NCBI GenBank assembly: GCA_009781425.1
Contig: WQYC01000001.1
Coordinates: 124,001-188,000 of the forward strand
Reading direction: 5' to 3'
From: Oscillospiraceae bacterium
GTDB taxonomy: Bacteria; Bacillota; Clostridia; Oscillospirales; Ruminococcaceae
DNA length: 64,000 bases
Numbering within the stretch: position 1 is the stretch's first letter; each line of letters starts with the position of its first letter. The translations under genes and the position numbers were made by a program. A model generated the notes under the pieces. The model had not been told where the DNA came from. It did not search any database and saw nothing but the letters and a program-made list of their open reading frames with translations. Shown here in pieces: positions 1 through 64,000 of the stretch.

Positions 1-147
1 GGAGTTCACGAGCACAACCTCCAAGCCCTCGGCTTTAAGGGCGCGGCAGGCTTGCGTTCCCGCATAGTCGAATTCCGCGGCTTGTCCTATAACTATAGGC
101 CCCGAGCCTATTACGAGGATTTTTTTGATGTCTTTACGAAGTGGCAT
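1..147 (-). CDS. carB: carbamoyl-phosphate synthase large subunit, N-terminal fragment
   Basis: Only the first 49 codons are in the window; the gene runs off the left edge. The translation starts [20 protein letters not shown] and continues [18 protein letters not shown], the usual CarB start with its first ATP-grasp nucleotide loop. The ATG at 147 follows an AGGAGA ribosome site. CarB makes carbamoyl phosphate from bicarbonate, two ATP and ammonia, normally supplied by CarA. It is the last visible gene of pyrC-pyrF-carA-carB but is separated from carA by about 0.9 kb of inserted DNA (a broken small gene, a DUF559 gene and repeats). Confidence 0.95.
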
Positions 148-192
148 AAGATTCTCCTTTTCTTTATCTTTTATATAATTTGCTATGTTGTG

Positions 193-387
193 TTATTTAA
201 TTATAAGAGCTATTATCCCTATGATTAATAACACTATTAACATTCCAAAAATTCCAATTATATTTAATGTTATAATCTTAATTACCTTATTTGCTTTTAT
301 ACTTTTGTGAGCATCATATTGCTAACCTTTTTTCTGCAAGTATTCTTCCCAAAATTGCATAATGAGATGAAAAATTAACTCAAACAT
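193..387 (-). pseudogene. small membrane protein ORF broken by an in-frame TAG
   Basis: The frame starts at ATG 387 behind an AGGAAAAAGGAAA ribosome site and runs 64 codons to TAA at 193-195, with one TAG at codon 22 (322-324). Before the stop it reads MFELIFHLIMQFWEEYLQKKG; after it comes a basic stretch and then one hydrophobic helix (residues about 37-63, rich in I and L). The good ribosome site and the single interruption suggest a recently inactivated small membrane protein between carB and the DUF559 cassette. It is not recognised. TAG is an ordinary stop elsewhere here, so readthrough is unlikely. The rest of 148-424 shows nothing else. Confidence 0.45.
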
Positions 388-424
388 TTTCCTTTTTCCT
401 AACTATCTTAAAAGTATAACTACG

Positions 425-480
425 AACCACCCCGTCAACCAGTCTGCGGACTGGTTGCCACCCCTCCTCGGAGGGGAATT
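425..480 (+). repeat. 56-bp repeat, copy A (DUF559-associated)
   Basis: A 56-bp unit starting AACCACCCCGTC and ending CTCCTCGGAGGGGAATT. It holds two hairpins, one around CCAGTCTGCGGACTGG and one around CCCCTCCTCGGAGGGG. It is identical to 876-931 in the same orientation. The stop codon of the DUF559 gene overlaps its last base. Confidence 0.9.
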
Positions 481-872
481 TAGTTGAACGTGATAGGTTT
501 GCTCAATGCGGGGTGGTTTTCCAACATTTCCATAACTTTGTTTAAATTATTAAGCACATCGTATGCTTGTATGCGGATTACAGTTAAACCTAAGCTCGTC
601 ATAAAACTATTGCGGTCGCCGTCATAAATTTCTTTGTTGTCGTGAGATTTTCCGTCAATTTCAATCACAACTGCACAATCAACACAATAAAAATCAACTA
701 TGTAATTTCCTATTATTTTTTGACGGTCAAAATCGTAGCCTTTGAATTTTTTCTTATTAAACTGCTTCCACATTATAACTTCACATAGGTTTCCCGCCTT
801 GCGTAATTCTCTTGCTCTTTCCCGCAATTCCGGATTAAAAGGCAGTGAACTATAATTTACTATATTTCTCAT
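480..872 (-). CDS. DUF559 domain protein (Vsr/restriction-endonuclease-like fold)
   Basis: This 130-aa protein matches the DUF559 family, small proteins with a PD-(D/E)xK-type fold related to very-short-patch repair nucleases. Visible family signatures are RARELRKAGNLCEVIMWKQF near the start, a central IVDFYC followed by VVIEIDGKSH (the likely metal-binding E-x-D-G-K segment), and VIRIQAYDVL near the end. The first good ATG is at 872; its GGTGG ribosome site lies inside the downstream repeat copy (876-931), and the TAA touches copy A. The gene therefore fits exactly between two identical 56-bp repeats and interrupts carA-carB. No cellular function is established for such proteins; a role in moving or maintaining the flanking repeats is my inference. 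Confidence 0.8.
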   Translation of the reverse strand: MRNIVNYSSLPFNPELRERARELRKAGNLCEVIMWKQFNKKKFKGYDFDRQKIIGNYIVDFYCVDCAVVIEIDGKSHDNKEIYDGDRNSFMTSLGLTVIRIQAYDVLNNLNKVMEMLENHPALSKPITFN

Positions 873-875
873 TTC

Positions 876-931
876 AACCACCCCGTCAACCAGTCTGCGG
901 ACTGGTTGCCACCCCTCCTCGGAGGGGAATT
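876..931 (+). repeat. 56-bp repeat, copy B (DUF559-associated)
   Basis: Identical to 425-480 base for base and in the same orientation. On the minus strand it provides the ribosome site for the DUF559 gene. Together with the inverted copy at 954-996 it forms a large imperfect palindrome with a 22-bp centre. Confidence 0.9.
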
Positions 932-953
932 AATTTTTACTTTTGATGTTCCC

Positions 954-996
954 AATTCCCCTCCGAGGAGGGGTGGCGCGAAGCGACGGGGTGGTT
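954..996 (-). repeat. inverted, shorter copy of the DUF559-associated repeat
   Basis: Read on the minus strand it starts AACCACCCCGTC and ends GCCACCCCTCCTCGGAGG plus GGAATT, the same ends as the 56-bp copies. The middle hairpin is replaced by GCTTCGC. So the family has conserved ends and a variable centre. It lies just downstream of the carA stop codon. Confidence 0.85.
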
Positions 997-1015
997 TAAT
1001 TCGCAGTTGCTTTAA

Positions 1016-2059
1016 TTATTTCACCAACCCCAAGAACCTCTCCACCAAATAAGCAGTCGCATTCACTCCGCTCATGTCCGACGGAGCAAACTGCATTGAC
1101 AGTGCAGGGAAACTGCTGTAGCTTATCGCCTCGCAGGTTTTATCGTTTGCATTTATGTGCGTGATTTTACCGACAGCTTCGGGCAAATCTGAAACATAGT
1201 ACCCATGATTCTGCGCAGTGATATAAGTCCTGCCTGATTCAAGGTCAACTACAGGGATATTTGCGCCTCTGTGTCCGTGCGTGTGCTTTGCGGTCGTACC
1301 GCCTGCGGCGAGGGCGAGAAGCTGATGCCCCAAGCCTATTCCCAAAAGCGGGATTTTCGAGGCTATGAGAGCCTTTACGGCTTCGATTTCTTCTGTACAT
1401 TCGGCAGGATTTCCCGCGCCGTTTGACAATACAATGCCGTCGAAATCAGCGGGGTTTATTGTTTCAGTGAAAGGCACAACTGTTACGTTACAGCCGAGCT
1501 TATTAAGTAGAGCGACTATGCTTTTTCTGTGCCCGTAGTCGATTAGAGCGATGTTGTGTTTTGCATTTTCGGCTCTGTACGTGACGCTTTCCGTGCCGCT
1601 GATTAAAGTAATTTCCGGTGTGAAAGATTTCAGCTTGCTTATATCTGCGCTTTCTGTAGTTGAAATCACGCCGTTCATCGTGCCTTTTTTGCGGAGAATT
1701 CGCGCGAGCTTACGCGTGTCAATCCCGCAAAGTCCGATGATTCCGCGCTTTTTCATGAACTCGTCAAGCGTTTCCTCCGAGCGGAAATTCGACGCTACTA
1801 CGCTCTGCTCACGCACGATTAAACCTGCCGCGCCGCCGTAATCCGACAAGTCGTCGTGGCTGTTTGCGCCCGGGCAGCCCGCAATCGGGAACGTCTGCAC
1901 CACGATTTGCCCACTGTAATTCGGGTCTGTCAGCGTTTCTTGGAAGCCTGTCATGCAGGTCGTGAAGACGACTTCGCCTATTAGCTCGCCCTCTGCTCCA
2001 AAGCTTTCACCCTCAAAAACCGTGCCGTCCTCTAATGTCAGAAATGCTTTTTTGTTCAT
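1016..2059 (-). CDS. carA: carbamoyl-phosphate synthase small subunit lacking the glutaminase triad
   Basis: This 347-aa protein has the CarA N-terminal domain (LEDGTVFEG, MTGFQETLTDPNYSGQI) and a class I amidotransferase domain (SNGAGNP, TAQNHGYYV), at normal length. The catalytic motif GICLGHQ reads GIGLGHQ, so the nucleophilic Cys is Gly242 (codon GGC). The HPE motif near the end reads APS (residues 325-327), so the catalytic His and Glu are gone too. The enzyme should not release ammonia from glutamine; the CarAB complex would have to use free ammonia or another donor. It starts with ATG inside the pyrF stop (4-nt overlap), so the two are translationally coupled. Identity as CarA is secure; the loss of activity is inferred from the residues. 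Confidence 0.95.
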   Translation of the reverse strand: MNKKAFLTLEDGTVFEGESFGAEGELIGEVVFTTCMTGFQETLTDPNYSGQIVVQTFPIAGCPGANSHDDLSDYGGAAGLIVREQSVVASNFRSEETLDEFMKKRGIIGLCGIDTRKLARILRKKGTMNGVISTTESADISKLKSFTPEITLISGTESVTYRAENAKHNIALIDYGHRKSIVALLNKLGCNVTVVPFTETINPADFDGIVLSNGAGNPAECTEEIEAVKALIASKIPLLGIGLGHQLLALAAGGTTAKHTHGHRGANIPVVDLESGRTYITAQNHGYYVSDLPEAVGKITHINANDKTCEAISYSSFPALSMQFAPSDMSGVNATAYLVERFLGLVK

Positions 2060-2988
2060 ATTTTTATTTCTCCTATTATATTTATCAGTTCGTTTTTCAT
2101 TCGTAGAACCTCCCGCAGTGCCGCGCTTGCGTAATCATTCTCGTCGCACTTTTCCTTTTGCCACGCGCACATAACCGCGCGTGAGCTGTTGACGATTCCG
2201 CCGAGCCCGCGAGAATCAAACGCGGCTTTTAAGTCCTCGCCCTTGCCGCCCTGCGCGCCGTAACCGGGAATCAGAAAGAATATAAACGGAAGCTTTGCGC
2301 GCATTTCTGCGATTTGCTTCGGATAAGTCGCGCCGACAACCGCGCCGACTGCCGCCGAGAATCCGTACTTGCCTAAGGACTGCAACCCCCAGTTGCCGCA
2401 AAGCTCGCCCATTACTTCATAAACAGGCGTATTATCAATCATTTTGTCTTGAATCTCCCATGACGACGGATTAGATGTTTTGATTAGCACGAAAATACTT
2501 TTATCATACTCTTCGCAAATTTCAGTGAAAGGCTCAATTCCGTCCGAGCCGAGATAGCCGTTGACTGTTAGGGAATCCACAGGGAACGGCTCAAACTCAT
2601 TTGCACCTATTTGCACTTTTCCGAGATATGCCGCCGCGTAACCCTCGGCGGTTGAGCCGATGTCGTTGCGCTTGCCGTCGGCGATGATGTACATTCCGCG
2701 CGCCCGCGCATATTCGCAGGTTTCATAAAACGCCTTAATGCCGTCCACACCCAGCATTTCATAGAAAGCAAGCTGCGGCTTTACCGCCGGAACTTCTTTA
2801 TAAATCGCATCGATTATGCCTTTGTTAAACTCAAGAATCGCGCACGCCGCGCCTTTAAGCGTCTCGCCGTGCTCGGCGAAAGCGGCGGCTTTTATAAACT
2901 CGGGGACATATTCAAGCTTCGGGTCTAAGCCGACTACAGTAGGATTTTGAGTTTCCGCGATTTTTTCGATTAAGCGGTCAAGTGACAT
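2056..2988 (-). CDS. pyrF: orotidine 5'-phosphate decarboxylase
   Basis: PyrF decarboxylates OMP to UMP, the last step of pyrimidine synthesis. At 310 aa it belongs to the longer OMP decarboxylase subfamily. It starts MSLDRLIEKIAETQNPTVVG and has VGLDPKLEY plus the catalytic DGKRNDIGST motif (Lys-x-x-Asp), with VLIKTSNPS further on. The ATG at 2988 has an AGGAG site a few bases upstream. Its TGA overlaps the carA ATG by four bases. Upstream, a small membrane gene separates it from pyrC. Confidence 0.95.
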   Translation of the reverse strand: MSLDRLIEKIAETQNPTVVGLDPKLEYVPEFIKAAAFAEHGETLKGAACAILEFNKGIIDAIYKEVPAVKPQLAFYEMLGVDGIKAFYETCEYARARGMYIIADGKRNDIGSTAEGYAAAYLGKVQIGANEFEPFPVDSLTVNGYLGSDGIEPFTEICEEYDKSIFVLIKTSNPSSWEIQDKMIDNTPVYEVMGELCGNWGLQSLGKYGFSAAVGAVVGATYPKQIAEMRAKLPFIFFLIPGYGAQGGKGEDLKAAFDSRGLGGIVNSSRAVMCAWQKEKCDENDYASAALREVLRMKNELINIIGEIKI

Positions 2989-3026
2989 GGTTTTGGCTCC
3001 TTTAAAAATTTAATAAATGTTTGCTT

Positions 3027-3188
3027 TTATTTCAAGTTCTTCATAATCATTTTGAACATGAAACCAATAGCAATAAAACACAAACCTATAGGTATGAAAA
3101 ACCAATCTCCATCTACGACACCCGAAGCAATAAATAAAATTCCGCTTAATGTAAAAAGCAACAACAAGAGATTTCCTTTGTTTTTCAT
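3027..3188 (-). CDS. small two-helix membrane protein (53 aa)
   Basis: A 53-codon frame starting MKNKGNLLLLLFTLSGILFI, with two hydrophobic segments (about residues 7-25 and 29-46) joined by VVDGDW, and a basic tail MKNLK. A GGAGG ribosome site precedes the ATG at 3188, and TTTATATAAT stands just before that site, as at several accessory genes here. It lies between pyrC and pyrF in the operon. No family is recognised and no function is proposed. Confidence 0.65.
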   Translation of the reverse strand: MKNKGNLLLLLFTLSGILFIASGVVDGDWFFIPIGLCFIAIGFMFKMIMKNLK

Positions 3189-3215
3189 TTTCAAGCCTCC
3201 AATTATATAAATTCT

Positions 3216-4481
3216 TTAATCCTCATAAACTACCTCCCCGTCCACAATCGTATACTTAACTCTGCCTTTCAGCTTCATGCCCTTGAAGCAGGAATTCCTC
3301 GATTTTGATTTAAACTTTTCGGGCTCGACAAGCCATTCCTCGTCGGGATTGAACAGCGTTATATCCGCCGCCTCGCCGACTTCTAATTTCCCGCCATCAA
3401 TTCCGAGGATTCTGCGCGGATTCACGCACATAAGGCGCACTACATCGAAAAGGTCGATTTTGCCTGTATGATACAGGAACGTCAGCGTGGCAGCGAGCGA
3501 GGTTTCTAAGCCTATAACGCCGTTCGGCGCGCTTCTGAAATCCGCTTTTTCTTCCGGTGAATGAGGCGCGTGGTCGGTGATAATGCAGTCAATTGTTTTG
3601 TCCGCAATCGCTTCAATAATCGCGTCTACATCGGCTTGCAGGCGCAGAGGCGGATTCATGCGGTAATCGGCGTCGCGCGTGCGCAGTGCTTCTTCCGTAA
3701 GTGCAAAATAATGCGGCGCGGTTTCGCAGGTCACGCCTACGCCCTCTTCTTTTGCGGCGCGGATTTTCGCGCAGGCTTCCTTGGTGGAAACGTGCGCTAT
3801 ATGCACTTTTCCGTATAAATCCCGCGCAAGGTCAATCTCGCGCGAAGTCATTATGTTTTCGCTCGAACGGTGAATCCCGCGAACGCCGAGCTGAATACTC
3901 ACAAGCCCCGCGTTCATCGCGCCGCCACAGGCTATGCTTAAATCCTCGCAGTGCGAAATGACCGCAAGCTTCAAATCGTCGCCTTTTATAATCGCTTCGC
4001 CCATTAACTGCGCGCTTTTGACGGGTCTGCCATCGTCGGTTATTGCAACTGCTCCAGCCTTTGCGAGTGCGGCGAAATCGCAGAGTGTTTTCCCCTCCTG
4101 CTTCTCTGTAATCGCGCAGGAAACGTGAATTTTAACTTTGCAGTCTTTTGCTTTTTCCGTGATATAATTTATAGTTTCCACACTGTCAATGACAGGCTCA
4201 GTATTCGGCATGCACAGGAAGCCTGTAACGCCACCCGCCGCCGCCGCTTCGGCGCAGGTGAGCAGATTTTCTTTATGAGTTTGCCCGGGGTCACGGGCAT
4301 GAACATGCATATCGAAAAGTCCCGGAATAGCCACCAAACCCGCGCAGTCAATGACTTTGTTCGCCTCTGCTTCGATGTTTTCGGATATTTTAATTATCTC
4401 CCCCGCGTTGATTAGAATGTCTTGTATTTTGTCTGTAACCGTTGTGTAATCAACAACACGAGCGTTTTTAAGCAGTAACAT
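3216..4481 (-). CDS. pyrC: dihydroorotase
   Basis: This 421-aa amidohydrolase interconverts carbamoyl aspartate and dihydroorotate. It has the class I metal signature GLFDMHVHARDPGQTHKE (HxH), the CMPNTEPV segment, a late IITDHAPHSPEEK with the catalytic Asp, and a C-terminal GEAADITLFNPDEEW. The start is ATG at 4481, behind GAGGAG. A longer frame to 4529 exists but would translate a palindromic repeat in the leader, so I reject it. It is the first gene of the operon, with a promoter at 4538-4566. No PyrR-type attenuator is visible in its short leader. Confidence 0.95.
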   Translation of the reverse strand: MLLLKNARVVDYTTVTDKIQDILINAGEIIKISENIEAEANKVIDCAGLVAIPGLFDMHVHARDPGQTHKENLLTCAEAAAAGGVTGFLCMPNTEPVIDSVETINYITEKAKDCKVKIHVSCAITEKQEGKTLCDFAALAKAGAVAITDDGRPVKSAQLMGEAIIKGDDLKLAVISHCEDLSIACGGAMNAGLVSIQLGVRGIHRSSENIMTSREIDLARDLYGKVHIAHVSTKEACAKIRAAKEEGVGVTCETAPHYFALTEEALRTRDADYRMNPPLRLQADVDAIIEAIADKTIDCIITDHAPHSPEEKADFRSAPNGVIGLETSLAATLTFLYHTGKIDLFDVVRLMCVNPRRILGIDGGKLEVGEAADITLFNPDEEWLVEPEKFKSKSRNSCFKGMKLKGRVKYTIVDGEVVYED

Positions 4482-4493
4482 TTTTATCTCCTC

Positions 4494-4516
4494 GGACGCG
4501 CAATGCGCGCCCCTAC
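4494..4516 (-). repeat. palindromic repeat (GTAGGGGC family), pyrC leader
   Basis: On the minus strand it reads GTAGGGGCGCGC, then ATT, then GCGCGTCC: a near-perfect palindrome. It abuts the GAGGAG ribosome site of pyrC and makes up most of the predicted leader. Seven related copies lie elsewhere in the window. Confidence 0.85.
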
Positions 4517-4537
4517 TAATTTTACTCAAATTAATTA

Positions 4538-4566
4538 ATTATATCATATTTTGGAAATAATTGCAA
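4538..4566 (-). promoter_or_regulatory. sigma-A-type promoter of the pyrC operon
   Basis: Minus strand: TTGCAA (4566-4561), 17-bp spacer, TATAAT (4543-4538). Transcription would start near 4531, leaving a leader of about 50 nt that is largely the palindromic repeat. Confidence 0.75.
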
Positions 4567-4615
4567 GAAATATTTTTTGAGTTTTTGAAATTTAGATAAT
4601 GCTTATAATGCGAAG

Positions 4616-4954
4616 TTAATCGTTGTCTTTTTCCTCAATAACATACCAGCCAATAAAACTTTCAAATTCCTTGAAGAATTTCTTTACAAGCGGCTCTAAA
4701 TCTTTTAATGTCACAATGCTAATGTAATTTGCCTTTTTTCTATTATAATTATTACTGCTCCATGAATTGTAATCTTTAACAAGCATAAACTGTAATGAAA
4801 GAAAGGTTTCGTTATGAGTAAATAAGCCTTTTCCTTTGTCAGTAAATTTATTATTTAATAAATATGTTTTTATTCTTTCTAATTCTTCTTTTTCCCAAGT
4901 GCTTGAGATACAATTTCTAATAACAAAATAGTATCCATAAAACGCAGATTCCAT
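4616..4954 (-). CDS. hypothetical protein (112 aa)
   Basis: Not recognised. It is a soluble, Lys/Asn-rich protein without signal peptide or membrane helix. It starts MESAFYGYYFVIRNCISSTW and has aromatic-rich strands (FIGWYVIEEK at the end). Size and composition resemble small immunity proteins, but no motif proves this. The ATG at 4954 follows GGGAGG, preceded by TTTATATAAT; just after the stop lies CTTCGCATTATAAGCATT, nearly the same as after the SUFU gene at 10784. It stands alone between the transketolase genes and the pyr operon and is more AT-rich than both. Confidence 0.6.
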   Translation of the reverse strand: MESAFYGYYFVIRNCISSTWEKEELERIKTYLLNNKFTDKGKGLFTHNETFLSLQFMLVKDYNSWSSNNYNRKKANYISIVTLKDLEPLVKKFFKEFESFIGWYVIEEKDND

Positions 4955-4996
4955 TCGCTGTTACAACCTCCCATTATATAAATAGAGCCAAAAATA

Positions 4997-5019
4997 AAAG
5001 GGGGAAATATTCCCCCTTT
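4997..5019 (-). terminator. rho-independent terminator after the transketolase genes
   Basis: AAAGGGGG / CCCCCTTT stem with a 7-nt loop (AATATTT on the minus strand), followed on that strand by TATTTTT. It lies 5 bp beyond the stop codon of the C-terminal transketolase subunit. Confidence 0.85.
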
Positions 5020-5023
5020 AAAA

Positions 5024-5965
5024 TTATTTACCCAATGCCTTTTTAACAGTTGCGATAACGCCTGCGGTTGTAAGTCCGAATTCCTCCAATAACTGTACAG
5101 CAGGTCCGGAATAGCCGTATGTGTCGTTTACGCCGAGCTTTGTAACAGGAACAGGGCATTTCTCGGAAACTAATTCCGCAACAGCAGAGCCGAGCCCGCC
5201 GATGATTGAATGTTCTTCCGCGACGACGATTTTCCCTGTTTCGCGCGCGGCTTTGAGGACAAGCTCTTCATCAAGCGGTTTAATAGTATGAATGTTGATT
5301 ACACGAGCGTTAATGCCCTCTTTCGCAAGCTCTTCAGCCGCTTCGATTGCGGGATAAACAAGCAAGCCTGTTGCGATAATTGTAATATCGTCATTCTCGG
5401 AAGCACGCAGGGTTATGCCTTTGCCGACTTCAAATTTATAAGTTGCGGCGTCGTTGAAAACAGGCACTGGAAGCCTGCCGAAACGCAGATATGTCGGGCC
5501 CTCGTAGTCAGCCATTGCGACTACTGCCGCTCTCGCTTCAACGTCGTCGGCTGGGTTAATTATCGTCATGCCGGGAATAGTGCGCATGAGTGCAATATCC
5601 TCGCAGCATTGGTGCGACGCGCCGTCCTCGCCGACAGAAATGCCAGCGTGAGTTGCGCCGATTTTCACGTTCAGCTTAGGATAGCCTATGCTGTTGCGGG
5701 CGATTTCATAAGCACGCCCTGCCGCGAACATAGCGAACGCGCTTGCGAAAACAAGCTTTCCTGTTGACGCGATTCCTGCGGCTACGCCGAGCATATTACA
5801 TTCCTGAATCCCGCAGTTGAAGTGTCTGTCGGGGTTTTCTTTCCCGAAAATATTAGTCATGGTCGCGCAGGAAACGTCCGAATCAAGCACAAATAAATCG
5901 GGGCGTTTTTTCACAAGCTCGTTGAGCGCGTTGCCGTAGCTGATTCTTGTTGCAATTTTTTCCAT
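5024..5965 (-). CDS. transketolase, C-terminal subunit
   Basis: This 313-aa protein is the second half of a two-gene transketolase: the pyrimidine-binding domain with VGEDGASHQCCEDIALMR (the glutamate that activates the thiamine cofactor) and the C-terminal domain with GLLVYPAIEAAEELAKEGI. The complex moves two-carbon units in the pentose phosphate pathway. ATG 5965 lies one base after the stop of the N-terminal subunit, behind a GGAGGG site inside that gene. An upstream Met at 5989 would overlap the partner and is not used. A strong terminator follows. Confidence 0.93.
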   Translation of the reverse strand: MEKIATRISYGNALNELVKKRPDLFVLDSDVSCATMTNIFGKENPDRHFNCGIQECNMLGVAAGIASTGKLVFASAFAMFAAGRAYEIARNSIGYPKLNVKIGATHAGISVGEDGASHQCCEDIALMRTIPGMTIINPADDVEARAAVVAMADYEGPTYLRFGRLPVPVFNDAATYKFEVGKGITLRASENDDITIIATGLLVYPAIEAAEELAKEGINARVINIHTIKPLDEELVLKAARETGKIVVAEEHSIIGGLGSAVAELVSEKCPVPVTKLGVNDTYGYSGPAVQLLEEFGLTTAGVIATVKKALGK

Positions 5966-5966
5966 T

Positions 5967-6812
5967 TTATTTGCCCTCCAGTTCTGCAAGAGTCGCCTGT
6001 AATTCGCTCATTGCCGTTGCGTACTGCTCGTCATTAGGTGCGGCACCATGCCAGCCGACTTGGTTTTCCATGAAGCTGACACCCTTGCCCTTTGCGCTCT
6101 TTTGAATAATCACAGTCGGCTGTCCTGTTTTGCACTGCGCTTCATAAAACGCTTTCTCGATTTGGTCAAAATCGTGCGCATCTATGCAAATCACGTTCCA
6201 GCCGAACGCCTTAAACTTCTCGTCTATCGGATTCGGCGACATAACGTCGTCGATTTTGCCGTCGATTTGCAAGCCGTTGTTGTCGAGAATTGCACATAAA
6301 TTATCAAGTTTATAATGCGCGGCGAACATCGCGGCTTCCCAAACCATGCCTTCTTGTATTTCGCCGTCACCGAGAACCGCATAAACTCTGTAGCTGTCGC
6401 CGCTGACCTTGCCCGACAGCGCCATTCCGCAAGCCACCGAGATTCCCTGTCCGAGCGAGCCTGTGCTCATGTCGACGCCGGGGACTTTGTCCATGACGGG
6501 GTGTCCCTGCAGACGTGAGCCGCTCTTGCGCAGGGTTTTGAGCTCGTCCACCGGGAAAAAGCCGCGGTTCGCCAAAACCGAATACAAAGCAGGCGCGCAA
6601 TGCCCCTTCGACAGAACAAATCTGTCGCGGTCGGGCATTTTCGGGTTCGCGGGGTCAACGTTCATGAGGTGATTGTAGAGGTAGGTGATTGTGTCGGCGA
6701 TTGAAAGCGAGCCGCCGGGGTGACCGGATTTCGCGTTGTAAACGCCCTCAATGATTCCCATTCGTACCTTGGTAGCGGTGATTTGAAGCCGCTTTTTGAG
6801 TTCTTTGTCCAT
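5967..6812 (-). CDS. transketolase, N-terminal (TPP-binding) subunit
   Basis: This 281-aa protein holds the diphosphate-binding domain: SGHPGGSLSIADTITYLY near the start, GSLGQGISVACGMALS, and the thiamine signature GDGEIQEGMVWEAA through DNNGLQ. Such split transketolases are common in archaea and many Firmicutes. It is followed by the C-terminal subunit after one base. The ATG at 6812 has AAAGGAGC upstream; the whole leader is repeated before the methyltransferase at 7648. Confidence 0.93.
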   Translation of the reverse strand: MDKELKKRLQITATKVRMGIIEGVYNAKSGHPGGSLSIADTITYLYNHLMNVDPANPKMPDRDRFVLSKGHCAPALYSVLANRGFFPVDELKTLRKSGSRLQGHPVMDKVPGVDMSTGSLGQGISVACGMALSGKVSGDSYRVYAVLGDGEIQEGMVWEAAMFAAHYKLDNLCAILDNNGLQIDGKIDDVMSPNPIDEKFKAFGWNVICIDAHDFDQIEKAFYEAQCKTGQPTVIIQKSAKGKGVSFMENQVGWHGAAPNDEQYATAMSELQATLAELEGK

Positions 6813-6848
6813 AAGTTTCTGCTCCTTTATTTTGAATTTATTAGATAG
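6810..6848 (-). repeat. duplicated leader, copy at the transketolase start
   Basis: From the start codon upstream, this 39-bp stretch (ribosome site AAAGGAGCAGAAAC preceded by AATAAATTCAAAAT) recurs at 7646-7685 with one substitution and one extra base. The methyltransferase gene sits between the copies. Confidence 0.85.
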
Positions 6849-6856
6849 AAATATAG

Positions 6857-7648
6857 TTACTTAATTGCAAGTCTTAATCTGTACGAGAAAATAATTTCAA
6901 ACTCGCTGTTAAGGTTTGATTTTACCAAATCGCAAAACTCATCAACATCATTTTGAAATGCTTTGTCAAGCTTTAATGCGTCTTGAATACCGCCTTGACT
7001 GAGTGCAATCCCGATTATTTTTTCGTGATTACATTTCTCGACATTATGACAAACCACTTCTTTTGCGAACCGAAATTTTCCGAATGTGTTAATCCTATTT
7101 ACATACGAGCTTTTATCGTTTCGGATTGCGTGTTTTTCTTCGGATTCGCAGATTTTATCAGCTTTAATTCTGATTTTATCAAATGCTTCCTCAACCCTCC
7201 AATCAACCGCCGGAAGCCAGTCGCAGTCAAAGATTGCGAGAATACCATCGTGTTTCAATATTCTGTATACTTCTTCCAATGTACTGTCAATCGGAAACCA
7301 ATGGAACGCTTGTGAAACTGCCACAACATCTGCGGATTCGGAAGAAAGTGCCGTATCATTTGATAATCCTTTTTGAAACGAAATGTTTACTGCGGTTATG
7401 GTTTTTTCCGCTTCGCTGAGCATATCATCGTTAGGTTCAATTCCGATTACAGTTTTGGCTATGTCTTTCCATATCAACGCAGACAGTCCTGTGCCGCTCC
7501 CTAAATCTACAACGACGTCGGGATTATTTTTCAAATACAGCAAAACGGCTTTTGTAATTATTGGGGGAGGAATAGGACGAACCGCATTATATAAATCCGC
7601 ATATCCGCTGAATCTTTCTATATTCTTTTCGTTTACTGAATTCTCCAT
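6857..7648 (-). CDS. class I SAM-dependent methyltransferase
   Basis: This 263-aa protein has motif I VVDLGSGTGLSALIW, the acidic end of strand 2 (VIGIEPNDDML), SADVVAVSQAFHWF and DGILAIFDCDW, as in small-molecule or ubiE-like methyltransferases. The substrate cannot be read from sequence. It lies between two copies of the transketolase leader and uses the upstream one, as if the gene had been inserted there. It is less GC-rich than the transketolase genes. A DNA methyltransferase is unlikely because no [DN]PPY motif is present. Confidence 0.8.
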   Translation of the reverse strand: MENSVNEKNIERFSGYADLYNAVRPIPPPIITKAVLLYLKNNPDVVVDLGSGTGLSALIWKDIAKTVIGIEPNDDMLSEAEKTITAVNISFQKGLSNDTALSSESADVVAVSQAFHWFPIDSTLEEVYRILKHDGILAIFDCDWLPAVDWRVEEAFDKIRIKADKICESEEKHAIRNDKSSYVNRINTFGKFRFAKEVVCHNVEKCNHEKIIGIALSQGGIQDALKLDKAFQNDVDEFCDLVKSNLNSEFEIIFSYRLRLAIK

Positions 7649-7685
7649 AGGTTTCTGCTCCTTTATTTTGAATTTATTATGATAG
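7646..7685 (-). repeat. duplicated leader, copy at the methyltransferase start
   Basis: Second copy of the 39-bp leader at 6810-6848, including the start codon and ribosome site. Confidence 0.85.
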
Positions 7686-7706
7686 ATAATAATTATTTTC
7701 GGTAGA

Positions 7707-8438
7707 TTATTTTTTACATTTTAAAAAGTAGTAACACATACTCCCCATATAACTTTCACCACGACTTTTAGCACAAATCATGTCTGAATCTTCTATTTCA
7801 AAATAACCCTTCAACAAATCTTCAAATTCATGTGGCAACATATCAAATTTATCAGGTCGTCCCATATATTCCTCCACCATCATTGCCGACCGTCCGCTTG
7901 GGCTTGTGATATTTGGAATGTCAAGCACGAGCTTACCGTTGGGTTTCATCAATCGGTGAAATTCTTGAATTGCTTTTAAGATAAAATCTCTTTCAAAATA
8001 TTCAAGAACACCGATGCAATCCCCGATGTCAAAATAGCTTTCAGCAAATGGTGTTTTGTGTACACTTCCACAGTATAGAGAGCCGATTGACAAACTATTT
8101 TCCACAACATATTTGTAAAGCAGATGAATGGTTTCCTTGCTAATATCAACACCGAAATATGTTGACAACCATTTGTCATAACCTTTAAGCATTAGGCTCA
8201 AGTTGCAACCAAGGTTAATAAAATTCATGTTTTGGACAGGTGATAAATAGTCTTTTAGTTTTTTACGTCTGACTTCTTCCCAGTCGCTTTCATTTTCTTT
8301 TACTCTATGCGGATAATCCGGGTGGCTTGTAATATAATCCGGCAAGTTATCGTATGAAAGTCCGTTCTTTTTTCCATGCTCAAAGACGTGTCTGTCATAA
8401 GATTTTGCAATCTGCTCCAGTTGATTTTTTATTTTCAT
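7707..8438 (-). CDS. SAM-dependent methyltransferase-like protein
   Basis: This 243-aa protein has a Rossmann methyltransferase pattern: FINLGCNLSLML in place of motif I, STYFGVDISKETI, ESYFDIGDCIGVLEYF and a KPNGKLVLDIPN strand. Motif I lacks the usual GxGxG, so the call rests on the overall pattern. The ATG at 8438 follows GTGAGG, preceded by TTTATATTTTG. It is not similar enough to its methyltransferase neighbour to be a recent duplicate. Substrate unknown. Confidence 0.7.
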   Translation of the reverse strand: MKIKNQLEQIAKSYDRHVFEHGKKNGLSYDNLPDYITSHPDYPHRVKENESDWEEVRRKKLKDYLSPVQNMNFINLGCNLSLMLKGYDKWLSTYFGVDISKETIHLLYKYVVENSLSIGSLYCGSVHKTPFAESYFDIGDCIGVLEYFERDFILKAIQEFHRLMKPNGKLVLDIPNITSPSGRSAMMVEEYMGRPDKFDMLPHEFEDLLKGYFEIEDSDMICAKSRGESYMGSMCYYFLKCKK

Positions 8439-8461
8439 TACAACCTCACAAAATATAAATA

Positions 8462-9433
8462 CTACGCCGCCGCTCCGAGCTCTAAAATCTCCTCCGCTTC
8501 ATAAAGCGGCATGAAAATTAAGTAGCACTCGTCCGAAACATATTTATACGTCATTTCGCGGATATACTGCGTTTTTAGCAGAAGCGGTTCACTGTACGTG
8601 TCGGAAAGCCGCTTTGTCATATCGGCGGGGTCTTCAACTAAAAGTTCAAATATCGTTGCTATATCTTCATAATAGGAACTCATGCCGTAATCATAAGCAA
8701 ACGTTGTTCCGTGCAGCTTTTCCCGCCACACGCGGTCGTATCTGTCGCCGACATATTCAAACTCGCCGTTGAACGCCTCCATGTCGCGCTCGCTCTGTTC
8801 TTCGCTTATGTATTCTTCGATTAAATAGTGAATCGTATGCCCGATTTCATGCGCTAAAACAGGCGCGGTGATTCCGCAGAGCGCGGGGTCGTTGTCAGAA
8901 TACACGGTTACAATTATGTTGCTGTTCCAAACCGCGATACCGTACTGGTCGTCGTTGTGTCCGTCGACACGGATTATATAAGTCGCTCGGTGTTCCTTGT
9001 GAAAAATATCTGCCAAAGCCCTCATAAAAGCAGGCGAAAACAGCATTAAAGCGTGTTCAATTTCCTGCATATAATCCAAGCCTTCGTCAGTGTTAAACAA
9101 GTCGTCCCTGTCTTGCAATATAATCGAATAATGCTCCCAAACGCTTTCGGCGAAAGCCTCGGGCGAGGACGTGTCAAGCTCGGGTGCAGGCAACGGCGAA
9201 GCCTCTCTTATTCGCTCCTGACGCGGTTCCTCGGATGCTTCTTTTTCTTCGTTTTCATCGTTTTCTTTTTGCTCGGACTGTTCGGCGTTTCTTTCAATGT
9301 CGCTGATTAATTCAAGGTTTGCCGCCGCCGCAAGCTCGCGGTTTACCTCGTGAACAATTTCACCCCAGTAATCGCACGCGGTTGCAGAAATAATTATGAA
9401 CAAACAAAGTAGAAAAGAAATCGGTTTTTTCAT
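8462..9433 (-). CDS. lipoprotein with HExxH zinc-metallopeptidase motif
   Basis: This 323-aa protein has a lipoprotein signal (MKKPISFLLCLFIIISATAC, lipobox Cys20), then an acidic Glu-rich linker, then a domain with LAHEIGHTIHYLIEEY: the HExxH motif of zinc metallopeptidases near residue 195. Helical segments follow, including a later SSYYEDIATIFELL that could supply the third metal ligand. It should sit on the outer face of the membrane. Its ATG at 9433 lies 2 bases after the HAD phosphatase stop, so the two may be co-transcribed. Substrate unknown. Confidence 0.7.
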   Translation of the reverse strand: MKKPISFLLCLFIIISATACDYWGEIVHEVNRELAAAANLELISDIERNAEQSEQKENDENEEKEASEEPRQERIREASPLPAPELDTSSPEAFAESVWEHYSIILQDRDDLFNTDEGLDYMQEIEHALMLFSPAFMRALADIFHKEHRATYIIRVDGHNDDQYGIAVWNSNIIVTVYSDNDPALCGITAPVLAHEIGHTIHYLIEEYISEEQSERDMEAFNGEFEYVGDRYDRVWREKLHGTTFAYDYGMSSYYEDIATIFELLVEDPADMTKRLSDTYSEPLLLKTQYIREMTYKYVSDECYLIFMPLYEAEEILELGAAA

Positions 9434-9435
9434 GA

Positions 9436-10242
9436 TTAATTCACCCTTTTCAAGTACTCAATAATCTCCCGCACAGCACCGTTGTTATTATCGCATACGG
9501 TTAAGTCCGCCGCGTCCTTAACGCAGTCCTCGGCGTTCGCTACCGCGACTCCCAAGTCCGCCATTTGAAGCATTTCGAGGTCGTTCATGAAATCGCCCGC
9601 CGCGACTATGTATTTATCGTTTATGTTCATGATTTCAAGAAGCTTTTTAAAGCCTGTTCCCTTGTTCGAGCCCGCGGGTAACATCTCATAAAAAACCGGC
9701 GCACTGCGTACCATATGCACGTCCTTGAAGCTCTGCTCGTTTATAAAATCTATCGCTTCGTCAATAGCCTCGAATTCGCCTACAAGCAGGGTTTTAATCC
9801 AGTTGTCGCGCGGAATTTCATCAAAGCTGCAACGAATCGGATTCTTACAGCCGAGCCGAATATGCTCTTCCTCGCGCTCGTTTGTCGCAGGGACATAAAC
9901 CTCATCGCCGCGCAGAATTTCAATCCCGAGCCCGGGAAACCGCGCCATTAATAATTGCATATGATTGCGCGCTTCGTCGGGGAGCTTGCTCTGCCACAGA
10001 AAAGCTTCCCGCTTAAAATCATATACCGCCGCGCCGTTAAATATGACAGCAGGGAGCTCTAAATTCAGCTCGTCCGCAAGTATTTTAGTAAGCGCAACGC
10101 CGCGCCCAGTCGCGATTGTGAACAAGCCGCCGCCCGCAATAAACTCGCGGATTGCCGCCTTATCGGTGTCAAGAATCCGCTTGTCATCAGTGAGAAGCGT
10201 ACCGTCCGCGTCGGTTATTAAGAAGATTTTGTTAAGGTTCAT
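9436..10242 (-). CDS. Cof-type HAD hydrolase (phosphatase)
   Basis: This 268-aa protein has HAD motif I DADGTLLTDD, motif II TIATGR, and the late GDFMNDLEMLQMA with the Mg-binding Asp pair, typical of the Cof/YidA group that dephosphorylates sugar phosphates and other small molecules. The start is ATG 10242, two bases after the antitoxin stop; a TTG 12 bases upstream lies inside the antitoxin gene. A 17-bp stretch across the start codon is repeated beyond the toxin gene. Confidence 0.88.
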   Translation of the reverse strand: MNLNKIFLITDADGTLLTDDKRILDTDKAAIREFIAGGGLFTIATGRGVALTKILADELNLELPAVIFNGAAVYDFKREAFLWQSKLPDEARNHMQLLMARFPGLGIEILRGDEVYVPATNEREEEHIRLGCKNPIRCSFDEIPRDNWIKTLLVGEFEAIDEAIDFINEQSFKDVHMVRSAPVFYEMLPAGSNKGTGFKKLLEIMNINDKYIVAAGDFMNDLEMLQMADLGVAVANAEDCVKDAADLTVCDNNNGAVREIIEYLKRVN

Positions 10243-10246
10243 GGTT
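10230..10246 (-). repeat. 17-bp direct repeat at the HAD gene start
   Basis: TGTTAAGGTTCATGGTT (plus strand), identical to 10719-10735. It contains the HAD start codon. The toxin-antitoxin pair lies between the two copies. Confidence 0.85.
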
Positions 10247-10433
10247 AATTCCAATTCACTTTATCAAAAGTTATAAATTCTGTTTCGTTATCTGTTTCGG
10301 CAATAGCTTCAAGTTCGTCGGGGAGGGGTATATCAGTTGGGATAAACTTTAAAACTAAACCGTAGAGTAATTCAAGGTCTTTTGATTCTATTTTATCGCT
10401 AACTAAATTGCATATCATTTCTCTTGTTGACAT
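10245..10433 (-). CDS. putative antitoxin of a RelE/HigB-type module
   Basis: This 62-aa acidic protein starts MSTREMICNLVSDKIESKDL and has PLPDELEAIAETDNE, a C-terminal pattern seen in antitoxins that wrap around RelE-family toxins. No DNA-binding domain is clear. It follows the toxin gene after 12 bases containing GGAGG, so the order is toxin first. Its stop lies two bases before the HAD gene. The call is based mainly on the neighbour. Confidence 0.6.
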   Translation of the reverse strand: MSTREMICNLVSDKIESKDLELLYGLVLKFIPTDIPLPDELEAIAETDNETEFITFDKVNWN

Positions 10434-10445
10434 ATAAAATACCTC

Positions 10446-10688
10446 CTATATTCCTTTATATGCTTCCCCGCGCGGAAGAACATACCGAATTATTATATTT
10501 TCAACTGTCATTTCAAATATTATTCTAAAATCACCCACACGAAGCCTAAATAATATACTTTTTGTTCCTTGCAATTGTTTTATATCACCAAGCGGAATTT
10601 TATTTACGGCATTTTTTATACGCTGTTTTGTAGGTTTGTCAAGCTTCTCTATTTGTTTTACCGCCTGCTTTGTAAATATGATATTCAT
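10446..10688 (-). CDS. RelE/ParE-family toxin
   Basis: This 80-aa basic protein starts MNIIFTKQAVKQIEKLDKPT and has KQLQGTKSILFRLRVGDFRI followed by IRYVLPRGEAYK, the RelE/ParE fold signature (ribosome-dependent mRNA interferase or gyrase toxin; the sequence does not decide). TATAATGAGG stands just before its start. Toxin and antitoxin lie between 17-bp direct repeats. Confidence 0.85.
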   Translation of the reverse strand: MNIIFTKQAVKQIEKLDKPTKQRIKNAVNKIPLGDIKQLQGTKSILFRLRVGDFRIIFEMTVENIIIRYVLPRGEAYKGI

Positions 10689-10718
10689 TTAGTCCTCATT
10701 ATATTTTATTACGCTAAG

Positions 10719-10735
10719 TGTTAAGGTTCATGGTT
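10719..10735 (-). repeat. 17-bp direct repeat beyond the toxin gene
   Basis: Exact second copy of 10230-10246, carrying a vestigial start-codon region of the HAD gene. Confidence 0.85.
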
Positions 10736-10783
10736 GGTTTTTACCTTAAATATTAATGTTTGTTTAATGCTTATAATGTGAAG

Positions 10784-11371
10784 TTATTTGTTTATAATAA
10801 CTCGCTTTCTATTGACGTTATATAAATCAAAATTCGGGTGTTTCCAAAATTTTTCTAAGCCTATTTCATTATAAACATCAACTTCTTCTTTATAAATAGG
10901 ATACATACCACTAAGATGAACCTTATAATCAGGCAGGTGTATTGTTGCATCAGCTTGCTCTAAAAATGAGGGTGCAAAAACAAAGAATCCGGTCATCTCA
11001 CTTTCGTTTGAAATAGGAGTATCTGTTGTGAAAATCGAGCCATATGTAAAAGACTTCTCTCCTTGAAAATCAGAAGCAAAGATAGCTGTCCCTATTCCCC
11101 AGCTTTCATCATCGGTTTCTAATGATAAAATAATTTCAGGTTTGCTATATTTCCAATCAGGATGATTCGCTTCTGATAATCCGTATGTGACAGATGTTAA
11201 AATGCCTTCCTCGGGAATATCACGCCAAAACATAACCGAAATAGGTAAACTGTTATTCTCATGCTTTACTGTGCGAATAATATAAGGTTCACCAAACATA
11301 TCAGTTATATTATTAAGAAAAATCTCAGCATTTGATTTTTGATTTTTCTTTTTAAAGCTAAACAATCCCAT
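10784..11371 (-). CDS. suppressor-of-fused (SUFU) domain protein
   Basis: This 195-aa protein resembles the SUFU family, found in bacteria as immunity proteins of polymorphic toxins and as singletons. Indicators are SVTYGLSEANHPDWKYSKPE, then ILSLETDDESWGIGTAIFAS and FTTDTPISNESEMTGFFVFA. No signal peptide. ATG 11371 follows GAGGAG, with TTTATATAAT upstream. Just after the stop lies CTTCACATTATAAGCATT, as after the 112-aa gene at 4616. No toxin gene is adjacent. Confidence 0.75.
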   Translation of the reverse strand: MGLFSFKKKNQKSNAEIFLNNITDMFGEPYIIRTVKHENNSLPISVMFWRDIPEEGILTSVTYGLSEANHPDWKYSKPEIILSLETDDESWGIGTAIFASDFQGEKSFTYGSIFTTDTPISNESEMTGFFVFAPSFLEQADATIHLPDYKVHLSGMYPIYKEEVDVYNEIGLEKFWKHPNFDLYNVNRKRVIINK

Positions 11372-11410
11372 AATAATCTCCTCTATGCATTATATAAACA
11401 CTCTTTGATT

Positions 11411-12307
11411 TTACCTCTCCCTCAACTGCCCCAGCAGCTTCAAAAAATACTCCGGCAGCTCGCTTTCAAATTCCATGTATTTTTCAGTCCGCGGGTGAGT
11501 GAAGCCGAGCTTGTTAGCGTGCAGGCACTGCCCTTCGAGCCATTTCGGTTTTCCGTTTCCGTAGACTTCATCACCGAGAACCGCGCGCCCGATATACGCC
11601 ATGTGAACGCGGATTTGATGCGTGCGCCCCGTTTCAAGGCGGATTCGCAGGTGTGTCGCGTTTTCGTAATTCTTCATGACTTCGTAATGCGTGACCGCTT
11701 CGCGCGGATTCAAGCCGTTCACAGCCATTTCTTTTCTTCTGATTTTATGTCTGCCAATCGGCGCGTTTACAGTTCCCGATTCCTTTACAACGCCGCTCAC
11801 AACTGCCTGGTATTCGCGCGTGACACTGCGGTTTTTAAGCTGCTCGGCGAGCCTCGTATGCGTGAAATCGTTCTTCGCGACGAGCAGTAAGCCGCTTGTT
11901 TTTTTGTCGATTCTGTGTACGATTCCCGGGCGGATTTCGCCGTTTATGCCCGATAGTGAATCGCCGCAGTGGTGCATAAGGAAGTTCACTAAAGTTCCGC
12001 TTTCGTTGCCGTGCGCGGGGTGAACGACGACTCCGCGCGGCTTATTCACGACTAACAAATCATCGTCTTCGTAGATAATTTCAATCGGCATTTCCTCGGG
12101 AATAATGCCTACGGGCTTCGCGTTGGGAATTATAAGCGAGACCTCGTCGCCTGTTTTTAGCTTGTAATTTTTCGCGATTATGACATTATTAACTGTGCAA
12201 TTTCCCGCTTCTATGAGGCTCGCCGCCATGCTCCGCGATATGCCTTCAAAGCTCTCTGAAATCCACTTGTCAAGCCTTTTCCCAGCTTCTGCTTCGTTAT
12301 AAATCAT
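11411..12307 (-). CDS. rluD: RluD-family pseudouridine synthase
   Basis: This 298-aa enzyme has an N-terminal S4 RNA-binding domain (AGKRLDKWISESFEGISRSM), the catalytic Asp motif GIVHRIDKKTSGLLLVAKND, and a late ETGRTHQIRVHMAYIGRAV. It isomerises uridines in 23S rRNA. The ATG at 12307 overlaps the end of lspA by 11 bases, the usual lspA-rluD arrangement in Firmicutes. RluD and the related RluA/C groups are hard to tell apart; position favours RluD/YlyB. Confidence 0.9.
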   Translation of the reverse strand: MIYNEAEAGKRLDKWISESFEGISRSMAASLIEAGNCTVNNVIIAKNYKLKTGDEVSLIIPNAKPVGIIPEEMPIEIIYEDDDLLVVNKPRGVVVHPAHGNESGTLVNFLMHHCGDSLSGINGEIRPGIVHRIDKKTSGLLLVAKNDFTHTRLAEQLKNRSVTREYQAVVSGVVKESGTVNAPIGRHKIRRKEMAVNGLNPREAVTHYEVMKNYENATHLRIRLETGRTHQIRVHMAYIGRAVLGDEVYGNGKPKWLEGQCLHANKLGFTHPRTEKYMEFESELPEYFLKLLGQLRER

Positions 12308-12524
12308 CGTATTTTTTTGCTTTGTTTTTATTGTTCATCAGTTCTTCCCTTATTGACGCGAACACGGCAATAAACACGCCCGTCACTACGCAAATATCTG
12401 CAAAGTTAAATATCGCAAAATTTATAATTTCAAAGTCGATAAAGTCAACAACAAAGCCGTAAAACACGCGGTCGATTAAGTTTCCCGCGCCGCCCGCGAC
12501 AACAAGCGTCAGCGCGGCAATCAT
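12297..12524 (-). CDS. lspA: signal peptidase II, C-terminal part (out of frame)
   Basis: These 75 codons carry both catalytic aspartates of LspA: AGGAGNLIDRVFYGFVVDF and FNFADICVVTG, plus the last membrane helix. The frame is shifted relative to the N-terminal part. Its ATG (12524-12522) overlaps the TGA of the upstream part as TGATG, so reinitiation could make it. An imperfect 8-bp tandem duplication at 12532-12547 explains the shift. Confidence 0.8.
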   Translation of the reverse strand: MIAALTLVVAGGAGNLIDRVFYGFVVDFIDFEIINFAIFNFADICVVTGVFIAVFASIREELMNNKNKAKKYDDL

Positions 12525-12835
12525 CAGCTTGCTTTCAGTCTGTCAGTGAGAAGGAAAATCAACACGCCTGTCACAAGCAGGCTCGTTGTAATAATCAGAA
12601 AAAGCCTGTGCCCCTGCAGAAAACTGAACGCCGCGCCTGTGTTTTCAACGTATGTGAAATTCAAAATATTCGTGTCGTTTATGCTGATAATGTTCACGGA
12701 GCGCGGCTTTCCGATTTCGTTCAAATTAACAACTGCGAGCCACTTCGTAAACCTGTCAACCGCGATTAACACTGCGATTGATAGCAGTATAATCAGCCGC
12801 GTTAAAAGACCGCGCGTACTTATAAATAGTTTCAT
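12524..12835 (-). CDS. lspA: signal peptidase II, N-terminal part (frameshifted)
   Basis: LspA removes signal peptides from prolipoproteins in the membrane. This 103-aa part has the first three helices and the conserved YVENTGAAFSFLQGHR motif, then stops after LLTDRLKAS. Removing one of two near-identical 8-bp units (ACTGACAG/ACTGAAAG) joins it to the C-terminal part as LLTESKLMIAALTL, a normal LspA sequence of about 175 aa. The start ATG 12835 overlaps the ileS stop (ATGA). Either a real lesion, a coupled two-piece enzyme, or an assembly error. The window encodes several lipoproteins that need this enzyme. Confidence 0.85.
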   Translation of the reverse strand: MKLFISTRGLLTRLIILLSIAVLIAVDRFTKWLAVVNLNEIGKPRSVNIISINDTNILNFTYVENTGAAFSFLQGHRLFLIITTSLLVTGVLIFLLTDRLKAS

Positions 12836-15606
12836 GCTTTTACTACTTGCGAGCATCTCGCGCAAAGCTCGTTTTCATTTGCGTTTTCCGAATAAATCCA
12901 GCACCGCGGACACTTCACGCCGCCGGCTTTTTGCACGATGATTTCAACCGCCGAGCCGGCGGCGGCTTCTGCGCCTTTTTCAAGCTCAACCTGCGAAACT
13001 ATAAACGCAGACGCGAGCTCCGAAAGCAACGCTGATAAATCCTCGCCGCCTTTGAGAATTACTTTTGCTTCAAGCGATTTACCGATTACTTTTTCTGCAC
13101 GTTTTTGTTCGAGCGCAGTTAAAACTAAATCACGGATTTCTTTGATTTTCGTCCACTTCGCAATGAATTCCGTGCTTACGCTTACGCCTGTTTTCGCGGG
13201 CATTTGGTTGAAGATTATGCTGTTTTTATCATCATTTGCAAGCTTGGGAAGCTCTGCCCAAATCTCGTCAGCCGTGTAGCAAAGAATCGGCGCGATGAGC
13301 TTTGTAAGCCCGTGCAATATAGTGTAAATCGCGGTTTGCGCGCTTCTGCGCTTTTGTCCTTTTGTTTCCTCACAGTATAATCTGTCCTTCAAAATATCAA
13401 GATAGAAGTTCGACATATCAACCACGCAGAAGTTATTAACCGCGTGATAAGCGTAGTAAAAATCGAAGTCCTCGTATGATTTTACGACCTTTTCAACGAG
13501 CGCATCAAAGCAGTTTAACGCCCACTTGTCAAGCTCTTCAAGCTCGTTTACATCAACCGAATCCGCTTCGGGGTAAAAGTCGCCTAAGTTGCCGAGGATA
13601 TAACGCGCCGTATTGCGGATTTTCCTGTATGTTTCGGAAATCTGCTTCAACAAATCATCGGAAATTTTCACGTCCGAATGAAAATCAAGCGAAGCAACCC
13701 AAAGCCGCAAAACGTCCGCACCGTATTTGTCAACAATGTACGCGGGCGGGATTACGTTGCCTTTGGATTTGTGCATTTCCTTGCCCTCGCCGTCTAAAAC
13801 CCAACCGTGCGTGCTGACGGCTTTGTAGGGCGCGCGGTTGTAAACTGCAACGGAAGTCAACAGTGACGATTGAAACCAGCCGCGGAATTGGTCACTACCC
13901 TCTAAATATAAATCACAAGGATTAGTTAATTCCTCGCGCTGACCGCAGACTGCCGCGTGCGAAACGCCCGAGTCAAACCAAACGTCAAAAATGTCGAGCT
14001 CTTTCTCGAAGCTGCCGCAGCCGCAGGCGCATTTAACGTCAGCAGGTAGGAATTCCGAGGCTTCTCTTATATACCACGCGTCCGCGCTTTCTTTTCTGAA
14101 CAAATCCGAGGTCGCTTTTGTCGTGCGGTCGTCGCATAAAGCTTCGCCGCAGTCCTTGCAGTAAAACACAGGAATCGGCACGCCCCATCTGCGCTGACGC
14201 GAAATGCACCAGTCGCTTCTGTCGCGAACCATGTTGAGGATTCTGTCCTCGCCCCAAGCGGGAATCCACTTCGTCTCGTTAATTGCTTTTATGGTTTCAT
14301 CTCTAAACTTGCTGACCGCGCAGAACCACTGGTCTGTCGCACGGTATATAATCGGCTCGCGGCAACGCCAGCAGTGCGGATACGAGTGGGTGAATCTTGT
14401 TGCGGCGAAAAGCAAGTTCTTACTTTTTAAGTCTTCGCCGATGATTTTATTTGCTTCTGCGGTTTTCATTCCTGCGATGTTCGCGCCCGCTTCGGCGGTC
14501 ATTCTGCCGTTTTCGTCAACGGGAACGATAATCTCGAATAGTCCCTTATAAGAGTTGCAAACCTCGTAGTCTTCAACGCCGAAGCCGGGCGCAGTGTGAA
14601 CACAGCCTGTTCCGCTTTCGAGCGTGACGTGGTCGCCTGTTATAACTATACTCTTGCGCGGCAGGAAAGGATGCGCGGTTTCTATTAAGTCTAAGTCCGC
14701 GCCTTTGTATTCGCCGACTAATGAGTACTTTTCTATTTTGCACTGCTTTGCAACTTCTTCCGCAAGCTCCTTCGCAACAAGAACATAATCGCCGAACGAG
14801 GGATTCGCTTCGTCTTCTACTTTAAGAAAAGTGTAGTCGTAAGCGGGTCCGAGCGAGATTGCTAAGTTCCCGGGAAGCGTCCAGGTTGTCGTCGTCCAAA
14901 TAAGCACGTAAGCCTTGCTCAAATCTATGTCTTTGAATTTTCCCTTGTCGTCTGTAACAGGGAATTTTACATAAATCGAGAAGCACTCGTCGTCTTCGTA
15001 CTCAATTTCTGCTTCGGCGAGGGCGGTTTTGCAGTCTGCACACCAATGCACAGGCTTTAAACCTCTGTAAATGTAGCCTTTTTTATACATCTCGCCGAAC
15101 ATTTCAATCTGTTTTGCTTCAAAGTCGGGCGCGATTGTCAGATACGGATTGTTATAATCAGCCCACGAGCCGATTCTCTTCATCTGTTCTTTCTGTCTGT
15201 CAAGGCAGGATATGGCGAACTCGCGGCAGTTTTTGCGAAGCTCCGCCACGTCAACCTTCTTATTATCAATGCCGAGTTCTTTAAGCGCGCGCAGCTCAAT
15301 CGGCAAACCGTGACAGTCCCATCCGGGCACGAAGGGCGTCGAAAAGCCTGTCATAGCCTTGAATTTTACGATTATATCCTTTAATATTTTATTAAGCGCG
15401 TGACCCATATGAATATCGCCGTTCGCGTAAGGCGGGCCGTCGTGCAGAATGTACTTTGGTAATGCTTTGTTCTTCTCCGCTAATTTGTAATAGCTTCTTT
15501 CTTTCTCCCATTTTTCGAGCATTGCGGGCTCACGCTCGGGCAGGTTAGCCCGCATTGGGAATTCGGTTTTCGGTAAATTTAATGTACTGTTGTAATCTTT
15601 TGACAT
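12832..15606 (-). CDS. ileS: isoleucyl-tRNA synthetase
   Basis: This 924-aa class I synthetase charges tRNA-Ile. It has the HIGH-type motif DIHMGHALNKIL, editing-domain segments (TTTWTLPGNLAISLGP), the KMSKS-region motif GEGKEMHKSKGNVI (a variant of the common KMSKS) and a C-terminal zinc finger CPRCWI...CARC. The start is ATG 15606 behind AGAGGAAA; a longer frame to 15645 would translate a palindromic repeat. No T-box leader is visible upstream. Its stop overlaps lspA. Confidence 0.96.
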   Translation of the reverse strand: MSKDYNSTLNLPKTEFPMRANLPEREPAMLEKWEKERSYYKLAEKNKALPKYILHDGPPYANGDIHMGHALNKILKDIIVKFKAMTGFSTPFVPGWDCHGLPIELRALKELGIDNKKVDVAELRKNCREFAISCLDRQKEQMKRIGSWADYNNPYLTIAPDFEAKQIEMFGEMYKKGYIYRGLKPVHWCADCKTALAEAEIEYEDDECFSIYVKFPVTDDKGKFKDIDLSKAYVLIWTTTTWTLPGNLAISLGPAYDYTFLKVEDEANPSFGDYVLVAKELAEEVAKQCKIEKYSLVGEYKGADLDLIETAHPFLPRKSIVITGDHVTLESGTGCVHTAPGFGVEDYEVCNSYKGLFEIIVPVDENGRMTAEAGANIAGMKTAEANKIIGEDLKSKNLLFAATRFTHSYPHCWRCREPIIYRATDQWFCAVSKFRDETIKAINETKWIPAWGEDRILNMVRDRSDWCISRQRRWGVPIPVFYCKDCGEALCDDRTTKATSDLFRKESADAWYIREASEFLPADVKCACGCGSFEKELDIFDVWFDSGVSHAAVCGQREELTNPCDLYLEGSDQFRGWFQSSLLTSVAVYNRAPYKAVSTHGWVLDGEGKEMHKSKGNVIPPAYIVDKYGADVLRLWVASLDFHSDVKISDDLLKQISETYRKIRNTARYILGNLGDFYPEADSVDVNELEELDKWALNCFDALVEKVVKSYEDFDFYYAYHAVNNFCVVDMSNFYLDILKDRLYCEETKGQKRRSAQTAIYTILHGLTKLIAPILCYTADEIWAELPKLANDDKNSIIFNQMPAKTGVSVSTEFIAKWTKIKEIRDLVLTALEQKRAEKVIGKSLEAKVILKGGEDLSALLSELASAFIVSQVELEKGAEAAAGSAVEIIVQKAGGVKCPRCWIYSENANENELCARCSQVVKA

Positions 15607-15635
15607 CGTTGTTTCCTCTGTTCTTTTTAATCGTC

Positions 15636-15658
15636 GGACGCGCAATGTGCGCCCCTAC
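15636..15658 (-). repeat. palindromic repeat (GTAGGGGC family), ileS leader
   Basis: Minus strand GTAGGGGCGCAC ATT GCGCGTCC, in the same orientation as ileS, 30 bp before its start codon. Confidence 0.85.
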
Positions 15659-15677
15659 TTTATTAAATTACGCGACT

Positions 15678-15701
15678 GTAGGGACGCCATTAATGGCGTC
15701 C
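15678..15701 (+). repeat. palindromic repeat (GTAGGGAC variant)
   Basis: GTAGGGACGCCATTAATGGC then GTCC: a perfect stem GGACGCCATTAATGGCGTCC. It is the only copy opposite in orientation to its neighbouring genes, and lies between the zinc-ribbon gene and ileS. Confidence 0.85.
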
Positions 15702-15731
15702 GTAAAATCAATTATGCCTTGAATTAGCGAA

Positions 15732-15947
15732 TTAACCTGCGAATACAGTTTTGCTTCCGCACATATCGCAGAAGTGCGTTTCGTTGGGGTAGATGAATTT
15801 TCCTGTGTGCTGACCGCACTGCGTATTAGTGCAGATGTTGATGTTGGGCGCGGCGTTGTCGTGCTCGGGTAAGCCTGTGCCGCAGGATTTGCAGAATCTT
15901 GATTCATTTCTGTAGGCTTCTGCGCCGCAATTGTTACATTTTTTCAT
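15732..15947 (-). CDS. small zinc-ribbon protein (71 aa)
   Basis: This protein starts MKKCNNCGAEAYRNESRFCK and has CxxC pairs at CNNC, CKSC and CDMC, plus further Cys in the middle (CTNTQCGQ), so two zinc ribbons are likely. The last one has the pattern FIYPNETHFCDMCGS. Such short proteins occur widely in clostridia with unknown roles. It follows divIVA after a terminator and precedes ileS. Confidence 0.75.
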   Translation of the reverse strand: MKKCNNCGAEAYRNESRFCKSCGTGLPEHDNAAPNINICTNTQCGQHTGKFIYPNETHFCDMCGSKTVFAG

Positions 15948-15986
15948 GTTGTTCCTTTCTAAACGGGTTTCTTCTTCTTTCTATAA

Positions 15987-16008
15987 AACGCGGAGATTTC
16001 TCCGCGTT
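15987..16008 (-). terminator. hairpin after divIVA
   Basis: AACGCGGAGA / TCTCCGCGTT, a 10-bp perfect stem with a 2-nt loop, 8 bp beyond the divIVA stop. The T tract on the minus strand is short (TTTTAT), so it may be weak. Confidence 0.65.
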
Positions 16009-16015
16009 AAATATT

Positions 16016-17044
16016 TTACTTTTTCTTGGCGTTTTTTGCATTACTGCCGAATTCTAACACCTCGCGCTCTTTTACGGTGCCCTGCGTTTTCTTGTAAAAG
16101 GGCGTAGCGTCGGCTTCTGCGGCATCTTCATCAGACGGGAAAACCTCTGAATTTATTTCTGTGGTTTCGTCCGCTTCTTCCTCTTCATCGAAGACGGGCT
16201 CAAAGCCGATGTCGGTAGTTAAGTCTGCAAGGAAGCCGTCTTCCATCTTCATTTCAAAAGAGGTTGACTTCTTGTCCTCAAGCATCTTCGCCGCGAATTC
16301 CTCGAAAAGCGTGTCGCCTTCTGCCTTTTCAGGCTCGGGTGCTTTTAAAGCAGGCGGTGGTGCTTGCTTCGGAGTCTCCTGCGCCTGTGCCGCCGGCACA
16401 GGCTTAACAGCAGGCTTTTTGAGCGTGACGTTCTTCTCCTTTTGATAGTCAGTCAGCGTTTTCGCGATGAATTCATTCTCGCAGGATTCCGGAATCGCTT
16501 CCATGATACCTGTTACGCGCTCAAAATCTTCAAGCAGCTTTTGTCTGAAGCGAACTACCTCTGTCTTGGTTCTCGAAAGGATTTCTTTGTTTGTGTCGAG
16601 TCTGTTTTTGTATTCCTCTTCCATTCTCGCAAGCTTGGCGGCGGCTTCGTTTTCGATTCTTTTAGCTTCGTCGTTGGCGTTCTTTAAATTTAAGTCCGCT
16701 TCTTCCCTTAGCCGCGTGCTTTCGTCTCTTGCTTCCGCGAGCATTGTGTCCGATTTGTTTTGCGCGTCCTCGACGATTTTTTTCGCCCGCTCCTTTGCTT
16801 CTGCAATAGTCGCGTTGCCTTGCTTCTGCGCGCCGAGCATGGCTTCCTTTATTGCGTCTTCGTCGTCGCGGTATTCGCGCACTTTGTCAGCGAGGACTTC
16901 AAGCTTCTTCTCCAAATCGCGGTTATCCGACTGGAGCTGCGAGAATTCTGTTGATATTTCTCTTAAAAACTCGTCCACTTCGTCCGGCTTATATCCGTTA
17001 AAGCCTCTGTCAAATTTTCTTGACGAAATTTCCTTTGCATTCAT
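16016..17044 (-). CDS. divIVA: cell-division/polar protein DivIVA
   Basis: This 342-aa protein starts MNAKEISSRKFDRGFNGYKP, followed by DEVDEFLREI: the membrane-curvature-binding DivIVA head. A long coiled coil covers about residues 30-170 (many E/K/A repeats), followed by a Pro-rich and then acidic tail that is longer than in B. subtilis. DivIVA marks poles and septa and helps place the division or sporulation machinery. It lies downstream of sepF, as in many Firmicutes. Confidence 0.9.
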   Translation of the reverse strand: MNAKEISSRKFDRGFNGYKPDEVDEFLREISTEFSQLQSDNRDLEKKLEVLADKVREYRDDEDAIKEAMLGAQKQGNATIAEAKERAKKIVEDAQNKSDTMLAEARDESTRLREEADLNLKNANDEAKRIENEAAAKLARMEEEYKNRLDTNKEILSRTKTEVVRFRQKLLEDFERVTGIMEAIPESCENEFIAKTLTDYQKEKNVTLKKPAVKPVPAAQAQETPKQAPPPALKAPEPEKAEGDTLFEEFAAKMLEDKKSTSFEMKMEDGFLADLTTDIGFEPVFDEEEEADETTEINSEVFPSDEDAAEADATPFYKKTQGTVKEREVLEFGSNAKNAKKK

Positions 17045-17077
17045 TTTTAAAATCCTTTCAAAATGGGGTTCTCTTTT

Positions 17078-17536
17078 TTAGAATAAGTCTGAAGAGCTCT
17101 CGAGTTCTTCAATAGTGTCGCCCGAAATTTCAACGTTAAACGGCACTATCATGTAAGTAGTGTTCGAGATTCTTTTCAGGTCGCCGTCGCCCGCGTAAGC
17201 CACGCCACCCAAAAAGTCGATAAGGCGGTTAGCTACGTCCTTGTTCGTGTTTTCAAGGTTGAGGACGATAGTTTTCTTGCTCTTGAAATGGTCTGCGATT
17301 TCCGCCGCTTCGCTGTACTTCTGCGGTTTGAATACGATTACCTGTAAGTGCGTGGTTGCTGCAATCGACAGAACTTTACTTCCTGTTGGCTTTGATGTGC
17401 TTGAGCTTCCGTAGCCGAAGTCGTCACTGAAGCGCGAGCTGACTGTTGGGGTATCATCGTTGAATTCAGTGCCTTCGCCGTCTCCGTCGATGAAGCCTGT
17501 TCCTGTGATTTTCCCGATAAAATTACCTAATCCCAT
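17078..17536 (-). CDS. sepF: cell division protein SepF
   Basis: This 152-aa protein starts MGLGNFIGKITG (amphipathic membrane anchor), then a variable linker, then the SepF fold: VIVFKPQKYSEAAEIADHFK, TIVLNLENTNKDVANRLIDF and the glycine-rich GGVAYAGDGDLKRISN. SepF bundles FtsZ filaments and tethers them to the membrane. It follows yggS and precedes divIVA, the classical yggS-sepF-divIVA order. Confidence 0.93.
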   Translation of the reverse strand: MGLGNFIGKITGTGFIDGDGEGTEFNDDTPTVSSRFSDDFGYGSSSTSKPTGSKVLSIAATTHLQVIVFKPQKYSEAAEIADHFKSKKTIVLNLENTNKDVANRLIDFLGGVAYAGDGDLKRISNTTYMIVPFNVEISGDTIEELESSSDLF

Positions 17537-17592
17537 GATTTTCCTGTCCTTTCATTTTTACTTTTTACTCTTTTTGTTTAGTATTTGCTTAT

Positions 17593-18282
17593 TTATCTGC
17601 TTCCAAACAGGGCGCTTCCTATTCTTATAATATTCGCGCCGTGTTTTATTGCCGTTATATAATCCCCGGACATTCCCACGGATAAAGTGTCGAACACGTC
17701 CGGCTGTCTGACGCTTGCCTTTGCGTCTGCGAAAAGCTTCTGCATATCTGCGTATATTTTTTCCTCTGCATCAACAGGCGGAATCGCCATTAACCCGCGC
17801 AGTCTTACGTTTTCAAGCTCCTGCGCTTCGGCGAGCAGCTCGGGGAGCGCGCTTGCTTCTATGCCGTTTTTTGACCATTCACAGCCAATGTTGATTTCAA
17901 CGAGCACGTCCATTACGAGCTTGTGTGCCGCGGCGCGCTTGTTTATTTCCGCGAGCAGCTTCATGGAATCTGCCGATTGAATAACGCTCACCTTATCAAT
18001 TATATACTTAACTTTGTTATTTTGCAAGCCCCCAATGAAATGAATTTCGATTTTCTTTGTATTTCTTGCATAAAAAGGCTCTTTTTGCAAGAATTCCTGC
18101 GCTCTGTTCTCGCCGAGCAGGTCTATTCCGAGTTCAATCGCATGGTTTACTTTCTCGTAAGGAACGCCCTTCGTCACTGCCATTATGCGGATTTCGTCTT
18201 TTCTGCCATGATTAATTCTTGCGTTTTCGACGTTTTCTGTTATTTGCTTAAAATTTTCCGAAATATTATTAAACTCGGTCAT
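17593..18282 (-). CDS. YggS-family PLP homeostasis protein
   Basis: This 229-aa single-domain alanine-racemase-like protein has the lysine that binds PLP in MAVTKGVPYEKV, LGENRAQEF, HFIGGLQNNKVKYI and the end GMSGDYITAIKHGANIIRIG. YggS/YlmE proteins bind PLP and keep the vitamin B6 and amino-acid pools balanced; no catalytic reaction is established. Its ATG overlaps the previous stop by 4 bases, so it is coupled to the HlyD-like gene. Confidence 0.92.
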   Translation of the reverse strand: MTEFNNISENFKQITENVENARINHGRKDEIRIMAVTKGVPYEKVNHAIELGIDLLGENRAQEFLQKEPFYARNTKKIEIHFIGGLQNNKVKYIIDKVSVIQSADSMKLLAEINKRAAAHKLVMDVLVEINIGCEWSKNGIEASALPELLAEAQELENVRLRGLMAIPPVDAEEKIYADMQKLFADAKASVRQPDVFDTLSVGMSGDYITAIKHGANIIRIGSALFGSR

Positions 18283-19526
18283 TGAACTATTTTTCCTTCG
18301 TATAAGTCTCTGCCTCTTACCACCACGCTGTCGTAAAGTGAGATGAAGCCTGTTATATCCGTGGTGTCTTCAACTAAAAAGTAATCGCTTTCTATGGTTA
18401 TAACCTCGATTCTTCTGAAAACAAGCTCTGCACCCCTCTGCACAAACACGCCCTGTTCGCCGTCTGCATTTATATGCACAGCCCTTGTCGGGATGCGAAT
18501 CCCCTTGAAGCTGTCAAGCAGTATACTAAACTGCGAAACCCGCCGCGACGCGAACTCGGGAGTTAATACGTCGCACTCGAAGATAAAAATGCTCATTCCG
18601 TCTTCAATGCGGATTTGCCTTAGAATTGTCGCTTTTACGGCTTGAGTACTGCCGCCTGTTCTGAATTCCACAGTTGTACCCTCGAAAAGCTTGAGCGCGT
18701 TAGCTCTTTCGGTGCTTATGAGCCCTGCAAAACGCCAGTTGTACCCGTCAATCATCTTGCCGATTATATCGCCGGCAACATCGAGCATCGGCTGTCTTAT
18801 TATATTTTCAATTTCTTCCCTTGAAATCGTCATGAGCTTATCGAAGTTCAGCAATCCCTCGTATCCGTCAACCACGCTTACGAAATAACCCGCGTCGTCT
18901 ATTGATATGTTTCTCGGTAATGTGCTCATCTGCGCTCTCAAAGCCGCGATTTCACTGTTCATCAGATTAATCTGCTCGTTGTAATCAGTTTCGTCTCCCA
19001 TGAGAATCCGCCGTCTGCTTTGCAAGGAAATATACTCGCTTTTATGGCTGTCAACCGCACCGTAATCGCTTGCAACTGTCTGCCCGAGCAGAAGAGTATG
19101 GCGGTTAGTTATCTGGTTAATATAGGATTCAAGCTGAGAATTATCGGTGGTTGTCATTGTTTGCGCGCTTTCAAGCAGCTGCACACGCTCGGTTAATTCG
19201 TCGATTCTTCTTTGAATTAAAATATCCTCGATAACTCTGTAGCTCTGCGCTACGACTGAGTTTCTGCCGAGCTTTGAGCCGTCGGGGTGAATGTACGAAA
19301 CTACATCTGCGCCGCCGTATCTCACTAAGCGTTCATTGCGAATGTGCACACCCTTGAAGTTTACTGTTTCGGAGGTTTCGTAAAGCATGGCGGTTTCGAT
19401 TACGAGCGGGTTGTAAAAATAAATGTAAAACTGGCTCGCCATCAAGATAACAAAAAATAAGCTGAGCAATACCCAAATTACTTTAAGGATTAGCGTGGTA
19501 TTTATTGCTGTGTTTTTCTCATTCAT
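18279..19526 (-). CDS. HlyD-like membrane protein
   Basis: This 415-aa protein has a short cytoplasmic start ([11 protein letters not shown]), one membrane helix (about residues 12-35), a small beta/lipoyl-like domain ([20 protein letters not shown]), a coiled-coil hairpin ([17 protein letters not shown] onward) and a C-terminal beta domain ([20 protein letters not shown]). This layout is that of HlyD-type adaptors, and such proteins are found next to sepF/divIVA in clostridia. No transporter lies beside it. ATG 19526 overlaps the hfq stop by 8 bases; a longer start inside hfq is rejected. Confidence 0.75.
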
Positions 19527-19782
19527 TGCGGCTTTGCGATGCCTGCTCTTCTTTGTCGAAAACATCGAAGACAGAAATAGCCTTCAGCGGTGTGATTGTC
19601 GAAATCGCGTGCTTGTAAATCATGTTTTGCTTCCCGTCGGTGTCGAGAATGACAATATAGCTGTCAAAGCCTCTGACCGTGCCCTTGAACTGAAAGCCGT
19701 TCGTGATGTAAATTGTCACGGGGATGCGTTCTTTTCTCGCTTGATTTAAGAAAACATCTTGCAAATTTATGTCCTTAGCCAT
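19519..19782 (-). CDS. hfq: RNA chaperone Hfq
   Basis: This 87-aa Sm-like protein has the Sm1 motif ([38 protein letters not shown]) and the Sm2 motif [13 protein letters not shown], plus an acidic tail. It forms a hexamer that pairs small RNAs with mRNAs. It has its own strong promoter within the end of miaA and starts a transcription unit hfq-HlyD-like-yggS-sepF-divIVA. The ribosome site is GAAGGA, before ATG 19782. Confidence 0.95.
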
Positions 19783-19817
19783 TTCCTTCTTCCCTTTCCA
19801 AAATAATACTATAGAAT

Positions 19818-19846
19818 ATTATAACACAAATAGGACGGCTTGTCAA
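19818..19846 (-). promoter_or_regulatory. consensus sigma-A promoter of hfq
   Basis: Minus strand TTGACA (19846-19841), 17 bp, TATAAT (19823-19818): both hexamers match the consensus exactly. The -35 box overlaps the miaA stop codon. Confidence 0.85.
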
Positions 19847-19862
19847 CTAATTTGTGTTATAA
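19819..19862. promoter_or_regulatory. 13-bp inverted repeat spanning the hfq promoter
   Basis: TTATAACACAAAT, 18-nt gap, ATTTGTGTTATAA. The inner gap covers the -35 box and one arm overlaps the -10 box. It could be a repressor operator or an RNA hairpin at the end of the miaA transcript; no T tract follows, so it is not a typical terminator. Confidence 0.55.
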
Positions 19863-20787
19863 CATTTAATATTAATTTTTCGGCTTCAATAAAGGCTTTT
19901 TCGGGCGTCAGCAGGTGAATCCGCGAATCTTTTTTAAACCACGTCAGCTGCCGCTTTGCATAATTTCGCGTTATTTTCTTTAAATTTTCGATACATTCGG
20001 CAAGCTCGGCTTCGCCGCTCAGATAAGGCAGGAGCTCTTTGCAACCGATGGCTTGTGTTGCGGTTTGCGTGTTTTCGGTCGGGCGTGGAAACCCGACCCT
20101 ACGATAGAATTCCTGAGCTTCGCTCAAAAGCCCCGCTTCAAGCATTAAATCTACTCTTCTGTCGATTCGTTCATATAATTCGTTTCTGTGAAATTCTATT
20201 CGCAGCATCAGCGGCTCGTAGGGCGACGGATTCAGTCGGCTGGCGGCTTTATGCTCGCTCATGGTCTTACCCGTGACGTGCAGAACCTCCAAGGCGCGGA
20301 TTACTCGTTTTTTATTGTTTTCGTGTAGCTCTGACGCCGCTTCGGGGTCTTTGAAGCGCAGTTCATCAAGAAGCTCGGCGGCTTCCCTTTTCTGCATTTT
20401 TGCGCGGAAATCCATGTCGGCTTCGACCTCGGCGAACTCAATGTTGTCAATCAGCGAGTTTATATAAAGCCCCGTTCCGCCGCATAAAATCGGCAGTTTG
20501 CCGCGTGCTGTTACCTCGGTGATTTTCGCCCGTGCGAGCTCTACGTAATCCGCGACTGAAAAGACCTCACGCGGCTCTAAAAAATCTATTAGATGATGCG
20601 GAATTCCGCGCAGTTCCTCGGCTGTCGGCTTGGCGGTGGCTATGCTCATGCCTTTGTAAATTTGCATAGAGTCAGAGCCTATGATTTCGCCGCCGAAACG
20701 CTCGGCTAAATCCACAGCCAGCGCGGTTTTACCCGAAGCAGTGGCGCCGCAAACCACCACTATAAAAGTTTTTTTCGACATTGACAT
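19843..20787 (-). CDS. miaA: tRNA dimethylallyltransferase
   Basis: This 314-aa protein adds a dimethylallyl group to A37 of tRNAs reading U-start codons; MiaB then thiomethylates it. Signatures are the P-loop CGATASGKTALAVDLAERFG, GSDSMQIYKGMSIATAKP, PILCGGTGLYINSLI and RNYAKRQLTWFKKD. Residues 229-237 (RRVGFPRPT) come from an in-frame palindromic repeat (20077-20102) just before the QAIGCKEL motif. The ATG directly follows the mutL stop. Confidence 0.95.
   Translation of the reverse strand: MSMSKKTFIVVVCGATASGKTALAVDLAERFGGEIIGSDSMQIYKGMSIATAKPTAEELRGIPHHLIDFLEPREVFSVADYVELARAKITEVTARGKLPILCGGTGLYINSLIDNIEFAEVEADMDFRAKMQKREAAELLDELRFKDPEAASELHENNKKRVIRALEVLHVTGKTMSEHKAASRLNPSPYEPLMLRIEFHRNELYERIDRRVDLMLEAGLLSEAQEFYRRVGFPRPTENTQTATQAIGCKELLPYLSGEAELAECIENLKKITRNYAKRQLTWFKKDSRIHLLTPEKAFIEAEKLILNVITQIS
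20077..20102 (-). repeat. palindromic repeat inside miaA
   Basis: Minus strand GTAGGGTCGGGTTTCCACGC then CCGACC; stem GGTCGGG/CCCGACC. It keeps the frame but is read in a different phase from the other in-gene copies. Confidence 0.75.
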
Positions 20788-22617
20788 TCAAGTTCTCCCG
20801 AAATTTTTTTCGATTTCGCGTCTGCTGATTTGCGTGATTATCGGTCTGCCGTGCGGGCAGAAGCGCAGATTTTTGTCGTTCATGACAGCGTTTGCAAGCT
20901 GTTCCAAGTCCGAAATTATGCTTTTATCGTTTGCTTTTATGGAAGCCTTGCAGGCAATTGAGTGCAAAACCTCGTTAAAAATGCTCTCTGTGCCTATTTC
21001 CGAACCTCCGCTTTCAGCGAAAATCTCTGCTATTTCACTCAAAACTGCTTCAATATTATCGCCAATAAGTATTTCAGGCAGTGCGATTATTTCAATTTCG
21101 TAGCTTTTGAGCGGAATTATGTCAATTCCTGCGTCGAGCAGAGTCTCTCGACCCTGTTGTAATGCGTCCCAACAGCGCATATCGAACTTCACGAAAATGC
21201 TTTCGGCGAGTAACTGAGAGGTCGCTGTGAATTCTTTTTTGAGCTTTTCAAAGCAGATTCTTTCATGGGCGGCGTGCTTGTCAATCAGGACGAGATTTTC
21301 GTTTTCTTCGCATATAATGTAGGTTTTCCAAAGCTCGCCGATTATGCGTAGTTGGGGTTTTGGCTCGGGTTCTGCGGGGATTTCATAGGTCTGCGAATCC
21401 AACGGGCGCGCAATGCGTGCCCCTACAGGCGGCAATGGTGCAGGGTTGAAAATCGGCGGCGGTGCAGGAATTATCGGCGTTTTTGTTACGATAAATTCCG
21501 CTTTGCTCGCGTTGAGTGCGGGAGCGGGTGTTAAGGTCTGTTGAAATGCGGGCTTTTCGAGAGGCGGCGGTGGCGGAATGTATTCATTTTTTACTTGAGG
21601 AATTTCTATTTCCTTTACGTTTTCTGCATTTAAAAGCGCGTTCTTTACCGCAAAGTAAACAGTGTCAAAAACCGCGCTGTCATTGGCAAAACGGACTTCC
21701 GTCTTCGCCGGGTGTACGTTTACGTCCACTTCATGCGGGTTAATTTCAATTTTAAGGGCGCAGGCGGGATATTTCCCTGTCGGTGCGGCGTTTTTGTACG
21801 CTTCCTCCATCGCCGCCATGATTTGTAAGGATTTTATGGGGCGGGAATTGAGGAAAAAGTATTGCATAGTGCGGTTTCCGCGGCAGAAAAGCGGCGACGA
21901 AATAAAGCCGCTGATTTTAATGCCATGCTGTGCAAAGTCAACGGGAGTGAGACTTACAGCGAATTGTTTACCGAAAACCGAGTACAGCGCGCTGTACAGC
22001 TCGCCGTCACCCGCGGTAATCCGCACGGGCTTATTATCGCGCAGAAACCGAAAAGCTATGTGCGGATGCGCTAAAATCAGCTTGTCCACGACAGCTTGAA
22101 CTGCGTTCGCTTCGGAGATGTCTTTTTTGAGGAATTTTAGGCGGGCGGGTGTGTTGTAAAAAAGCTCGCGGATTATGATTGTTGTGCCGTCGGGACAGCC
22201 GGTTTCCATGTGCGAAGCCGTTTCAAAATCGCCTCCGTGAATTTTGTAAAGCGTGCCTGTTTTATCTTCCGAGCGCTTTGTGAGCATTTCTATTTTTGAA
22301 ACTGCCGCGACAGAAGCAAGCGCTTCCCCGCGAAATCCCATTGTCACTATGTTTTCTAAATCTTCTTTGCTTGCAGTTTTGCTGGTTGCGTGGCGGTGAA
22401 AAGCCTTCGGAGCTTCGTCAAAAGCGATTCCGCAGCCGTCGTCGGTGACGCGCATAAAGCTCACTCCGCCGCCTAAAATCTCGACAGTAACCTGCTTCGC
22501 ACCTGCGTCTACGCAGTTTTCGACGAGCTCTTTTATGACACTCGCAGGGCGTTCGACGACCTCGCCCGCGGCGATTAATTCGCTGACCTCACGAGCGAGA
22601 ATATTTATTTTAGGCAT
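20788..22617 (-). CDS. mutL: DNA mismatch repair protein MutL
   Basis: This 609-aa protein has the GHKL ATPase head (ELVENCVDAGAKQVTVEI, DDGCGI, GFRGEALASVAAVS) and the nuclease-type tail: DKHAAHERICFEKL (a D[Q/K]HA metal motif), IACKASIKAND and FCPHGRP. So it is the nicking type used with MutS in bacteria lacking MutH. The Pro-rich linker contains VGARIARP (residues 398-405), encoded by an in-frame palindromic repeat. Its leader (ACGAGGTGAATTC before ATG) is shared with the DUF554 gene. Confidence 0.96.
   Translation of the reverse strand: MPKINILAREVSELIAAGEVVERPASVIKELVENCVDAGAKQVTVEILGGGVSFMRVTDDGCGIAFDEAPKAFHRHATSKTASKEDLENIVTMGFRGEALASVAAVSKIEMLTKRSEDKTGTLYKIHGGDFETASHMETGCPDGTTIIIRELFYNTPARLKFLKKDISEANAVQAVVDKLILAHPHIAFRFLRDNKPVRITAGDGELYSALYSVFGKQFAVSLTPVDFAQHGIKISGFISSPLFCRGNRTMQYFFLNSRPIKSLQIMAAMEEAYKNAAPTGKYPACALKIEINPHEVDVNVHPAKTEVRFANDSAVFDTVYFAVKNALLNAENVKEIEIPQVKNEYIPPPPPLEKPAFQQTLTPAPALNASKAEFIVTKTPIIPAPPPIFNPAPLPPVGARIARPLDSQTYEIPAEPEPKPQLRIIGELWKTYIICEENENLVLIDKHAAHERICFEKLKKEFTATSQLLAESIFVKFDMRCWDALQQGRETLLDAGIDIIPLKSYEIEIIALPEILIGDNIEAVLSEIAEIFAESGGSEIGTESIFNEVLHSIACKASIKANDKSIISDLEQLANAVMNDKNLRFCPHGRPIITQISRREIEKNFGRT
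21404..21426 (-). repeat. palindromic repeat inside mutL
   Basis: Minus strand GTAGGGGCACGC ATT GCGCGCCC, read as VGARIARP in the linker of MutL, in the same phase as in rnmV and alaS. Confidence 0.85.
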
Positions 22618-22633
22618 GAATTCACCTCGTTTT
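22613..22633 (-). repeat. 21-bp duplicated leader, mutL copy
   Basis: Plus-strand GGCATGAATTCACCTCGTTT plus one T, identical to 23705-23725; contains the start codon and AGGTG ribosome site. Confidence 0.85.
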
Positions 22634-22641
22634 GGGGTTAT

Positions 22642-23016
22642 TTAATGTTTGCATTTTTTGATAATAATCGAAATTATTATAAATGGGAGTACATAATAAA
22701 CCATGCAAGCGATTACAAATATAAACGCATATTGCCAAATTGCCGCATATAAACCATCAGCTTTGTTTGTATATAAAAGTAATTCCCGTATTGCAATAAT
22801 TAAAGGAGATAACGGCGACAAGAAAAAACCTGATACGAGTGCTTTAAATCTGCATAAATTATATTTGAAAAAGAAGACAACAGCTACAATTGTTATTAAG
22901 TATACAAGTACAAAAATCATTGCTTCTGATGTGTTGCTATAATAGGCAAGTATACAATACAAAAAAACTAACACGCTTGGATAAAATAAGTATATAATTG
23001 TAAATATTTTCTTCAT
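22642..23016 (-). CDS. hypothetical membrane protein (124 aa)
   Basis: Not recognised. Four hydrophobic segments are visible (about residues 5-25, 32-50, 58-75 and 92-118), the first starting MKKIFTIIYLFYPSVLVFLY, with a basic end KKCKH. The start overlaps the ribosome-site region just after the DUF554 stop (TGAGGCTATGAAATG). It is AT-rich compared with mutL. It lies between two copies of the mutL leader together with DUF554 and is probably an acquired gene. Confidence 0.6.
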   Translation of the reverse strand: MKKIFTIIYLFYPSVLVFLYCILAYYSNTSEAMIFVLVYLITIVAVVFFFKYNLCRFKALVSGFFLSPLSPLIIAIRELLLYTNKADGLYAAIWQYAFIFVIACMVYYVLPFIIISIIIKKCKH

Positions 23017-23025
23017 TTCATAGCC

Positions 23026-23709
23026 TCATAATATCAAGTAAAAATACGCAATCGCGAACAAGAATCCCGGCAGTAAATTCGCCGCTTTTATGTCGGATTT
23101 GAGTGCCATGTTTAAGCCGATTGCGAGTATCATTATTCCGCCTGCCGCCGAGATTTGCGCGACTAATTCCTCGGTCAGAATATTTTGCAAAAAGCTCGCA
23201 AAAAACTCGATTACGCCTTGATAAATGAGCACAATTACAGCCGAAAGAAGCACGCCGAAACCGAAGGTCGAAGCGAGTATCATCGCGCTCACGCAGTCGA
23301 GAATTGACTTGGTAAAAATTATACTGCGCTCACCAGCGAGCCCGCTTTCAATTGAACCTACTATCGCCATCGCACCTACGCAAAACAGCAGTGTCGCCGC
23401 GACAAAGCCCTCTGCGAAGTCGTTTTTTTCTTCGCTTTTGCTGAGCTTTTTTTGCAATCGCAAGCCGAGTTTATTGAGCGCGCCATCGATGTTTAATAAG
23501 CCGCCCGCGAACGCTCCAAGCGTCAGCGATATGACTAAAAGCATCAAGTCGCCTTTGAGCGCGCTTGAAACCCCGATAATGCAGACGCAGAGCCCGATTG
23601 CGCGAGTTGTGTTCTTGGAAGCTTTCGGGGGGATTCTGCCTTTCAGCAGAAGCCCGAGCGAGCCGCCGGCGAGCACTGCGGCAGAGTTGATTATTGCACC
23701 GATTGGCAT
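23026..23709 (-). CDS. DUF554 membrane protein (YdfK-like)
   Basis: This 227-aa protein has six or seven hydrophobic segments and the DUF554 start MPIGAIINSAAVLAGGSLGL, with the central FVAATLLFCVGAMAIVGSIE and TKSILDCVSAMILASTFGFG. The family is widespread; its transport or other role is not established. Start codon and ribosome site are identical to those of mutL (21-bp repeat). Confidence 0.88.
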   Translation of the reverse strand: MPIGAIINSAAVLAGGSLGLLLKGRIPPKASKNTTRAIGLCVCIIGVSSALKGDLMLLVISLTLGAFAGGLLNIDGALNKLGLRLQKKLSKSEEKNDFAEGFVAATLLFCVGAMAIVGSIESGLAGERSIIFTKSILDCVSAMILASTFGFGVLLSAVIVLIYQGVIEFFASFLQNILTEELVAQISAAGGIMILAIGLNMALKSDIKAANLLPGFLFAIAYFYLIL

Positions 23710-23725
23710 GAATTCACCTCGTTTT
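23705..23725 (-). repeat. 21-bp duplicated leader, DUF554 copy
   Basis: Exact second copy of 22613-22633. DUF554 and the 124-aa membrane gene lie between the start codons that the copies carry. Confidence 0.85.
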
Positions 23726-23747
23726 TAGGTTTATAATATTATTTATA

Positions 23748-24503
23748 TTATTCACAAAACGCCGTTCCCATTTCAATTTCAAAAAGCTGCCTGAAACCTG
23801 CTTCGTAAGCAATTTTTTCAGAATACGGACTGGCGAACCATGTAAAACAATGATTAAATCCGTTACTTTTACAAAACTCAACCGCAAAATTCATCATTTC
23901 TTTTCCATAACCTTTACCGCGATGTTTTATTGAAGTTAAAATATAATCGAAACTTGTGCAACCATATTTTGATTTATGAAATGATATAGTAGCTACGATT
24001 TCATCACCCAAAAACCCTGCAAATAAATAATAATTTTCGTTTTTAATTCTGTTTTTTTCGGGTTCAATGGCGTATTCTTCTTCGGACGGTATATAAACAT
24101 CAGTCGCTAACCTTTCGTCCCACTTCTTTATCCTGCGAATGTCAAGCTGAGGTTTTATAATTATAGAATTTTCAGCAGACAAAACAAAAAAGCCTGTCAT
24201 TCCGAATATTTTTATTTCAAAACCGTGACGATTAAATATTTCTTTTCGCTCGAAAAAATATCCATTGATGAAAGGTTGATATAAACGTGGTGAAAGTCTT
24301 TTTGATGTGTAAAAATCTTTTATTTCAATCAAGACCGTTTCAAAATCCGCTATCTTTTCAGGATATAAAACAGCATGGTTGCTGTCATGAGAAGTTGGTG
24401 CTTTTTCGTTATAGAATAAAATTCCCCATTCCCGCTCTTCATAGTGAGTAAATAACATTTTTGATTTCGCTTCTTCTTTTAATATGATTTCTTTTAAATT
24501 CAT
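23748..24503 (-). CDS. GNAT-family acetyltransferase
   Basis: This 251-aa protein has a C-terminal GNAT domain: YYLFAGFLGDEIVATISFHK, then the acetyl-CoA motif SIKHRGKGYGKEMMNFAVEF. The N-terminal 120 residues show a weaker related fold, so it may be a tandem GNAT. The substrate cannot be predicted. It starts 2 bases after the mutS stop. The sequence is AT-rich and looks acquired. Confidence 0.8.
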   Translation of the reverse strand: MNLKEIILKEEAKSKMLFTHYEEREWGILFYNEKAPTSHDSNHAVLYPEKIADFETVLIEIKDFYTSKRLSPRLYQPFINGYFFERKEIFNRHGFEIKIFGMTGFFVLSAENSIIIKPQLDIRRIKKWDERLATDVYIPSEEEYAIEPEKNRIKNENYYLFAGFLGDEIVATISFHKSKYGCTSFDYILTSIKHRGKGYGKEMMNFAVEFCKSNGFNHCFTWFASPYSEKIAYEAGFRQLFEIEMGTAFCE

Positions 24504-24505
24504 AT

Positions 24506-27067
24506 TTACAACTCCCCTTTCAACTCCGCTAAAACCTGTAGCGCTTCAAGCGGCGTTAAGCCGTTCACGTCTAATGTTTTCAGCCTATTAATCACGCTTT
24601 CTCGGGCTAATAACGAAAAGTCAATCTGCGCTTCCTCTTCCCTCTCGCGCAGCTCGGTTTCAAGCTCGATTTTGGAATTCCGCTCCATTATTTTCAGCGA
24701 TTCCTTCGCGCTGTTAATGACTTTTTCGGGAACGCCTGCAAGCTTCGCGACCTCGATTCCGTAGCTGTCGTCAACGCCGCCCTCGACGATTTTATGCAGA
24801 AAATGCAGCTCGTCGCCGCGCTTTGAAGCTGCCGCGCTGAAGTTTCTGATGCCTGAATTCTTGCGCTCTAATGCGATTAATTCATGATAGTGCGTGGCGA
24901 AAAGCGTTTTACAGCCTGTCTTTTTATTGATGTATTCTGCGACAGCTTTCGCGATTGAAATGCCGTCAAAGGTAGAAGTTCCGCGCCCGATTTCGTCAAG
25001 AATTACTAAGCTTTTTCGCGTTGCGTTTTTGAGAATTTCCGCGACCTCCGTCATTTCAACCATGAAGGTTGACTGCCCTGCCGCGAGGTCATCGCTTGCA
25101 CCGACGCGAGTGAAAACCTTGTCAACAACGCCGATTCTCGCCGATTTCGCAGGGACAAAAGAACCGATTTGCGCCATGATTGTGAGCAGTGCTACCTGCC
25201 GCATGAAGGTAGATTTGCCCGCCATGTTTGGACCTGTGATTATAATTAAGCGATTTTTTTCGGTGTCAAGATAAATGTCATTAGGCGTGAAAACGCTTTG
25301 TTTAAGCACCTTTTCAATGACAGGGTGTCTGCCGTCTTTTATTTCAATTACGCTTTCTGTGCTGATTTCGGGGCGCGTATAATTGTTCTCAATTGCACAC
25401 TGCGCGAAGCCGCCAAGCACGTCTAAAATTGAAATAGCTTCTGCAGTTCTCTGCGCAATTTCGAGCTTTGTTTTTATGATTTCAGTGACCTCGGTGAAAA
25501 GCTCGGCTTCAAGCGCGATGATTTTGTCGTTTGCGCCGAGAATTTCGTGCTCGATTTTTTTAAGCTCCTCGGTTATGTAACGCTCGCCGTTTGTCAGCGT
25601 TTGCTTTCTGATATAATGCGCGGGCGCAGAATTTATATTACTTTTTGAAATCTCGATATAATAGCCGAAAACGCGGTTGTAACCGACTTTTAAGTTCTTA
25701 ATTCCTGTTGCTTTTCTCTCGCGTTCTTCAAGAACTGCGAGAATATTTTTATTATCCTTTGTGATTAATCGCAGGTTGTCAAGCTCGGAATTATAGCCGT
25801 CGTTAATGTATCCGCCGTCTTTTGTGAGCGCGGGCGGCTCGGGTTTAATTGCGCTTTCTACAAGCGAAAAAATCTCTGTCATATCAGATATTCTTGTGTT
25901 TAATTTTTGCAAAAGCGGCGAATTAAACTGCGCCAAAATGCACTTTAAATCGGGAATTTTTCCGCAGGTCGCGCCGAACGCAGAAACATCGCGCGGGTTA
26001 GCTTTGTTGTAAATAATGCGCGTCATGAGCCGTTCTATGTCGTAAACTCCGCCGAGCGATTCGCGTAAATCGCCAAGTCCTATAACGTTTTTCATGAGCT
26101 CGTCAACAGCCTCCAAGCGGCGCAGCACGCGCATGTGGTCGGTCAGCGGGCGTTCGATGAATTGTTTCAATCTTCGTCTGCCCATTGACGTGCGGGTGCG
26201 GTCTAACACCCACATCAGCGAGCCGCGTTTGTCGCCGCCGCGCATGGTTTCCGTGAGTTCTAAGTTTCTGCGCGCTGTCAGTCCTAAGTCCATAAACGCG
26301 CTGTCGCTGTGCATTTTCAGTTCAATGAAGCGCGGCGTGTCGCTCAAGTGTGTCTTCTTTATGTAGCCCAAAAGTGCGGCGATTGCACCCGCCGCGAGCG
26401 GATTTTCCGTGACTATTTCCAGGGGAATAAAGTTATAATTCGCGAGAATTCCCGTGCTGTATTCGCTGTCGTCAAGCGTTTCGCCGACACAAGCAGGGAT
26501 TTTCGTTTTTATGAAGCTCGCGGTGTTTTTCAGCGACATGAATTCGGTGTTAAACAGCACTTCAACAGGCATGAAACGCGCGATTTCCGCGATTAACGCG
26601 TCTTCATAATTCTTTCCGCTTTTCTCAAAAGCGTTCAGCTCACCTGTTGACAAATCAGCGAAAACCGCTCCGACAGATTTACTTTTCATGTAAAAACAAG
26701 CGATGAAATTATTACTCCCCGCGTCCAGCATATTGTCCTCAATCAGCGTCCCCGCCGTGACAATCCGCACAACCTCGCGCCGCACCAAGCCCTTGCCCGT
26801 AACGTCGCCCACCTGCTCGACTACTGCGACCTTATCGCCCTGCTCTACGAGCCTTTTTATGTAATTTTCGGCGGCATGATGAGGCACGCCGCACATCGGG
26901 GTTTCAGCGCGGCTCGTAAGCGTCAATTCCAGCTTTTTCGACACCTCAACAGCGTCGTCAAAAAACATCTCGTAAAAGTCGCCGAGACGATAAAAAACGA
27001 CGTAGTCCTTGTATTTTTCCTTGATTTCGCAGTAATGCTTGAGCATGGGGGTTAGTTCTTTGTTCAT
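24506..27067 (-). CDS. mutS: DNA mismatch repair protein MutS
   Basis: This 853-aa protein recognises mismatches. The N-terminal mismatch-binding motif is YVVFYRLGDFYEMFFDDAVE (Phe-x-Glu form), then TPMCGVPHHAAENYI. The ATPase has Walker A TGPNMAGKSTFMRQ, Walker B VILDEIGRGTSTFDG and LFATHYHEL. Length is typical. It is in one block with mutL, the ylbF-type gene and miaB, as in Bacillus. Confidence 0.97.
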   Translation of the reverse strand: MNKELTPMLKHYCEIKEKYKDYVVFYRLGDFYEMFFDDAVEVSKKLELTLTSRAETPMCGVPHHAAENYIKRLVEQGDKVAVVEQVGDVTGKGLVRREVVRIVTAGTLIEDNMLDAGSNNFIACFYMKSKSVGAVFADLSTGELNAFEKSGKNYEDALIAEIARFMPVEVLFNTEFMSLKNTASFIKTKIPACVGETLDDSEYSTGILANYNFIPLEIVTENPLAAGAIAALLGYIKKTHLSDTPRFIELKMHSDSAFMDLGLTARRNLELTETMRGGDKRGSLMWVLDRTRTSMGRRRLKQFIERPLTDHMRVLRRLEAVDELMKNVIGLGDLRESLGGVYDIERLMTRIIYNKANPRDVSAFGATCGKIPDLKCILAQFNSPLLQKLNTRISDMTEIFSLVESAIKPEPPALTKDGGYINDGYNSELDNLRLITKDNKNILAVLEERERKATGIKNLKVGYNRVFGYYIEISKSNINSAPAHYIRKQTLTNGERYITEELKKIEHEILGANDKIIALEAELFTEVTEIIKTKLEIAQRTAEAISILDVLGGFAQCAIENNYTRPEISTESVIEIKDGRHPVIEKVLKQSVFTPNDIYLDTEKNRLIIITGPNMAGKSTFMRQVALLTIMAQIGSFVPAKSARIGVVDKVFTRVGASDDLAAGQSTFMVEMTEVAEILKNATRKSLVILDEIGRGTSTFDGISIAKAVAEYINKKTGCKTLFATHYHELIALERKNSGIRNFSAAASKRGDELHFLHKIVEGGVDDSYGIEVAKLAGVPEKVINSAKESLKIMERNSKIELETELREREEEAQIDFSLLARESVINRLKTLDVNGLTPLEALQVLAELKGEL

Positions 27068-27083
27068 TTTATTAGTTTTTCCT

Positions 27084-27674
27084 TTACAAACTTATCCATA
27101 AAGCAGGACGAATTCCGCTGCTCAATTCAATATAATTACCGCCATTATTAGAAGGCTCTCCTCTTATACCAACAATTACAGCCCCCTCACCACCAAGAGC
27201 GGGTGTACGAAGCCACCACCAATATTCACGACCACTGCCGTAAAACGCTATTCTTTCTGAATCGTTTGTAAAGTATAAATTGGCTTCATCCAAGCTCAAT
27301 AAAAATACTTTATCCGTAGTATCATTACCACCGGAGGCTAAACTGCCATATGGATTGTCATTGTTGATTATAATAGTTTCAATAATTCGGCTTTGCTCTT
27401 CCGGAGTGAAATTGTTTTCAATAAATTCACCGTTCAAATATTCGCGAATAGTGCTATATTCCCATGTTATTTCTACTCGCTCTGCATGATATTTTTTTAT
27501 TTCTATTATCTCTTCGCTAATAATTAACACCTTATCTTCTTGTCTGTCAATTATCCGCCAATCACGACCGCCAAACTGAATAATTTCTTTTTCATTCGCA
27601 ACAGTATTGGTGTTGCAAGCCGTCAGTCCCAATACCAATACTATCACAACAATTGTTACAATTAAATTTTTCAT
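27084..27674 (-). CDS. lipoprotein with DUF6273-like domain
   Basis: This 196-aa protein starts MKNLIVTIVVIVLVLGLTAC (lipobox, Cys20) and then has the DUF6273 pattern seen in clostridial surface proteins: IQFGGRDWRII, STIREYLNGEFIENNFTPEE, FLLSLDEANLYF, YWWWLRTPALGGEGAV and the ending SSGIRPALWI. Function unknown. ATG 27674 lies 2 bases after the stop of the YlbF-type gene. It sits between genes that are adjacent or nearly so in Bacillus (ymcA and mutS), so it is an insert. Confidence 0.75.
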   Translation of the reverse strand: MKNLIVTIVVIVLVLGLTACNTNTVANEKEIIQFGGRDWRIIDRQEDKVLIISEEIIEIKKYHAERVEITWEYSTIREYLNGEFIENNFTPEEQSRIIETIIINNDNPYGSLASGGNDTTDKVFLLSLDEANLYFTNDSERIAFYGSGREYWWWLRTPALGGEGAVIVGIRGEPSNNGGNYIELSSGIRPALWISL

Positions 27675-27676
27675 AA

Positions 27677-28093
27677 TTACCCGCCGCAACCTCCGCAGCT
27701 CCCGCAGCCGCTTCCGCAGCCCTTTGCCGCCGGTTCGCAGGTTTCGGGGTCTGCACCCTCGCAGCACATCGCGACGATTTGATTAACGCCGTTCAGCATT
27801 TGGTCGAACTCGGCTTTCGCGCCGCTGTACGCTCTCATGTTCTCGTTGCTCATGATTTCTGCGTAAGTCCCGCGCATTTTCTCGTTGAGCTCATCGATTT
27901 TACCTTGTTTTTTTTCACCCTCGGCTTTGGAAAGCTCCATGCTTAAATTTTCGCGCTGTAGGTTAAATTCACCGATAAGATTTTGAAGAGCCTCGTCGCC
28001 GTCGTTTTTTTCCTTTGCTGTGAAATAAGCTTTGAAACGGTCGTCCGCTTGAATAGCCTTTCCGAGTTCTCTTGCTGCTTGAATTGGGTTCAT
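27677..28093 (-). CDS. YlbF/YmcA-family protein with Cys-rich tail
   Basis: This 138-aa protein starts MNPIQAARELGKAIQADDRF, matching the YlbF/YmcA (Ric) family of helical proteins. In B. subtilis, YmcA, YlbF and YaaT form a [4Fe-4S] complex that affects mRNA maturation and sporulation, and ymcA also follows miaB there. The tail is unusual: CCEGADPETC followed by GCGSGCGSCGGCGG, eight Cys in all, enough to hold an Fe-S cluster. The ATG overlaps the miaB stop by 4 bases. Confidence 0.85.
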   Translation of the reverse strand: MNPIQAARELGKAIQADDRFKAYFTAKEKNDGDEALQNLIGEFNLQRENLSMELSKAEGEKKQGKIDELNEKMRGTYAEIMSNENMRAYSGAKAEFDQMLNGVNQIVAMCCEGADPETCEPAAKGCGSGCGSCGGCGG

Positions 28094-29424
28094 ATTATTT
28101 CTCCTTTTAACGCCCATGGCAGGGCTTTATTAACTTTAATATCTACGAATTTCCCGCGTAATTCCGCGCTTCCTGCCCCTGCGGAAAAGTCCACAATTAT
28201 GCCTTGCTTGCTTTTTCCCGTAAGTAGTTTGGGGTCGCTTCTGCCTTCGCCGAGACATAAAACGCGCAGTGTTTTTCCTGTATATCGCTCGTATGAACGT
28301 TCGCTTATTTTGCCCTGAACATCAAGCAATTCCTGAAACCATGCTGACTTTTCTTCGGCGGAAGCAGGGGCGTCGAAATCCGCTGCCGCTGTTCCCTCGC
28401 GCTTGCTGTAAATGAAGGTGTAGGCGGAGTCGAAGCTGACTTCACGAATCAAGTCGAGCGTATCCTTAAAATCCTCGTAAGTCTCGCCCGGGAAGCCTAC
28501 TAAAATATCGGTGGTGAGCGAGATTTCGGGGATTTTTCGTTTAGCGTATTCAGCGAGTTCGATATATTGCTCGCGGGTGTAACCGCGGTTCATGAGTTTT
28601 AAGATGCGATTGCTACCCGATTGCACGGGCAAATGCAGGTGACGAGAGATGTTGCGGCTTTCGGCGATGAAGTCAATTAGCTCTTTTTTGCAGTCCTTCG
28701 GGTGGCTGGTCATGTAATTAATAATGAATTCGCCGTCTATATTGTCAAGCTCCCTCAGAAGCTCCGTAAAACCGCTCGCAGTGCCTTTCCCGTAGGAGTT
28801 TACGTTCTGTCCGAGCAGTAGAATATCCTTGCGGTTCTCGGCGATTAAGCTTTTCACCTCGGCGACTATATTTTCGGCAGTACGACTGACCTCACGCCCG
28901 CGGACAAGCGGCACGACGCAGTAGGTGCAGAAATTGTCACAGCCGTTCATAATAGGAACGTTTGCTGAAAATTCGCCCTCGCGCAAGGGCTTCACGTCCT
29001 CGTCAAGACTGCCGCCCGCCTCGGCTATATGCACCTTTGCGCCTTTTTGCGTTTTTGATTCGGCTGATTTTATTATTTCCGGTAAAGAAGCGATTATGTT
29101 CGTGCCGAGAATCGCGTCTAAGAACGGAAACTTAGCTTTAAACAGTTCTGCCGCGTGCTCCTGTTGAGTCATACAGCCGCAGAGAATTATAGTGAGCTCA
29201 GGCTTGTCCTCCTTCAACTTTTTGAGCGCGCCGACATTGCCGAAAACGCGCTGCTCCGCGTTTTCGCGGACGGCGCAGGTGTTGAAGATTATGAGGTCGG
29301 CGGCTTCGGGCGTTTTGACTGCGATGTAGCCCAAGGTCAGCAACAGTCCCGTTATTTTCTCGCTGTCAGCGAAGTTCTGCTTACAGCCATAGGTTCGCAC
29401 ATAGGCTTTTCTAAAATTTTCCAT
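28090..29424 (-). CDS. miaB: tRNA-2-methylthio-N6-dimethylallyladenosine synthase
   Basis: This 444-aa radical-SAM enzyme adds the methylthio group to A37 after MiaA. The N-terminal cluster cysteines are in RTYGCKQN, FNTCAVREN and LCGCMTQ; the radical-SAM motif is MNGCDNFCTYCVVPLVRGRE; a C-terminal TRAM domain follows (TGKTLRVLCLGEGRSD). The start is ATG 29424: MENFRKAYVRTYGC is needed for the fold, and no ribosome site precedes it. The promoter lies so close that the mRNA should be leaderless. Confidence 0.96.
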   Translation of the reverse strand: MENFRKAYVRTYGCKQNFADSEKITGLLLTLGYIAVKTPEAADLIIFNTCAVRENAEQRVFGNVGALKKLKEDKPELTIILCGCMTQQEHAAELFKAKFPFLDAILGTNIIASLPEIIKSAESKTQKGAKVHIAEAGGSLDEDVKPLREGEFSANVPIMNGCDNFCTYCVVPLVRGREVSRTAENIVAEVKSLIAENRKDILLLGQNVNSYGKGTASGFTELLRELDNIDGEFIINYMTSHPKDCKKELIDFIAESRNISRHLHLPVQSGSNRILKLMNRGYTREQYIELAEYAKRKIPEISLTTDILVGFPGETYEDFKDTLDLIREVSFDSAYTFIYSKREGTAAADFDAPASAEEKSAWFQELLDVQGKISERSYERYTGKTLRVLCLGEGRSDPKLLTGKSKQGIIVDFSAGAGSAELRGKFVDIKVNKALPWALKGEII

Positions 29425-29431
29425 ACTATAT

Positions 29432-29460
29432 ATTGTATATGTTTTTTGCGGATTTGTCAA
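29432..29460 (-). promoter_or_regulatory. promoter of miaB, predicted leaderless
   Basis: Minus strand TTGACA (29460-29455), 17 bp, TACAAT (29437-29432), then 7 nt to the ATG. The expected start of transcription is at or within a base or two of the start codon. Confidence 0.8.
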
Positions 29461-29470
29461 GTGCGGAAAT

Positions 29471-29498
29471 AAAAAAAGCAGAGGCAAAATGCCTCCGC
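29471..29498 (-). terminator. terminator of the LRR gene
   Basis: Minus strand GCGGAGGC ATTTT GCCTCTGC then TTTTTTT. The stem is the same as the hairpin at 34085-34106 next to the second LRR gene. Confidence 0.88.
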
Positions 29499-29504
29499 GT
29501 TCTT

Positions 29505-30194
29505 TTATTTAAAGTGAATTTTAGTATGAGAAATATATCTTTGTAATTCATCTATTTGTTTCTCGTCAATTGGATTTCCGTCTAATATTAAAAATTCTAA
29601 TCTATACAATTCGCAAAGCGGGGTAATATCTGATATTTTATTATTACTTAACCCTAATCCAATTAGGGTTGTTAACTCGCTGAGAGAGGTTATATCTGTT
29701 ATTTGGTTATTATTTAAAAACAAATTATTCAATCTTTTCATTCTTGTGAGCGGTGTTAAATCACTAATTTGATTATCCGATAAATTCAAAGAACTAAGAT
29801 AAATTAATCGTTCAAACTCGAAAATAGATAAATCAGTTATATTATTGCTGTGAAATTCTAAGGTAGTTACGAAAACTGATATTTCGCCGTTTTCTATCAT
29901 TTCAATGAATTGTTCACCGGTTATATTTCTCGAACCCAAATGAATATGTAAAATACCCATCGGCGGCAATCCCTTTGCAATTCGTAAAATCATCAACGCG
30001 TCTGTGCTGTCAACTTTGCCGTCTTTGTTTACGTCATACCGCTCTAAGTCTGCTTCGGATAGTGGAGCTATTCCCGCCATATAGCGCATAACAGTCAGTG
30101 TATCTGCTGTCGTGAACTCGCTTTCAGCGAAAGCAACAAGTGGAAATATAAGCGTAAGCGATAAAGCAAGGATAAAAGAAAACAGCTTTTTCAT
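29505..30194 (-). CDS. secreted LRR protein with dockerin-like module
   Basis: This 229-aa protein has a signal peptide (MKKLFSFILALSLTLIFPLV, AFA cleavage), then a dockerin-like module (FTTADTLTVMRYMAGI, DVNKDGKVDSTDALMILR, keeping one calcium loop), then about five internalin-type leucine-rich repeats of 22 residues (for example LNLSDNQISDLTPLTRMK). It is probably exported and binds another protein. Paralogue of the gene at 34127. Its promoter is at 30223-30251, GGAGGA ribosome site. Confidence 0.85.
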   Translation of the reverse strand: MKKLFSFILALSLTLIFPLVAFAESEFTTADTLTVMRYMAGIAPLSEADLERYDVNKDGKVDSTDALMILRIAKGLPPMGILHIHLGSRNITGEQFIEMIENGEISVFVTTLEFHSNNITDLSIFEFERLIYLSSLNLSDNQISDLTPLTRMKRLNNLFLNNNQITDITSLSELTTLIGLGLSNNKISDITPLCELYRLEFLILDGNPIDEKQIDELQRYISHTKIHFK

Positions 30195-30222
30195 AGTCTT
30201 CCTCCGAAATAATAATATACTG

Positions 30223-30251
30223 ATTCTACCACAAAAAATAATTTACGTCAA
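30223..30251 (-). promoter_or_regulatory. promoter of the LRR gene
   Basis: Minus strand TTGACG (30251-30246), 17 bp, TAGAAT (30228-30223). Confidence 0.75.
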
Positions 30252-30286
30252 GCCAAATATCGGCAATTTTCTCATTAATTATCGCT

Positions 30287-30292
30287 TATAAT
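30287..30292 (+). promoter_or_regulatory. -10 box of spoIIGA-sigE, predicted leaderless
   Basis: TATAAT, then AAAAAT, then the ATG of spoIIGA. No -35 box stands at 17 bp. In B. subtilis the spoIIG promoter also has an abnormal spacing and needs Spo0A~P; a weak Spo0A-box resemblance (minus strand TTGCCGAT, ending near 30259) lies about 20 bp upstream. Confidence 0.55.
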
Positions 30293-30298
30293 AAAAAT

Positions 30299-31117
30299 AT
30301 GCTTTACCCAAACATCATTTACATAGATACGCTCATAATTATCAATCTCTACGTGAATTTTTTTCTGATAAAGGCTTGCGGGGCTTTTCTGCACAGGAAA
30401 ATAAGCACGGCGAGGTGTGTTTTGGGTGCGGCTGCGGGCGGGGCTTCTTCGCTTGTAATTCTGCTGCCGTCCCTGCCGCTGACCCTGAGCAGTACGATTA
30501 AGCTTGCCTTAGGCGCGGTGCTCGTGCTGATTGTTTTCGGGCGGGAAAGATTCGTGAAAAACGCGCTTGTCTTCTTTGTTATTAATGTGATTTTCGCAGG
30601 TGTAATGCTGATTTTGAGCCTTTTTCTCTCGCCGCTGAGCATGATTTACAATAACGGCACTGTCTACTTTGACATATCGTTTCTCGCGCTTTTAAGCTTC
30701 ACGGCGGCGGCGTATTTAGTTATTCGGGTGCTTCGGTATTTTTTAGATGTGAAATTTAATGCAGACAGAATTTACTCGCTTACTTTTCAGTACGAAGACG
30801 TGAGCAGAAAGCTGCAGGCTTTTGCAGATTCGGGAAATACGCTGACAGATTTTTTCACGGGGAAGCCTGTGATTATCTGCGATAAAAGCACCTGCGCGAG
30901 CTTGTTTCCCGAATTCGACATAAACAACCTTGAGCTTGTAAAAGGCTTGCGGTTACTGCCTTATTCGACGATAAACGGGAGCGGGATTATCCCTGTGTTT
31001 AAGCCGGATTTGATTACAATTGACGGGAAGCAGATTGACGCGCTTATTGGAATTTCAAAAGAAAACATAAATAAAAACGGCGTGAACGCCATTTTCAGTC
31101 CGAAATTATTATTTTAA
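30299..31117 (+). CDS. spoIIGA: sporulation sigma-E processing peptidase SpoIIGA
   Basis: This 272-aa membrane aspartic protease cleaves pro-sigma-E in the mother cell. The N-terminal half has five hydrophobic helices, beginning [20 protein letters not shown]; the C-terminal half has the catalytic [19 protein letters not shown] motif and [11 protein letters not shown]. It lies directly upstream of sigE as in all endospore formers with this pair. No ribosome site precedes its ATG. Confidence 0.95.
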
Positions 31118-31128
31118 GGAGTAAAACC

Positions 31129-31851
31129 ATGCACGATTTACAAACGGTTTTGCAAACGATTATTTGCAAAATCAGACGAGCAAAAGAGAGAGAAAAAGAC
31201 AGCATTTTCTACATAAACGGCGCAGAATCACTGCCGCCGCCGCTCTCAAGAGAGGACGAGGAAATCGCGTTCAAAAAGCTCGAAACCGACTTCAACTCTG
31301 CGCGGGAAACGCTGATAGTGCATAATTTGCGGCTTGTGGTTTATATCGCGAAAAAATTCGAGTCAACGGGAATCGGCATTGAAGACCTGATTTCAATAGG
31401 TACAATCGGACTTATCAAGGCAGTAAACACCTTCAGCCCCGATAAAAATATAAAGCTCGCGACTTATGCTTCGCGTTGTATTGAAAACGAAATTCTCATG
31501 TTTCTGCGAAAAACAGGCTCGCAGAAATACGAGATTTCTATTGACGAGCCTTTAAATATTGACTGGGACGGGAATGAGCTTCTGCTCTCCGATGTCCTCG
31601 GAACTGACAACGATATTGTCAATGTCAACATCGAAAACGAGGTTGAGCGCGACCTGTTGCTGTCGGCAATCGGCAGGCTCGGAAGCCGCGAAAAGCAAAT
31701 CATGGAAATGCGTTTCGGGCTGATTGACGGCAACGAGCGCACGCAAAAGGAAGTAGCGGATTCAATAGGCATTTCGCAGAGCTATATTTCACGGCTTGAA
31801 AAGAGGATAATTAAGAGGTTGAGGAAGGAATTGGAGAGACTGTGCGGGTGA
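31129..31851 (+). CDS. sigE: sporulation sigma factor SigE
   Basis: This 240-aa sigma-70-family protein has a short pro-sequence, region 2 ([37 protein letters not shown]) and region 4 ([39 protein letters not shown]). It directs mother-cell transcription after asymmetric division. AAGGAG precedes its ATG, 11 bases after spoIIGA. Together with spoIIGA and spoVM it shows the organism makes endospores. Confidence 0.96.
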
Positions 31852-31855
31852 AGCT

Positions 31856-32638
31856 TTACAACCCCGCCACCGCTCTCAAAATTCTCAGCGCGTCGGCAGA
31901 AGTCGGCGCGTTTTCAATTCCAAACCTCGCACTCTGCTCGTCACTAAGTTCAATCGTCCCTGCAACAGCTTGCAAAATAATCAAAGCTTCCTCAGTAGTA
32001 AAGGGCTCAGGCACATAAACCCACGGCGAAACGCCATACAAAAACTCAAATATTTCTTCGGGGTTAACCGAACGAATAAGCGATTTTTCTCCGGGATAAT
32101 CACCGGGATAATAAGTTATCCTAAAAACAAAATTATCAATATCTATAATAAAAATAAAGTTAATATTACCGTATCGAGTCATTATAAAATCTCTTGAATT
32201 CATGTCGGAATAGACTTTTACAAGGTCTTCAAAATTCATATCAAGTTCAAACAAAAATTCCCATGTTTCGATTTTACCCCTTCCCGAAAGTTGGAAGTTG
32301 TATAACTCGCCAATATCAGTTCTAAATGAAACATCTATACTGTTCCAATGCGGAAAGTAAGAAATACCATTCAATCTAATTTCGGAAGTACTCGGAAGTG
32401 GTAAAGAATCAAAAAGCGTTAAAAGATTTATAAGCATTTCACGGGTTACGTGCTGACCTCTGTAATGTTCATGACGTCTTGCGTATTCTCTCAATTTTTC
32501 ATCATCTGCTTCAACTATTTCTCTCAGCTCTGCTAACCCTTCTTCACCTCTAACGACAATTTGTACAGGGGGTGGGGCAGAAGCTAAAAAAGTTATGAGT
32601 ATAAGAATAGCAAGCGGAATCAACAAAAGTTTCTTCAT
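31856..32638 (-). CDS. exported protein with degenerate dockerin-like C-terminal module
   Basis: This 260-aa protein starts MKKLLLIPLAILILITFLAS (signal or anchor), followed by a domain of unknown family, then SVNPEEIFEFLYGVSPWVYV and a module FTTEEALIILQAVAG...SADALRILRAVAGL that resembles both helices of a dockerin but has lost the calcium loops. Paralogue of 42949-43722 (same ends, diverged middle). The start lies 2 bases after the ymdB stop. It ends 4 bp from the end of sigE on the other strand. Confidence 0.65.
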   Translation of the reverse strand: MKKLLLIPLAILILITFLASAPPPVQIVVRGEEGLAELREIVEADDEKLREYARRHEHYRGQHVTREMLINLLTLFDSLPLPSTSEIRLNGISYFPHWNSIDVSFRTDIGELYNFQLSGRGKIETWEFLFELDMNFEDLVKVYSDMNSRDFIMTRYGNINFIFIIDIDNFVFRITYYPGDYPGEKSLIRSVNPEEIFEFLYGVSPWVYVPEPFTTEEALIILQAVAGTIELSDEQSARFGIENAPTSADALRILRAVAGL

Positions 32639-32640
32639 AA

Positions 32641-33423
32641 TCACATCTCCTTATTAATCCTCATTATCGACAACGCTTTTCCCGTTTTCTCGTCAACCTC
32701 GAGCAGAACCGCGTTAATGCTCATCTTCCCTGTTGCGAGCGCGTGCTTCTTTGGATAGTAGCAGGTGAAGCGTTCGATAATCACGTCCTTGTCAACGCCG
32801 AGAACCGAATCATGCGCGCCTGTCATGCCGGTGTCTGTAATATAGGCAGTGTGCGAGTTTATAATCTGCTCGTCAGCCGTCTGCACGTGCGTATGCGTGC
32901 CGAGAACCGCGCTGACTTTCCCCGCTAAGTAATAGCCCATCGCTTTCTTTTCGGCGGTGGCTTCGGCGTGAAAATCGACGATTATATTTTTAGTTTCAAT
33001 GCTTTCAAGCAACTCATCAACGCATTTAAAAGGATTATCAGCCGGAGCCATAAAAGTGGTTCCGGCTAAGTTTATTACTGCGACCGAAAAGCTTCCGCGG
33101 TCAACAATGCAGACGCCTTTTCCGGGCGCGCTGTCGCTGCCGCCGAAGTTCGCAGGACGCAGAATAAAAGGATTCTCGCGGTAAGAGCAATCCATTTCAT
33201 GCCGCTTGAAGCAGTGGTTGCCCGTGGTGATTGCGTCCGCGCCCGCCTTGAAAAGTAGGTTCGCGGAGTGCGGCGTAATGCCGTTGCCATCGGCAGAATT
33301 CTCGCCGTTAATAATAACCAAGCCCTTGCCGATTCCGAGCTCGTGCTTGAAATTCGGGAGAAAATCGCAAAGCCTTTCGCAGGCGTCCTGCCCGACTATG
33401 TCTCCGATAAATAAAATTTTCAT
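32641..33423 (-). CDS. ymdB: YmdB-family metallophosphoesterase
   Basis: This 260-aa protein has the family motifs ILFIGDIVGQDACERL, IINGENSADGNGIT, ITTGNHCF, IIVDFHAEATAEKKAMGYYL and GTHTHVQTADE. In B. subtilis YmdB is a cyclic-mononucleotide phosphodiesterase that affects biofilm and motility, and is encoded near miaB, ymcA and mutS as here. No ribosome site precedes its ATG; the promoter is at 33430-33458, so the message should be leaderless. Confidence 0.93.
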   Translation of the reverse strand: MKILFIGDIVGQDACERLCDFLPNFKHELGIGKGLVIINGENSADGNGITPHSANLLFKAGADAITTGNHCFKRHEMDCSYRENPFILRPANFGGSDSAPGKGVCIVDRGSFSVAVINLAGTTFMAPADNPFKCVDELLESIETKNIIVDFHAEATAEKKAMGYYLAGKVSAVLGTHTHVQTADEQIINSHTAYITDTGMTGAHDSVLGVDKDVIIERFTCYYPKKHALATGKMSINAVLLEVDEKTGKALSIMRINKEM

Positions 33424-33429
33424 ACAAAT

Positions 33430-33458
33430 ATATTAACATATTATTGCATTTTTGTCAA
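33430..33458 (-). promoter_or_regulatory. promoter of ymdB, predicted leaderless
   Basis: Minus strand TTGACA (33458-33453), 17 bp, TAATAT (33435-33430), then 6 nt to the ATG. Confidence 0.8.
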
Positions 33459-33508
33459 ATTTTAATTGTTCTACTTTCTTTTAATCAAACATATTTTAGT
33501 ATGGACAA

Positions 33509-33531
33509 GTAGGGGCGCGCAGTGCGCGTCC
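33509..33531 (+). repeat. palindromic repeat (GTAGGGGC family), lipoprotein leader
   Basis: GTAGGGGCGCGCAGTGCGCG then TCC, 23 bp before the start codon and in the gene's orientation. Confidence 0.85.
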
Positions 33532-33554
33532 ACCAAAAGAAAGGAATTAACATC

Positions 33555-34079
33555 ATGGACAGAACAGTATTTATTATTTTGATTATTTTAGCGTTGCTTA
33601 TGTCGGCTTGCGCTGTTGACGAGCCGTTGAAAAGCCCGCCGCCGAGTAATTCCCCGCCTGTTACGACAACGCAACCCGCTGAAGAAATTATCCCCACATT
33701 TTCTGCGGACAACCCCCGCGAGTTGGATTACACTGAGGTGAATTTTCGCATACGGACAAGCTTCATCACAACCGACACGAGCTGGCTCGACTTTGAGCTG
33801 AATAACCGCTCGGGGACAGAGTTTTTGTACGGCGAGGTTTTCACGCTTTACAAGGATATTAACGGCTCCTGGGAGTACGTTGACATGATGTATGGCGCGG
33901 ATTTTAACGACACGGGCTTGATTTTAATGCCCGATTCAATTAACAACGGCAGTATCGACATCGGGTACTTCTTCGGGTTTCTCGGCGAGGGGAATTATCG
34001 CATTGAAAAGGATATTTTCTCGCTTGACGAGTGGTGCATTGTGACTGCGGAATTTGAGGTTTTTGAGGCAGAGAAATAA
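33555..34079 (+). CDS. lipoprotein with Ig-like (Big_14-type) domain
   Basis: This 174-aa protein starts MDRTVFIILIILALLMSAC (lipobox) and has a Pro/Ser/Thr-rich linker, then a beta domain with LDFELNNRSGTEFLYGEVFT and a GEGNYRIEKDIF segment, as in bacterial Ig-like domains of small lipoproteins. Role unknown. ATG 33555 follows AAGGA; an upstream in-frame Met would translate the palindromic repeat. Confidence 0.72.
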   Translation: MDRTVFIILIILALLMSACAVDEPLKSPPPSNSPPVTTTQPAEEIIPTFSADNPRELDYTEVNFRIRTSFITTDTSWLDFELNNRSGTEFLYGEVFTLYKDINGSWEYVDMMYGADFNDTGLILMPDSINNGSIDIGYFFGFLGEGNYRIEKDIFSLDEWCIVTAEFEVFEAEK

Positions 34080-34084
34080 AAGAA

Positions 34085-34111
34085 CGCGGAGGCAAATGCC
34101 TCCGCGGTTTT
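34085..34111. terminator. shared terminator between lipoprotein and LRR genes
   Basis: CGCGGAGGC AAAT GCCTCCGCG followed by GTTTT on the plus strand and by TTCT on the minus strand. It serves the convergent genes on both sides. Confidence 0.8.
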
Positions 34112-34126
34112 AATGCAGTTCATTAA

Positions 34127-34951
34127 TTACATAAAAATACAATCGGGAAGAGCTTCACGTAATGACTCTATATGCTCTCGAGCAATTAAATTATTCTTTA
34201 AAAACAAATAATTCAAATTTGTCAACCCATAAAGTGAGGATATGTCGGTTATTTGATTATGTGAAATAGATAATTCATTCAAATTCTTTAATCCGCTAAG
34301 AGGCGTTATATCAGTAATTTGATTTGCATTTAAGTGTAATGTCCTTAAATTCGTTAAGTCGGAAAGCGGAGTAATATCTGTTATTCCACTATTGCCTATA
34401 CCTATATACTCTAAATTCGTCAACCCACCAAGGGTAGTTATATCTGTTATATTGTTCATTCCTAAATATATTATCCTCAAATTCGTTAACTGTTCAAGCG
34501 GTGATATATCAACGATTTCATTCAAATGTAAATTCAAAGATTCAAGATTAACTAATCTGCTAAGTAGTGTTAAGTCGCTAATTTGGTTAAAAAATAGTAT
34601 TAATACTTTCAAGTTAACCATTCGCTGTAGCGGAATTATATCTTCGTCAGTGAGCTTTTGTCCCGTCAAATCAAGCTCCGTCAAATATATGCTGTATCTT
34701 TCACCTTTTATAATTATATAATCGAGTTCTGCCGCTCGCCTTAGAATTTCAAGCGCGTCTGCGCTGTCAACTCTCCTGTCGTTGTTAAGGTCGTATCTTG
34801 CGATTTGCTCGCTTGTAAGTTCAATTAATCCCGCTGTATGGCGCAGAACCGTCAGTGCGTCTGTTGTTGTGAACTCAGTTTCAGCCGAAACAACGAGCGG
34901 CGTTGTCAGAATTATCGCGGCAGCGAGCAGAAACGCGGTCAGTTTTTTCAT
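34127..34951 (-). CDS. secreted LRR protein with dockerin-like module
   Basis: This 274-aa protein has a signal peptide (MKKLTAFLLAAAIILTTPLV), a dockerin-like module (FTTTDALTVLRHTAGLIEL, then DLNNDRRVDSADALEILRR) and about eight internalin-type leucine-rich repeats (unit like LTNLRTLHLNANQITDITPL). Paralogue of 29505-30194 with more repeats. The start is ATG 34951 behind GGGAG; a longer frame is rejected because the signal peptide starts here. Confidence 0.85.
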   Translation of the reverse strand: MKKLTAFLLAAAIILTTPLVVSAETEFTTTDALTVLRHTAGLIELTSEQIARYDLNNDRRVDSADALEILRRAAELDYIIIKGERYSIYLTELDLTGQKLTDEDIIPLQRMVNLKVLILFFNQISDLTLLSRLVNLESLNLHLNEIVDISPLEQLTNLRIIYLGMNNITDITTLGGLTNLEYIGIGNSGITDITPLSDLTNLRTLHLNANQITDITPLSGLKNLNELSISHNQITDISSLYGLTNLNYLFLKNNLIAREHIESLREALPDCIFM

Positions 34952-34985
34952 GTTTAATTCTCCCGTATATACAAATAATAATGCT

Positions 34986-35014
34986 ATTCTACCATATTTT
35001 AGCAAGCTTGTCAA
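34986..35014 (-). promoter_or_regulatory. promoter of the second LRR gene
   Basis: Minus strand TTGACA (35014-35009), 17 bp, TAGAAT (34991-34986). It stands back to back with the plus-strand promoter, 7 bp between the -35 boxes. Confidence 0.8.
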
Positions 35015-35021
35015 TTAAATA

Positions 35022-35050
35022 TTGACATTTTTTCCGAATTATGTTATACT
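35022..35050 (+). promoter_or_regulatory. promoter of the DUF1624-alaS unit
   Basis: TTGACA (35022-35027), 17 bp, TATACT (35045-35050). Confidence 0.8.
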
Positions 35051-35087
35051 TATATGAATTATGTTTTGGTGCGAGAGGACGCGTTCT

Positions 35088-35846
35088 ATGAGAGACTCAA
35101 AAAGAATCGGATTGTTAGACGAAATACGCGGTTTCGCGATTATCTGCATGGTGGTTTATCACTTTTTATTCAGCCTGCAAAACTTTTACAGCGTTGATGT
35201 TCCTGTGTTTTTTGACGATTGGTTTTCTATAATCCAGCGTACCTTTGCAGGTGCTTTTATATTTATTTCCGGCTGTGTCTGCCGCTTTTCCCGCAATAAC
35301 TTAAAGCGCGGTACGCAGTGCTTTTTTCTCGGCATGGTTATTACGTTTGTGGTTTCGCTTGTTCAGCCTGCTTTTCCGATTCATTTCGGGATTCTGCACC
35401 TGCTCGGAATCAGCATGATTATTTACGCGCTTGCTGAAGCGTTTTTCGATTTTGTGCCGCCGCTCGCAGGGATTTTGATTTTTGGTTTTCTCTTTTTTGC
35501 ACTTTTCAATATCCCTCACGGTGACCCGGGTTATATAGGTTTTAACGGGCTTTTTGTCATTCCTATGCCCGAACTTCTTTACGACGCGGGCGCGCTCTTT
35601 CCGCTCGGTTTCAACAGCCCCTACGCGAATTACGGCGATTATTTCCCGCTTTTGCCGTGGTTTTGTATTTTTGCGGCGGGTTGCTTCTTCGGAGTCTATG
35701 CGCGCGATAACGCGCTTCCCCGCTGGTTTTACAAGACACGCGTGAGATTTCTCGCTGCTACGGGACGGTATACAATTTGGATTTATCTGCTTCATCAGCC
35801 GATAATAATTGCAATTTTAAATATAATTTTCAACGAAAGGACGTAA
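35088..35846 (+). CDS. DUF1624 family membrane acyltransferase-like protein
   Basis: This 252-aa protein has about seven membrane helices and the DUF1624 start RIGLLDEIRGFAIICMVVYH, with FAGAFIFISGCVCRFSRNN and a final IWIYLLHQPIIIAIL. The family is related to heparan-alpha-glucosaminide N-acetyltransferases and other membrane acyltransferases; the substrate here is unknown. ATG 35088 has GAGAGGA upstream; an ATG at 35061 is possible but lacks a ribosome site. Eight bases separate it from alaS. Confidence 0.78.
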   Translation: MRDSKRIGLLDEIRGFAIICMVVYHFLFSLQNFYSVDVPVFFDDWFSIIQRTFAGAFIFISGCVCRFSRNNLKRGTQCFFLGMVITFVVSLVQPAFPIHFGILHLLGISMIIYALAEAFFDFVPPLAGILIFGFLFFALFNIPHGDPGYIGFNGLFVIPMPELLYDAGALFPLGFNSPYANYGDYFPLLPWFCIFAAGCFFGVYARDNALPRWFYKTRVRFLAATGRYTIWIYLLHQPIIIAILNIIFNERT

Positions 35847-35854
35847 AACAAAAT

Positions 35855-38383
35855 ATGAAAAAAACAGGACTTAATGAGCTTCGCGAAAGCTACTTATCTT
35901 TCTTCGAGGGGAAAGACCATTTGCGCCTATCGAGCGCGCCGCTGATTCCAAAAGATGATAATTCAATACTGCTGATAAATGCAGGAATGACACCGCTTAA
36001 AAAGTACTTTCAAGGTGTCGAAGAACCGCCGAGAAAGCGCGCGGCTTCCTGTCAAAAATGCATACGCACGCCCGACATTGAGAACGTCGGGTTCACGTCG
36101 CGGCACGGCACTTATTTTGAAATGCTCGGGAATTTTTCGTTCGGCGATTATTTCAAAAGCGAGGCTTGCGCCTGGGCGTGGGAGTATTTTATTAAGGTGC
36201 TTGAAATCCCCGAAGAACTGCTCTGGGTCAGCGTTTATCAGGAAGATGACGAGGCAGCGGAAATTTGGACTCGCGAAGTCGGCGTGAAGCCCGAACGCAT
36301 TGTTCGCTTCGGGAAAGCCGATAATTTTTGGGAGCACGGCAGCGGACCTTGCGGGCCTTGCTCGGAGATTTACTTTGACCGCGGCGCGGATAAGGGCTGC
36401 AGAAGCCCCGACTGCAAGGTCGGCTGTGACTGCGACCGCTATATTGAGGTTTGGAACTTAGTTTTCACACAGTTCGACAGCGACGGAAAAGGCAATTACA
36501 CCCCGCTTGCAAACAAGAATATCGACACAGGCATGGGACTTGAACGGCTCGCCTGTGTAATGCAGGGCGTGGACAATCTTTTTGAGGTTGACACCGTGCA
36601 AAATATCATGAAAAAAATCTGTGAAATTACCGGAAAAACTTATAAAACAAACTCAAAAGAAGACATTTCGATTCGCATAATCACTGACCATATCCGTTCA
36701 ACTTCGTTCATGATTGGCGACGGCGTTCTGCCGTCCAATGAGGGTCGCGGATATGTGCTTCGTCGCTTACTGCGCAGAGCCGCACGGCATGGGCGTTTGC
36801 TGGGTTACGTGAAGCCGTTTTTGCATGAGGTTTGCGACACGGTTATTAACGAAAATCTTTCCGCCTATCCCGAGCTCGGCGAGAAGCGCGAGTATATAAA
36901 AAAGACGATTAAAACCGAAGAAGAGAGCTTTGCGAAAACGGTTGAAAAGGGATTGGAACTATTAAACGAGCATATCGTAGGGGCGATTAGTAATCGCCCG
37001 ATAGATGGTGATGTGGTCTTCAAATTGCACGATACCTTCGGCTTCCCTGTTGACCTTACGCGCGAGATTTTAAGCGAAAATAATCTAACTTTTGATGAAG
37101 CGAAATTCAACGAGCTGATGAAGATTCAAAAGGACACAGCAAGGGCGAATCAAGCATTTAAAGGCGGCTGGGACGATGCACAATTGACGATTGACAACGG
37201 CGAGTTGACAGTTGAATTTGTTGATTGTTTTGAAATTGAAACGAAAGTTCTTGAAGTTTCGGGTAATATAGTCGTGCTTGAAAAAACTCCGTTCTATGCC
37301 GAAAGCGGCGGACAGGTCGGAGATGCGGGGACAATTTTTAAGGGTGTAAAGGAAATTTTCAAAATAACTGACACGCGCAAAACACCGTCCGGCATACCGT
37401 TTTGTATATTTGAGGCGATTCTTTTCCCGGCAACATTGAAAAAAGGTGATAAGGTTATAGTCGGAATCGACAATGAGCGGCGATACGCAATAATGCGTAA
37501 TCATACAGCGGCGCACCTGCTCCAAACGATATTACGGAGCGAACTGGGCTACCACGTTCAACAAGCTGGGTCGCTCGTGGACGAGAACCGCTGTCGCTTT
37601 GACTTCACACACGGACAAGCATTGACCGTTAATGAGATTGCCGAAATTGAACGTGGGGTCAATTTCCAAATTCTTGCACGCAGGCAAGTTACCGTGCAGG
37701 AAATGCCGCTTGAAGAAGCTAAAAAAATGGGTGCTATGGCGCTATTTGGTGAAAAATACGGTGATACTGTACGTGTTGTTAATATATTTGATGGCTTTTC
37801 TGTCGAACTATGCGGAGGTACGCACGTCAAAAACACCGCTGAAATCGGGCTTTTCAAGATTATTTCTGAGGCGAGCGTTGCGGCAGGAGTCCGCAGAATC
37901 GAAGCTGTGACGGGCTGGGGTGTGCTTGAGCTTCTTGCTTCAAAGCAGAGCGAAATAAACGAAGCTACTGAAAAAATAAAGCAGTTGAATTCTGCTCACA
38001 CTAAGGAAGTAGCGCGGCTGAATTCCGAAATCGCGAAAATGCAGGCGCAGAGCTCTGAGCTTGAAGAATTCGGCGAGAAAGACGGCATAAAGCTCCTTGT
38101 TATGAAGCTTGCAGGTGCTAACGGCGACGCGCTTCGGCAAGCGGGCGATAAGTTGAAAAGCGAGAAGAGTGATTTCGTTGCTGTGCTCGCGGGTGAGAAT
38201 AATTTCTACTGTGTTTGCGATAAAAACGCAGTCGCGAAAGGCTTTAACGCGGGGAATATAGTGCGTGAAATTTCCGCAGTTACAGGCGGGAAAGGCGGCG
38301 GCAGACCCGACAGCGCGATGGCGGGAATCGGCGACGCTTCTAAGGTTGACGAGGCGCTTGGAAGGTTTAAGGAGATGGCGTGA
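35855..38383 (+). CDS. alaS: alanyl-tRNA synthetase with two inserted repeats
   Basis: This 842-aa enzyme charges tRNA-Ala. It has class II motif 1-3 regions (INAGMTPLKKYFQGVEEPPR, TYFEMLGNFSFGDYF, GRGYVLRRLLRRAARHGRLL) and the editing site NHTAAHLLQTILRSELG with CGGTHVKNTAEIG, then the coiled coil and C-Ala domain (GGKGGGRPDSAMAG). Residues 375-382 (VGAISNRP) are encoded by a palindromic repeat and residues 443-454 (QLTIDNGELTVE) by a TTGACNATTGAC-type repeat; both keep the frame. ATG 35855 chosen; the longer frame overlaps the gene before. No T-box seen. Confidence 0.96.
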   Translation: MKKTGLNELRESYLSFFEGKDHLRLSSAPLIPKDDNSILLINAGMTPLKKYFQGVEEPPRKRAASCQKCIRTPDIENVGFTSRHGTYFEMLGNFSFGDYFKSEACAWAWEYFIKVLEIPEELLWVSVYQEDDEAAEIWTREVGVKPERIVRFGKADNFWEHGSGPCGPCSEIYFDRGADKGCRSPDCKVGCDCDRYIEVWNLVFTQFDSDGKGNYTPLANKNIDTGMGLERLACVMQGVDNLFEVDTVQNIMKKICEITGKTYKTNSKEDISIRIITDHIRSTSFMIGDGVLPSNEGRGYVLRRLLRRAARHGRLLGYVKPFLHEVCDTVINENLSAYPELGEKREYIKKTIKTEEESFAKTVEKGLELLNEHIVGAISNRPIDGDVVFKLHDTFGFPVDLTREILSENNLTFDEAKFNELMKIQKDTARANQAFKGGWDDAQLTIDNGELTVEFVDCFEIETKVLEVSGNIVVLEKTPFYAESGGQVGDAGTIFKGVKEIFKITDTRKTPSGIPFCIFEAILFPATLKKGDKVIVGIDNERRYAIMRNHTAAHLLQTILRSELGYHVQQAGSLVDENRCRFDFTHGQALTVNEIAEIERGVNFQILARRQVTVQEMPLEEAKKMGAMALFGEKYGDTVRVVNIFDGFSVELCGGTHVKNTAEIGLFKIISEASVAAGVRRIEAVTGWGVLELLASKQSEINEATEKIKQLNSAHTKEVARLNSEIAKMQAQSSELEEFGEKDGIKLLVMKLAGANGDALRQAGDKLKSEKSDFVAVLAGENNFYCVCDKNAVAKGFNAGNIVREISAVTGGKGGGRPDSAMAGIGDASKVDEALGRFKEMA
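36977..36999 (+). repeat. palindromic repeat inside alaS
   Basis: GTAGGGGCGATTAGTAATCG then CCC: stem GGGCGATTA/TAATCGCCC. Translated VGAISNRP in the region between the aminoacylation and tRNA-recognition parts. Confidence 0.85.
37181..37216 (+). repeat. TTGAC-type repeat inside alaS
   Basis: CAATTGACGATTGACAACGG CGAGTTGACAGTTGAA (36 nt, split here for length). The short-period pattern of TTGAC/AATTGA is like dispersed repeats in many Firmicutes and Bacteroidetes. It is read as QLTIDNGELTVE. Confidence 0.6.
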
Positions 38384-38991
38384 TGAAAATATCTGAAAAA
38401 TATCTTATCGGACTAAAGCAAGCCTATATTGAAGTTGGCGGTAGTGAAATATGGGAGCGGCTCGAAAAAGTTAAACATGGTGCAAGTGCAGAAGATATTC
38501 AAAAACTCAAAGAGCAATATCCCGAAATCCCCGCTTCATTGTTAGATTTGCTTGACTTTGCAGACGGCACACATTGGAGAGCGTACGGTGATGAAAAAGT
38601 CAATATGCGGGTTCTCGGTACTGCCGATTCACAGGAATTCGGGTATCATCTTTTGTCAGTACGGCAAATGCTTGAGAATCAGAACTTGGTGAAAAAGCAT
38701 GAAATCTATTGGAAAAGCATTGACAGGAGATATGATGAAAGTGATGTGAAGGTGGACGATAGAATCATTAGCGATTCAAGTTCTGTTAGCTGGCTTCATT
38801 TTGCCGATATTGATTATTCGCAGTTATTTGTTGACTTTACGCCCTCTGCCAAAGGAAAAGCAGGGCAAATTGTAAAGTATATTCATGACCCCGATGAGTT
38901 TACAGTAGTCGCAGACAGTTTCGATGATTATTTGCAAATATTAATTGATTATGAGTATATTTTTGTCAATGAAGACGCTATTAAAGAATAG
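38383..38991 (+). CDS. SMI1/KNR4 (SUKH) family protein
   Basis: This 202-aa protein has the SUKH pattern: ASAEDIQKLKEQYPEIPASL followed by LLDFADGTHW, VRQMLENQ and late SWLHFADIDYSQLFVDFTPS. SUKH proteins are common immunity proteins against secreted nuclease toxins, but also occur as singletons. No toxin gene is near. Its ATG overlaps the alaS TGA (TGATG). It is AT-rich and probably acquired. Confidence 0.8.
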   Translation: MKISEKYLIGLKQAYIEVGGSEIWERLEKVKHGASAEDIQKLKEQYPEIPASLLDLLDFADGTHWRAYGDEKVNMRVLGTADSQEFGYHLLSVRQMLENQNLVKKHEIYWKSIDRRYDESDVKVDDRIISDSSSVSWLHFADIDYSQLFVDFTPSAKGKAGQIVKYIHDPDEFTVVADSFDDYLQILIDYEYIFVNEDAIKE

Positions 38992-39027
38992 GAATATTTT
39001 AAACATAAACGAACAGGAGAATAAAAC

Positions 39028-39366
39028 ATGAACGACTGCATTTTTTGCAAAATAATTAATAACGAAATACCGTCGGAAAAGGTCTTTGAAAGCGAAGAAA
39101 TCATAGCTTTCAAGGATATAAATCCGCAGGCACCCGTGCATATTCTTGTGATTCCGAAGCGGCACATTGACGGCGCGGATACGCTCGAAAAGGAAGACGC
39201 TGAGCTTGCGGGACGCTTGATTTTGGCAGTGGCGAGAATCGCCGAGCAGTTTCATCTCGGCGGCGGCTACCGCATTGTTACAAACATCGGCAAGGACGGC
39301 GGGCAAACCGTTCGTCATCTGCATTTTCATCTGCTCGGCGGTGAAATATTGAAGGACAGTTTTTAG
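39028..39366 (+). CDS. HIT-family nucleotide-binding protein
   Basis: This 112-aa protein starts MNDCIFCKIINNEIPSEKVF and has the HIT triad HLHFHLLGG near its end. It is a HinT-like purine nucleoside phosphoramidase. An ACAGGAG site precedes the ATG. comEC starts right after its TAG stop. Confidence 0.94.
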   Translation: MNDCIFCKIINNEIPSEKVFESEEIIAFKDINPQAPVHILVIPKRHIDGADTLEKEDAELAGRLILAVARIAEQFHLGGGYRIVTNIGKDGGQTVRHLHFHLLGGEILKDSF

Positions 39367-41361
39367 GTGAAACTGAAGTCAGCCCTTATTGGCTTTTCAT
39401 ATCTTGCGGGCTTAATCTGCGCGTTTTTGCTTGGTTTTACGCCGCTTCAAAGTGTTTTAATTTCACTGATTATTTCATTTATCGGTTCGATTTTATTATT
39501 TTTGAAAGTGAAAAACATCGGTATTTTCGCGCTTATTTTCGGAATTGCTTTCGGTGTTTATGCGGCTTATCGTTTCACATTCATGGATTCTGCGTTCGCA
39601 CTCGACGGCGAAACGCGTGAGATTTCCGGCGTTGTACTCGATAAAACCTCGCCGTCGCGCGGCATGGCGGGTTACACGGTTGAAGCTGTAGTTGACGGCG
39701 TAAAAACGCGGTTTTCCCTTTACGCGCCCGACATTGGCGCAGAGGTTGGCGACACGATTAATTTTGAGGCAAAATTCTCACTTTTACAGAATAATACCGC
39801 CTTCGACGAAGCTTCTTTTTATATGAGCAGAGGCGTTTTTCTGAAGGCGAGCACGCGGTCAATGCCTGTCGCCGTGAAGAGTGACAGCCTCTCCCCCGTA
39901 CTTTTAATTCGAGGTTTCAATGAGAAATTAAAACACAGCATTATGATAGCTTTTTCTAATGATACTGGTGCACTGATTTGCGCTGTTTTTCTCGGCGACA
40001 AATCATATATTTCCGACGAGCTTTCAGCAAGCATAAAACGCGCGGGAATCGCGCATTACACCGCTGTTTCCGGGCTTCATTTAACACTCATGGCGCATAT
40101 GCTTATGTCGGTTTTGAGCTTAACAAGATTGCAAAAAATGCGTAGGCTCAAGTTCGCAGTTTTAGTGTCAATGACGCTCATTTTCATGGTTTTTTTCAAC
40201 CTCTCACCGTCGGTGACAAGAGCGGGGATTATGCTGATTATTTTCTACGGCGGCGAGCTTTTCATGCGGCGCGGAAACACCCTTAATTCTATCGGCTTCG
40301 CCGCTTTGATTATACTTTTGACATCGCCGTATTCCTGTCTTGACGCGGGTTTGCTGCTTTCGATTGCAGGCACAATCGGTATCGGTGTGATTGCTCCTGC
40401 GGTGAACAATCACTTTAAATCCGAGCGTTTTAAAAAGGCGCGAGAGGTCGTCGGCATGAACCTTTGCGCGAGCTATTCTACGCTTCCACTTGTTGCGATT
40501 TTCTTCGGCGGCGCGTCGCTTGTTTCGGTTTTAACGAGCATAATTCTGCTTCCGTTTTTCACAGTTTTGCTTACGATGATGGTGATTTTCGCGCTGACTG
40601 CGGGCTTTGACGGCATTTCACTTTTGATTGCGGGAATAATGTCGCGTTGCATGGAAATAATCATCACTTTTTTCGGCGGATTCAAGTTCGCGTACATACC
40701 GTTAGATTACGGTTTTGTCTTGCCTTGGATTGTTGCTTCTGCTGTTTTAATTACGCTTGTCGCGCTCGTTTATAAAGAAGCAATTGCCGGCGTAAAAGCC
40801 GCATTTGTGAGCCTTTTTGCACTTGCGACGATGGTGATTTCGACCGAGTATTTTAATCTTGTCAGCACTCGTTTTGAGGTTTACACTGACGGAACCTCGG
40901 CTTGCATTTTTCTGCGCTACCGCAATAATTCTGTCGCGATTATCACCGATGACAGCAGGAGAACTTCACTCGCAACCTTGGACTTTTTACACGAAAATTA
41001 TCTCGATGAAATATGCTTACTTCTTGTTTTGAACAGCACAAATAACGCACTTCGCTTTTTTGAAAGCATACCCGCGATTACATATTCCGCGCCGAGTAAA
41101 GAGCAGATAAACTACGATGTCGGCGGGGTTTTCACGGTTATGAAAAACGAAAACGAGGTTTTAATTCATCACAATAACACAACAATCAGCATCGCGCATA
41201 TTAAATCTTCCTCCGACGCAAATATAAACGTCACCTACAATTTTTCGGTTAATGCGGGGGATTTCAGCGGTGATGTAATTCACACCTCGCGCCGCGCAGA
41301 AGCGGAGGAAGAAAACGAATTTAATGCTTACTATGAAAGAATAAATTGGGTTTTGAAATGA
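39367..41361 (+). CDS. comEC: ComEC/Rec2-family DNA uptake channel
   Basis: This 664-aa membrane protein has an N-terminal helix pair and an OB-like DUF4131 domain (EISGVVLDKTSPSRGMAGYT), then the competence core (ICAVFLGDKSYISDELSASI, then KRAGIAHYTAVSGLHLTLMA), with about ten helices. The C-terminal metallo-beta-lactamase-like domain is short and lacks the HxHxDH motif. ComEC passes single-stranded DNA into the cell. The start is GTG 39367, immediately after the HIT stop. No comEA is adjacent. Confidence 0.9.
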   Translation: MKLKSALIGFSYLAGLICAFLLGFTPLQSVLISLIISFIGSILLFLKVKNIGIFALIFGIAFGVYAAYRFTFMDSAFALDGETREISGVVLDKTSPSRGMAGYTVEAVVDGVKTRFSLYAPDIGAEVGDTINFEAKFSLLQNNTAFDEASFYMSRGVFLKASTRSMPVAVKSDSLSPVLLIRGFNEKLKHSIMIAFSNDTGALICAVFLGDKSYISDELSASIKRAGIAHYTAVSGLHLTLMAHMLMSVLSLTRLQKMRRLKFAVLVSMTLIFMVFFNLSPSVTRAGIMLIIFYGGELFMRRGNTLNSIGFAALIILLTSPYSCLDAGLLLSIAGTIGIGVIAPAVNNHFKSERFKKAREVVGMNLCASYSTLPLVAIFFGGASLVSVLTSIILLPFFTVLLTMMVIFALTAGFDGISLLIAGIMSRCMEIIITFFGGFKFAYIPLDYGFVLPWIVASAVLITLVALVYKEAIAGVKAAFVSLFALATMVISTEYFNLVSTRFEVYTDGTSACIFLRYRNNSVAIITDDSRRTSLATLDFLHENYLDEICLLLVLNSTNNALRFFESIPAITYSAPSKEQINYDVGGVFTVMKNENEVLIHHNNTTISIAHIKSSSDANINVTYNFSVNAGDFSGDVIHTSRRAEAEEENEFNAYYERINWVLK

Positions 41362-42368
41362 AAATAACCGAAGATATTTTAAAAGAAAATCTAAAATTAA
41401 ATAAGCTTTCAAATCTTTACTACTTTTTCGGTAAGGAAGTTTTTCTTGTAAAGACTTATGCTGACCGCGTTCGCGAGAAGTTCGCGCCGGATTTGGACGA
41501 GTTTAATTTAATCAAGTTTTCGGGTACTCCCGACTTTGATTCGCTTGAAGAAGCGGTTGAAACCTTGCCTGTTTTTGCAGAAAAAAAAGTCGTTCTTTTA
41601 AACGATTTTGATGCAGAAAAAATTGAAATTGATACACTTGAAAGAATGATAATTCTGCTCTCGGATATTCCCGAATATTGCGCGGTTATAATAAACATTA
41701 CAGGCTTTGAGCCGAGCAAAAATGCTAAGACGAAAAAGCTTTTAGCAGCTGTTGAAAAGCATGGAATTGTCTGTGAATTTGATTTGCTGAGCAGAGCAAA
41801 AGCCGCAAGACTTATCGCCGACAGAGTTGCTCGACTCGGCTGTATAATCTCACTCGAAAACGCTGAATATCTTTACGATTTAACGCTCGGAAGCTTGACG
41901 CTTATCGGCTCGGAATATAAAAAACTTGCTTCTTTTACGGGTGTCGGAAACGAAATTACAAGAGAAATTATCGACCGCTTAACGCCGCGTCTGACTGAAA
42001 CAAGCGTGTATGAGCTTGCCGCCGCGCTCACTGAAAAGCGCGCGAAAAAAGCCTTCAAGATTCTCGATGATTTAATGGCGCAGAACGTTCAGCCTGTGAT
42101 AATTTTAAGCTCACTTTCGGGCGCATTTACTGACTATTATCGTGCAAAGCTCGGCAAGAATTACAAGCAAAATCCCGACAAAACTGCCACTGATTTTAAC
42201 TACCCGAAGAACCGCGCATGGCTGATGAAAAAAGTCCCCGCATCCGACTTGAATAAAATCAAAAACTGCATTTCACTGCTATATAAAGCCGACATAAAAT
42301 TAAAATCCACAACGTTAAATAACCGCACTGTGATTGAAAAAACCATGACGGAGATATTAGTATTATAA
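41358..42368 (+). CDS. holA: DNA polymerase III subunit delta
   Basis: This 336-aa clamp-loader subunit starts MKITEDILKENLKLNKLSNL and has YYFFGKEVFLVKTYADRVRE, KLLAAVEKHGIVCEFDLLS and AQNVQPVIILSSLSGAFTDYY. HolA opens the sliding clamp. It commonly follows comEC in Firmicutes. The ATG overlaps the comEC stop by 4 bases; a Met 12 bases upstream is rejected. Its TAA overlaps rnmV by one base. Confidence 0.93.
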   Translation: MKITEDILKENLKLNKLSNLYYFFGKEVFLVKTYADRVREKFAPDLDEFNLIKFSGTPDFDSLEEAVETLPVFAEKKVVLLNDFDAEKIEIDTLERMIILLSDIPEYCAVIINITGFEPSKNAKTKKLLAAVEKHGIVCEFDLLSRAKAARLIADRVARLGCIISLENAEYLYDLTLGSLTLIGSEYKKLASFTGVGNEITREIIDRLTPRLTETSVYELAAALTEKRAKKAFKILDDLMAQNVQPVIILSSLSGAFTDYYRAKLGKNYKQNPDKTATDFNYPKNRAWLMKKVPASDLNKIKNCISLLYKADIKLKSTTLNNRTVIEKTMTEILVL

Positions 42369-42952
42369 TGTTGAAATTGAAACAAGCCGTGATTGTCGAG
42401 GGCAAGTACGACAAAAAAAAACTCGCGGAAATTCTCGACGCGGTTATAATTACAACCGACGGCTTCGGTGTTTTTAAGAGCCGCGAAAAGCTCGATTTAA
42501 TCCGCATTTTCGCGAAGAAGCACGGCGTAATTATTCTCACGGATTCAGACCGCGCAGGTTTTCTTATCCGCAATCATCTCAAAGGTAAAATCAACGACGG
42601 CGAAATTCACAACGTTTTTATTCCCGATGTTTTCGGGAAAGAGCGGCGCAAAACCGCCGCTTCCGCCGATAATAAAATCGGCGTTGAGGGAATTGATTCC
42701 GAGGTTTTAAAAGAGCTTTTCGCAAAATACGTAGGGGCGCGCACTGCGCGTCCGTACATCACGCGCGAGCGATTATTCGACGACGGCTTGAGCGGAAAAA
42801 ACAACTCTGCAGACCTACGCAAAAAACTGCAAAAAGCATTAAACCTACCCGAAAATCTTTCAGCAAAACAACTCCCAGCCGTGTTAAATTCGCTGTTTAC
42901 AGAAGAAGAATACGCAGAGGCGTTGAGTAAAATTAGAGGAGAAGAAAGATGA
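42368..42952 (+). CDS. rnmV: ribonuclease M5
   Basis: This 194-aa TOPRIM nuclease trims 5S rRNA precursors. The catalytic motifs are QAVIVEGKYDKKKL and VIILTDSDRAGFLIRNHL. GVEGIDSEVLKELFAKY follows. VGARTARP (residues 122-129) is encoded by an in-frame palindromic repeat in the connector to the C-terminal domain. The ATG overlaps the holA stop (TAATG), and its own stop overlaps the next gene (ATGA). Confidence 0.92.
   Translation: MLKLKQAVIVEGKYDKKKLAEILDAVIITTDGFGVFKSREKLDLIRIFAKKHGVIILTDSDRAGFLIRNHLKGKINDGEIHNVFIPDVFGKERRKTAASADNKIGVEGIDSEVLKELFAKYVGARTARPYITRERLFDDGLSGKNNSADLRKKLQKALNLPENLSAKQLPAVLNSLFTEEEYAEALSKIRGEER
42731..42753 (+). repeat. palindromic repeat inside rnmV
   Basis: GTAGGGGCGCGCACTGCGCG then TCC, read as VGARTARP in the same phase as the mutL and alaS copies. 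Confidence 0.88.
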
Positions 42953-43722
42953 AAAAACTATTATTGATTCCGCTTGCTATTGTTATACTCATAATCTTCA
43001 TGTCTACTTCCCCTCCACCGTCAAGAGATGATATTACCATCGGAAGTGAAGAAGAATTATCGGAAATGCGAAAAATGGTAGAGGCAGATAATAAAGAATT
43101 TTCGGAATATTTGCTCCGTATAACAGATATAAACAGCCGTCTTTTAAATCGTGAACATATTGTTTATTTATTAAAAATTCTTGATTCTTTTCCTACGATA
43201 AATAATTCAGAAATGAAATTTGAAAGAATATATTATTATTTTGGCGGTCCATTTATTGGTATTACATTTTCAAATGATATTAGCGAAAGATATAGTATTT
43301 GGCATGGCAGAACTGCAAATGAAAACGTACATAATGAATTATTATTTACACTTAATATGAATTATGAAAACCATGTAAATGTTTATTCTGCCGCAAACTC
43401 ACAGGGTTTTGAATTAGATGAACATGGTTCTGTTTATTTTACAATGCATATAAGTAATTTTATTGTAGGAGTTATTTATAACCGCGGAGATAATGAGCAT
43501 ATTCAATCGGTTAATCCCGAGGAAATATTTAAAACTTTGTTCGGCGTTTCGCCGTGGGTTTATGTGCCTGAGCCGTTTACTACTGAGGAAGCTTTGATTA
43601 TTTTGCAAGCGGCGGCGGGGTTGATTGAGCTTAGTGATGAGCAGAGGGCGAGGTTCGGGATTGACGATGTACCGAAAACTTCTGATGCTTTGCGGATTTT
43701 GCGGGCTGTAGCGGGCTTATAA
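42949..43722 (+). CDS. exported protein with degenerate dockerin-like C-terminal module
   Basis: This 257-aa protein starts MKKLLLIPLAIVILIIFMST and ends like its paralogue at 31856: SVNPEEIFKTLFGVSPWVYV, then FTTEEALIILQAAAG and SDALRILRAVAGL. The middle is strongly diverged and AT-rich, whereas the last 70 codons are nearly identical, which suggests recombination or constraint on the module. The ATG overlaps the rnmV stop by 4 bases. Confidence 0.65.
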   Translation: MKKLLLIPLAIVILIIFMSTSPPPSRDDITIGSEEELSEMRKMVEADNKEFSEYLLRITDINSRLLNREHIVYLLKILDSFPTINNSEMKFERIYYYFGGPFIGITFSNDISERYSIWHGRTANENVHNELLFTLNMNYENHVNVYSAANSQGFELDEHGSVYFTMHISNFIVGVIYNRGDNEHIQSVNPEEIFKTLFGVSPWVYVPEPFTTEEALIILQAAAGLIELSDEQRARFGIDDVPKTSDALRILRAVAGL

Positions 43723-43739
43723 AGGAGCAGATTTTATTT

Positions 43740-45182
43740 ATGGTCTTTTCAAGCATACCTTTTTTATTCATGTTCCTGCCGGTTGCGCTGGCGGTTTATT
43801 ATGCGTTGCCGCGGCGTTTTCAGAACCTTTTTATTCTGATTAGCGCGTTGTTTTTCTATGCCTGGGGTGAGCCGAAATATATTATTATAATGCTTTTTTC
43901 TATACAGATTGACTATTTCGCGGGTATAATAATGTGGAAGTATGACGACCGCGCAAAAGTCCGAAAAGCTGCGTTGTTAGTGTCTGTAATCATGAATATC
44001 GCGCTGCTCGGCTTGTTCAAATACGGCATTTTTATGACCGACAACATAAACGGAATTTTCGGTACTGATTTGAGTTATCCGATTTTTCAAATTGGCAGCT
44101 TTGTGATTCCCATTCGCGCGCTTCCACCGATTGGCATGAGCTTTTTCACGTTCCAGTCAATGTCTTACACGATTGATTTATACAAGCGCAACATAAAAGT
44201 ACAGAAGAATCCGATTACATTTGCGGCGTTTGTAACGCTCTTTCCGCAGCTTGTCGCAGGGCCGATTGTTCGATACTCTGATATTTCCGCCGAGCTCGAA
44301 AACCGCAAAAGCTCGTTCGCAATGACCTACGACGGCATTATGCTGTTCATCACGGGCATGGGGAAAAAGGTTCTGATTGCGAACAATATCGGCGCACTTT
44401 GGTCGCAGGTTAAACTAATCGACACAGGCGAGCTGTCGGTTTTAACCGCTTGGCTCGGAATAATTGCGTTTACTTTTCAGATTTATTTTGACTTTTCGGG
44501 CTATTCCGATATGGCAATCGGGCTCGGGAAAATGCTGGGTTTCAACTTCCCTCTCAACTTCAATTATCCCTATATGTCGCGCGATATTTCGGAGTTTTGG
44601 CGGCGGTGGCACATTACGCTCGGCAACTGGTTCAAAAGCTACGTCTACTTCCCGCTCGGCGGAAGCCGCAAGGGCATGAAGCGCACGATTTTAAATCTTG
44701 CTGTAGTCTGGCTTCTCACCGGAATATGGCACGGCGCAAGCTGGAATTTCATCGTGTGGGGCTGTTTTTACGGCGTTATAATTATCTGCGAAAAGCTTTT
44801 CCTCGGCAAGCTTCTCAATAAGCTCCCGGGACTGCTTCGCTCGGCTTACGTCATGGTGCTTGTGATTCTCGGCTGGGTGCTTTTCGATACTGCGAATTTG
44901 CCGACTGCGTTTAAGTTTATGGGCGCGATGTTCGGAATCGGAGGAAGCGGCGCGCTTGCGGATAATATTGCACATTACGCACTGCTGAATTATGCAATTA
45001 TTCTGCTCGTTTGTGTTGTAGCCTGCACTGATTTGTGGCGTAGAATTTATGAGCGAATATATACAAAAATCCCCGCGATTCTCAATTACAGCGGGGTTTT
45101 ATATCAGTCTGTGGTTTTCATTTTTGTGATTGCTTATCTCGTTGATGCTGGATATAATCCGTTTTTGTATTTTAATTTTTAG
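43740..45182 (+). CDS. MBOAT-family O-acyltransferase (AlgI/DltB-like)
   Basis: This 480-aa membrane protein starts MVFSSIPFLFMFLPVALAVY and has the MBOAT signatures PPIGMSFFTFQSMSYTIDLY, LFPQLVAGPIVRY, EFWRRWHITLGNWFKSYVYF and the catalytic-His motif GIWHGASWNFIVWG. With the DHHW protein downstream it forms an AlgI/AlgJ-like pair that transfers acetyl groups to a surface polysaccharide. The substrate is not deducible. Confidence 0.9.
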   Translation: MVFSSIPFLFMFLPVALAVYYALPRRFQNLFILISALFFYAWGEPKYIIIMLFSIQIDYFAGIIMWKYDDRAKVRKAALLVSVIMNIALLGLFKYGIFMTDNINGIFGTDLSYPIFQIGSFVIPIRALPPIGMSFFTFQSMSYTIDLYKRNIKVQKNPITFAAFVTLFPQLVAGPIVRYSDISAELENRKSSFAMTYDGIMLFITGMGKKVLIANNIGALWSQVKLIDTGELSVLTAWLGIIAFTFQIYFDFSGYSDMAIGLGKMLGFNFPLNFNYPYMSRDISEFWRRWHITLGNWFKSYVYFPLGGSRKGMKRTILNLAVVWLLTGIWHGASWNFIVWGCFYGVIIICEKLFLGKLLNKLPGLLRSAYVMVLVILGWVLFDTANLPTAFKFMGAMFGIGGSGALADNIAHYALLNYAIILLVCVVACTDLWRRIYERIYTKIPAILNYSGVLYQSVVFIFVIAYLVDAGYNPFLYFNF

Positions 45183-45214
45183 GTTCATTTAATTTATATA
45201 ATGTGAGGTTCAGA

Positions 45215-45697
45215 ATGGCGAAAATAATTGCGTTATGCGGCAAAGTTTGCAGCGGAAAAAGCACATATGCTGAAAAAATACGAAATGAATACAATGCGGT
45301 TGTGCTAAACGCAGATACTCTTATGCTCTCTCTTTTCGACGAACAATTAGGAGAAAAGCACGATGAAATTGACAGAAAAGTTATATTATATCTATATTTA
45401 ATGGCTGAGAAAATAATTAATACCGATACAAATGTAATTCTCGACTTTGGTTTTTGGACGTGTAAAGCAAGGCAAGATACAAGGGCATATTTTATAGTTA
45501 GAAACATTGACATTGAATTTCATTATGTTAATACGCCGATAAATGTAATTAAAATGAATGTCGGAAAAAGAAACGAAAACAGAGACGGAGCAAGCTACTA
45601 TATTGACGAAAACATCTTAAATAAATGCTTGGATTCATTTGAAGAGCCGAGCGATTCAGAAACGGATTTTTTGGTTATCGAAAACTTCGCAAAATAA
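45215..45697 (+). CDS. P-loop kinase-like protein
   Basis: This 160-aa protein starts MAKIIALCGKVCSGKSTYAE (Walker A GKVCSGKST) and has VVLNADTLMLSLF and NVILDFGFWTCKARQDTRAY, as in small AAA-type kinases (zeta-toxin/chloramphenicol phosphotransferase-like group). Substrate unknown. ATG 45215 follows GTGAGG, with TTTATATAAT just upstream, as at other accessory genes. It splits the AlgI/DHHW pair. Confidence 0.78.
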   Translation: MAKIIALCGKVCSGKSTYAEKIRNEYNAVVLNADTLMLSLFDEQLGEKHDEIDRKVILYLYLMAEKIINTDTNVILDFGFWTCKARQDTRAYFIVRNIDIEFHYVNTPINVIKMNVGKRNENRDGASYYIDENILNKCLDSFEEPSDSETDFLVIENFAK

Positions 45698-45713
45698 AAA
45701 ATTAGAGGTTAAA

Positions 45714-46862
45714 ATGAAAAATCTTCACAAAATCATAATGATTATTTTCTTCTTCGCAGTAATAACAATAATCCCCATTGTATCGCTGATAACAATGCCT
45801 CGGGAGGAATTTGCATTCTCTGAAAACGAAAATCGCTACCTTGCGCGGTTTCCGCAGTTTAATGCGGAAACCTTTGAAAATACGCAGTTCATGAAAGGCT
45901 TTGAGGATTGGGCGAACGACAGGGTTTTTGGACGCGAAGCTTGGATTCAACTAAAAAATAATACCGAGCGTCTGCTCGGTAAGCTTGAAATTGACGGCGT
46001 TTATATCGCCGAAAATCGTATGTTACAGGCGTGGAATGAATACAACGCGGCGAGCGTGAACCGCAACTTGGAAGCTGTTAACGCCTTTGCAGAGCGGCAC
46101 GCCGAGGTTCCAATGTACTTCATGCTTGTGCCGACATCGATTGAAATTTATCGCGATTTTCTGCCCGCGAGCGCGCCGATTGGCTCACAGCGCGAGTTTA
46201 TCAAAAACACATACGAAACGCTTTCAGAGTTAAATCATGTCGACGCGCTCTCGCTGATGGAGGAGCACGCCGACCGTTATATCTATTACCGCACCGACCA
46301 CCACTGGACTGCGGAAGGCTCGTATATCGCGTACACCGCGGCGGCGCACGCGCTCGGCTTCACGCCGATTGAGCTTAACCGTTTCAACGTCGAAAATGCA
46401 AACAACTCCTTTCTCGGCACGTTGCACTCGAAGACTCTAAACAACAGCGTTACTCCCGATATAATCAAGCTTTACACACTGTCCGAGGGCGAACCCGAAG
46501 TAACCATGATTATTAACGACGGCATTTCCGAAACGCAATTCGACAGCCTTTATTTCCGTGATTATCTCGAAACTAAAGATAAATACTCGGTTTATCTCTC
46601 CTCGCCTGTGCCTGTGGTGCAAATTGAATCCAATCTCGGCGGCGCGGGCAGAAGCCTGCTCGTAATCAAGGACAGCTTCGCACACTCGCTCGTGCCTTTC
46701 TTAGCGAAGAATTTCAGCAGTATCACAATGGTTGATATGCGCTTCATAAACCAGCATTACAGCGAGGTTTTCAACGTTTCGGAATTTGACGCCGTTCTTT
46801 TTGTTTATAACGTTATTACGTTCGCGGAGGATACGCATTTGGTTAAATTAGGGCGTGAATAA
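45714..46862 (+). CDS. DHHW-family protein (AlgJ/AlgX-like)
   Basis: This 382-aa protein has one N-terminal membrane helix (residues 5-25) and an extracellular SGNH-like domain with YRTDHHWTAEGSYIAYTAAA (the DHHW motif) and LLVIKDSFAHSLVPFLAKNF (the serine block). The family acts with MBOAT proteins in acetylating exopolysaccharides. ATG 45714 has AGAGG upstream. Confidence 0.9.
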   Translation: MKNLHKIIMIIFFFAVITIIPIVSLITMPREEFAFSENENRYLARFPQFNAETFENTQFMKGFEDWANDRVFGREAWIQLKNNTERLLGKLEIDGVYIAENRMLQAWNEYNAASVNRNLEAVNAFAERHAEVPMYFMLVPTSIEIYRDFLPASAPIGSQREFIKNTYETLSELNHVDALSLMEEHADRYIYYRTDHHWTAEGSYIAYTAAAHALGFTPIELNRFNVENANNSFLGTLHSKTLNNSVTPDIIKLYTLSEGEPEVTMIINDGISETQFDSLYFRDYLETKDKYSVYLSSPVPVVQIESNLGGAGRSLLVIKDSFAHSLVPFLAKNFSSITMVDMRFINQHYSEVFNVSEFDAVLFVYNVITFAEDTHLVKLGRE

Positions 46863-46885
46863 GCAATTTAAAATTGCTTTTATTT
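46863..46885. terminator. terminator between DHHW and DUF1015 genes
   Basis: GCAATTTAAAATTGC followed by TTTTATTT on the plus strand. The hairpin is small and lies between two convergent stop codons. Confidence 0.65.
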
Positions 46886-48160
46886 CACAATCTGGTTCAT
46901 CACGAGCCCCGTCGTCAGCTTCGGGTAGAAGTAAGTTGACTTCTGCGGCATTTTCTCACCCGCTGAAACAACGTCGCCGATTTCGCTGATTTCGCAAGGA
47001 TTGAGCAGGAAGGTGCAGTTCCCCTTGCCCGCGTCAACCGCTGACACAGCCTCATCTGTACTTCTTGTGTAAGTAAGGTTTATTTGATTTGCCATGTTTT
47101 CCTTATCAATACCGAAAATCCGCTCAAGCACCAGTGTATGCAGAATACTGACATCTAATTTGCGGAGCCCGTCGCCTTTTTCGGGCATAAATTCTTTCAT
47201 CACGTTTATGTCTTTGAGCTTCAAGAAAGTAAAATCGCCGCCTCCCGAATAAAGCACGAAAGCTTTTTCACCGTTTGCAAACGCCTTTGAAAGCGCGGTT
47301 TCCGATTCGGCGCGGTTTAAATTTAATGTAATACCGAAATACTGCTCGCACTTATTTATTATTTCAGCTTTGTCGAACTTTTCGAGGTCGCGGACGATTC
47401 GGTGAGTCGGCAGAATAACCAAGCCGTCGTCTGCCATATCAACCAACATCATCGGTACAAAATCCGCCGAGCCCTGCCCCGAATGTTCGTCGCGGTATTT
47501 CAGCGCGGTTTCATAGCGGTGATGACCGTCTGCAATGTAGAGCTTTTTATCCGCCATAAGTGCGGTTATTTTTTCGCAAATATTCTTTTCACTGACCGCC
47601 CAAAGCTTATGCGTAACGCCGTCGCCGTCGGTGAATTCTGAAGTCGGTGCAGTCTTTTGCACCTGCGCGAGCATTGCGCGGATTTCGCCGCTTTCATCAA
47701 TGTAAAGCGAGTAAATCTGACTGAAATTACAGCCCGTGGATTCCATTAAATTAAAGCGGTCGGACTTGTCTTTTGACAGCGTTTCCTCGTGCGGAAGGAT
47801 AATGCCTTTTGAAATATCCTCAACCTTAACAAGCGGAATGAAGCCTGTTACGCTCTTGCTTTCGCCGCCGATTTCAAAATCCATCTGATAAATATAAATG
47901 CTGTCAGCTTCATCATTTTTGAGTATGCCGTCAGCAAGCCACGCACGTAAATATTCGCCTGATTTTGCGTAAACATCAACCGCAGGGTCGTCCGAAAGCG
48001 AGCGCGGCAACTCTAATTTTATTACGTTGTACGGATTTGCACTGTGATAAATTTTGCTCTGTTCCTTTGAAATAATGTCATAAGGCGGACAGCAAAGAGT
48101 CCCGATTTCACCCGCCTTTTCAGTATAACGCAAGCCTCTGAATACTTTAATTTCTGCCAT
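46880..48160 (-). CDS. DUF1015 family protein
   Basis: This 426-aa protein starts MAEIKVFRGLRYTEKAGEIG and has CCPPYDIIS, ANPYNVIKLELP, LPHEETLSKDKSDRFNLMES, the family's LYIADGHHRYETALKYRDEH motif and LPTHRIVRDL. The DGHHR motif and fold suggest a phosphotransfer or hydrolase site, but no function is firmly known to me. ATG 48160 follows AAAGGAG. It follows the chemotaxis cluster on the same strand. Confidence 0.85.
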   Translation of the reverse strand: MAEIKVFRGLRYTEKAGEIGTLCCPPYDIISKEQSKIYHSANPYNVIKLELPRSLSDDPAVDVYAKSGEYLRAWLADGILKNDEADSIYIYQMDFEIGGESKSVTGFIPLVKVEDISKGIILPHEETLSKDKSDRFNLMESTGCNFSQIYSLYIDESGEIRAMLAQVQKTAPTSEFTDGDGVTHKLWAVSEKNICEKITALMADKKLYIADGHHRYETALKYRDEHSGQGSADFVPMMLVDMADDGLVILPTHRIVRDLEKFDKAEIINKCEQYFGITLNLNRAESETALSKAFANGEKAFVLYSGGGDFTFLKLKDINVMKEFMPEKGDGLRKLDVSILHTLVLERIFGIDKENMANQINLTYTRSTDEAVSAVDAGKGNCTFLLNPCEISEIGDVVSAGEKMPQKSTYFYPKLTTGLVMNQIVK

Positions 48161-48188
48161 TTTTATTCTCCTTTTTTGTTTTATGTTG

Positions 48189-50801
48189 TTAATTTTTTTC
48201 AAGCTCGTTCGCGTATGCTTCTGCCTCTGCTTCCGCTTCCTCAAACTCGCTGTGCATTACAAATTCCTTGATTTTATCCAAAATCTCTTTTGTTTTCTTT
48301 GAGTATTTCGTTATGCCCGCAAGCGCGTCGAGCGCGCCTTTGCGGTTATAATCGGCGCACATTTCATTAATTTCCGCAAGCTTTTCCGGTAAGTCCTTCG
48401 CGTCTTCGCCGCCGGCGCAGTCGTTTTTATTTTCCTTTTCGAGCCTGTCTAACAATGCGCGAAGCTCGCTTAAAAACCCGGGCGCTTCGGCTGTTACGAA
48501 GTCCATATTTTTCTCGCGCCCCGCGTGCTCTAATTTTTTGGCGCGCTCGGAAAGCTGCGCCTCGCCGACGATTCCCGATGAGCTTTTTATTCCGTGAACA
48601 GTGATTATAAACTTTTGCAGGTCCTTGTCAAAATCAAGCCCGTCAAGCACTGCGACGGCTTTCCGCGCGTCTCTTATAAACGACTCAATCAGCATTAAAT
48701 CTGCTTTCGCGCTTTTATTTTCTGCACTGCTTTGCTTTTTATCAGAGAATTGCGAACGCGCCGCGTCGATTACTTCCTGCGATTGTTTATCACGTACATA
48801 TTTATTTAACAGCGAATCTAACTGGCGAATATCAATCGGCTTTGAAATAAAATCATCAAAGCCATTTTGTAAAAACACATCTGCCTGCCCTGCAACTGCG
48901 TTTGCCGTCAACGCGATTATAATACCTTCATAACCGAAATCGCGCAGATGCTTTGTTGCTTCGATGCCGTCCATTTCGGGCATCATGTGGTCCATGAAAA
49001 TAATGTCGTAAGCGCCGCCGTTTTTAATTTTATTTATAGCCGCGCGCCCGCTCATGACCGTGTCGGTTTGCAATCTGTAAAGCTTCATCAAGCCCTCTGC
49101 AACATATAAATTAGTTTCCACGTCGTCAACGATTAATATTTTTCCATAAGGCATCGGGTCGCGCTCAACCTGTATTCTTTTCTTGTGCGTAATGTAATTC
49201 ATGCGGAACTGCTTCAAGCTTTCCACAACTTCTTTTCCGATTACGGTAGTGTCAACCGTTCCCTGCGGAAGCTTTACGGTAAATTTTGAGCCGACGCCCT
49301 GCTCGCTTTCAACGTGAATCACGCCGTTCATAAGCTTGATTAACCGCTGAGTAATCGCAAGCCCCAACCCCGTCCCCTCGACAGTGCGGTTTTCATTTGA
49401 ATTAAAACGGGAATACTCGCTGAACAGCTTTCCGAGCTGTTCTTTATTTAAGCCGCAGCCTGTGTCCTCAACACACAAAACAAGAACCGCGCCGCTCTCC
49501 TGCGATTCCAACGACGCCGACAGCGTGACTCTTCCGGCGCTTGTATATTTAAACGCGTTTGAAAGCAGGTTGTTCAAGACCTGTTTAATTCTGAGCTCGT
49601 CGCCTACAAGCTTCGCGTTGATGTTTTCATTTATTTCAAGCTCGAATTTTATCGGCTTTTCATTAATGCGCATTACATTCAAATGCACAGAATCATTAAG
49701 CAGGCTCGCAACGCTGTACTGCGCGGGAATAATATCAATTTTACCCGCTTCTATCTTGGATAAATCTAATATATCGTTGATGATTCCGAGAAGCATATTG
49801 CAGGAGCTGTATATTTTTTCAAGTCCCTCCTCGACCTCGGGAGAAAGAATTTCGTTTTGTATTATTATTTCGGTGATTCCGATAATCGCATTCATCGGCG
49901 TGCGGATTTCATGGCTCATATTCGCTAAAAATGAGGACTTAGAATTGCTCGCGGCTTTCAGCTCTTCAATATTATCCTGAAGATTTTTTGTCATGTCGTT
50001 GCGTAAAAATGCGTTCCCGATTAGCAGACAGCCCGAGCAAAGAATCGACACCTCGTTTTCGGAAAAAAGCCGTTCCCTGCGGCAATCGTCGAACTCGACA
50101 AAGCCCCAGAAATTATCCCGCAAAAATATCGGTGCCACAAAGACAGACTTTGCGCTCATCGCTGATAAAAAATCATGCGAGCTGCAGGAAATTTCACGCA
50201 CCGTGCTGTTTATATACTGCCCTTTTGAAAGGATTTGCTTCCACTCAGGTATGCTTTCGTTATATGAAACCTTTTCGGTTATTCCGTCCTGCGCGAGCGC
50301 GTCATCAACCGCCCATTCATACAGCTGCGTTGCGTATAATTCGCCGTCGTGAAGATGATTTTTCCAAATAGAAACCCTGTCCGCGTTAACCGCTCTGAGC
50401 AGTAAATCCATACTGCTGTACAGGTTATTTTCAAAGCCGGAAACCTCTGTATCAAGGAGCGCGGAGGCGGCTTGATTCAAGGTCTTCAGCAGAAACTCGC
50501 TCCGCTCTTTTTCAATGTGCGTCTGCTTTTGTTCCCGCAAATCACGAATATACAGCGAAACAAAAATCTCGCTGCCGCAATCTATTCTATTTAAAACCGC
50601 TTCTGTCGGAATAGTTTCCTTATCAGGTCGGTACATCCATTCAAAAACTACACAGCCGCTCTTAAAAACCTCACGTATATAGCAGCTCATTAATTCTGAT
50701 GAAAGTATTCCGTTTGACTGATATTTCGGTGAAAGCTTTGAAAATCTTTCGATAAATTCATGTTCTTCGTTTATTCGGAAAACTTCCGGTAAAAAGTTCA
50801 T
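48189..50801 (-). CDS. hybrid sensor histidine kinase (PAS-like, GAF, HisKA, HATPase, REC, Hpt)
   Basis: This 870-aa cytoplasmic kinase has an N-terminal PAS-like segment, a GAF domain (about residues 120-270, FVAPIFLRDNFWGFVEFDD), HisKA with MSHEIRTPMNAIIGITEI near residue 300, an ATPase domain (DELRIKQVLNNLLSNAFKYT, EGTGLGLAITQRLI), a receiver (KILIVDDVETN, IIFMDHMMPEMDG) and a phosphotransfer domain (TVHGIKSSSGIVG). No membrane helix is seen. It is the last gene of the chemotaxis cluster, 17 bp after cheX, so it probably feeds or reads the same signals. Confidence 0.92.
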   Translation of the reverse strand: MNFLPEVFRINEEHEFIERFSKLSPKYQSNGILSSELMSCYIREVFKSGCVVFEWMYRPDKETIPTEAVLNRIDCGSEIFVSLYIRDLREQKQTHIEKERSEFLLKTLNQAASALLDTEVSGFENNLYSSMDLLLRAVNADRVSIWKNHLHDGELYATQLYEWAVDDALAQDGITEKVSYNESIPEWKQILSKGQYINSTVREISCSSHDFLSAMSAKSVFVAPIFLRDNFWGFVEFDDCRRERLFSENEVSILCSGCLLIGNAFLRNDMTKNLQDNIEELKAASNSKSSFLANMSHEIRTPMNAIIGITEIIIQNEILSPEVEEGLEKIYSSCNMLLGIINDILDLSKIEAGKIDIIPAQYSVASLLNDSVHLNVMRINEKPIKFELEINENINAKLVGDELRIKQVLNNLLSNAFKYTSAGRVTLSASLESQESGAVLVLCVEDTGCGLNKEQLGKLFSEYSRFNSNENRTVEGTGLGLAITQRLIKLMNGVIHVESEQGVGSKFTVKLPQGTVDTTVIGKEVVESLKQFRMNYITHKKRIQVERDPMPYGKILIVDDVETNLYVAEGLMKLYRLQTDTVMSGRAAINKIKNGGAYDIIFMDHMMPEMDGIEATKHLRDFGYEGIIIALTANAVAGQADVFLQNGFDDFISKPIDIRQLDSLLNKYVRDKQSQEVIDAARSQFSDKKQSSAENKSAKADLMLIESFIRDARKAVAVLDGLDFDKDLQKFIITVHGIKSSSGIVGEAQLSERAKKLEHAGREKNMDFVTAEAPGFLSELRALLDRLEKENKNDCAGGEDAKDLPEKLAEINEMCADYNRKGALDALAGITKYSKKTKEILDKIKEFVMHSEFEEAEAEAEAYANELEKN

Positions 50802-50818
50802 CGTTTTCCCTCCCGGTT

Positions 50819-51274
50819 TTAATAGACAACCTTTAGTTTAAGAGAAAGCTCATCATTCCCGACAGTCCGCGAAATGACGCGCGTTTTATCCTTGGAAGCT
50901 ATAGACATATTCTGCCCTGTAAACACAAAGGGCTGAGAAAGATTAAACGCGTAATCCGTATCGCTGAGGCGTAGCTTCGCGCTGCCCGCGACTATGTTCA
51001 CGAGCTCACATAAGGTATCCCTGATGTCCGCCTCAGTTACTTCCTCGGGGAACGCGCCAATCATATAAGCGCACAGCATTTTTATATCAGGCTCGTTTGC
51101 GGAAATAAAAAGCGTACCGTTTTTCGCGCCTTTCAGGCTCATGACACCGACCATTTCCTCAAAGCTCTCGTCGCGTTCCTGCGACATAACTTCAAGAGAA
51201 AAGCCTGTTATAGTTGAAATATCGTCGATTAATGATTCGGTAAAAAGCTGACCAAGATTCGCATCTATATTCAT
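50819..51274 (-). CDS. cheX: CheX-like chemotaxis phosphatase
   Basis: This 151-aa protein has the CheC/CheX/FliY fold with one phosphatase motif: DTLCELVNIVAGSAKLRLSD (E-x2-N). SLKGAKNGTLFISANEPD is typical of CheX. It should dephosphorylate CheY-P. It is 6 bases from cheY. Confidence 0.85.
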   Translation of the reverse strand: MNIDANLGQLFTESLIDDISTITGFSLEVMSQERDESFEEMVGVMSLKGAKNGTLFISANEPDIKMLCAYMIGAFPEEVTEADIRDTLCELVNIVAGSAKLRLSDTDYAFNLSQPFVFTGQNMSIASKDKTRVISRTVGNDELSLKLKVVY

Positions 51275-51280
51275 TGCCGA

Positions 51281-51655
51281 TTATCCTCCTTGCCCTATAC
51301 ATTCGAGAATTTTAACGTTTAAGTCTTCAACGGAAAAGGGCTTAACCAAGTAGTTATTCGCGCCCGCACGAACAGCGGCAATAATGTTGCTCTGCTGCCC
51401 CTCCGTCGTAACCATCATTACCGGAATATCCTTATATTTTTCATCGCCCTTGATTTTCACCAAAACATCATAACCGTTTTCCTCCGGCATATTCCAGTCC
51501 AAAAGAATCAAACCTATTTCTTCATAAAATTCTGTCAGCTTTTCAAAAGCCTCCACGCCGTCCTGCGCTTCGAGCATTTCCATGTCAAGCATTTCGACTG
51601 CCGCTCTGATTACTTTTCTCATTACAGCGGAATCATCGGCTACAAGTAATTTCAT
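51281..51655 (-). CDS. cheY: chemotaxis response regulator CheY
   Basis: This 124-aa single receiver has the acidic pair in LLVADDSAVMRKVIRAAVEM, phospho-Asp in LILLDWNMPEENGYD, Thr in MVTTEGQ and Lys in NNYLVKPFS. It starts within the cheR stop (ATGA). Confidence 0.93.
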   Translation of the reverse strand: MKLLVADDSAVMRKVIRAAVEMLDMEMLEAQDGVEAFEKLTEFYEEIGLILLDWNMPEENGYDVLVKIKGDEKYKDIPVMMVTTEGQQSNIIAAVRAGANNYLVKPFSVEDLNVKILECIGQGG

Positions 51656-52524
51656 AAGCTCACCTTCTTCTTTGAAAAATATGTTGAATTATTATAAGGC
51701 TTTGTTTCAAAATCCTCTTTGAAATAATCATACAAAACATAGTTCCCGGTAAACAGCAGACCGTCGTCAACTAATACGTCGCGCATTTTCGCAATCATTT
51801 CTTTTTTCATCTCTTCAGAAAAATAAATCATTACGTATCTGCAAAATATAATATCAAACATTCCAAAGGATTTGTAGCAGTTTTGCAGGTTGAAGTTTTC
51901 AAACCTCACCGCGTTTTTTATTCTCGGGTCGATTTCCCAAACCGCGCCGTTATTTTTAAAATACTTTGTTCTGTAATACTCGTTTAACCCGCGCATTATG
52001 CTGATTTTATCATATCTGCCGCTCTTCGCCGTTTCCAAAACCTTGCCGGAAATATCAGTAGCAAAGAAACTGAAGTTGGATAAATCAACGCCCTTTACAG
52101 GGTTCTTGCTCAAATAATCATCGACGCACATTGCCGCGGAATAAGCCTCCTGCCCGGTCGAAACTGCGGCGTGCCAAAATCTGATTTTCTGCTTTTTCCC
52201 CGAAGCAAGCTGCTCGACAAGCGCGGGCAGTGCAGTTCTTTCAAGCACATTCCAAGGCATAGCGTCACGGAACCACATCGTTTCGTTAATCGTCATGACG
52301 TCGATTATTTTCTGCGGCAGACTTGAATCAGCATTTGAAATTATGTAGTCATAAAACTCGGTAAAGGATTCCGCTCCCGCGTCAAGCATAAGCTTAGACA
52401 GTCTCGTTTCAACTAAATAAGCCTTCTCGGGCGGGATAATAATCCCGCTGATGCTCAAAATATAATTGCTGAAAAGAGTGAACTCATATTCGCTGATTGA
52501 GCCCTGTAATGACTTTAACACCAT
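51652..52524 (-). CDS. cheR: chemotaxis methyltransferase CheR
   Basis: This 290-aa protein has the CheR N-terminal helices (GIIIPPEKAYLVETRLSKLM), TINETMWFRDAMPWNVLE, the SAM-binding WHAAVSTGQEAYSAAM, and IIFCRYVMIYFSEEMKKEMI. It methylates glutamates in the chemoreceptor. The usual motif is NET.FFRD; here it is NETMWFRD. ATG 52524 is chosen with GGAAGG upstream; the longer start lies within cheB. Confidence 0.93.
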   Translation of the reverse strand: MVLKSLQGSISEYEFTLFSNYILSISGIIIPPEKAYLVETRLSKLMLDAGAESFTEFYDYIISNADSSLPQKIIDVMTINETMWFRDAMPWNVLERTALPALVEQLASGKKQKIRFWHAAVSTGQEAYSAAMCVDDYLSKNPVKGVDLSNFSFFATDISGKVLETAKSGRYDKISIMRGLNEYYRTKYFKNNGAVWEIDPRIKNAVRFENFNLQNCYKSFGMFDIIFCRYVMIYFSEEMKKEMIAKMRDVLVDDGLLFTGNYVLYDYFKEDFETKPYNNSTYFSKKKVSL

Positions 52525-52528
52525 ATCA

Positions 52529-53566
52529 TTATTTCCTTCCCTTTCCGAAATAACTTTCAATCCCTCCCGCGATGTCTGCGAGATTTAAAATTTTATCTGC
52601 GTAAGTCTCCGCCGCTTTGGGCATTCCGTAAACAACGCAGGTCTTTTCATTTTGAATTATGCACACGCAATTCTTTTTTTCCTTCAGCCTTGCGATACCG
52701 TTTTTTCCGTCGCTGCCCATTCCTGTCAGAATAACCGCTAAAACATTTTTACCGTCGAAGCTTTCAGCCACCGATTCAAACAAAACGTCAGCGGCAGGGC
52801 GAACGCCGTTCAGCGGGTGCGAGTTGTCGTATAAAATTTTATTTTTTTCATTAAGCTTCGTATGCACCTTGCCGGGTGCGACGTAGACTGTTCCCGCTTT
52901 AATTATTTCGCTTTCCTCGGCGACCTTTACTTTTAAAGCAGAAAGGCTGTCCAAACGCTGTGCCAAGGTTTCAATGAAAGGCGGCGTAATATGCTGAACA
53001 AGCAGAATCGGTACAGGCAAGTCCCCGCGAAGCTTAGGTATAACCGCTTCGAGTGCTCTGGGTCCGCCTGTTGAGGACGCGATAAGAATAATTTCGGGCT
53101 CGAAATTATTATAATCACATTCATGATGTATTATTTCTTCCGCTTTTTCTTCGCATTGAGCTTCGGTTTTTAGCTGTTTAATTATATCCGAAAGCTTGCA
53201 CCTTATTGCTTCTAAGTTCTCCTCATAAGTGTCATGAATAGGCTTAATCATACATTCGGACGCGCCGTTAGATAACGTTTCAAGAAGGATTTTCGTTTTC
53301 ACTGCCGAGGGCCGCGCCGTGACTAATATAAAAGCTTTGGGTACGTTGGAAATAATAACGTTCAGCAGCTCCGTTAAATCCATGCCCGGGAGCTCCGCGT
53401 CGATAATAACAACATCGAAGCTTTTACGCACGACCTGCCCGACAGCCATGCCGCAATCAGTGACACTGAGAACATCGGCGTCACTGTTCACCGCCTTCAC
53501 GGCAGCCGTAAACATTTTTCTGTATGTAGATGAATTGTCGGCAATCAGCGTTTTAAAATTTTTCAT
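52529..53566 (-). CDS. cheB: chemotaxis methylesterase CheB
   Basis: This 345-aa protein has an N-terminal receiver (LIADNSSTYRKMF, VVIIDAELPGMD) and a C-terminal methylesterase with Ser in LIASSTGGPRALEAVIPKL, His in LLVQHITPPF and Asp in TGMGSDGKNGI. The receiver has DN rather than DD at its first acidic position. It demethylates the receptor and balances CheR. It starts 4 bases after the mcp stop. Confidence 0.93.
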   Translation of the reverse strand: MKNFKTLIADNSSTYRKMFTAAVKAVNSDADVLSVTDCGMAVGQVVRKSFDVVIIDAELPGMDLTELLNVIISNVPKAFILVTARPSAVKTKILLETLSNGASECMIKPIHDTYEENLEAIRCKLSDIIKQLKTEAQCEEKAEEIIHHECDYNNFEPEIILIASSTGGPRALEAVIPKLRGDLPVPILLVQHITPPFIETLAQRLDSLSALKVKVAEESEIIKAGTVYVAPGKVHTKLNEKNKILYDNSHPLNGVRPAADVLFESVAESFDGKNVLAVILTGMGSDGKNGIARLKEKKNCVCIIQNEKTCVVYGMPKAAETYADKILNLADIAGGIESYFGKGRK

Positions 53567-53570
53567 GTCC

Positions 53571-55583
53571 TTAATTCGTTTTATACCTTGAAATCATTTC
53601 TTCTAAATCGTTTGCTATTTTAAGCAGCTCTAAGCTTGAGGTTTTCGTGGAGTCGGCGTTCTTCTGAACTGCGCCGGTCTCCGCGCTGATAAGCTGAACG
53701 CTCTTTGAAATCTCCAAGATTCCCGTCGCCATATTCTTGACGGTTTGATTTATTTCGTTCATGTTGTTGGAGGCGCGCTCAGAGTTCATCGCTACCTCCT
53801 GCGTTCCGATAACAAGCTCGGAGGCTGACTTCGCTATTTTGCTTACGCTCTTCGACGAGTCGATAACAGTTCTCGTAACTGAGCCTGCGTTATCGGAAAT
53901 CATGTTTATTTCGTTTGTTATTTCGTTTAATTGTTTTGCGGCGACAGCGAACTCGCCTGTTATTTGGTCGCTGAGCTTTTGGTGCTCGCCGATTTCGGTA
54001 GCGATTGAATTTATAAATTCTGTCATTGAATTTATTATCACTGTGATTTCAGATACCGCGCTCACCGCTTCGGGCATATTTCTCTGCATATTCTCGATTT
54101 GGTCAGCTATTTCGTGCGTAGCGTCCGAGGTTTGCTTCGCAAGCTCTTTTACTTCATTAGCTACAACCATGAAGCCCTTGCCTGCTTCGCCCGCGCCCGC
54201 CGCTTCAATCGCGGCGTTCAGCGCCAGCATATTTGTCTGGTCGGCAATGTCGCTGATAACATTAACTATTTTTCCGATTTGCCTGCTCGCTTCTTCTAAG
54301 CGGCGAATAATTTCATTTGTATTCTTTGCTTTTTCATTTGCGTCGGATACTTTATTTTTTGTGCCCGCGCTGTGCTCATTTACTGCCGCGAGCGACTTAT
54401 CTTTTTCGTGAAGGCTGTCAGCAACGCTGTTAAACGCGTTGGACACAAGGTTCGCAGAGGTCGAAGTTTTAATGATACTTTCCTGAATATTGTCAACAAG
54501 CGTGCTTGATTCATGCACCATTGTGCTGGTTTGCTCAGCGGCAGTCGCAACGGTCGCGAGGGTGCTGTTAGTTTCTTCTATAGAGGAAGCAACGGAGCTT
54601 ATATGCGAGCTTGCGATTATGAGCGTGTTTGAGGTTTGCGTCATGCTCGCCGAGAATTCTTCCGTCGTCGTGCCAACGGAGGACGTCTGCTGGTTGAGCC
54701 CTTTGCAGCTTTCTGCCATTTCCGACGAAATTGCAATCATACCCTGTGCAGATTCGCGCAGCTTGTCAATGGCTCTTGCAAGGTTCACCGCGCTCATGTC
54801 TTCAGCTTCGATAACCGCGTTGCAGGAGCTGAAAAGCTGCCCCATTTCCGCGCCGTATTCATCAGGCAGTCTGACAGTAAAATCGCCCGACGCCAATATT
54901 TTCATTATCTCGACACATTCTAAAATCGGCTTGCTTATAGTCACGGCAAAAAAGATACCGAAAACAACGGTCAGTGAAACTCCGAAAATAGATAAAATAA
55001 TGAGTATTATAAGGCTTTGCTGTGCATTTGCTCTGTTTTGCTCTATTAAATGCCTTGTCAGCAGCAGGCGGTTTTCAAACATGAAGTCAATAGCTTCCAT
55101 GCTCTGCTCGGAAATCCTTGTCAGCGTGCCGATAAAATAAGCTTGATTTGGGTGACCGTCATCTATTGCCGCTATGAAATCACGCAGAGTAATTTCATAG
55201 CTTACCATATATTCTAAAAACTGGTCATATCTCGCCTGCGTTTCTTCAAACTGGAAGGACTGCCTTAAATCGTCCATGCGCGCTTTTAATTCTTCCTTTT
55301 TGCTCAAAAGAAAATCAATCATGTTGTATAGTCTCTGCGGATTTTCCTCTTGGATATAACGGCTTTCCGTGAGCCTTAATTCCATATCGGTCAAGAGCGT
55401 CCTTGACTCTATTAAATTCTCAAACGGGTCGGCTACGTAAAACGTCATTTCCTGGCTCGTTTCAGTCGTTTGCCCCACGTTTAAAATCGCAACAGAAAGA
55501 GTTACGAGCATAATCACCGCAACAAGCAGAAAAGACGAGATTAACCTGGTTTTGAGTTTCATGTTATTGAGAAGTTTAAACAT
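53571..55583 (-). CDS. methyl-accepting chemotaxis protein
   Basis: This 670-aa receptor has a membrane helix at about residues 15-35, an extracellular four-helix-bundle sensor, a second helix (about 200-225, LIILIILSIFGVSLTVVFGI), a HAMP region (SKPILECVEIMKILASGDFT) and a long signalling coiled coil with the tip IADQTNMLALNAAIEAAGAG EAGKGFMVVANEVKELAKQ (spaced here). It is embedded in the che operon, so it is probably the receptor this system was built for. ATG 55583 follows GGAGGG and overlaps the cheW end. Confidence 0.92.
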   Translation of the reverse strand: MFKLLNNMKLKTRLISSFLLVAVIMLVTLSVAILNVGQTTETSQEMTFYVADPFENLIESRTLLTDMELRLTESRYIQEENPQRLYNMIDFLLSKKEELKARMDDLRQSFQFEETQARYDQFLEYMVSYEITLRDFIAAIDDGHPNQAYFIGTLTRISEQSMEAIDFMFENRLLLTRHLIEQNRANAQQSLIILIILSIFGVSLTVVFGIFFAVTISKPILECVEIMKILASGDFTVRLPDEYGAEMGQLFSSCNAVIEAEDMSAVNLARAIDKLRESAQGMIAISSEMAESCKGLNQQTSSVGTTTEEFSASMTQTSNTLIIASSHISSVASSIEETNSTLATVATAAEQTSTMVHESSTLVDNIQESIIKTSTSANLVSNAFNSVADSLHEKDKSLAAVNEHSAGTKNKVSDANEKAKNTNEIIRRLEEASRQIGKIVNVISDIADQTNMLALNAAIEAAGAGEAGKGFMVVANEVKELAKQTSDATHEIADQIENMQRNMPEAVSAVSEITVIINSMTEFINSIATEIGEHQKLSDQITGEFAVAAKQLNEITNEINMISDNAGSVTRTVIDSSKSVSKIAKSASELVIGTQEVAMNSERASNNMNEINQTVKNMATGILEISKSVQLISAETGAVQKNADSTKTSSLELLKIANDLEEMISRYKTN

Positions 55584-56037
55584 TATTTTTCCCTCCGTTA
55601 TTTTTATATTTATTTGCAATAAAGTTAATATCCAAGACCCTGTAAAGCCTGTCGTCTTTTTCTGCGATTCCCGAAATACAACCGCTTTCCTCCGCACCCG
55701 TAGTCAGCGCCGGCGGATAAATCGAGGCGTCGTCTATGTCTATCAAGTCGCCCGGGCTTTCTATTATCAAGCCGATTTGTCCGTCGCTGTCCGCCTCTGA
55801 AAGGGGTTTGAAAATAATCGCATTTATATCTTGTTCATCTTGCTTTTTTTCTTTTCGCCCGAGCAGCTCGTCAAGTATAAAAACAGTTACGACTCTACCC
55901 TTTTGATTAATTATACCTGCGACCTCATCGGGTGCAGTCGGAACCGGCGTGATTGCAACCTTCCGTGCAACCTTCTGCACAAGGTTCACATCTACAACGA
56001 AGCTCTCACCCGCGGCAAGGAAGCTTAAACCTTTCAT
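55576..56037 (-). CDS. cheW: chemotaxis coupling protein CheW
   Basis: This 153-aa protein couples receptor and kinase. It has FVVDVNLVQKVARKVAITPV, PDEVAGIINQKGRVVTVFIL and a late LYRVLDINFI. The start overlaps the cheA stop by 4 bases. Confidence 0.9.
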   Translation of the reverse strand: MKGLSFLAAGESFVVDVNLVQKVARKVAITPVPTAPDEVAGIINQKGRVVTVFILDELLGRKEKKQDEQDINAIIFKPLSEADSDGQIGLIIESPGDLIDIDDASIYPPALTTGAEESGCISGIAEKDDRLYRVLDINFIANKYKNNGGKNNV

Positions 56038-58532
56038 GTAGCTCCCTCCTTTTTGAGCGTTTTTCTGCTGACCTTATCTTTTTCAACGCTCTCGGCAATC
56101 GCAGCCGTATCTAAAAATATAATTACTTTTTCTTTGTAAACGCTTGTTCCTAAAATATAATCGCTGTAAATCCTGTCATCGTCAAGGGTGAACACGTCGT
56201 CGATTTTATCCAAAACTCTACCCGCTAAAAGACCGATTGGCGCGGTGTCGTTTTTAATCGTCAGCATATATAATTTTTCTCTTTCATAATTGCGCTTTTG
56301 GACAGGCGCGAAGTCCTCCGGGCGAAGCACTTGAATCGTCTGCTCCGCGACATTCACAAACTGCTCTTCGCCTATTTCTTGAATATTTTCCGCGTAAATT
56401 ATTTCAATGCGCGCAATGTTAGACGTTTCCACAGCGTAGTATTCCGAGCCCGAGCAGTTGAAAACTACTACGTTTTTCTCGTTTTCGTTTACCTGCTTTT
56501 CTTCTTTTTCGATTTCTAACATGAGCAGCTCTTCCGCTTCCCTCTTGACCTCGTCGAGACCCATGTACTGCATGATTCCTTCCGCGTCCAATATCGTGAC
56601 CGCCTCGCCGCTTCCTAAAACAGTAACGTTTGAGTAGCAGGGGCAGTTATGTAAATAAACAGGAAGCGGCTTGACCAAAACCTGCTCGGTGTCAAGCGCG
56701 TCGCTTATTAAAAGCGCGAAGTTAGCACTGCCCGTCTTCAGCACAAGGCACTTTACAATACCGTTATAGCGATTCTGCTCAAGCAGTGTATCGGCGGAAA
56801 CAGGTTCAAGCCCCTTTGCCTTAGCCTGCATTTCGCTCATTGTAACAATAGGAATGATTTCCCCGTCAAGGACGAGAACTAAGGATTTATTTACTCTTTC
56901 TATATATTTTGAAGCCGTGTTGCCGCTGATACGAACGATTCGCTCGACGTTTAAATCGGGAACAGCATACGGAATATCGTCGATTTTTATAATAAGCGTT
57001 CTGATAACAGATAAAGTCAGCGGGACATTCAGCCGCATGACCGTGCCCTTTCCTGTTTCGGATTCAATTTCAACAGTGCCACCTAAGTTTTCGATATTAG
57101 TTTTAACAATATCCATGCCGAAGCCGCGCCCCGAAAGGCTCGTCACCTGCCGCGCGGTGGATATTCCCTGCTCGAATATTAAATTAAGTATCTCATTTTT
57201 CGGCATTAGAAGCAACGCTTCTTCTGTCATTATGTTTAACTCGACTGCTTTTTTCTTTAAGCTGTTTACGTCTATTCCCTTGCCGTCGTCAAGGATTTCA
57301 ATGACAATCATGTTGTCGCGCATATAGGCGTTGAGGGAAATTAAGCCCTTGCGAAGCTTACCCGCCGCAACTCGCTGCTCGGGGAATTCAAGCCCGTGGT
57401 CGGCAGAATTCTTTACAAGCTGCGTAATCGGGTCAGTCAGTGCGTCTAACAAATACTTGTCAAGCATTACGTCGTCTCTGATTATTTCAACCGCGATTTC
57501 TTTTCCCAAGGTTTTCGCGGTGTCGCGGATAATCCGCGGGAATTTCTCGAATATTACGCTGATTGGTTGCATTCTCGTGAACATGATTCTCTCTTGAACC
57601 TCGGAGGTAAGCCGACTCACATCATAAAGCACAGGCGCAAGCCCTGCGTTTGACTTTGTGTAATCGGAAACAATCGAGAAAAGCTGATTCCGCGTCAAAA
57701 TCATCTCATTTGCTAAGTCCATAAGATTATTTATCACCGAAATATCAAGGCGAATCGAAAAATTACTCTCAAGCTCGGAGGACTTAACATACGCTTGTCC
57801 GTAATTTGCTGTAGTATTTGCCTGGAATATCGTGTCTTTATCCAAGATATGTATATTTTCTTTTTCTATTCCAAGCGCGACAGAAAGAAAATCGCTCTCC
57901 AAAACGCTTGTAAGCAGGATTTGCAAAAGGTCTGCCCGTTTAATCGTTTGAACGACAGTGCCAATCGCCATAACATTGCTCATTATTTGGTCAAATTGCG
58001 CTTCATCTTTGAACTTCATTTTAACGTAATAAAGCTTGTGACCGTGCTTGATTGCGTTTGTGAGCGACTTTTCCGTTTCGCTGTCGTTACAATTGAAGGG
58101 CAGTTTAATATCTCCTGCGTTGCCTTCGTCGCCGCCGTCCTCATATTCCTCGGTATCGGAATATTTTTTTAACGCTTCGATGAGTTGTTTTATGTTTATC
58201 GCAGAGTCGTCGTGCGTGTTGTCAATCAAGTCCTTGAGACAGTCAATACCCTGCAATACAATATCCACAATATTGTCATCTATTTGCAAGCTTTCGTCTT
58301 TGATTTGCGCGAAGACGCTTTCGAGCTCGTGCGAAACTGCAACAATTTTTTCAAGTGAATAAAAGCTCGCTGTACCCTTTAGGCTGTGAGCCGCGCGAAA
58401 CACGCTGTTAATAACACTTTGAACGTCACGGCGAATGTTCGCGCTTAAAAAAGCGGATTCTATCTTTTCAATATGAGTTTTAGCTTCTGCTTTAAAATCG
58501 TCAAGGAATAAATCGACAGGTAACTTTTTCAC
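56034..58532 (-). CDS. cheA: chemotaxis histidine kinase CheA with two CheW-like domains
   Basis: This 832-aa kinase has the Hpt domain with phospho-His49 (FRAAHSLKGTASFYSLEKIV), a P2-like domain, dimerisation domain (LMDLANEMILTRNQLFSIV), ATPase (LVKNSADHGLEFPEQR, LDDGKGID, GRGFGMDIVKTNIENLGGTV) and a first CheW-like domain (VIRTLIIKIDDIPYAVPDLN). Unusually, a linker of Glu/Lys-rich coil is followed by a second CheW-like domain (NVVVFNCSGSEYYAVETSNI to the end). The start is GTG 58532, spaced correctly from AAGGAG; TTG 58538 is too close. First gene of the cluster. Confidence 0.93.
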   Translation of the reverse strand: MKKLPVDLFLDDFKAEAKTHIEKIESAFLSANIRRDVQSVINSVFRAAHSLKGTASFYSLEKIVAVSHELESVFAQIKDESLQIDDNIVDIVLQGIDCLKDLIDNTHDDSAINIKQLIEALKKYSDTEEYEDGGDEGNAGDIKLPFNCNDSETEKSLTNAIKHGHKLYYVKMKFKDEAQFDQIMSNVMAIGTVVQTIKRADLLQILLTSVLESDFLSVALGIEKENIHILDKDTIFQANTTANYGQAYVKSSELESNFSIRLDISVINNLMDLANEMILTRNQLFSIVSDYTKSNAGLAPVLYDVSRLTSEVQERIMFTRMQPISVIFEKFPRIIRDTAKTLGKEIAVEIIRDDVMLDKYLLDALTDPITQLVKNSADHGLEFPEQRVAAGKLRKGLISLNAYMRDNMIVIEILDDGKGIDVNSLKKKAVELNIMTEEALLLMPKNEILNLIFEQGISTARQVTSLSGRGFGMDIVKTNIENLGGTVEIESETGKGTVMRLNVPLTLSVIRTLIIKIDDIPYAVPDLNVERIVRISGNTASKYIERVNKSLVLVLDGEIIPIVTMSEMQAKAKGLEPVSADTLLEQNRYNGIVKCLVLKTGSANFALLISDALDTEQVLVKPLPVYLHNCPCYSNVTVLGSGEAVTILDAEGIMQYMGLDEVKREAEELLMLEIEKEEKQVNENEKNVVVFNCSGSEYYAVETSNIARIEIIYAENIQEIGEEQFVNVAEQTIQVLRPEDFAPVQKRNYEREKLYMLTIKNDTAPIGLLAGRVLDKIDDVFTLDDDRIYSDYILGTSVYKEKVIIFLDTAAIAESVEKDKVSRKTLKKEGAT

Positions 58533-58576
58533 TCGCAAAACTCCTTATATAATCCGTATTTTAGGTACACTGCTCT

Positions 58577-58582
58577 ATTATA
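58577..58582 (-). promoter_or_regulatory. extended -10 box of the cheA operon
   Basis: Minus strand TATGCTATAATAG: TATAAT with an upstream TG (extended -10). The -35 region is poor (TTTAAA at 17 bp). About 45 bp before cheA. Confidence 0.6.
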
Positions 58583-58671
58583 GCATATATTTCTTCATTT
58601 TTAAAGGGTTTTTTGAAAAAAATATTAGAATTTTCAATATTTTTGTACGAAATTACCAATAATGACATAAA

Positions 58672-58709
58672 AACACTGCAAACGCTCTGTTCAAGCACCT
58701 TGCAGTGTT
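58672..58709. terminator. hairpin after spoVM
   Basis: AACACTGCAA, 18-nt loop, TTGCAGTGTT. T-rich runs follow on both strands (CGCTTTTTTT on plus, TTTATG on minus). It lies between spoVM and cheA. Confidence 0.75.
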
Positions 58710-58723
58710 TCGCTTTTTTTACT

Positions 58724-58810
58724 TTATACGCCTTGTTCCTTTTTGATTTTGAAAAAAAATCTTAAAAATCCGGCGAGAACCCTCGGACTTTTTACCACAA
58801 CGATTTTCAT
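58724..58810 (-). CDS. spoVM: stage V sporulation protein M
   Basis: A 28-codon gene, MKIVVVKSPRVLAGFLRFFF then KIKKEQGV. This fits SpoVM: a short amphipathic helix with a Pro near residue 9 and basic end (the B. subtilis protein has 26 residues). SpoVM inserts into the curved outer forespore membrane and anchors the coat protein SpoIVA. An AAGGTGG ribosome site lies 9 bases before ATG 58810. A terminator follows. Genes this short are usually missed. Confidence 0.85.
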   Translation of the reverse strand: MKIVVVKSPRVLAGFLRFFFKIKKEQGV

Positions 58811-58845
58811 TATGTACACCCACCTTAATAAGTTTACGCGTCAGC

Positions 58846-59022
58846 TTATGCGCAAGTTAACATATACAAGCCGAGCGCTATTAATACGACTGCGAGAATG
58901 AAAAACAAGAATTTTGCAGACAGCAGGCAAATCAAAACAAACGCCAACGCCCCCGAAAGACATATAAACGGCAGATTGCGCCCGTTTTCACGCCGTCTGT
59001 CCCTGTACCGCCGTCTTCTCAT
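58846..59022 (-). CDS. small membrane protein with Arg-rich start (58 aa)
   Basis: It starts MRRRRYRDRRRENGRNLPFI and has two closely spaced hydrophobic segments (about residues 18-35 and 37-57), ending GLYMLTCA. The very basic start should stay in the cytoplasm. No family is recognised. It is 35 bp upstream of spoVM, possibly in one transcript, so a sporulation link is conceivable. The ribosome site (GGGGTG) is weak. Confidence 0.65.
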   Translation of the reverse strand: MRRRRYRDRRRENGRNLPFICLSGALAFVLICLLSAKFLFFILAVVLIALGLYMLTCA

Positions 59023-59090
59023 TCTTCACACCCCGATACCCGATATTAATAATACCATATATTATTCGGCAGGGTGAAAATGTGTTACTG

Positions 59091-60452
59091 CTATAATAAT
59101 AATGCTGTTGCTAACGCGAAAAATACTATAAGTGACAAAGCGTCAACAATTGTGGTAATCAAAGGTGCCGCCATAACAGCAGGGTCAATTTTGCATTTCT
59201 TTGCAATTATAGGAAGAATTCCGCCGACAAGATTCGCAACCACTACTGTAAAAAACAACGTAAAGCTGACCGTCGCTGAAATTCTTATTATATCTTCGCT
59301 GTATTCCGAATGTCCCCGAAAGGTAATCCAAACCCTAACGAAGTTTACAACAGATAAGCCAAGCCCCACTAAAAGCCCCGTCCGCATTTCTTTCCAGACG
59401 ACCTTGAAAAAGTCGCGCGGAGTGATTTCCATTAGTGCCATGCCGCGGATAACCATTGTCGCGCTCTGGCTACCGGAGTTTCCTCCTGTGTCCATGAGCA
59501 TTGGTATGAATGTTCCGAGAAGCGGTAAAGCCAACATCGCTTCTTCATATTTTCCTATAATACCTCCGGTAATCATAGCCGCAGCCATCAGCACAAACAG
59601 CCAAACCACACGGTTCTTAGCAAGGAGAACAGGGTGAGTTTTTAAGTACGGCTTGTCCGACGGCAGAATCGCCGCCATCTTTTGGAAGTCTTCCGTGACC
59701 TCTTCTTCAATAACGTCGGCAATGTCGTCAATGGTGATAATCCCGACTAAACGGTTCTCCATGTCAACAACCGGAATACTCAAAAGGTCGTACTTATTTA
59801 CCTTGTGCGCGACAAGCTCTCGGTCTTCCAGCGTTTCCGCCGTGATGAGGTTCGTATCGTCCATTATGTCGCCGATGATTTCGTCGCGCTCGGCAAGCAT
59901 GAGCCTTTTCGCGCTTACAACGCCGACGAGCCTGCGCTCCGAATCGGTGACATAGCAGGTGTAAATCGTTTCCTTGTCAGTGCCTGTTCTGCGGATTCGC
60001 GAGAACGCCTCACGCACTGTCATTTCACTTTTGAGGTCAACGTACTCAACAGTCATTATGCTTCCCGCGCTGTCCTCGGGATATTTCAAGAGCCTGTTAA
60101 TCTCCTCGCGCGTTTCCGGCTTTGCTGTCGCTAAAACTTTCTTGGCGATTCCCGCGGGCATTTCTTCAATGAAGTCAACCGCGTCGTCAAGGAAAAGCTC
60201 TTCAACGATTGATTGAATTTCCGTCTCGCTGAAGATTCCGATTAATGATTCCTGTACATCGGGCGGAAGCTCAGCGAAAACCTCCGCTTCCATATCCTTT
60301 GGAAGCATACGGAAAATAAGCACCGCCTTGTCAACCTTTACGCTTTCGATTAACTGCGCGATGTCTGCACTGTTCTGCTCTATCAGCTCGCTCCGAAGCG
60401 CGTTGTACTGTCTTGTGTCGAGCATTTCTTCATAGATTTTGAAGTCTTTCAT
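59091..60452 (-). CDS. mgtE: magnesium transporter MgtE
   Basis: This 453-aa protein has the MgtE N-domain (DIAQLIESVKVDKAVLIFRM, LFLDDAVDFIEEMPAGIAKK), two CBS domains (SIMTVEYVDLKSEMTVREAF; VDMENRLVGIITIDDIADVI) and five C-terminal helices with MLMDTGGNSGSQSATMVIRG, the pore signature. MgtE is a Mg-gated channel. Its leader holds a peptide gene and a terminator directly upstream of the GAGGAG ribosome site. Regulation by Mg is therefore likely at transcription elongation, but without an M-box. Confidence 0.95.
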   Translation of the reverse strand: MKDFKIYEEMLDTRQYNALRSELIEQNSADIAQLIESVKVDKAVLIFRMLPKDMEAEVFAELPPDVQESLIGIFSETEIQSIVEELFLDDAVDFIEEMPAGIAKKVLATAKPETREEINRLLKYPEDSAGSIMTVEYVDLKSEMTVREAFSRIRRTGTDKETIYTCYVTDSERRLVGVVSAKRLMLAERDEIIGDIMDDTNLITAETLEDRELVAHKVNKYDLLSIPVVDMENRLVGIITIDDIADVIEEEVTEDFQKMAAILPSDKPYLKTHPVLLAKNRVVWLFVLMAAAMITGGIIGKYEEAMLALPLLGTFIPMLMDTGGNSGSQSATMVIRGMALMEITPRDFFKVVWKEMRTGLLVGLGLSVVNFVRVWITFRGHSEYSEDIIRISATVSFTLFFTVVVANLVGGILPIIAKKCKIDPAVMAAPLITTIVDALSLIVFFALATALLL

Positions 60453-60466
60453 ATTTTTCTCTCCTC

Positions 60467-60493
60467 AAAAAAAGCTGCGCACAAAAACGCAGC
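60467..60493 (-). terminator. attenuator terminator in the mgtE leader
   Basis: Minus strand GCTGCG TTTTTGTG CGCAGC then TTTTTTT, followed at once by the mgtE ribosome site. Being upstream of the gene on the same strand it can only act as an attenuator. Its 5' arm can instead pair with upstream segments: CAACGCTGC (60497-60489) with CGTTG (60518-60514) and GCAG (60536-60533). Confidence 0.85.
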
Positions 60494-60510
60494 GTTGCAT
60501 ATTGAAGAGC

Positions 60511-60600
60511 TTACAACGGCGGCGATTTTATACTGCTTATTATTTTTTCCGACCTTCTACTTCGGGGCGGCAAGGGGTCGTCAAAATTTATTGTACGCAT
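60511..60600 (-). CDS. Asp/Pro-rich leader peptide of mgtE (29 aa)
   Basis: The strong ribosome site AAGGAGGAG precedes ATG 60600. The peptide has FDDPLPPRSRR at residues 6-16 and ends SPPL (26-29). Runs of Asp/Glu and Pro near an N-terminus destabilise translating ribosomes when Mg is low; the enterobacterial MgtL peptide, which controls mgtA, has a comparable DP...PLPRRR stretch. Codons 28-29 (CCG TTG) overlap the CGTTG antiterminator arm, so a ribosome reaching the end would mask it. I infer a Mg-sensing attenuator; this is not proven. Confidence 0.75.
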   Translation of the reverse strand: MRTINFDDPLPPRSRRSEKIISSIKSPPL

Positions 60601-60644
60601 AAAATCTCCTCCTTGTATTTATCATGAAATTAATACTTATTTAC

Positions 60645-60673
60645 ATTATACATTTTTTCATTCATTTTGTCAA
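60645..60673 (-). promoter_or_regulatory. promoter of the mgtE leader
   Basis: Minus strand TTGACA (60673-60668), 17 bp, TATAAT (60650-60645): exact consensus. It lies about 45 bp before the leader peptide. Confidence 0.88.
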
Positions 60674-60684
60674 CAAATTTTGGC

Positions 60685-60713
60685 TTGCATATTACAAATT
60701 AATGTGGTATAAT
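60685..60713 (+). promoter_or_regulatory. promoter of the SCP2 gene
   Basis: TTGCAT (60685-60690), 17 bp, TATAAT (60708-60713). Divergent from the mgtE promoter. Confidence 0.78.
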
Positions 60714-60747
60714 AATTTTAGCGTAAAAAACGAAAGGAAGTGTCGTC

Positions 60748-61254
60748 ATGACATATGAAAAAATCTTCGCCGATGTAAAAAAAGTTTATTCAAAAGCTGA
60801 CAAGAAAAAACTTGACGGTGATTTCGCATTTCAGTTTAACATATCCGGTGAGGGAGAAGGTAGCTTTTATGTAGCCTACAGAGGCGGTATTCTCGAGGTC
60901 GCCCCGTATGATTATGTAGACAGATGCGCCCTGCTGACCGCTTCAGGCGAGAATTTTATTAAGCTTGCAAACGCTAAGTTCACTCTTGCTGACGCCGTTG
61001 CGACCGGTCTCGTTGAGGTTCAAGGTAACTATGACCGCGCGATGGAATTAAACAAGTTAGCTCTCAGCGCACCCTTAAAAGACACTGCGAAAAAAACTAA
61101 AAAAGAAACCGCACCTAAAACAACAGCGGCAAAAAAACCTGCCGCCACTAAGAAGACAACTGCTCCCGCCGCAAAAGCACCAAGCAGTCCGACTCAAGAA
61201 AGTGCCGCAGTCAACGCAGTGAAATTAATTCATGAAGAGAAAAAGTTAGTATAA
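60748..61254 (+). CDS. SCP2 sterol-binding-domain protein with Lys/Ala/Pro tail
   Basis: This 168-aa protein has an SCP2 fold (DGDFAFQFNISGEGEGSFYV, then AKFTLADAVATGLVEVQGNY) of about 110 residues, then a low-complexity tail of K, A, P and T (such as KKPAATKKTTAPAAKAP) like histone-type tails, which could bind nucleic acid or anionic polymers. SCP2 domains bind lipids. A GAAAGGAAG site precedes ATG 60748. Function unknown. Confidence 0.8.
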   Translation: MTYEKIFADVKKVYSKADKKKLDGDFAFQFNISGEGEGSFYVAYRGGILEVAPYDYVDRCALLTASGENFIKLANAKFTLADAVATGLVEVQGNYDRAMELNKLALSAPLKDTAKKTKKETAPKTTAAKKPAATKKTTAPAAKAPSSPTQESAAVNAVKLIHEEKKLV

Positions 61255-61261
61255 AATTTTT

Positions 61262-61294
61262 AGCGGTCAGCTTAAATGCTGACCGCTTATTTTT
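61262..61294. terminator. bidirectional terminator
   Basis: AGCGGTCAGC TTAAAT GCTGACCGCT, a 10-bp perfect stem, with TATTTTTTAT on the plus strand and AAAAATTTTA on the other. It serves the convergent SCP2 and hydrolase genes. Confidence 0.88.
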
Positions 61295-61296
61295 TA

Positions 61297-62370
61297 TCAG
61301 TTCGCGTGAATCCACTCTGCAATGTCTGCAAGAACCTGCGAATCAACCTTGCCCGGAATTGCATACTGCTCTAAAAGCTCCATGATTCCCGCTTTCTCGC
61401 CCGTCATGAATAAATGATTCAAGCCCTCGTAAAGCTTAAACGTGACATTATCGCGTCCGGCAAGTAGCTCCTTGTACAGCTCGAAATCCTTTTCAAGTGA
61501 AACCTGTACGTCGTTTTCTGCGTGCATAACAAGAAACGGGATTGAAGTATCCGCAATGAAATCCGCCGCGGGCTTGAAGTACATATCCTTGAGGTAATAA
61601 ACGTACAAGCCTGCATTTGGGTCGAAAACAGTCTCCCTTGCTTCCTCGTCGGAAAGCTCCATAAGTGCGGCGATTTGGTCGTCCCACGTCTGCATTTGCG
61701 CTAACATAACCGCTTTTTCCGCACCCTCGAACATTTCTTCGATATAGTCGATGTTCTGGTCTTTGCTTATATCGAGCAGGAATCTCGGCGAGCCCGCAAA
61801 CAGAATCAGCCCTGCAAAGTCTCCGCCCTCCGCGTGAATCTGCGGCGCCAACATTCCGCCCATGCTGTGCCCGAGCATGAAGATTCTGTCGCTGTCAATG
61901 CGCGCGTCCGCTCTCAAAAGCTCAGCCGCAAAAATCGCGTCTTCAACTTTTTCTTCCCACACAGTCAAGCTTCCGCCGAGCTCAGTGACTATTCTTTCGC
62001 CGTGTGTAAAAGTACGCATATCGTAGCGAAGCACTGCAATGCCGTTCGAGGACAGATACTCAGCAATATCGCGGAAAGGTTTGTTCTCGAAAATAGTTTC
62101 GTCCATGTCGTGCGCACCCGAGCCGTGAACAAGCACAACCGCGGGGAATTTTTCGCCGTCCGCGGGCAAGGTTAACATTCCGTCCACTGCCCACTCTGTG
62201 CCCGCGCCGAGAGTAATCTGCTCTGAAATGAAATCGGCGGCTTCGTCAGCATTAAGTTCTTCCGCAACCTCCGGCGTTGCTCCTGATTCTGCGTCGGGCT
62301 CCTGCACCTGCGGCGCGCAAGCCGCCGCAATAAATAAAATACTTAAAAATAAACAAAATAATTTTTTCAT
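61297..62370 (-). CDS. alpha/beta-hydrolase lipoprotein
   Basis: This 357-aa protein starts MKKLFCLFLSILFIAAAC (lipobox Cys18), has an acidic linker, then an alpha/beta-hydrolase domain: oxyanion region VVLVHGSGAHDMDET, nucleophile FMLGHSMGGMLAPQI, acid FLVMHAENDVQV and a late His in YEGLNHLFM. It is a surface esterase/acyl-peptidase-like enzyme of unknown substrate. Start ATG 62370 with GGGAGGAAG upstream. Confidence 0.88.
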   Translation of the reverse strand: MKKLFCLFLSILFIAAACAPQVQEPDAESGATPEVAEELNADEAADFISEQITLGAGTEWAVDGMLTLPADGEKFPAVVLVHGSGAHDMDETIFENKPFRDIAEYLSSNGIAVLRYDMRTFTHGERIVTELGGSLTVWEEKVEDAIFAAELLRADARIDSDRIFMLGHSMGGMLAPQIHAEGGDFAGLILFAGSPRFLLDISKDQNIDYIEEMFEGAEKAVMLAQMQTWDDQIAALMELSDEEARETVFDPNAGLYVYYLKDMYFKPAADFIADTSIPFLVMHAENDVQVSLEKDFELYKELLAGRDNVTFKLYEGLNHLFMTGEKAGIMELLEQYAIPGKVDSQVLADIAEWIHAN

Positions 62371-62398
62371 AAAGCTTCCTCCCAAACATGATATTTTA

Positions 62399-62427
62399 AT
62401 TCTATCATATTCAGGAGGAAATGTCAA
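62399..62427 (-). promoter_or_regulatory. promoter of the hydrolase lipoprotein
   Basis: Minus strand TTGACA (62427-62422), 17 bp, TAGAAT (62404-62399), 13 bp beyond the TraB stop. Confidence 0.8.
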
Positions 62428-62439
62428 TATTATTTACTT

Positions 62440-63501
62440 CTAATTAATTTCAACGAGCTCGACCTCGTATCCTCTTTGAGTCAGCAGGTCGATAATACCA
62501 TTTTCGCCAACCATGTGCAGCAGACCGACAATGTAGAACACATTCTTCTCTTCTGCGAAATACTGCTCAATCGCGTCAGCCATTACTATATCGCGATTAA
62601 TCATTAAGCCGTTATAGTATTCCTCAGCGATTTCTGCGGGCATTTCTGTGAGTGTAGCTTCACGCATTGCCGTAACCATTTCTAAGTCGCCGTATCTGAA
62701 TGTTTCATAAAGCTGGAGCAGTCCCTCAATCATGAGTTCTATGTCTAACGTCTCTTCTAACATATACATTTGCAGGGGCGTGGAGAAGCCGAGAAGTGTT
62801 TCCATTTGAGCCAATAAGGATTCGACTTCTAAAATTTCAATGCCGTGCTCTTCAGCTTCCATAAGGAAATAAAAGTCTATGCCGAAAAAAGGTGAAAGTC
62901 CAGAGAATTCTAAAGCTAAGCTCGTGAATATATCGCTCCACCATACATACGGCTTAAACATTTCGAGCCCTTCTAAATCCTCAAGCGTAAGCCCTAAGCC
63001 TAAGCCTAAAAGCGCGTCAATCGCTTTTATGTAGAGTTCTTCGCCGATTTCATCAACTATAGTCATGCCTTCTTCGTATTCTATCATGGCGGCTACAGCT
63101 TCCTGTGCGTCAAAGTCGCTGTAAAATGCAAGTAAATCTACTTCAACCGCTAAGTAATCAGCGGCATAAAAAGCGTCCATAATCGTGTCAGAAAGCGGAT
63201 AGAGCGAGGGTTCTCCCGCGTGCATCGAGCCGAATAAGTACATTGTCTGTCCATCGGGAGCTGTAACTAACCACATGAGCGGCGTTGCGTCTGACGGCTC
63301 AATAAAGAAATCATCGTGGTTTTCGTGGTCGTCGTGTGACGGTGCGGCGGGTTCAGGTTCGGACGGGGCGGCAGGGTCTTCGTCAGCTTCGGGCGTAACT
63401 GCTGCGGGAACTACGGGTTCGTCAGCTTCTGTTTCACTTCCGCAAGCCGCAAATGTAAACAGCATTGACAAAGCGAGAAGCAGTGCAAGTAATCTTTTCA
63501 T
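62440..63501 (-). CDS. TraB/GumN-family lipoprotein
   Basis: This 353-aa protein starts MKRLLALLLALSMLFTFAAC (lipobox Cys20), followed by a Glu/Pro-rich linker with HDDHENHDD, then a TraB/GumN (Tiki-like) domain: MYLFGSMHAGEPSLYPLSDT at the start and FYIVGLLHMVGENGIIDLL at the end (the paired G-x-x-H motifs). Related proteins are metal-dependent peptidases. The very acidic protein (many Glu/Leu helices) is presumably surface-anchored. Confidence 0.85.
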   Translation of the reverse strand: MKRLLALLLALSMLFTFAACGSETEADEPVVPAAVTPEADEDPAAPSEPEPAAPSHDDHENHDDFFIEPSDATPLMWLVTAPDGQTMYLFGSMHAGEPSLYPLSDTIMDAFYAADYLAVEVDLLAFYSDFDAQEAVAAMIEYEEGMTIVDEIGEELYIKAIDALLGLGLGLTLEDLEGLEMFKPYVWWSDIFTSLALEFSGLSPFFGIDFYFLMEAEEHGIEILEVESLLAQMETLLGFSTPLQMYMLEETLDIELMIEGLLQLYETFRYGDLEMVTAMREATLTEMPAEIAEEYYNGLMINRDIVMADAIEQYFAEEKNVFYIVGLLHMVGENGIIDLLTQRGYEVELVEIN

Positions 63502-63523
63502 TGGTTTATTTCCTTTCAGTAAT

Positions 63524-63552
63524 AAAGGGACGCAGCAGAACTGCGCCCCTTT
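63524..63552 (-). terminator. terminator of tuf
   Basis: Minus strand AAAGGGGCGCAG TTCTG CTGCGTCCCTTT then ATTACT. The 12-bp stem (one G-U) lies 22 bp beyond the tuf stop. Confidence 0.85.
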
Positions 63553-63573
63553 GATGTTGTTTAATATTGATTA

Positions 63574-63999
63574 TTAGCCGCTGATTTTAGTAACAACGCC
63601 CGAACCAACTGTTTTGCCGCCTTCACGGATTGCGAAGCGTAAACCTTCTTCAATAGCGATAGGAGTGATGAGGTCAACGTCGATTTCAACGTGGTCACCG
63701 GGGATACACATTTCTTTGTCAGCCGGAAGCTTAATTACGCCGGTAACGTCAGTAGTTCTGAAGAAGAACTGAGGTCTGTAGTTGGAGAAGAAAGGAGTAT
63801 GACGTCCGCCCTCTTCCTTTTTCAGCACGTAAACCTGACCTACGAACTTTGTGAGAGGCTTAATCGAGCCGGGTTTGCAGATAACCTGTCCGCGTTCGAT
63901 TTCAGTTCTTGCAACGCCGCGCAGTAACGCGCCGATGTTGTCGCCTGCTTCAGCGTAGTCGAGAAGCTTGCGGAACATTTCAATCCCTGTGATAACAGT
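63574..63999 (-). CDS. tuf: elongation factor Tu, C-terminal part
   Basis: The last 141 codons of EF-Tu; the gene continues past the right edge. Domain 2/3 motifs are [60 protein letters not shown] and the ending [17 protein letters not shown]-Tu delivers aminoacyl-tRNA to the ribosome. A terminator follows. Confidence 0.97.
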
Positions 64000-64000
64000 T

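Follow-up and report, generated by a model that had tools for sequence, protein, structure and literature searches.

The M-box is an RNA that binds Mg2+ directly, and attenuators of the trp type combine a translated leader with an intrinsic terminator through a four-region logic (1:2, 2:3, 3:4). For the enterobacterial leaders mgtL and mgtQ, the accessible passages of published work report that translation is hindered by early acidic (and proline) residues and that expression of the Mg2+ transporter rises when the leader is translated incompletely (PMC11282234, PMC11552253, PMC8092293), with destabilization of the ribosome attributed to acidic residues, namely EPDP in mgtL and Asp2 and Glu5 in mgtQ (PMC11282234, PMC8092293). 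The mgtE motif, a candidate riboswitch, is reported only from Thioalkalivibrio in the accessible part of its source (PMC11109978). The open-licence PMC literature yielded no earlier description of a leader peptide before mgtE in Clostridia, and the passages available from three noncoding RNA surveys and from a mycobacterial M-box/uORF study (PMC12810186) mention none. Here we describe a leader region before mgtE in a 64,000-nucleotide stretch of DNA (the window) and compare it with other mgtE loci. An earlier note had read this region as an MgtL-like Mg2+ attenuator, a reading that our analysis partly supports.

Architecture and predicted folds of the mgtE leader region

The leader region and its target gene lie on the minus strand of the window and comprise the following features.

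60668..60673, minus strand: −35 hexamer TTGACA, a consensus match
60645..60650, minus strand: −10 hexamer TATAAT after a 17-nt spacer, a consensus match
60608..60614, minus strand: Shine–Dalgarno (SD) sequence AAGGAGG of the leader ORF, from the sequence
60597..60614, minus strand: switch region R1, the SD and start codon, AAGGAGGAGATTTTATGC, predicted by folding to pair with the end of the ORF
60511..60600, minus strand: leader ORF of 29 codons and a stop, MRTINFDDPLPPRSRRSEKIISSIKSPPL, from translation, its block being present in six genus genomes
60559..60582, minus strand: DDPLPPRS block, the proposed destabilizing or pausing stretch, delimited by conservation in the genus
60559..60564, minus strand: CGA-AGT, encoding Arg13-Ser14, the rarest Arg and the rarest Ser codon of the window's long ORFs
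60514..60533, minus strand: switch region R2, the end of the ORF, GTATAAAATCGCCGCCGTTG, for which folding predicts R1 or, alternatively, the 5′ arm and loop of the terminator as partner
60474..60497, minus strand: CAAC and the terminator stem-loop GCTGCG..CGCAGC, by folding also the antiterminator partner of R2
60467..60473, minus strand: T7 tract of the terminator, from the sequence
59091..60452, minus strand: mgtE, 453 amino acids, Mg2+ transporter family, with its ATG at 60452 (Pfam PF01769, PF03448 and PF00571; MgtE, MgtE_N and CBS)

The landmarks that had been placed ahead of mgtE are present. A sigma-70 promoter, TTGACA-17-TATAAT at 60673..60645 (minus strand), agrees with the consensus at 12/12 positions; the 29-codon ORF with FDDPLPPRSRR, described as well translated, is preceded by AAGGAGG; and an intrinsic terminator, consisting of the GCTGCG/CGCAGC hairpin and the expected seven T residues, occupies 60493..60467 (minus strand). 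Promoter-like and terminator-like matches taken alone are about as frequent as chance predicts (two of each found, against expectations of 1.6 and 1.3 for 1 kb), and it is their conservation in relatives that raises both calls above chance. At −52 kcal/mol, the fold of the leader RNA is more stable than those of all 200 dinucleotide shuffles, which give −36.7 ± 3.7 (z −4.1). The statement that the window lacks an M-box also held: no Rfam family, M-box RF00380 included, reached its gathering score there, every match at E up to 10 was below gathering, and the same search returned M-boxes at other mgtE loci. The divergent gene at window positions 60748-61254 (plus strand) gives an SCP-2 (sterol transfer) match at E 3.5e-6, and its tail is rich in Lys, Ala, Thr and Pro; a start region resembling that of this gene also lies upstream in locus L019.

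MFE folds of the six genus leaders change with the position of the ribosome. With no ribosome, the R1:R2 helix and the terminator form in 6/6; with a ribosome at the stop codon, the terminator forms without the antiterminator in 6/6; and with a ribosome paused at CGAAGT, R2 pairs with the 5′ arm and loop of the terminator, giving the antiterminator, again in 6/6. When the start is occupied, the antiterminator appears in five of the six, the exception being L137. Because the terminator loop of these leaders (TTTTATG or TTTTGTG) resembles R1, R2 has two competing partners. The antiterminator arm proposed in the earlier note, with its CGTTG:CAACG pairing to the terminator, is present but is not confined to codons 28-29; it spans codons 23-29 (60533-60514) and is also predicted to pair with the leader's own SD and start and with the terminator loop. 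A small SD-led ORF followed by mutually exclusive antiterminator and terminator, as modelled here, would have the design of a translated-leader transcription attenuator.

Across the six genus sequences, from which the tested helices were themselves drawn, so that the scores are support and not proof, 94% of cells are paired over the 11 pairs of R1:R2 (at most 47% when slid by 1-3 columns) and 98% over the eight pairs of R2:terminator (at most 77% when slid likewise). The alternative stems are kept in relatives, but the covariation that the earlier note had proposed as a check is weak. In both long switch helices, the pairs are invariant, changed on one side or broken, with no two-sided changes among the six sequences, and column shuffles match the observed pairing in 167/500 trials for R1:R2 and 500/500 for R2:terminator. 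The terminator stem (88% paired) does have two pairs with two-sided changes, and its pairing is matched by 12/500 column shuffles.

Leaders before mgtE in the genus and across the Clostridia

MgtE matches at E ≤ 1e-60 occur in 13 of the 71 genomes of the window's genus, and we surveyed the 420 nt upstream of mgtE in all 13. Six genomes (G000, G012, G348, G328, G017 and G020) carry the block DDPLPPRS, EDPLPPRS, EDPIPPRS or DDPLPSRS followed by a terminator, one (G010; locus L002) carries the variant EEPLPRG without an evident terminator, and six have no such leader within the 420 nt. The conserved Asp/Pro peptide, proposed in the earlier note as a check in relatives, is thus found in five of the 12 remaining genus genomes in which mgtE was matched, in addition to the one variant. 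A genus pattern derived from the six known leaders recovered those six from the 71 genomes and zero additional copies. Transporter and leader alike have a scattered distribution in the genus, only 13/71 genomes having the MgtE match.

Over the 8-codon block, pairwise comparison of the six leaders gives a pS of 0.27 and a pN of 0.07 (pN/pS 0.27); the leader ORF is kept as a coding sequence, as expected of translated-leader attenuators. CGA AGT is invariant across the six, while other third positions vary. Near the C terminus, GCATAAAATCG or a near-copy reads I-K in five leaders and H-K-I-V one frame over in G017, which suggests that in this part of the ORF the RNA is conserved rather than the peptide.

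Similar leaders precede mgtE well beyond the genus. Among 129 mgtE upstream regions, whose loci were brought in by MgtE homology alone, 58 contain an SD-preceded uORF whose second residue is Asp or Glu (62/176 uORFs), compared with 2/129 in an opposite-strand control (2/48 uORFs). Outside the genus, such a uORF is present in 56/125 mgtE upstream regions (loci with <480 nt upstream being left out in going from 129 to 125), and it precedes 4/54 same-locus control genes with an upstream intergenic stretch and 20/229 of all control genes. These counts repeat the main acidic-residue-2 test without codon-based choice of leaders. For the selection of leaders proper, identical loci were merged beforehand (170 to 158); Asp or Glu stands at position 2 in 78 of the 89 chosen leaders, a feature that the selection itself scored. 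The peptides include MDAGSS..VPRS, MDAGG..GRS, MEGRSRKM, MEPGSKRSPDPD, EPDPLPSPDP, SDSSVPGRS and MDSGPLP, and their shared position, start and codons suggest that the leaders form one family by descent.

Pattern searches place such leaders before MgtE in further genomes. The order-wide pattern (295 genomes) gave 21 matches, of which 19 share the strand of MgtE and precede it, one is at a contig end and one is without a start codon; 19/20 of those with an ATG or GTG start precede MgtE. Because the reversed pattern matched 16 times in the same genomes, the number of matches is close to chance and the evidence lies in their position before MgtE; at least five of the 19 (L015, L117, L119, L121 and L135) were known before the pattern was written. 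The class-wide pattern (391 genomes) gave 13 matches (four when reversed), nine before MgtE and four not, two of the latter with ATG or GTG, so that 9/11 matches with such a start precede MgtE; eight of the nine are new and come from genomes outside the window's order. All three matches of the MDSGPLP pattern (196 genomes; none when reversed) lie before MgtE, two of them new and one already known. The genus, order-wide and MDSGPLP patterns were written from leaders that had already been read, some in the same genomes.

We rejected accessibility of the mgtE SD as a family-wide read-out, since simple folding gave no consistent difference over 31 uORFs (mean unpaired 0.26 versus 0.23; three up, four down), a set that includes the six genus uORFs and leaves out L115, at a contig end, as well as L057 and L108. 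In L031, GGCACAAA in the leader ORF (GGCACA in L032) is the complement of TTTGTGCC, which immediately precedes the mgtE SD; this complementarity could form an SD switch, to which the simple accessibility test lends no support.

Rfam scans of 100 mgtE-locus records, comprising all 80 named loci and 20 hand-picked unnamed ones, detected M-boxes in 12 records, or 11 distinct loci, L059 and L184 being one locus. A leader lies between the M-box and mgtE in six of these 11, and L060 is a possible seventh.

L046, 1644-1817: M-box and leader ORF in series before mgtE; MgtE match at 2001
L053, 1649-1806: the same arrangement; MgtE match at 2001
L059, L082 and L083: the same arrangement; MgtE match at 2001
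L184 (the same locus as L059) and L185: the same arrangement; MgtE match at about 1636

Leaders are not enriched at M-boxes (5/10 named M-box loci versus 31/70 other named loci), and we rejected co-occurrence as enrichment; it indicates only that leaders can share an mRNA with a Mg2+ riboswitch, and the lack of enrichment makes us slightly less confident of the mechanism as a whole. An M-box and a leader in series may represent two candidate Mg2+ controls in tandem. Given the role of the transporter and the presence of leaders on M-box mRNAs, Mg2+ is the likeliest signal for the leader.

The CGA-AGT signature, a proposed mechanism and its rivals

CGAAGTA occurs in 29/131 mgtE upstream regions, compared with 2.0 in simulated sequence (L115 included; L057 and L108, with <70 nt upstream, left out). 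Where uORFs encode Pro/Gly-Arg-Ser, the last two residues are written CGA-AGT in 32/38 cases, and CGA is used for 57/368 other uORF Arg residues (L115, L057 and L108 left out); within the chosen leaders, CGAAGT is in frame 28/29 times. SD-preceded small ORFs with in-frame CGA-AGT number 35 within 520 nt before MgtE versus six elsewhere (1.32 Mb of strand, L001-L142). Among the 26 window ORFs, found mechanically, that reach 300 codons, no Arg codon is used less often than CGA (6.4%) and no Ser codon less often than AGT (6.8%); 0/20 of their Arg-Ser pairs are written CGA-AGT. The sole candidate reader of CGA is tRNA-Arg(ACG), from a scan of 30 of the 34 tRNA matches; its A34 would be inosine, as is established for tRNA-Arg(ACG).

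Among uORFs chosen for acidic residue 2 alone, AGT makes up 45% of Ser and CGA 36% of Arg codons, compared with 22% and 25% in other uORFs. CGA-AGT itself is present in 18/62 acidic-2 uORFs and also in 18/114 others, and its frequency in both groups indicates that the codon pair and acidic residue 2 are not tied. One set of codon counts used leaders for which AGT codons and an acidic second residue had been among the selection criteria, with near-identical ones removed (89 to 76). Two readings of CGA-AGT remain, a slow codon pair and an RNA element. The signature goes unmentioned in the literature passages on ribosome destabilization available to us.

We propose that the window leader is a transcription attenuator of mgtE that senses Mg2+ through destabilization of the ribosome on the leader peptide, a mechanism that, taken as a whole, we consider probable with considerable room for doubt. 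Ribosomes would load on the strong SD and translate the acidic, proline-containing FDDPLPP and then the rare codons CGA-AGT. Smooth translation, presumably when Mg2+ suffices, would bring the ribosome to the stop codon, where it would cover R2 and let the terminator form before mgtE. A pause or fall-off at DDPLPPRS, presumably at low Mg2+, would leave R2 free while initiating ribosomes hold R1; R2 could then capture the 5′ arm and loop of the terminator, allowing RNA polymerase to read into mgtE. Without initiation, R1 would pair with R2, the SD would be hidden and the terminator would form again. Plain drop-off without new initiation would also yield R1:R2 and favour the terminator; the scheme therefore calls for a ribosome that pauses or re-initiates. 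To the observed anatomy, conservation, association with mgtE and in silico mutual exclusion of the folds, this scheme would add Mg2+ as the signal, destabilization as the sensor and the direction of control; that the ribosome may sense Mg2+ at the acidic, proline-containing stretch is suggested by analogy with enterobacterial mgtL and mgtQ.

CGAAGTA might instead act as RNA, and the peptide might matter little: pairing with TACTTCC farther downstream would occupy a sequence that, left free, could cover the mgtE SD. Downstream of 81 leaders, TACTTC is found in 11 and ACTTCC in 14, where 1.0 and 1.4 were expected, and TACTTCC lies 36-52 nt before the mgtE start in 11 loci (L098, L153, L154, L164-L169, L177 and L178). 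However, a single genus contributes six of these 11 loci; the window's genus keeps CGAAGT but yielded no copy of the complement; and CGAAGT is in frame in 28 of 29 cases. We regard this account as unlikely, if worth keeping in mind. TACTTCC is complementary to GGAAGTA and, for the most part, to CGAAGTA in the leader ORF; it is also partly complementary to the mgtE SD, and the loci that carry it could hold a translational version of the switch. A leaky constitutive terminator accompanied by an incidental small ORF would suit promoter-like and terminator-like matches that are, as such, at chance level, but it is hard to reconcile with the conserved block (pN/pS 0.27) or with the 35 CGA-AGT small ORFs before MgtE against six elsewhere (L001-L142), and we give it very little credence.

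Aminoacyl-tRNA attenuation, in which the leader would report a shortage of charged tRNA-Pro or of CGA-reading tRNA-Arg and not Mg2+, could draw on the five Pro codons of the leader, three in the block and two near the end, and on the use of CGA, the rarest Arg codon, which only a tRNA-Arg with the anticodon ACG could read (30 of 34 tRNA genes scanned). In the accessible part of PMC8092293, a response to charged tRNA-Pro is reported for Salmonella mgtP. The window leader nevertheless has no run of a single codon or of one amino acid, the number and position of Pro vary in the family, with some leaders having none before CGA (MEGRS, MDGRS), and the target gene is a Mg2+ transporter; this explanation seems to us rather improbable. 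The same short relatives bear on nascent-chain arrest, by which a PPRS-like sequence would stall in the exit tunnel, perhaps sensing membrane insertion of MgtE. The block is conserved and 12 residues precede Arg13 in the window leader, but CGA-AGT forms codons 4-5 in MEGRS and MDGRS, very short for arrest in the tunnel, and the signature lies in codons as well as residues, so that we think arrest improbable. Attenuation by Mg2+-dependent ribosome destabilization remains our preferred reading.

Comparison with known systems

Extended to the class, this reading would mean that Clostridia possess a widespread, undescribed family of Mg2+-sensing mgtE leader peptides, standing alone or behind an M-box, in which an acidic (or acidic-proline) chain and the slow CGA-AGT are the sensor and low Mg2+ leads to pausing or fall-off. 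The family would have arisen independently of enterobacterial mgtL, which also has CGA after Pro-Leu-Pro. We hold this wider proposal tentatively and rate it somewhat short of probable. If true, Mg2+ sensing via ribosome stability is convergent, operates across the Clostridia for an unrelated transporter and in places shares an mRNA with a riboswitch, and is no enterobacterial speciality tied to P-type ATPases. Leader-peptide attenuation itself is known; what would be new is an MgtL-like peptide that serves a different family of transporters, works through an intrinsic terminator and bears a codon signature. The leader family would also provide a large set of natural variants in which to study what residues and codons cause a ribosome to fall off.

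With trp-type attenuators, the window leader shares the four-region logic, a translated leader and an intrinsic terminator, but not a run of cognate amino-acid codons. The M-box (ykoK, RF00380) likewise precedes mgtE, in 11 distinct loci, and can stand before the same kind of leader; unlike the window leader, it is a direct Mg2+-binding RNA, and it is absent from the window.

mgtQ of Salmonella mgtCBRU is described, in the accessible part of PMC8092293, as having a strong SD, Asp2 and mutually exclusive stem-loops that overlap the ORF. Its position-2 acidic residue is shared by 78/89 chosen leaders, in whose selection this feature was scored. mgtQ differs in having eight codons, lying between cistrons and acting on mgtB translation, whereas in the window leader the acidic residues are Asp7-Asp8 and a transcription terminator follows.

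The likeness to mgtL of mgtA (Escherichia coli and Salmonella) is broader. Both are short, well-initiated ORFs leading a Mg2+ importer gene, and both have early acidic and Pro residues and then Arg, an MgtL-type trait for the leader of a Mg2+ transporter; this acidic-proline-basic arrangement is a likeness of residue order, the peptides being too short for homology statistics. In E. coli mgtL, CGA directly follows Pro-Leu-Pro (CCT CTC CCT CGA CGG AGA), and in the window it follows the Pro run. The E. coli Arg-Arg-Arg after Pro-Leu-Pro (L143, 2932-2985) is written CGA CGG AGA, and codon choice may matter for mgtL too. Full translation favours termination in both, as reported for mgtL and as modelled for the window leader. 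mgtL belongs to another phylum, serves a P-type ATPase and uses Rho, whereas in the window an intrinsic terminator with T7 stands in place of Rho-dependent termination, the target is MgtE and an R1:R2 helix is predicted to form over the leader's own SD.
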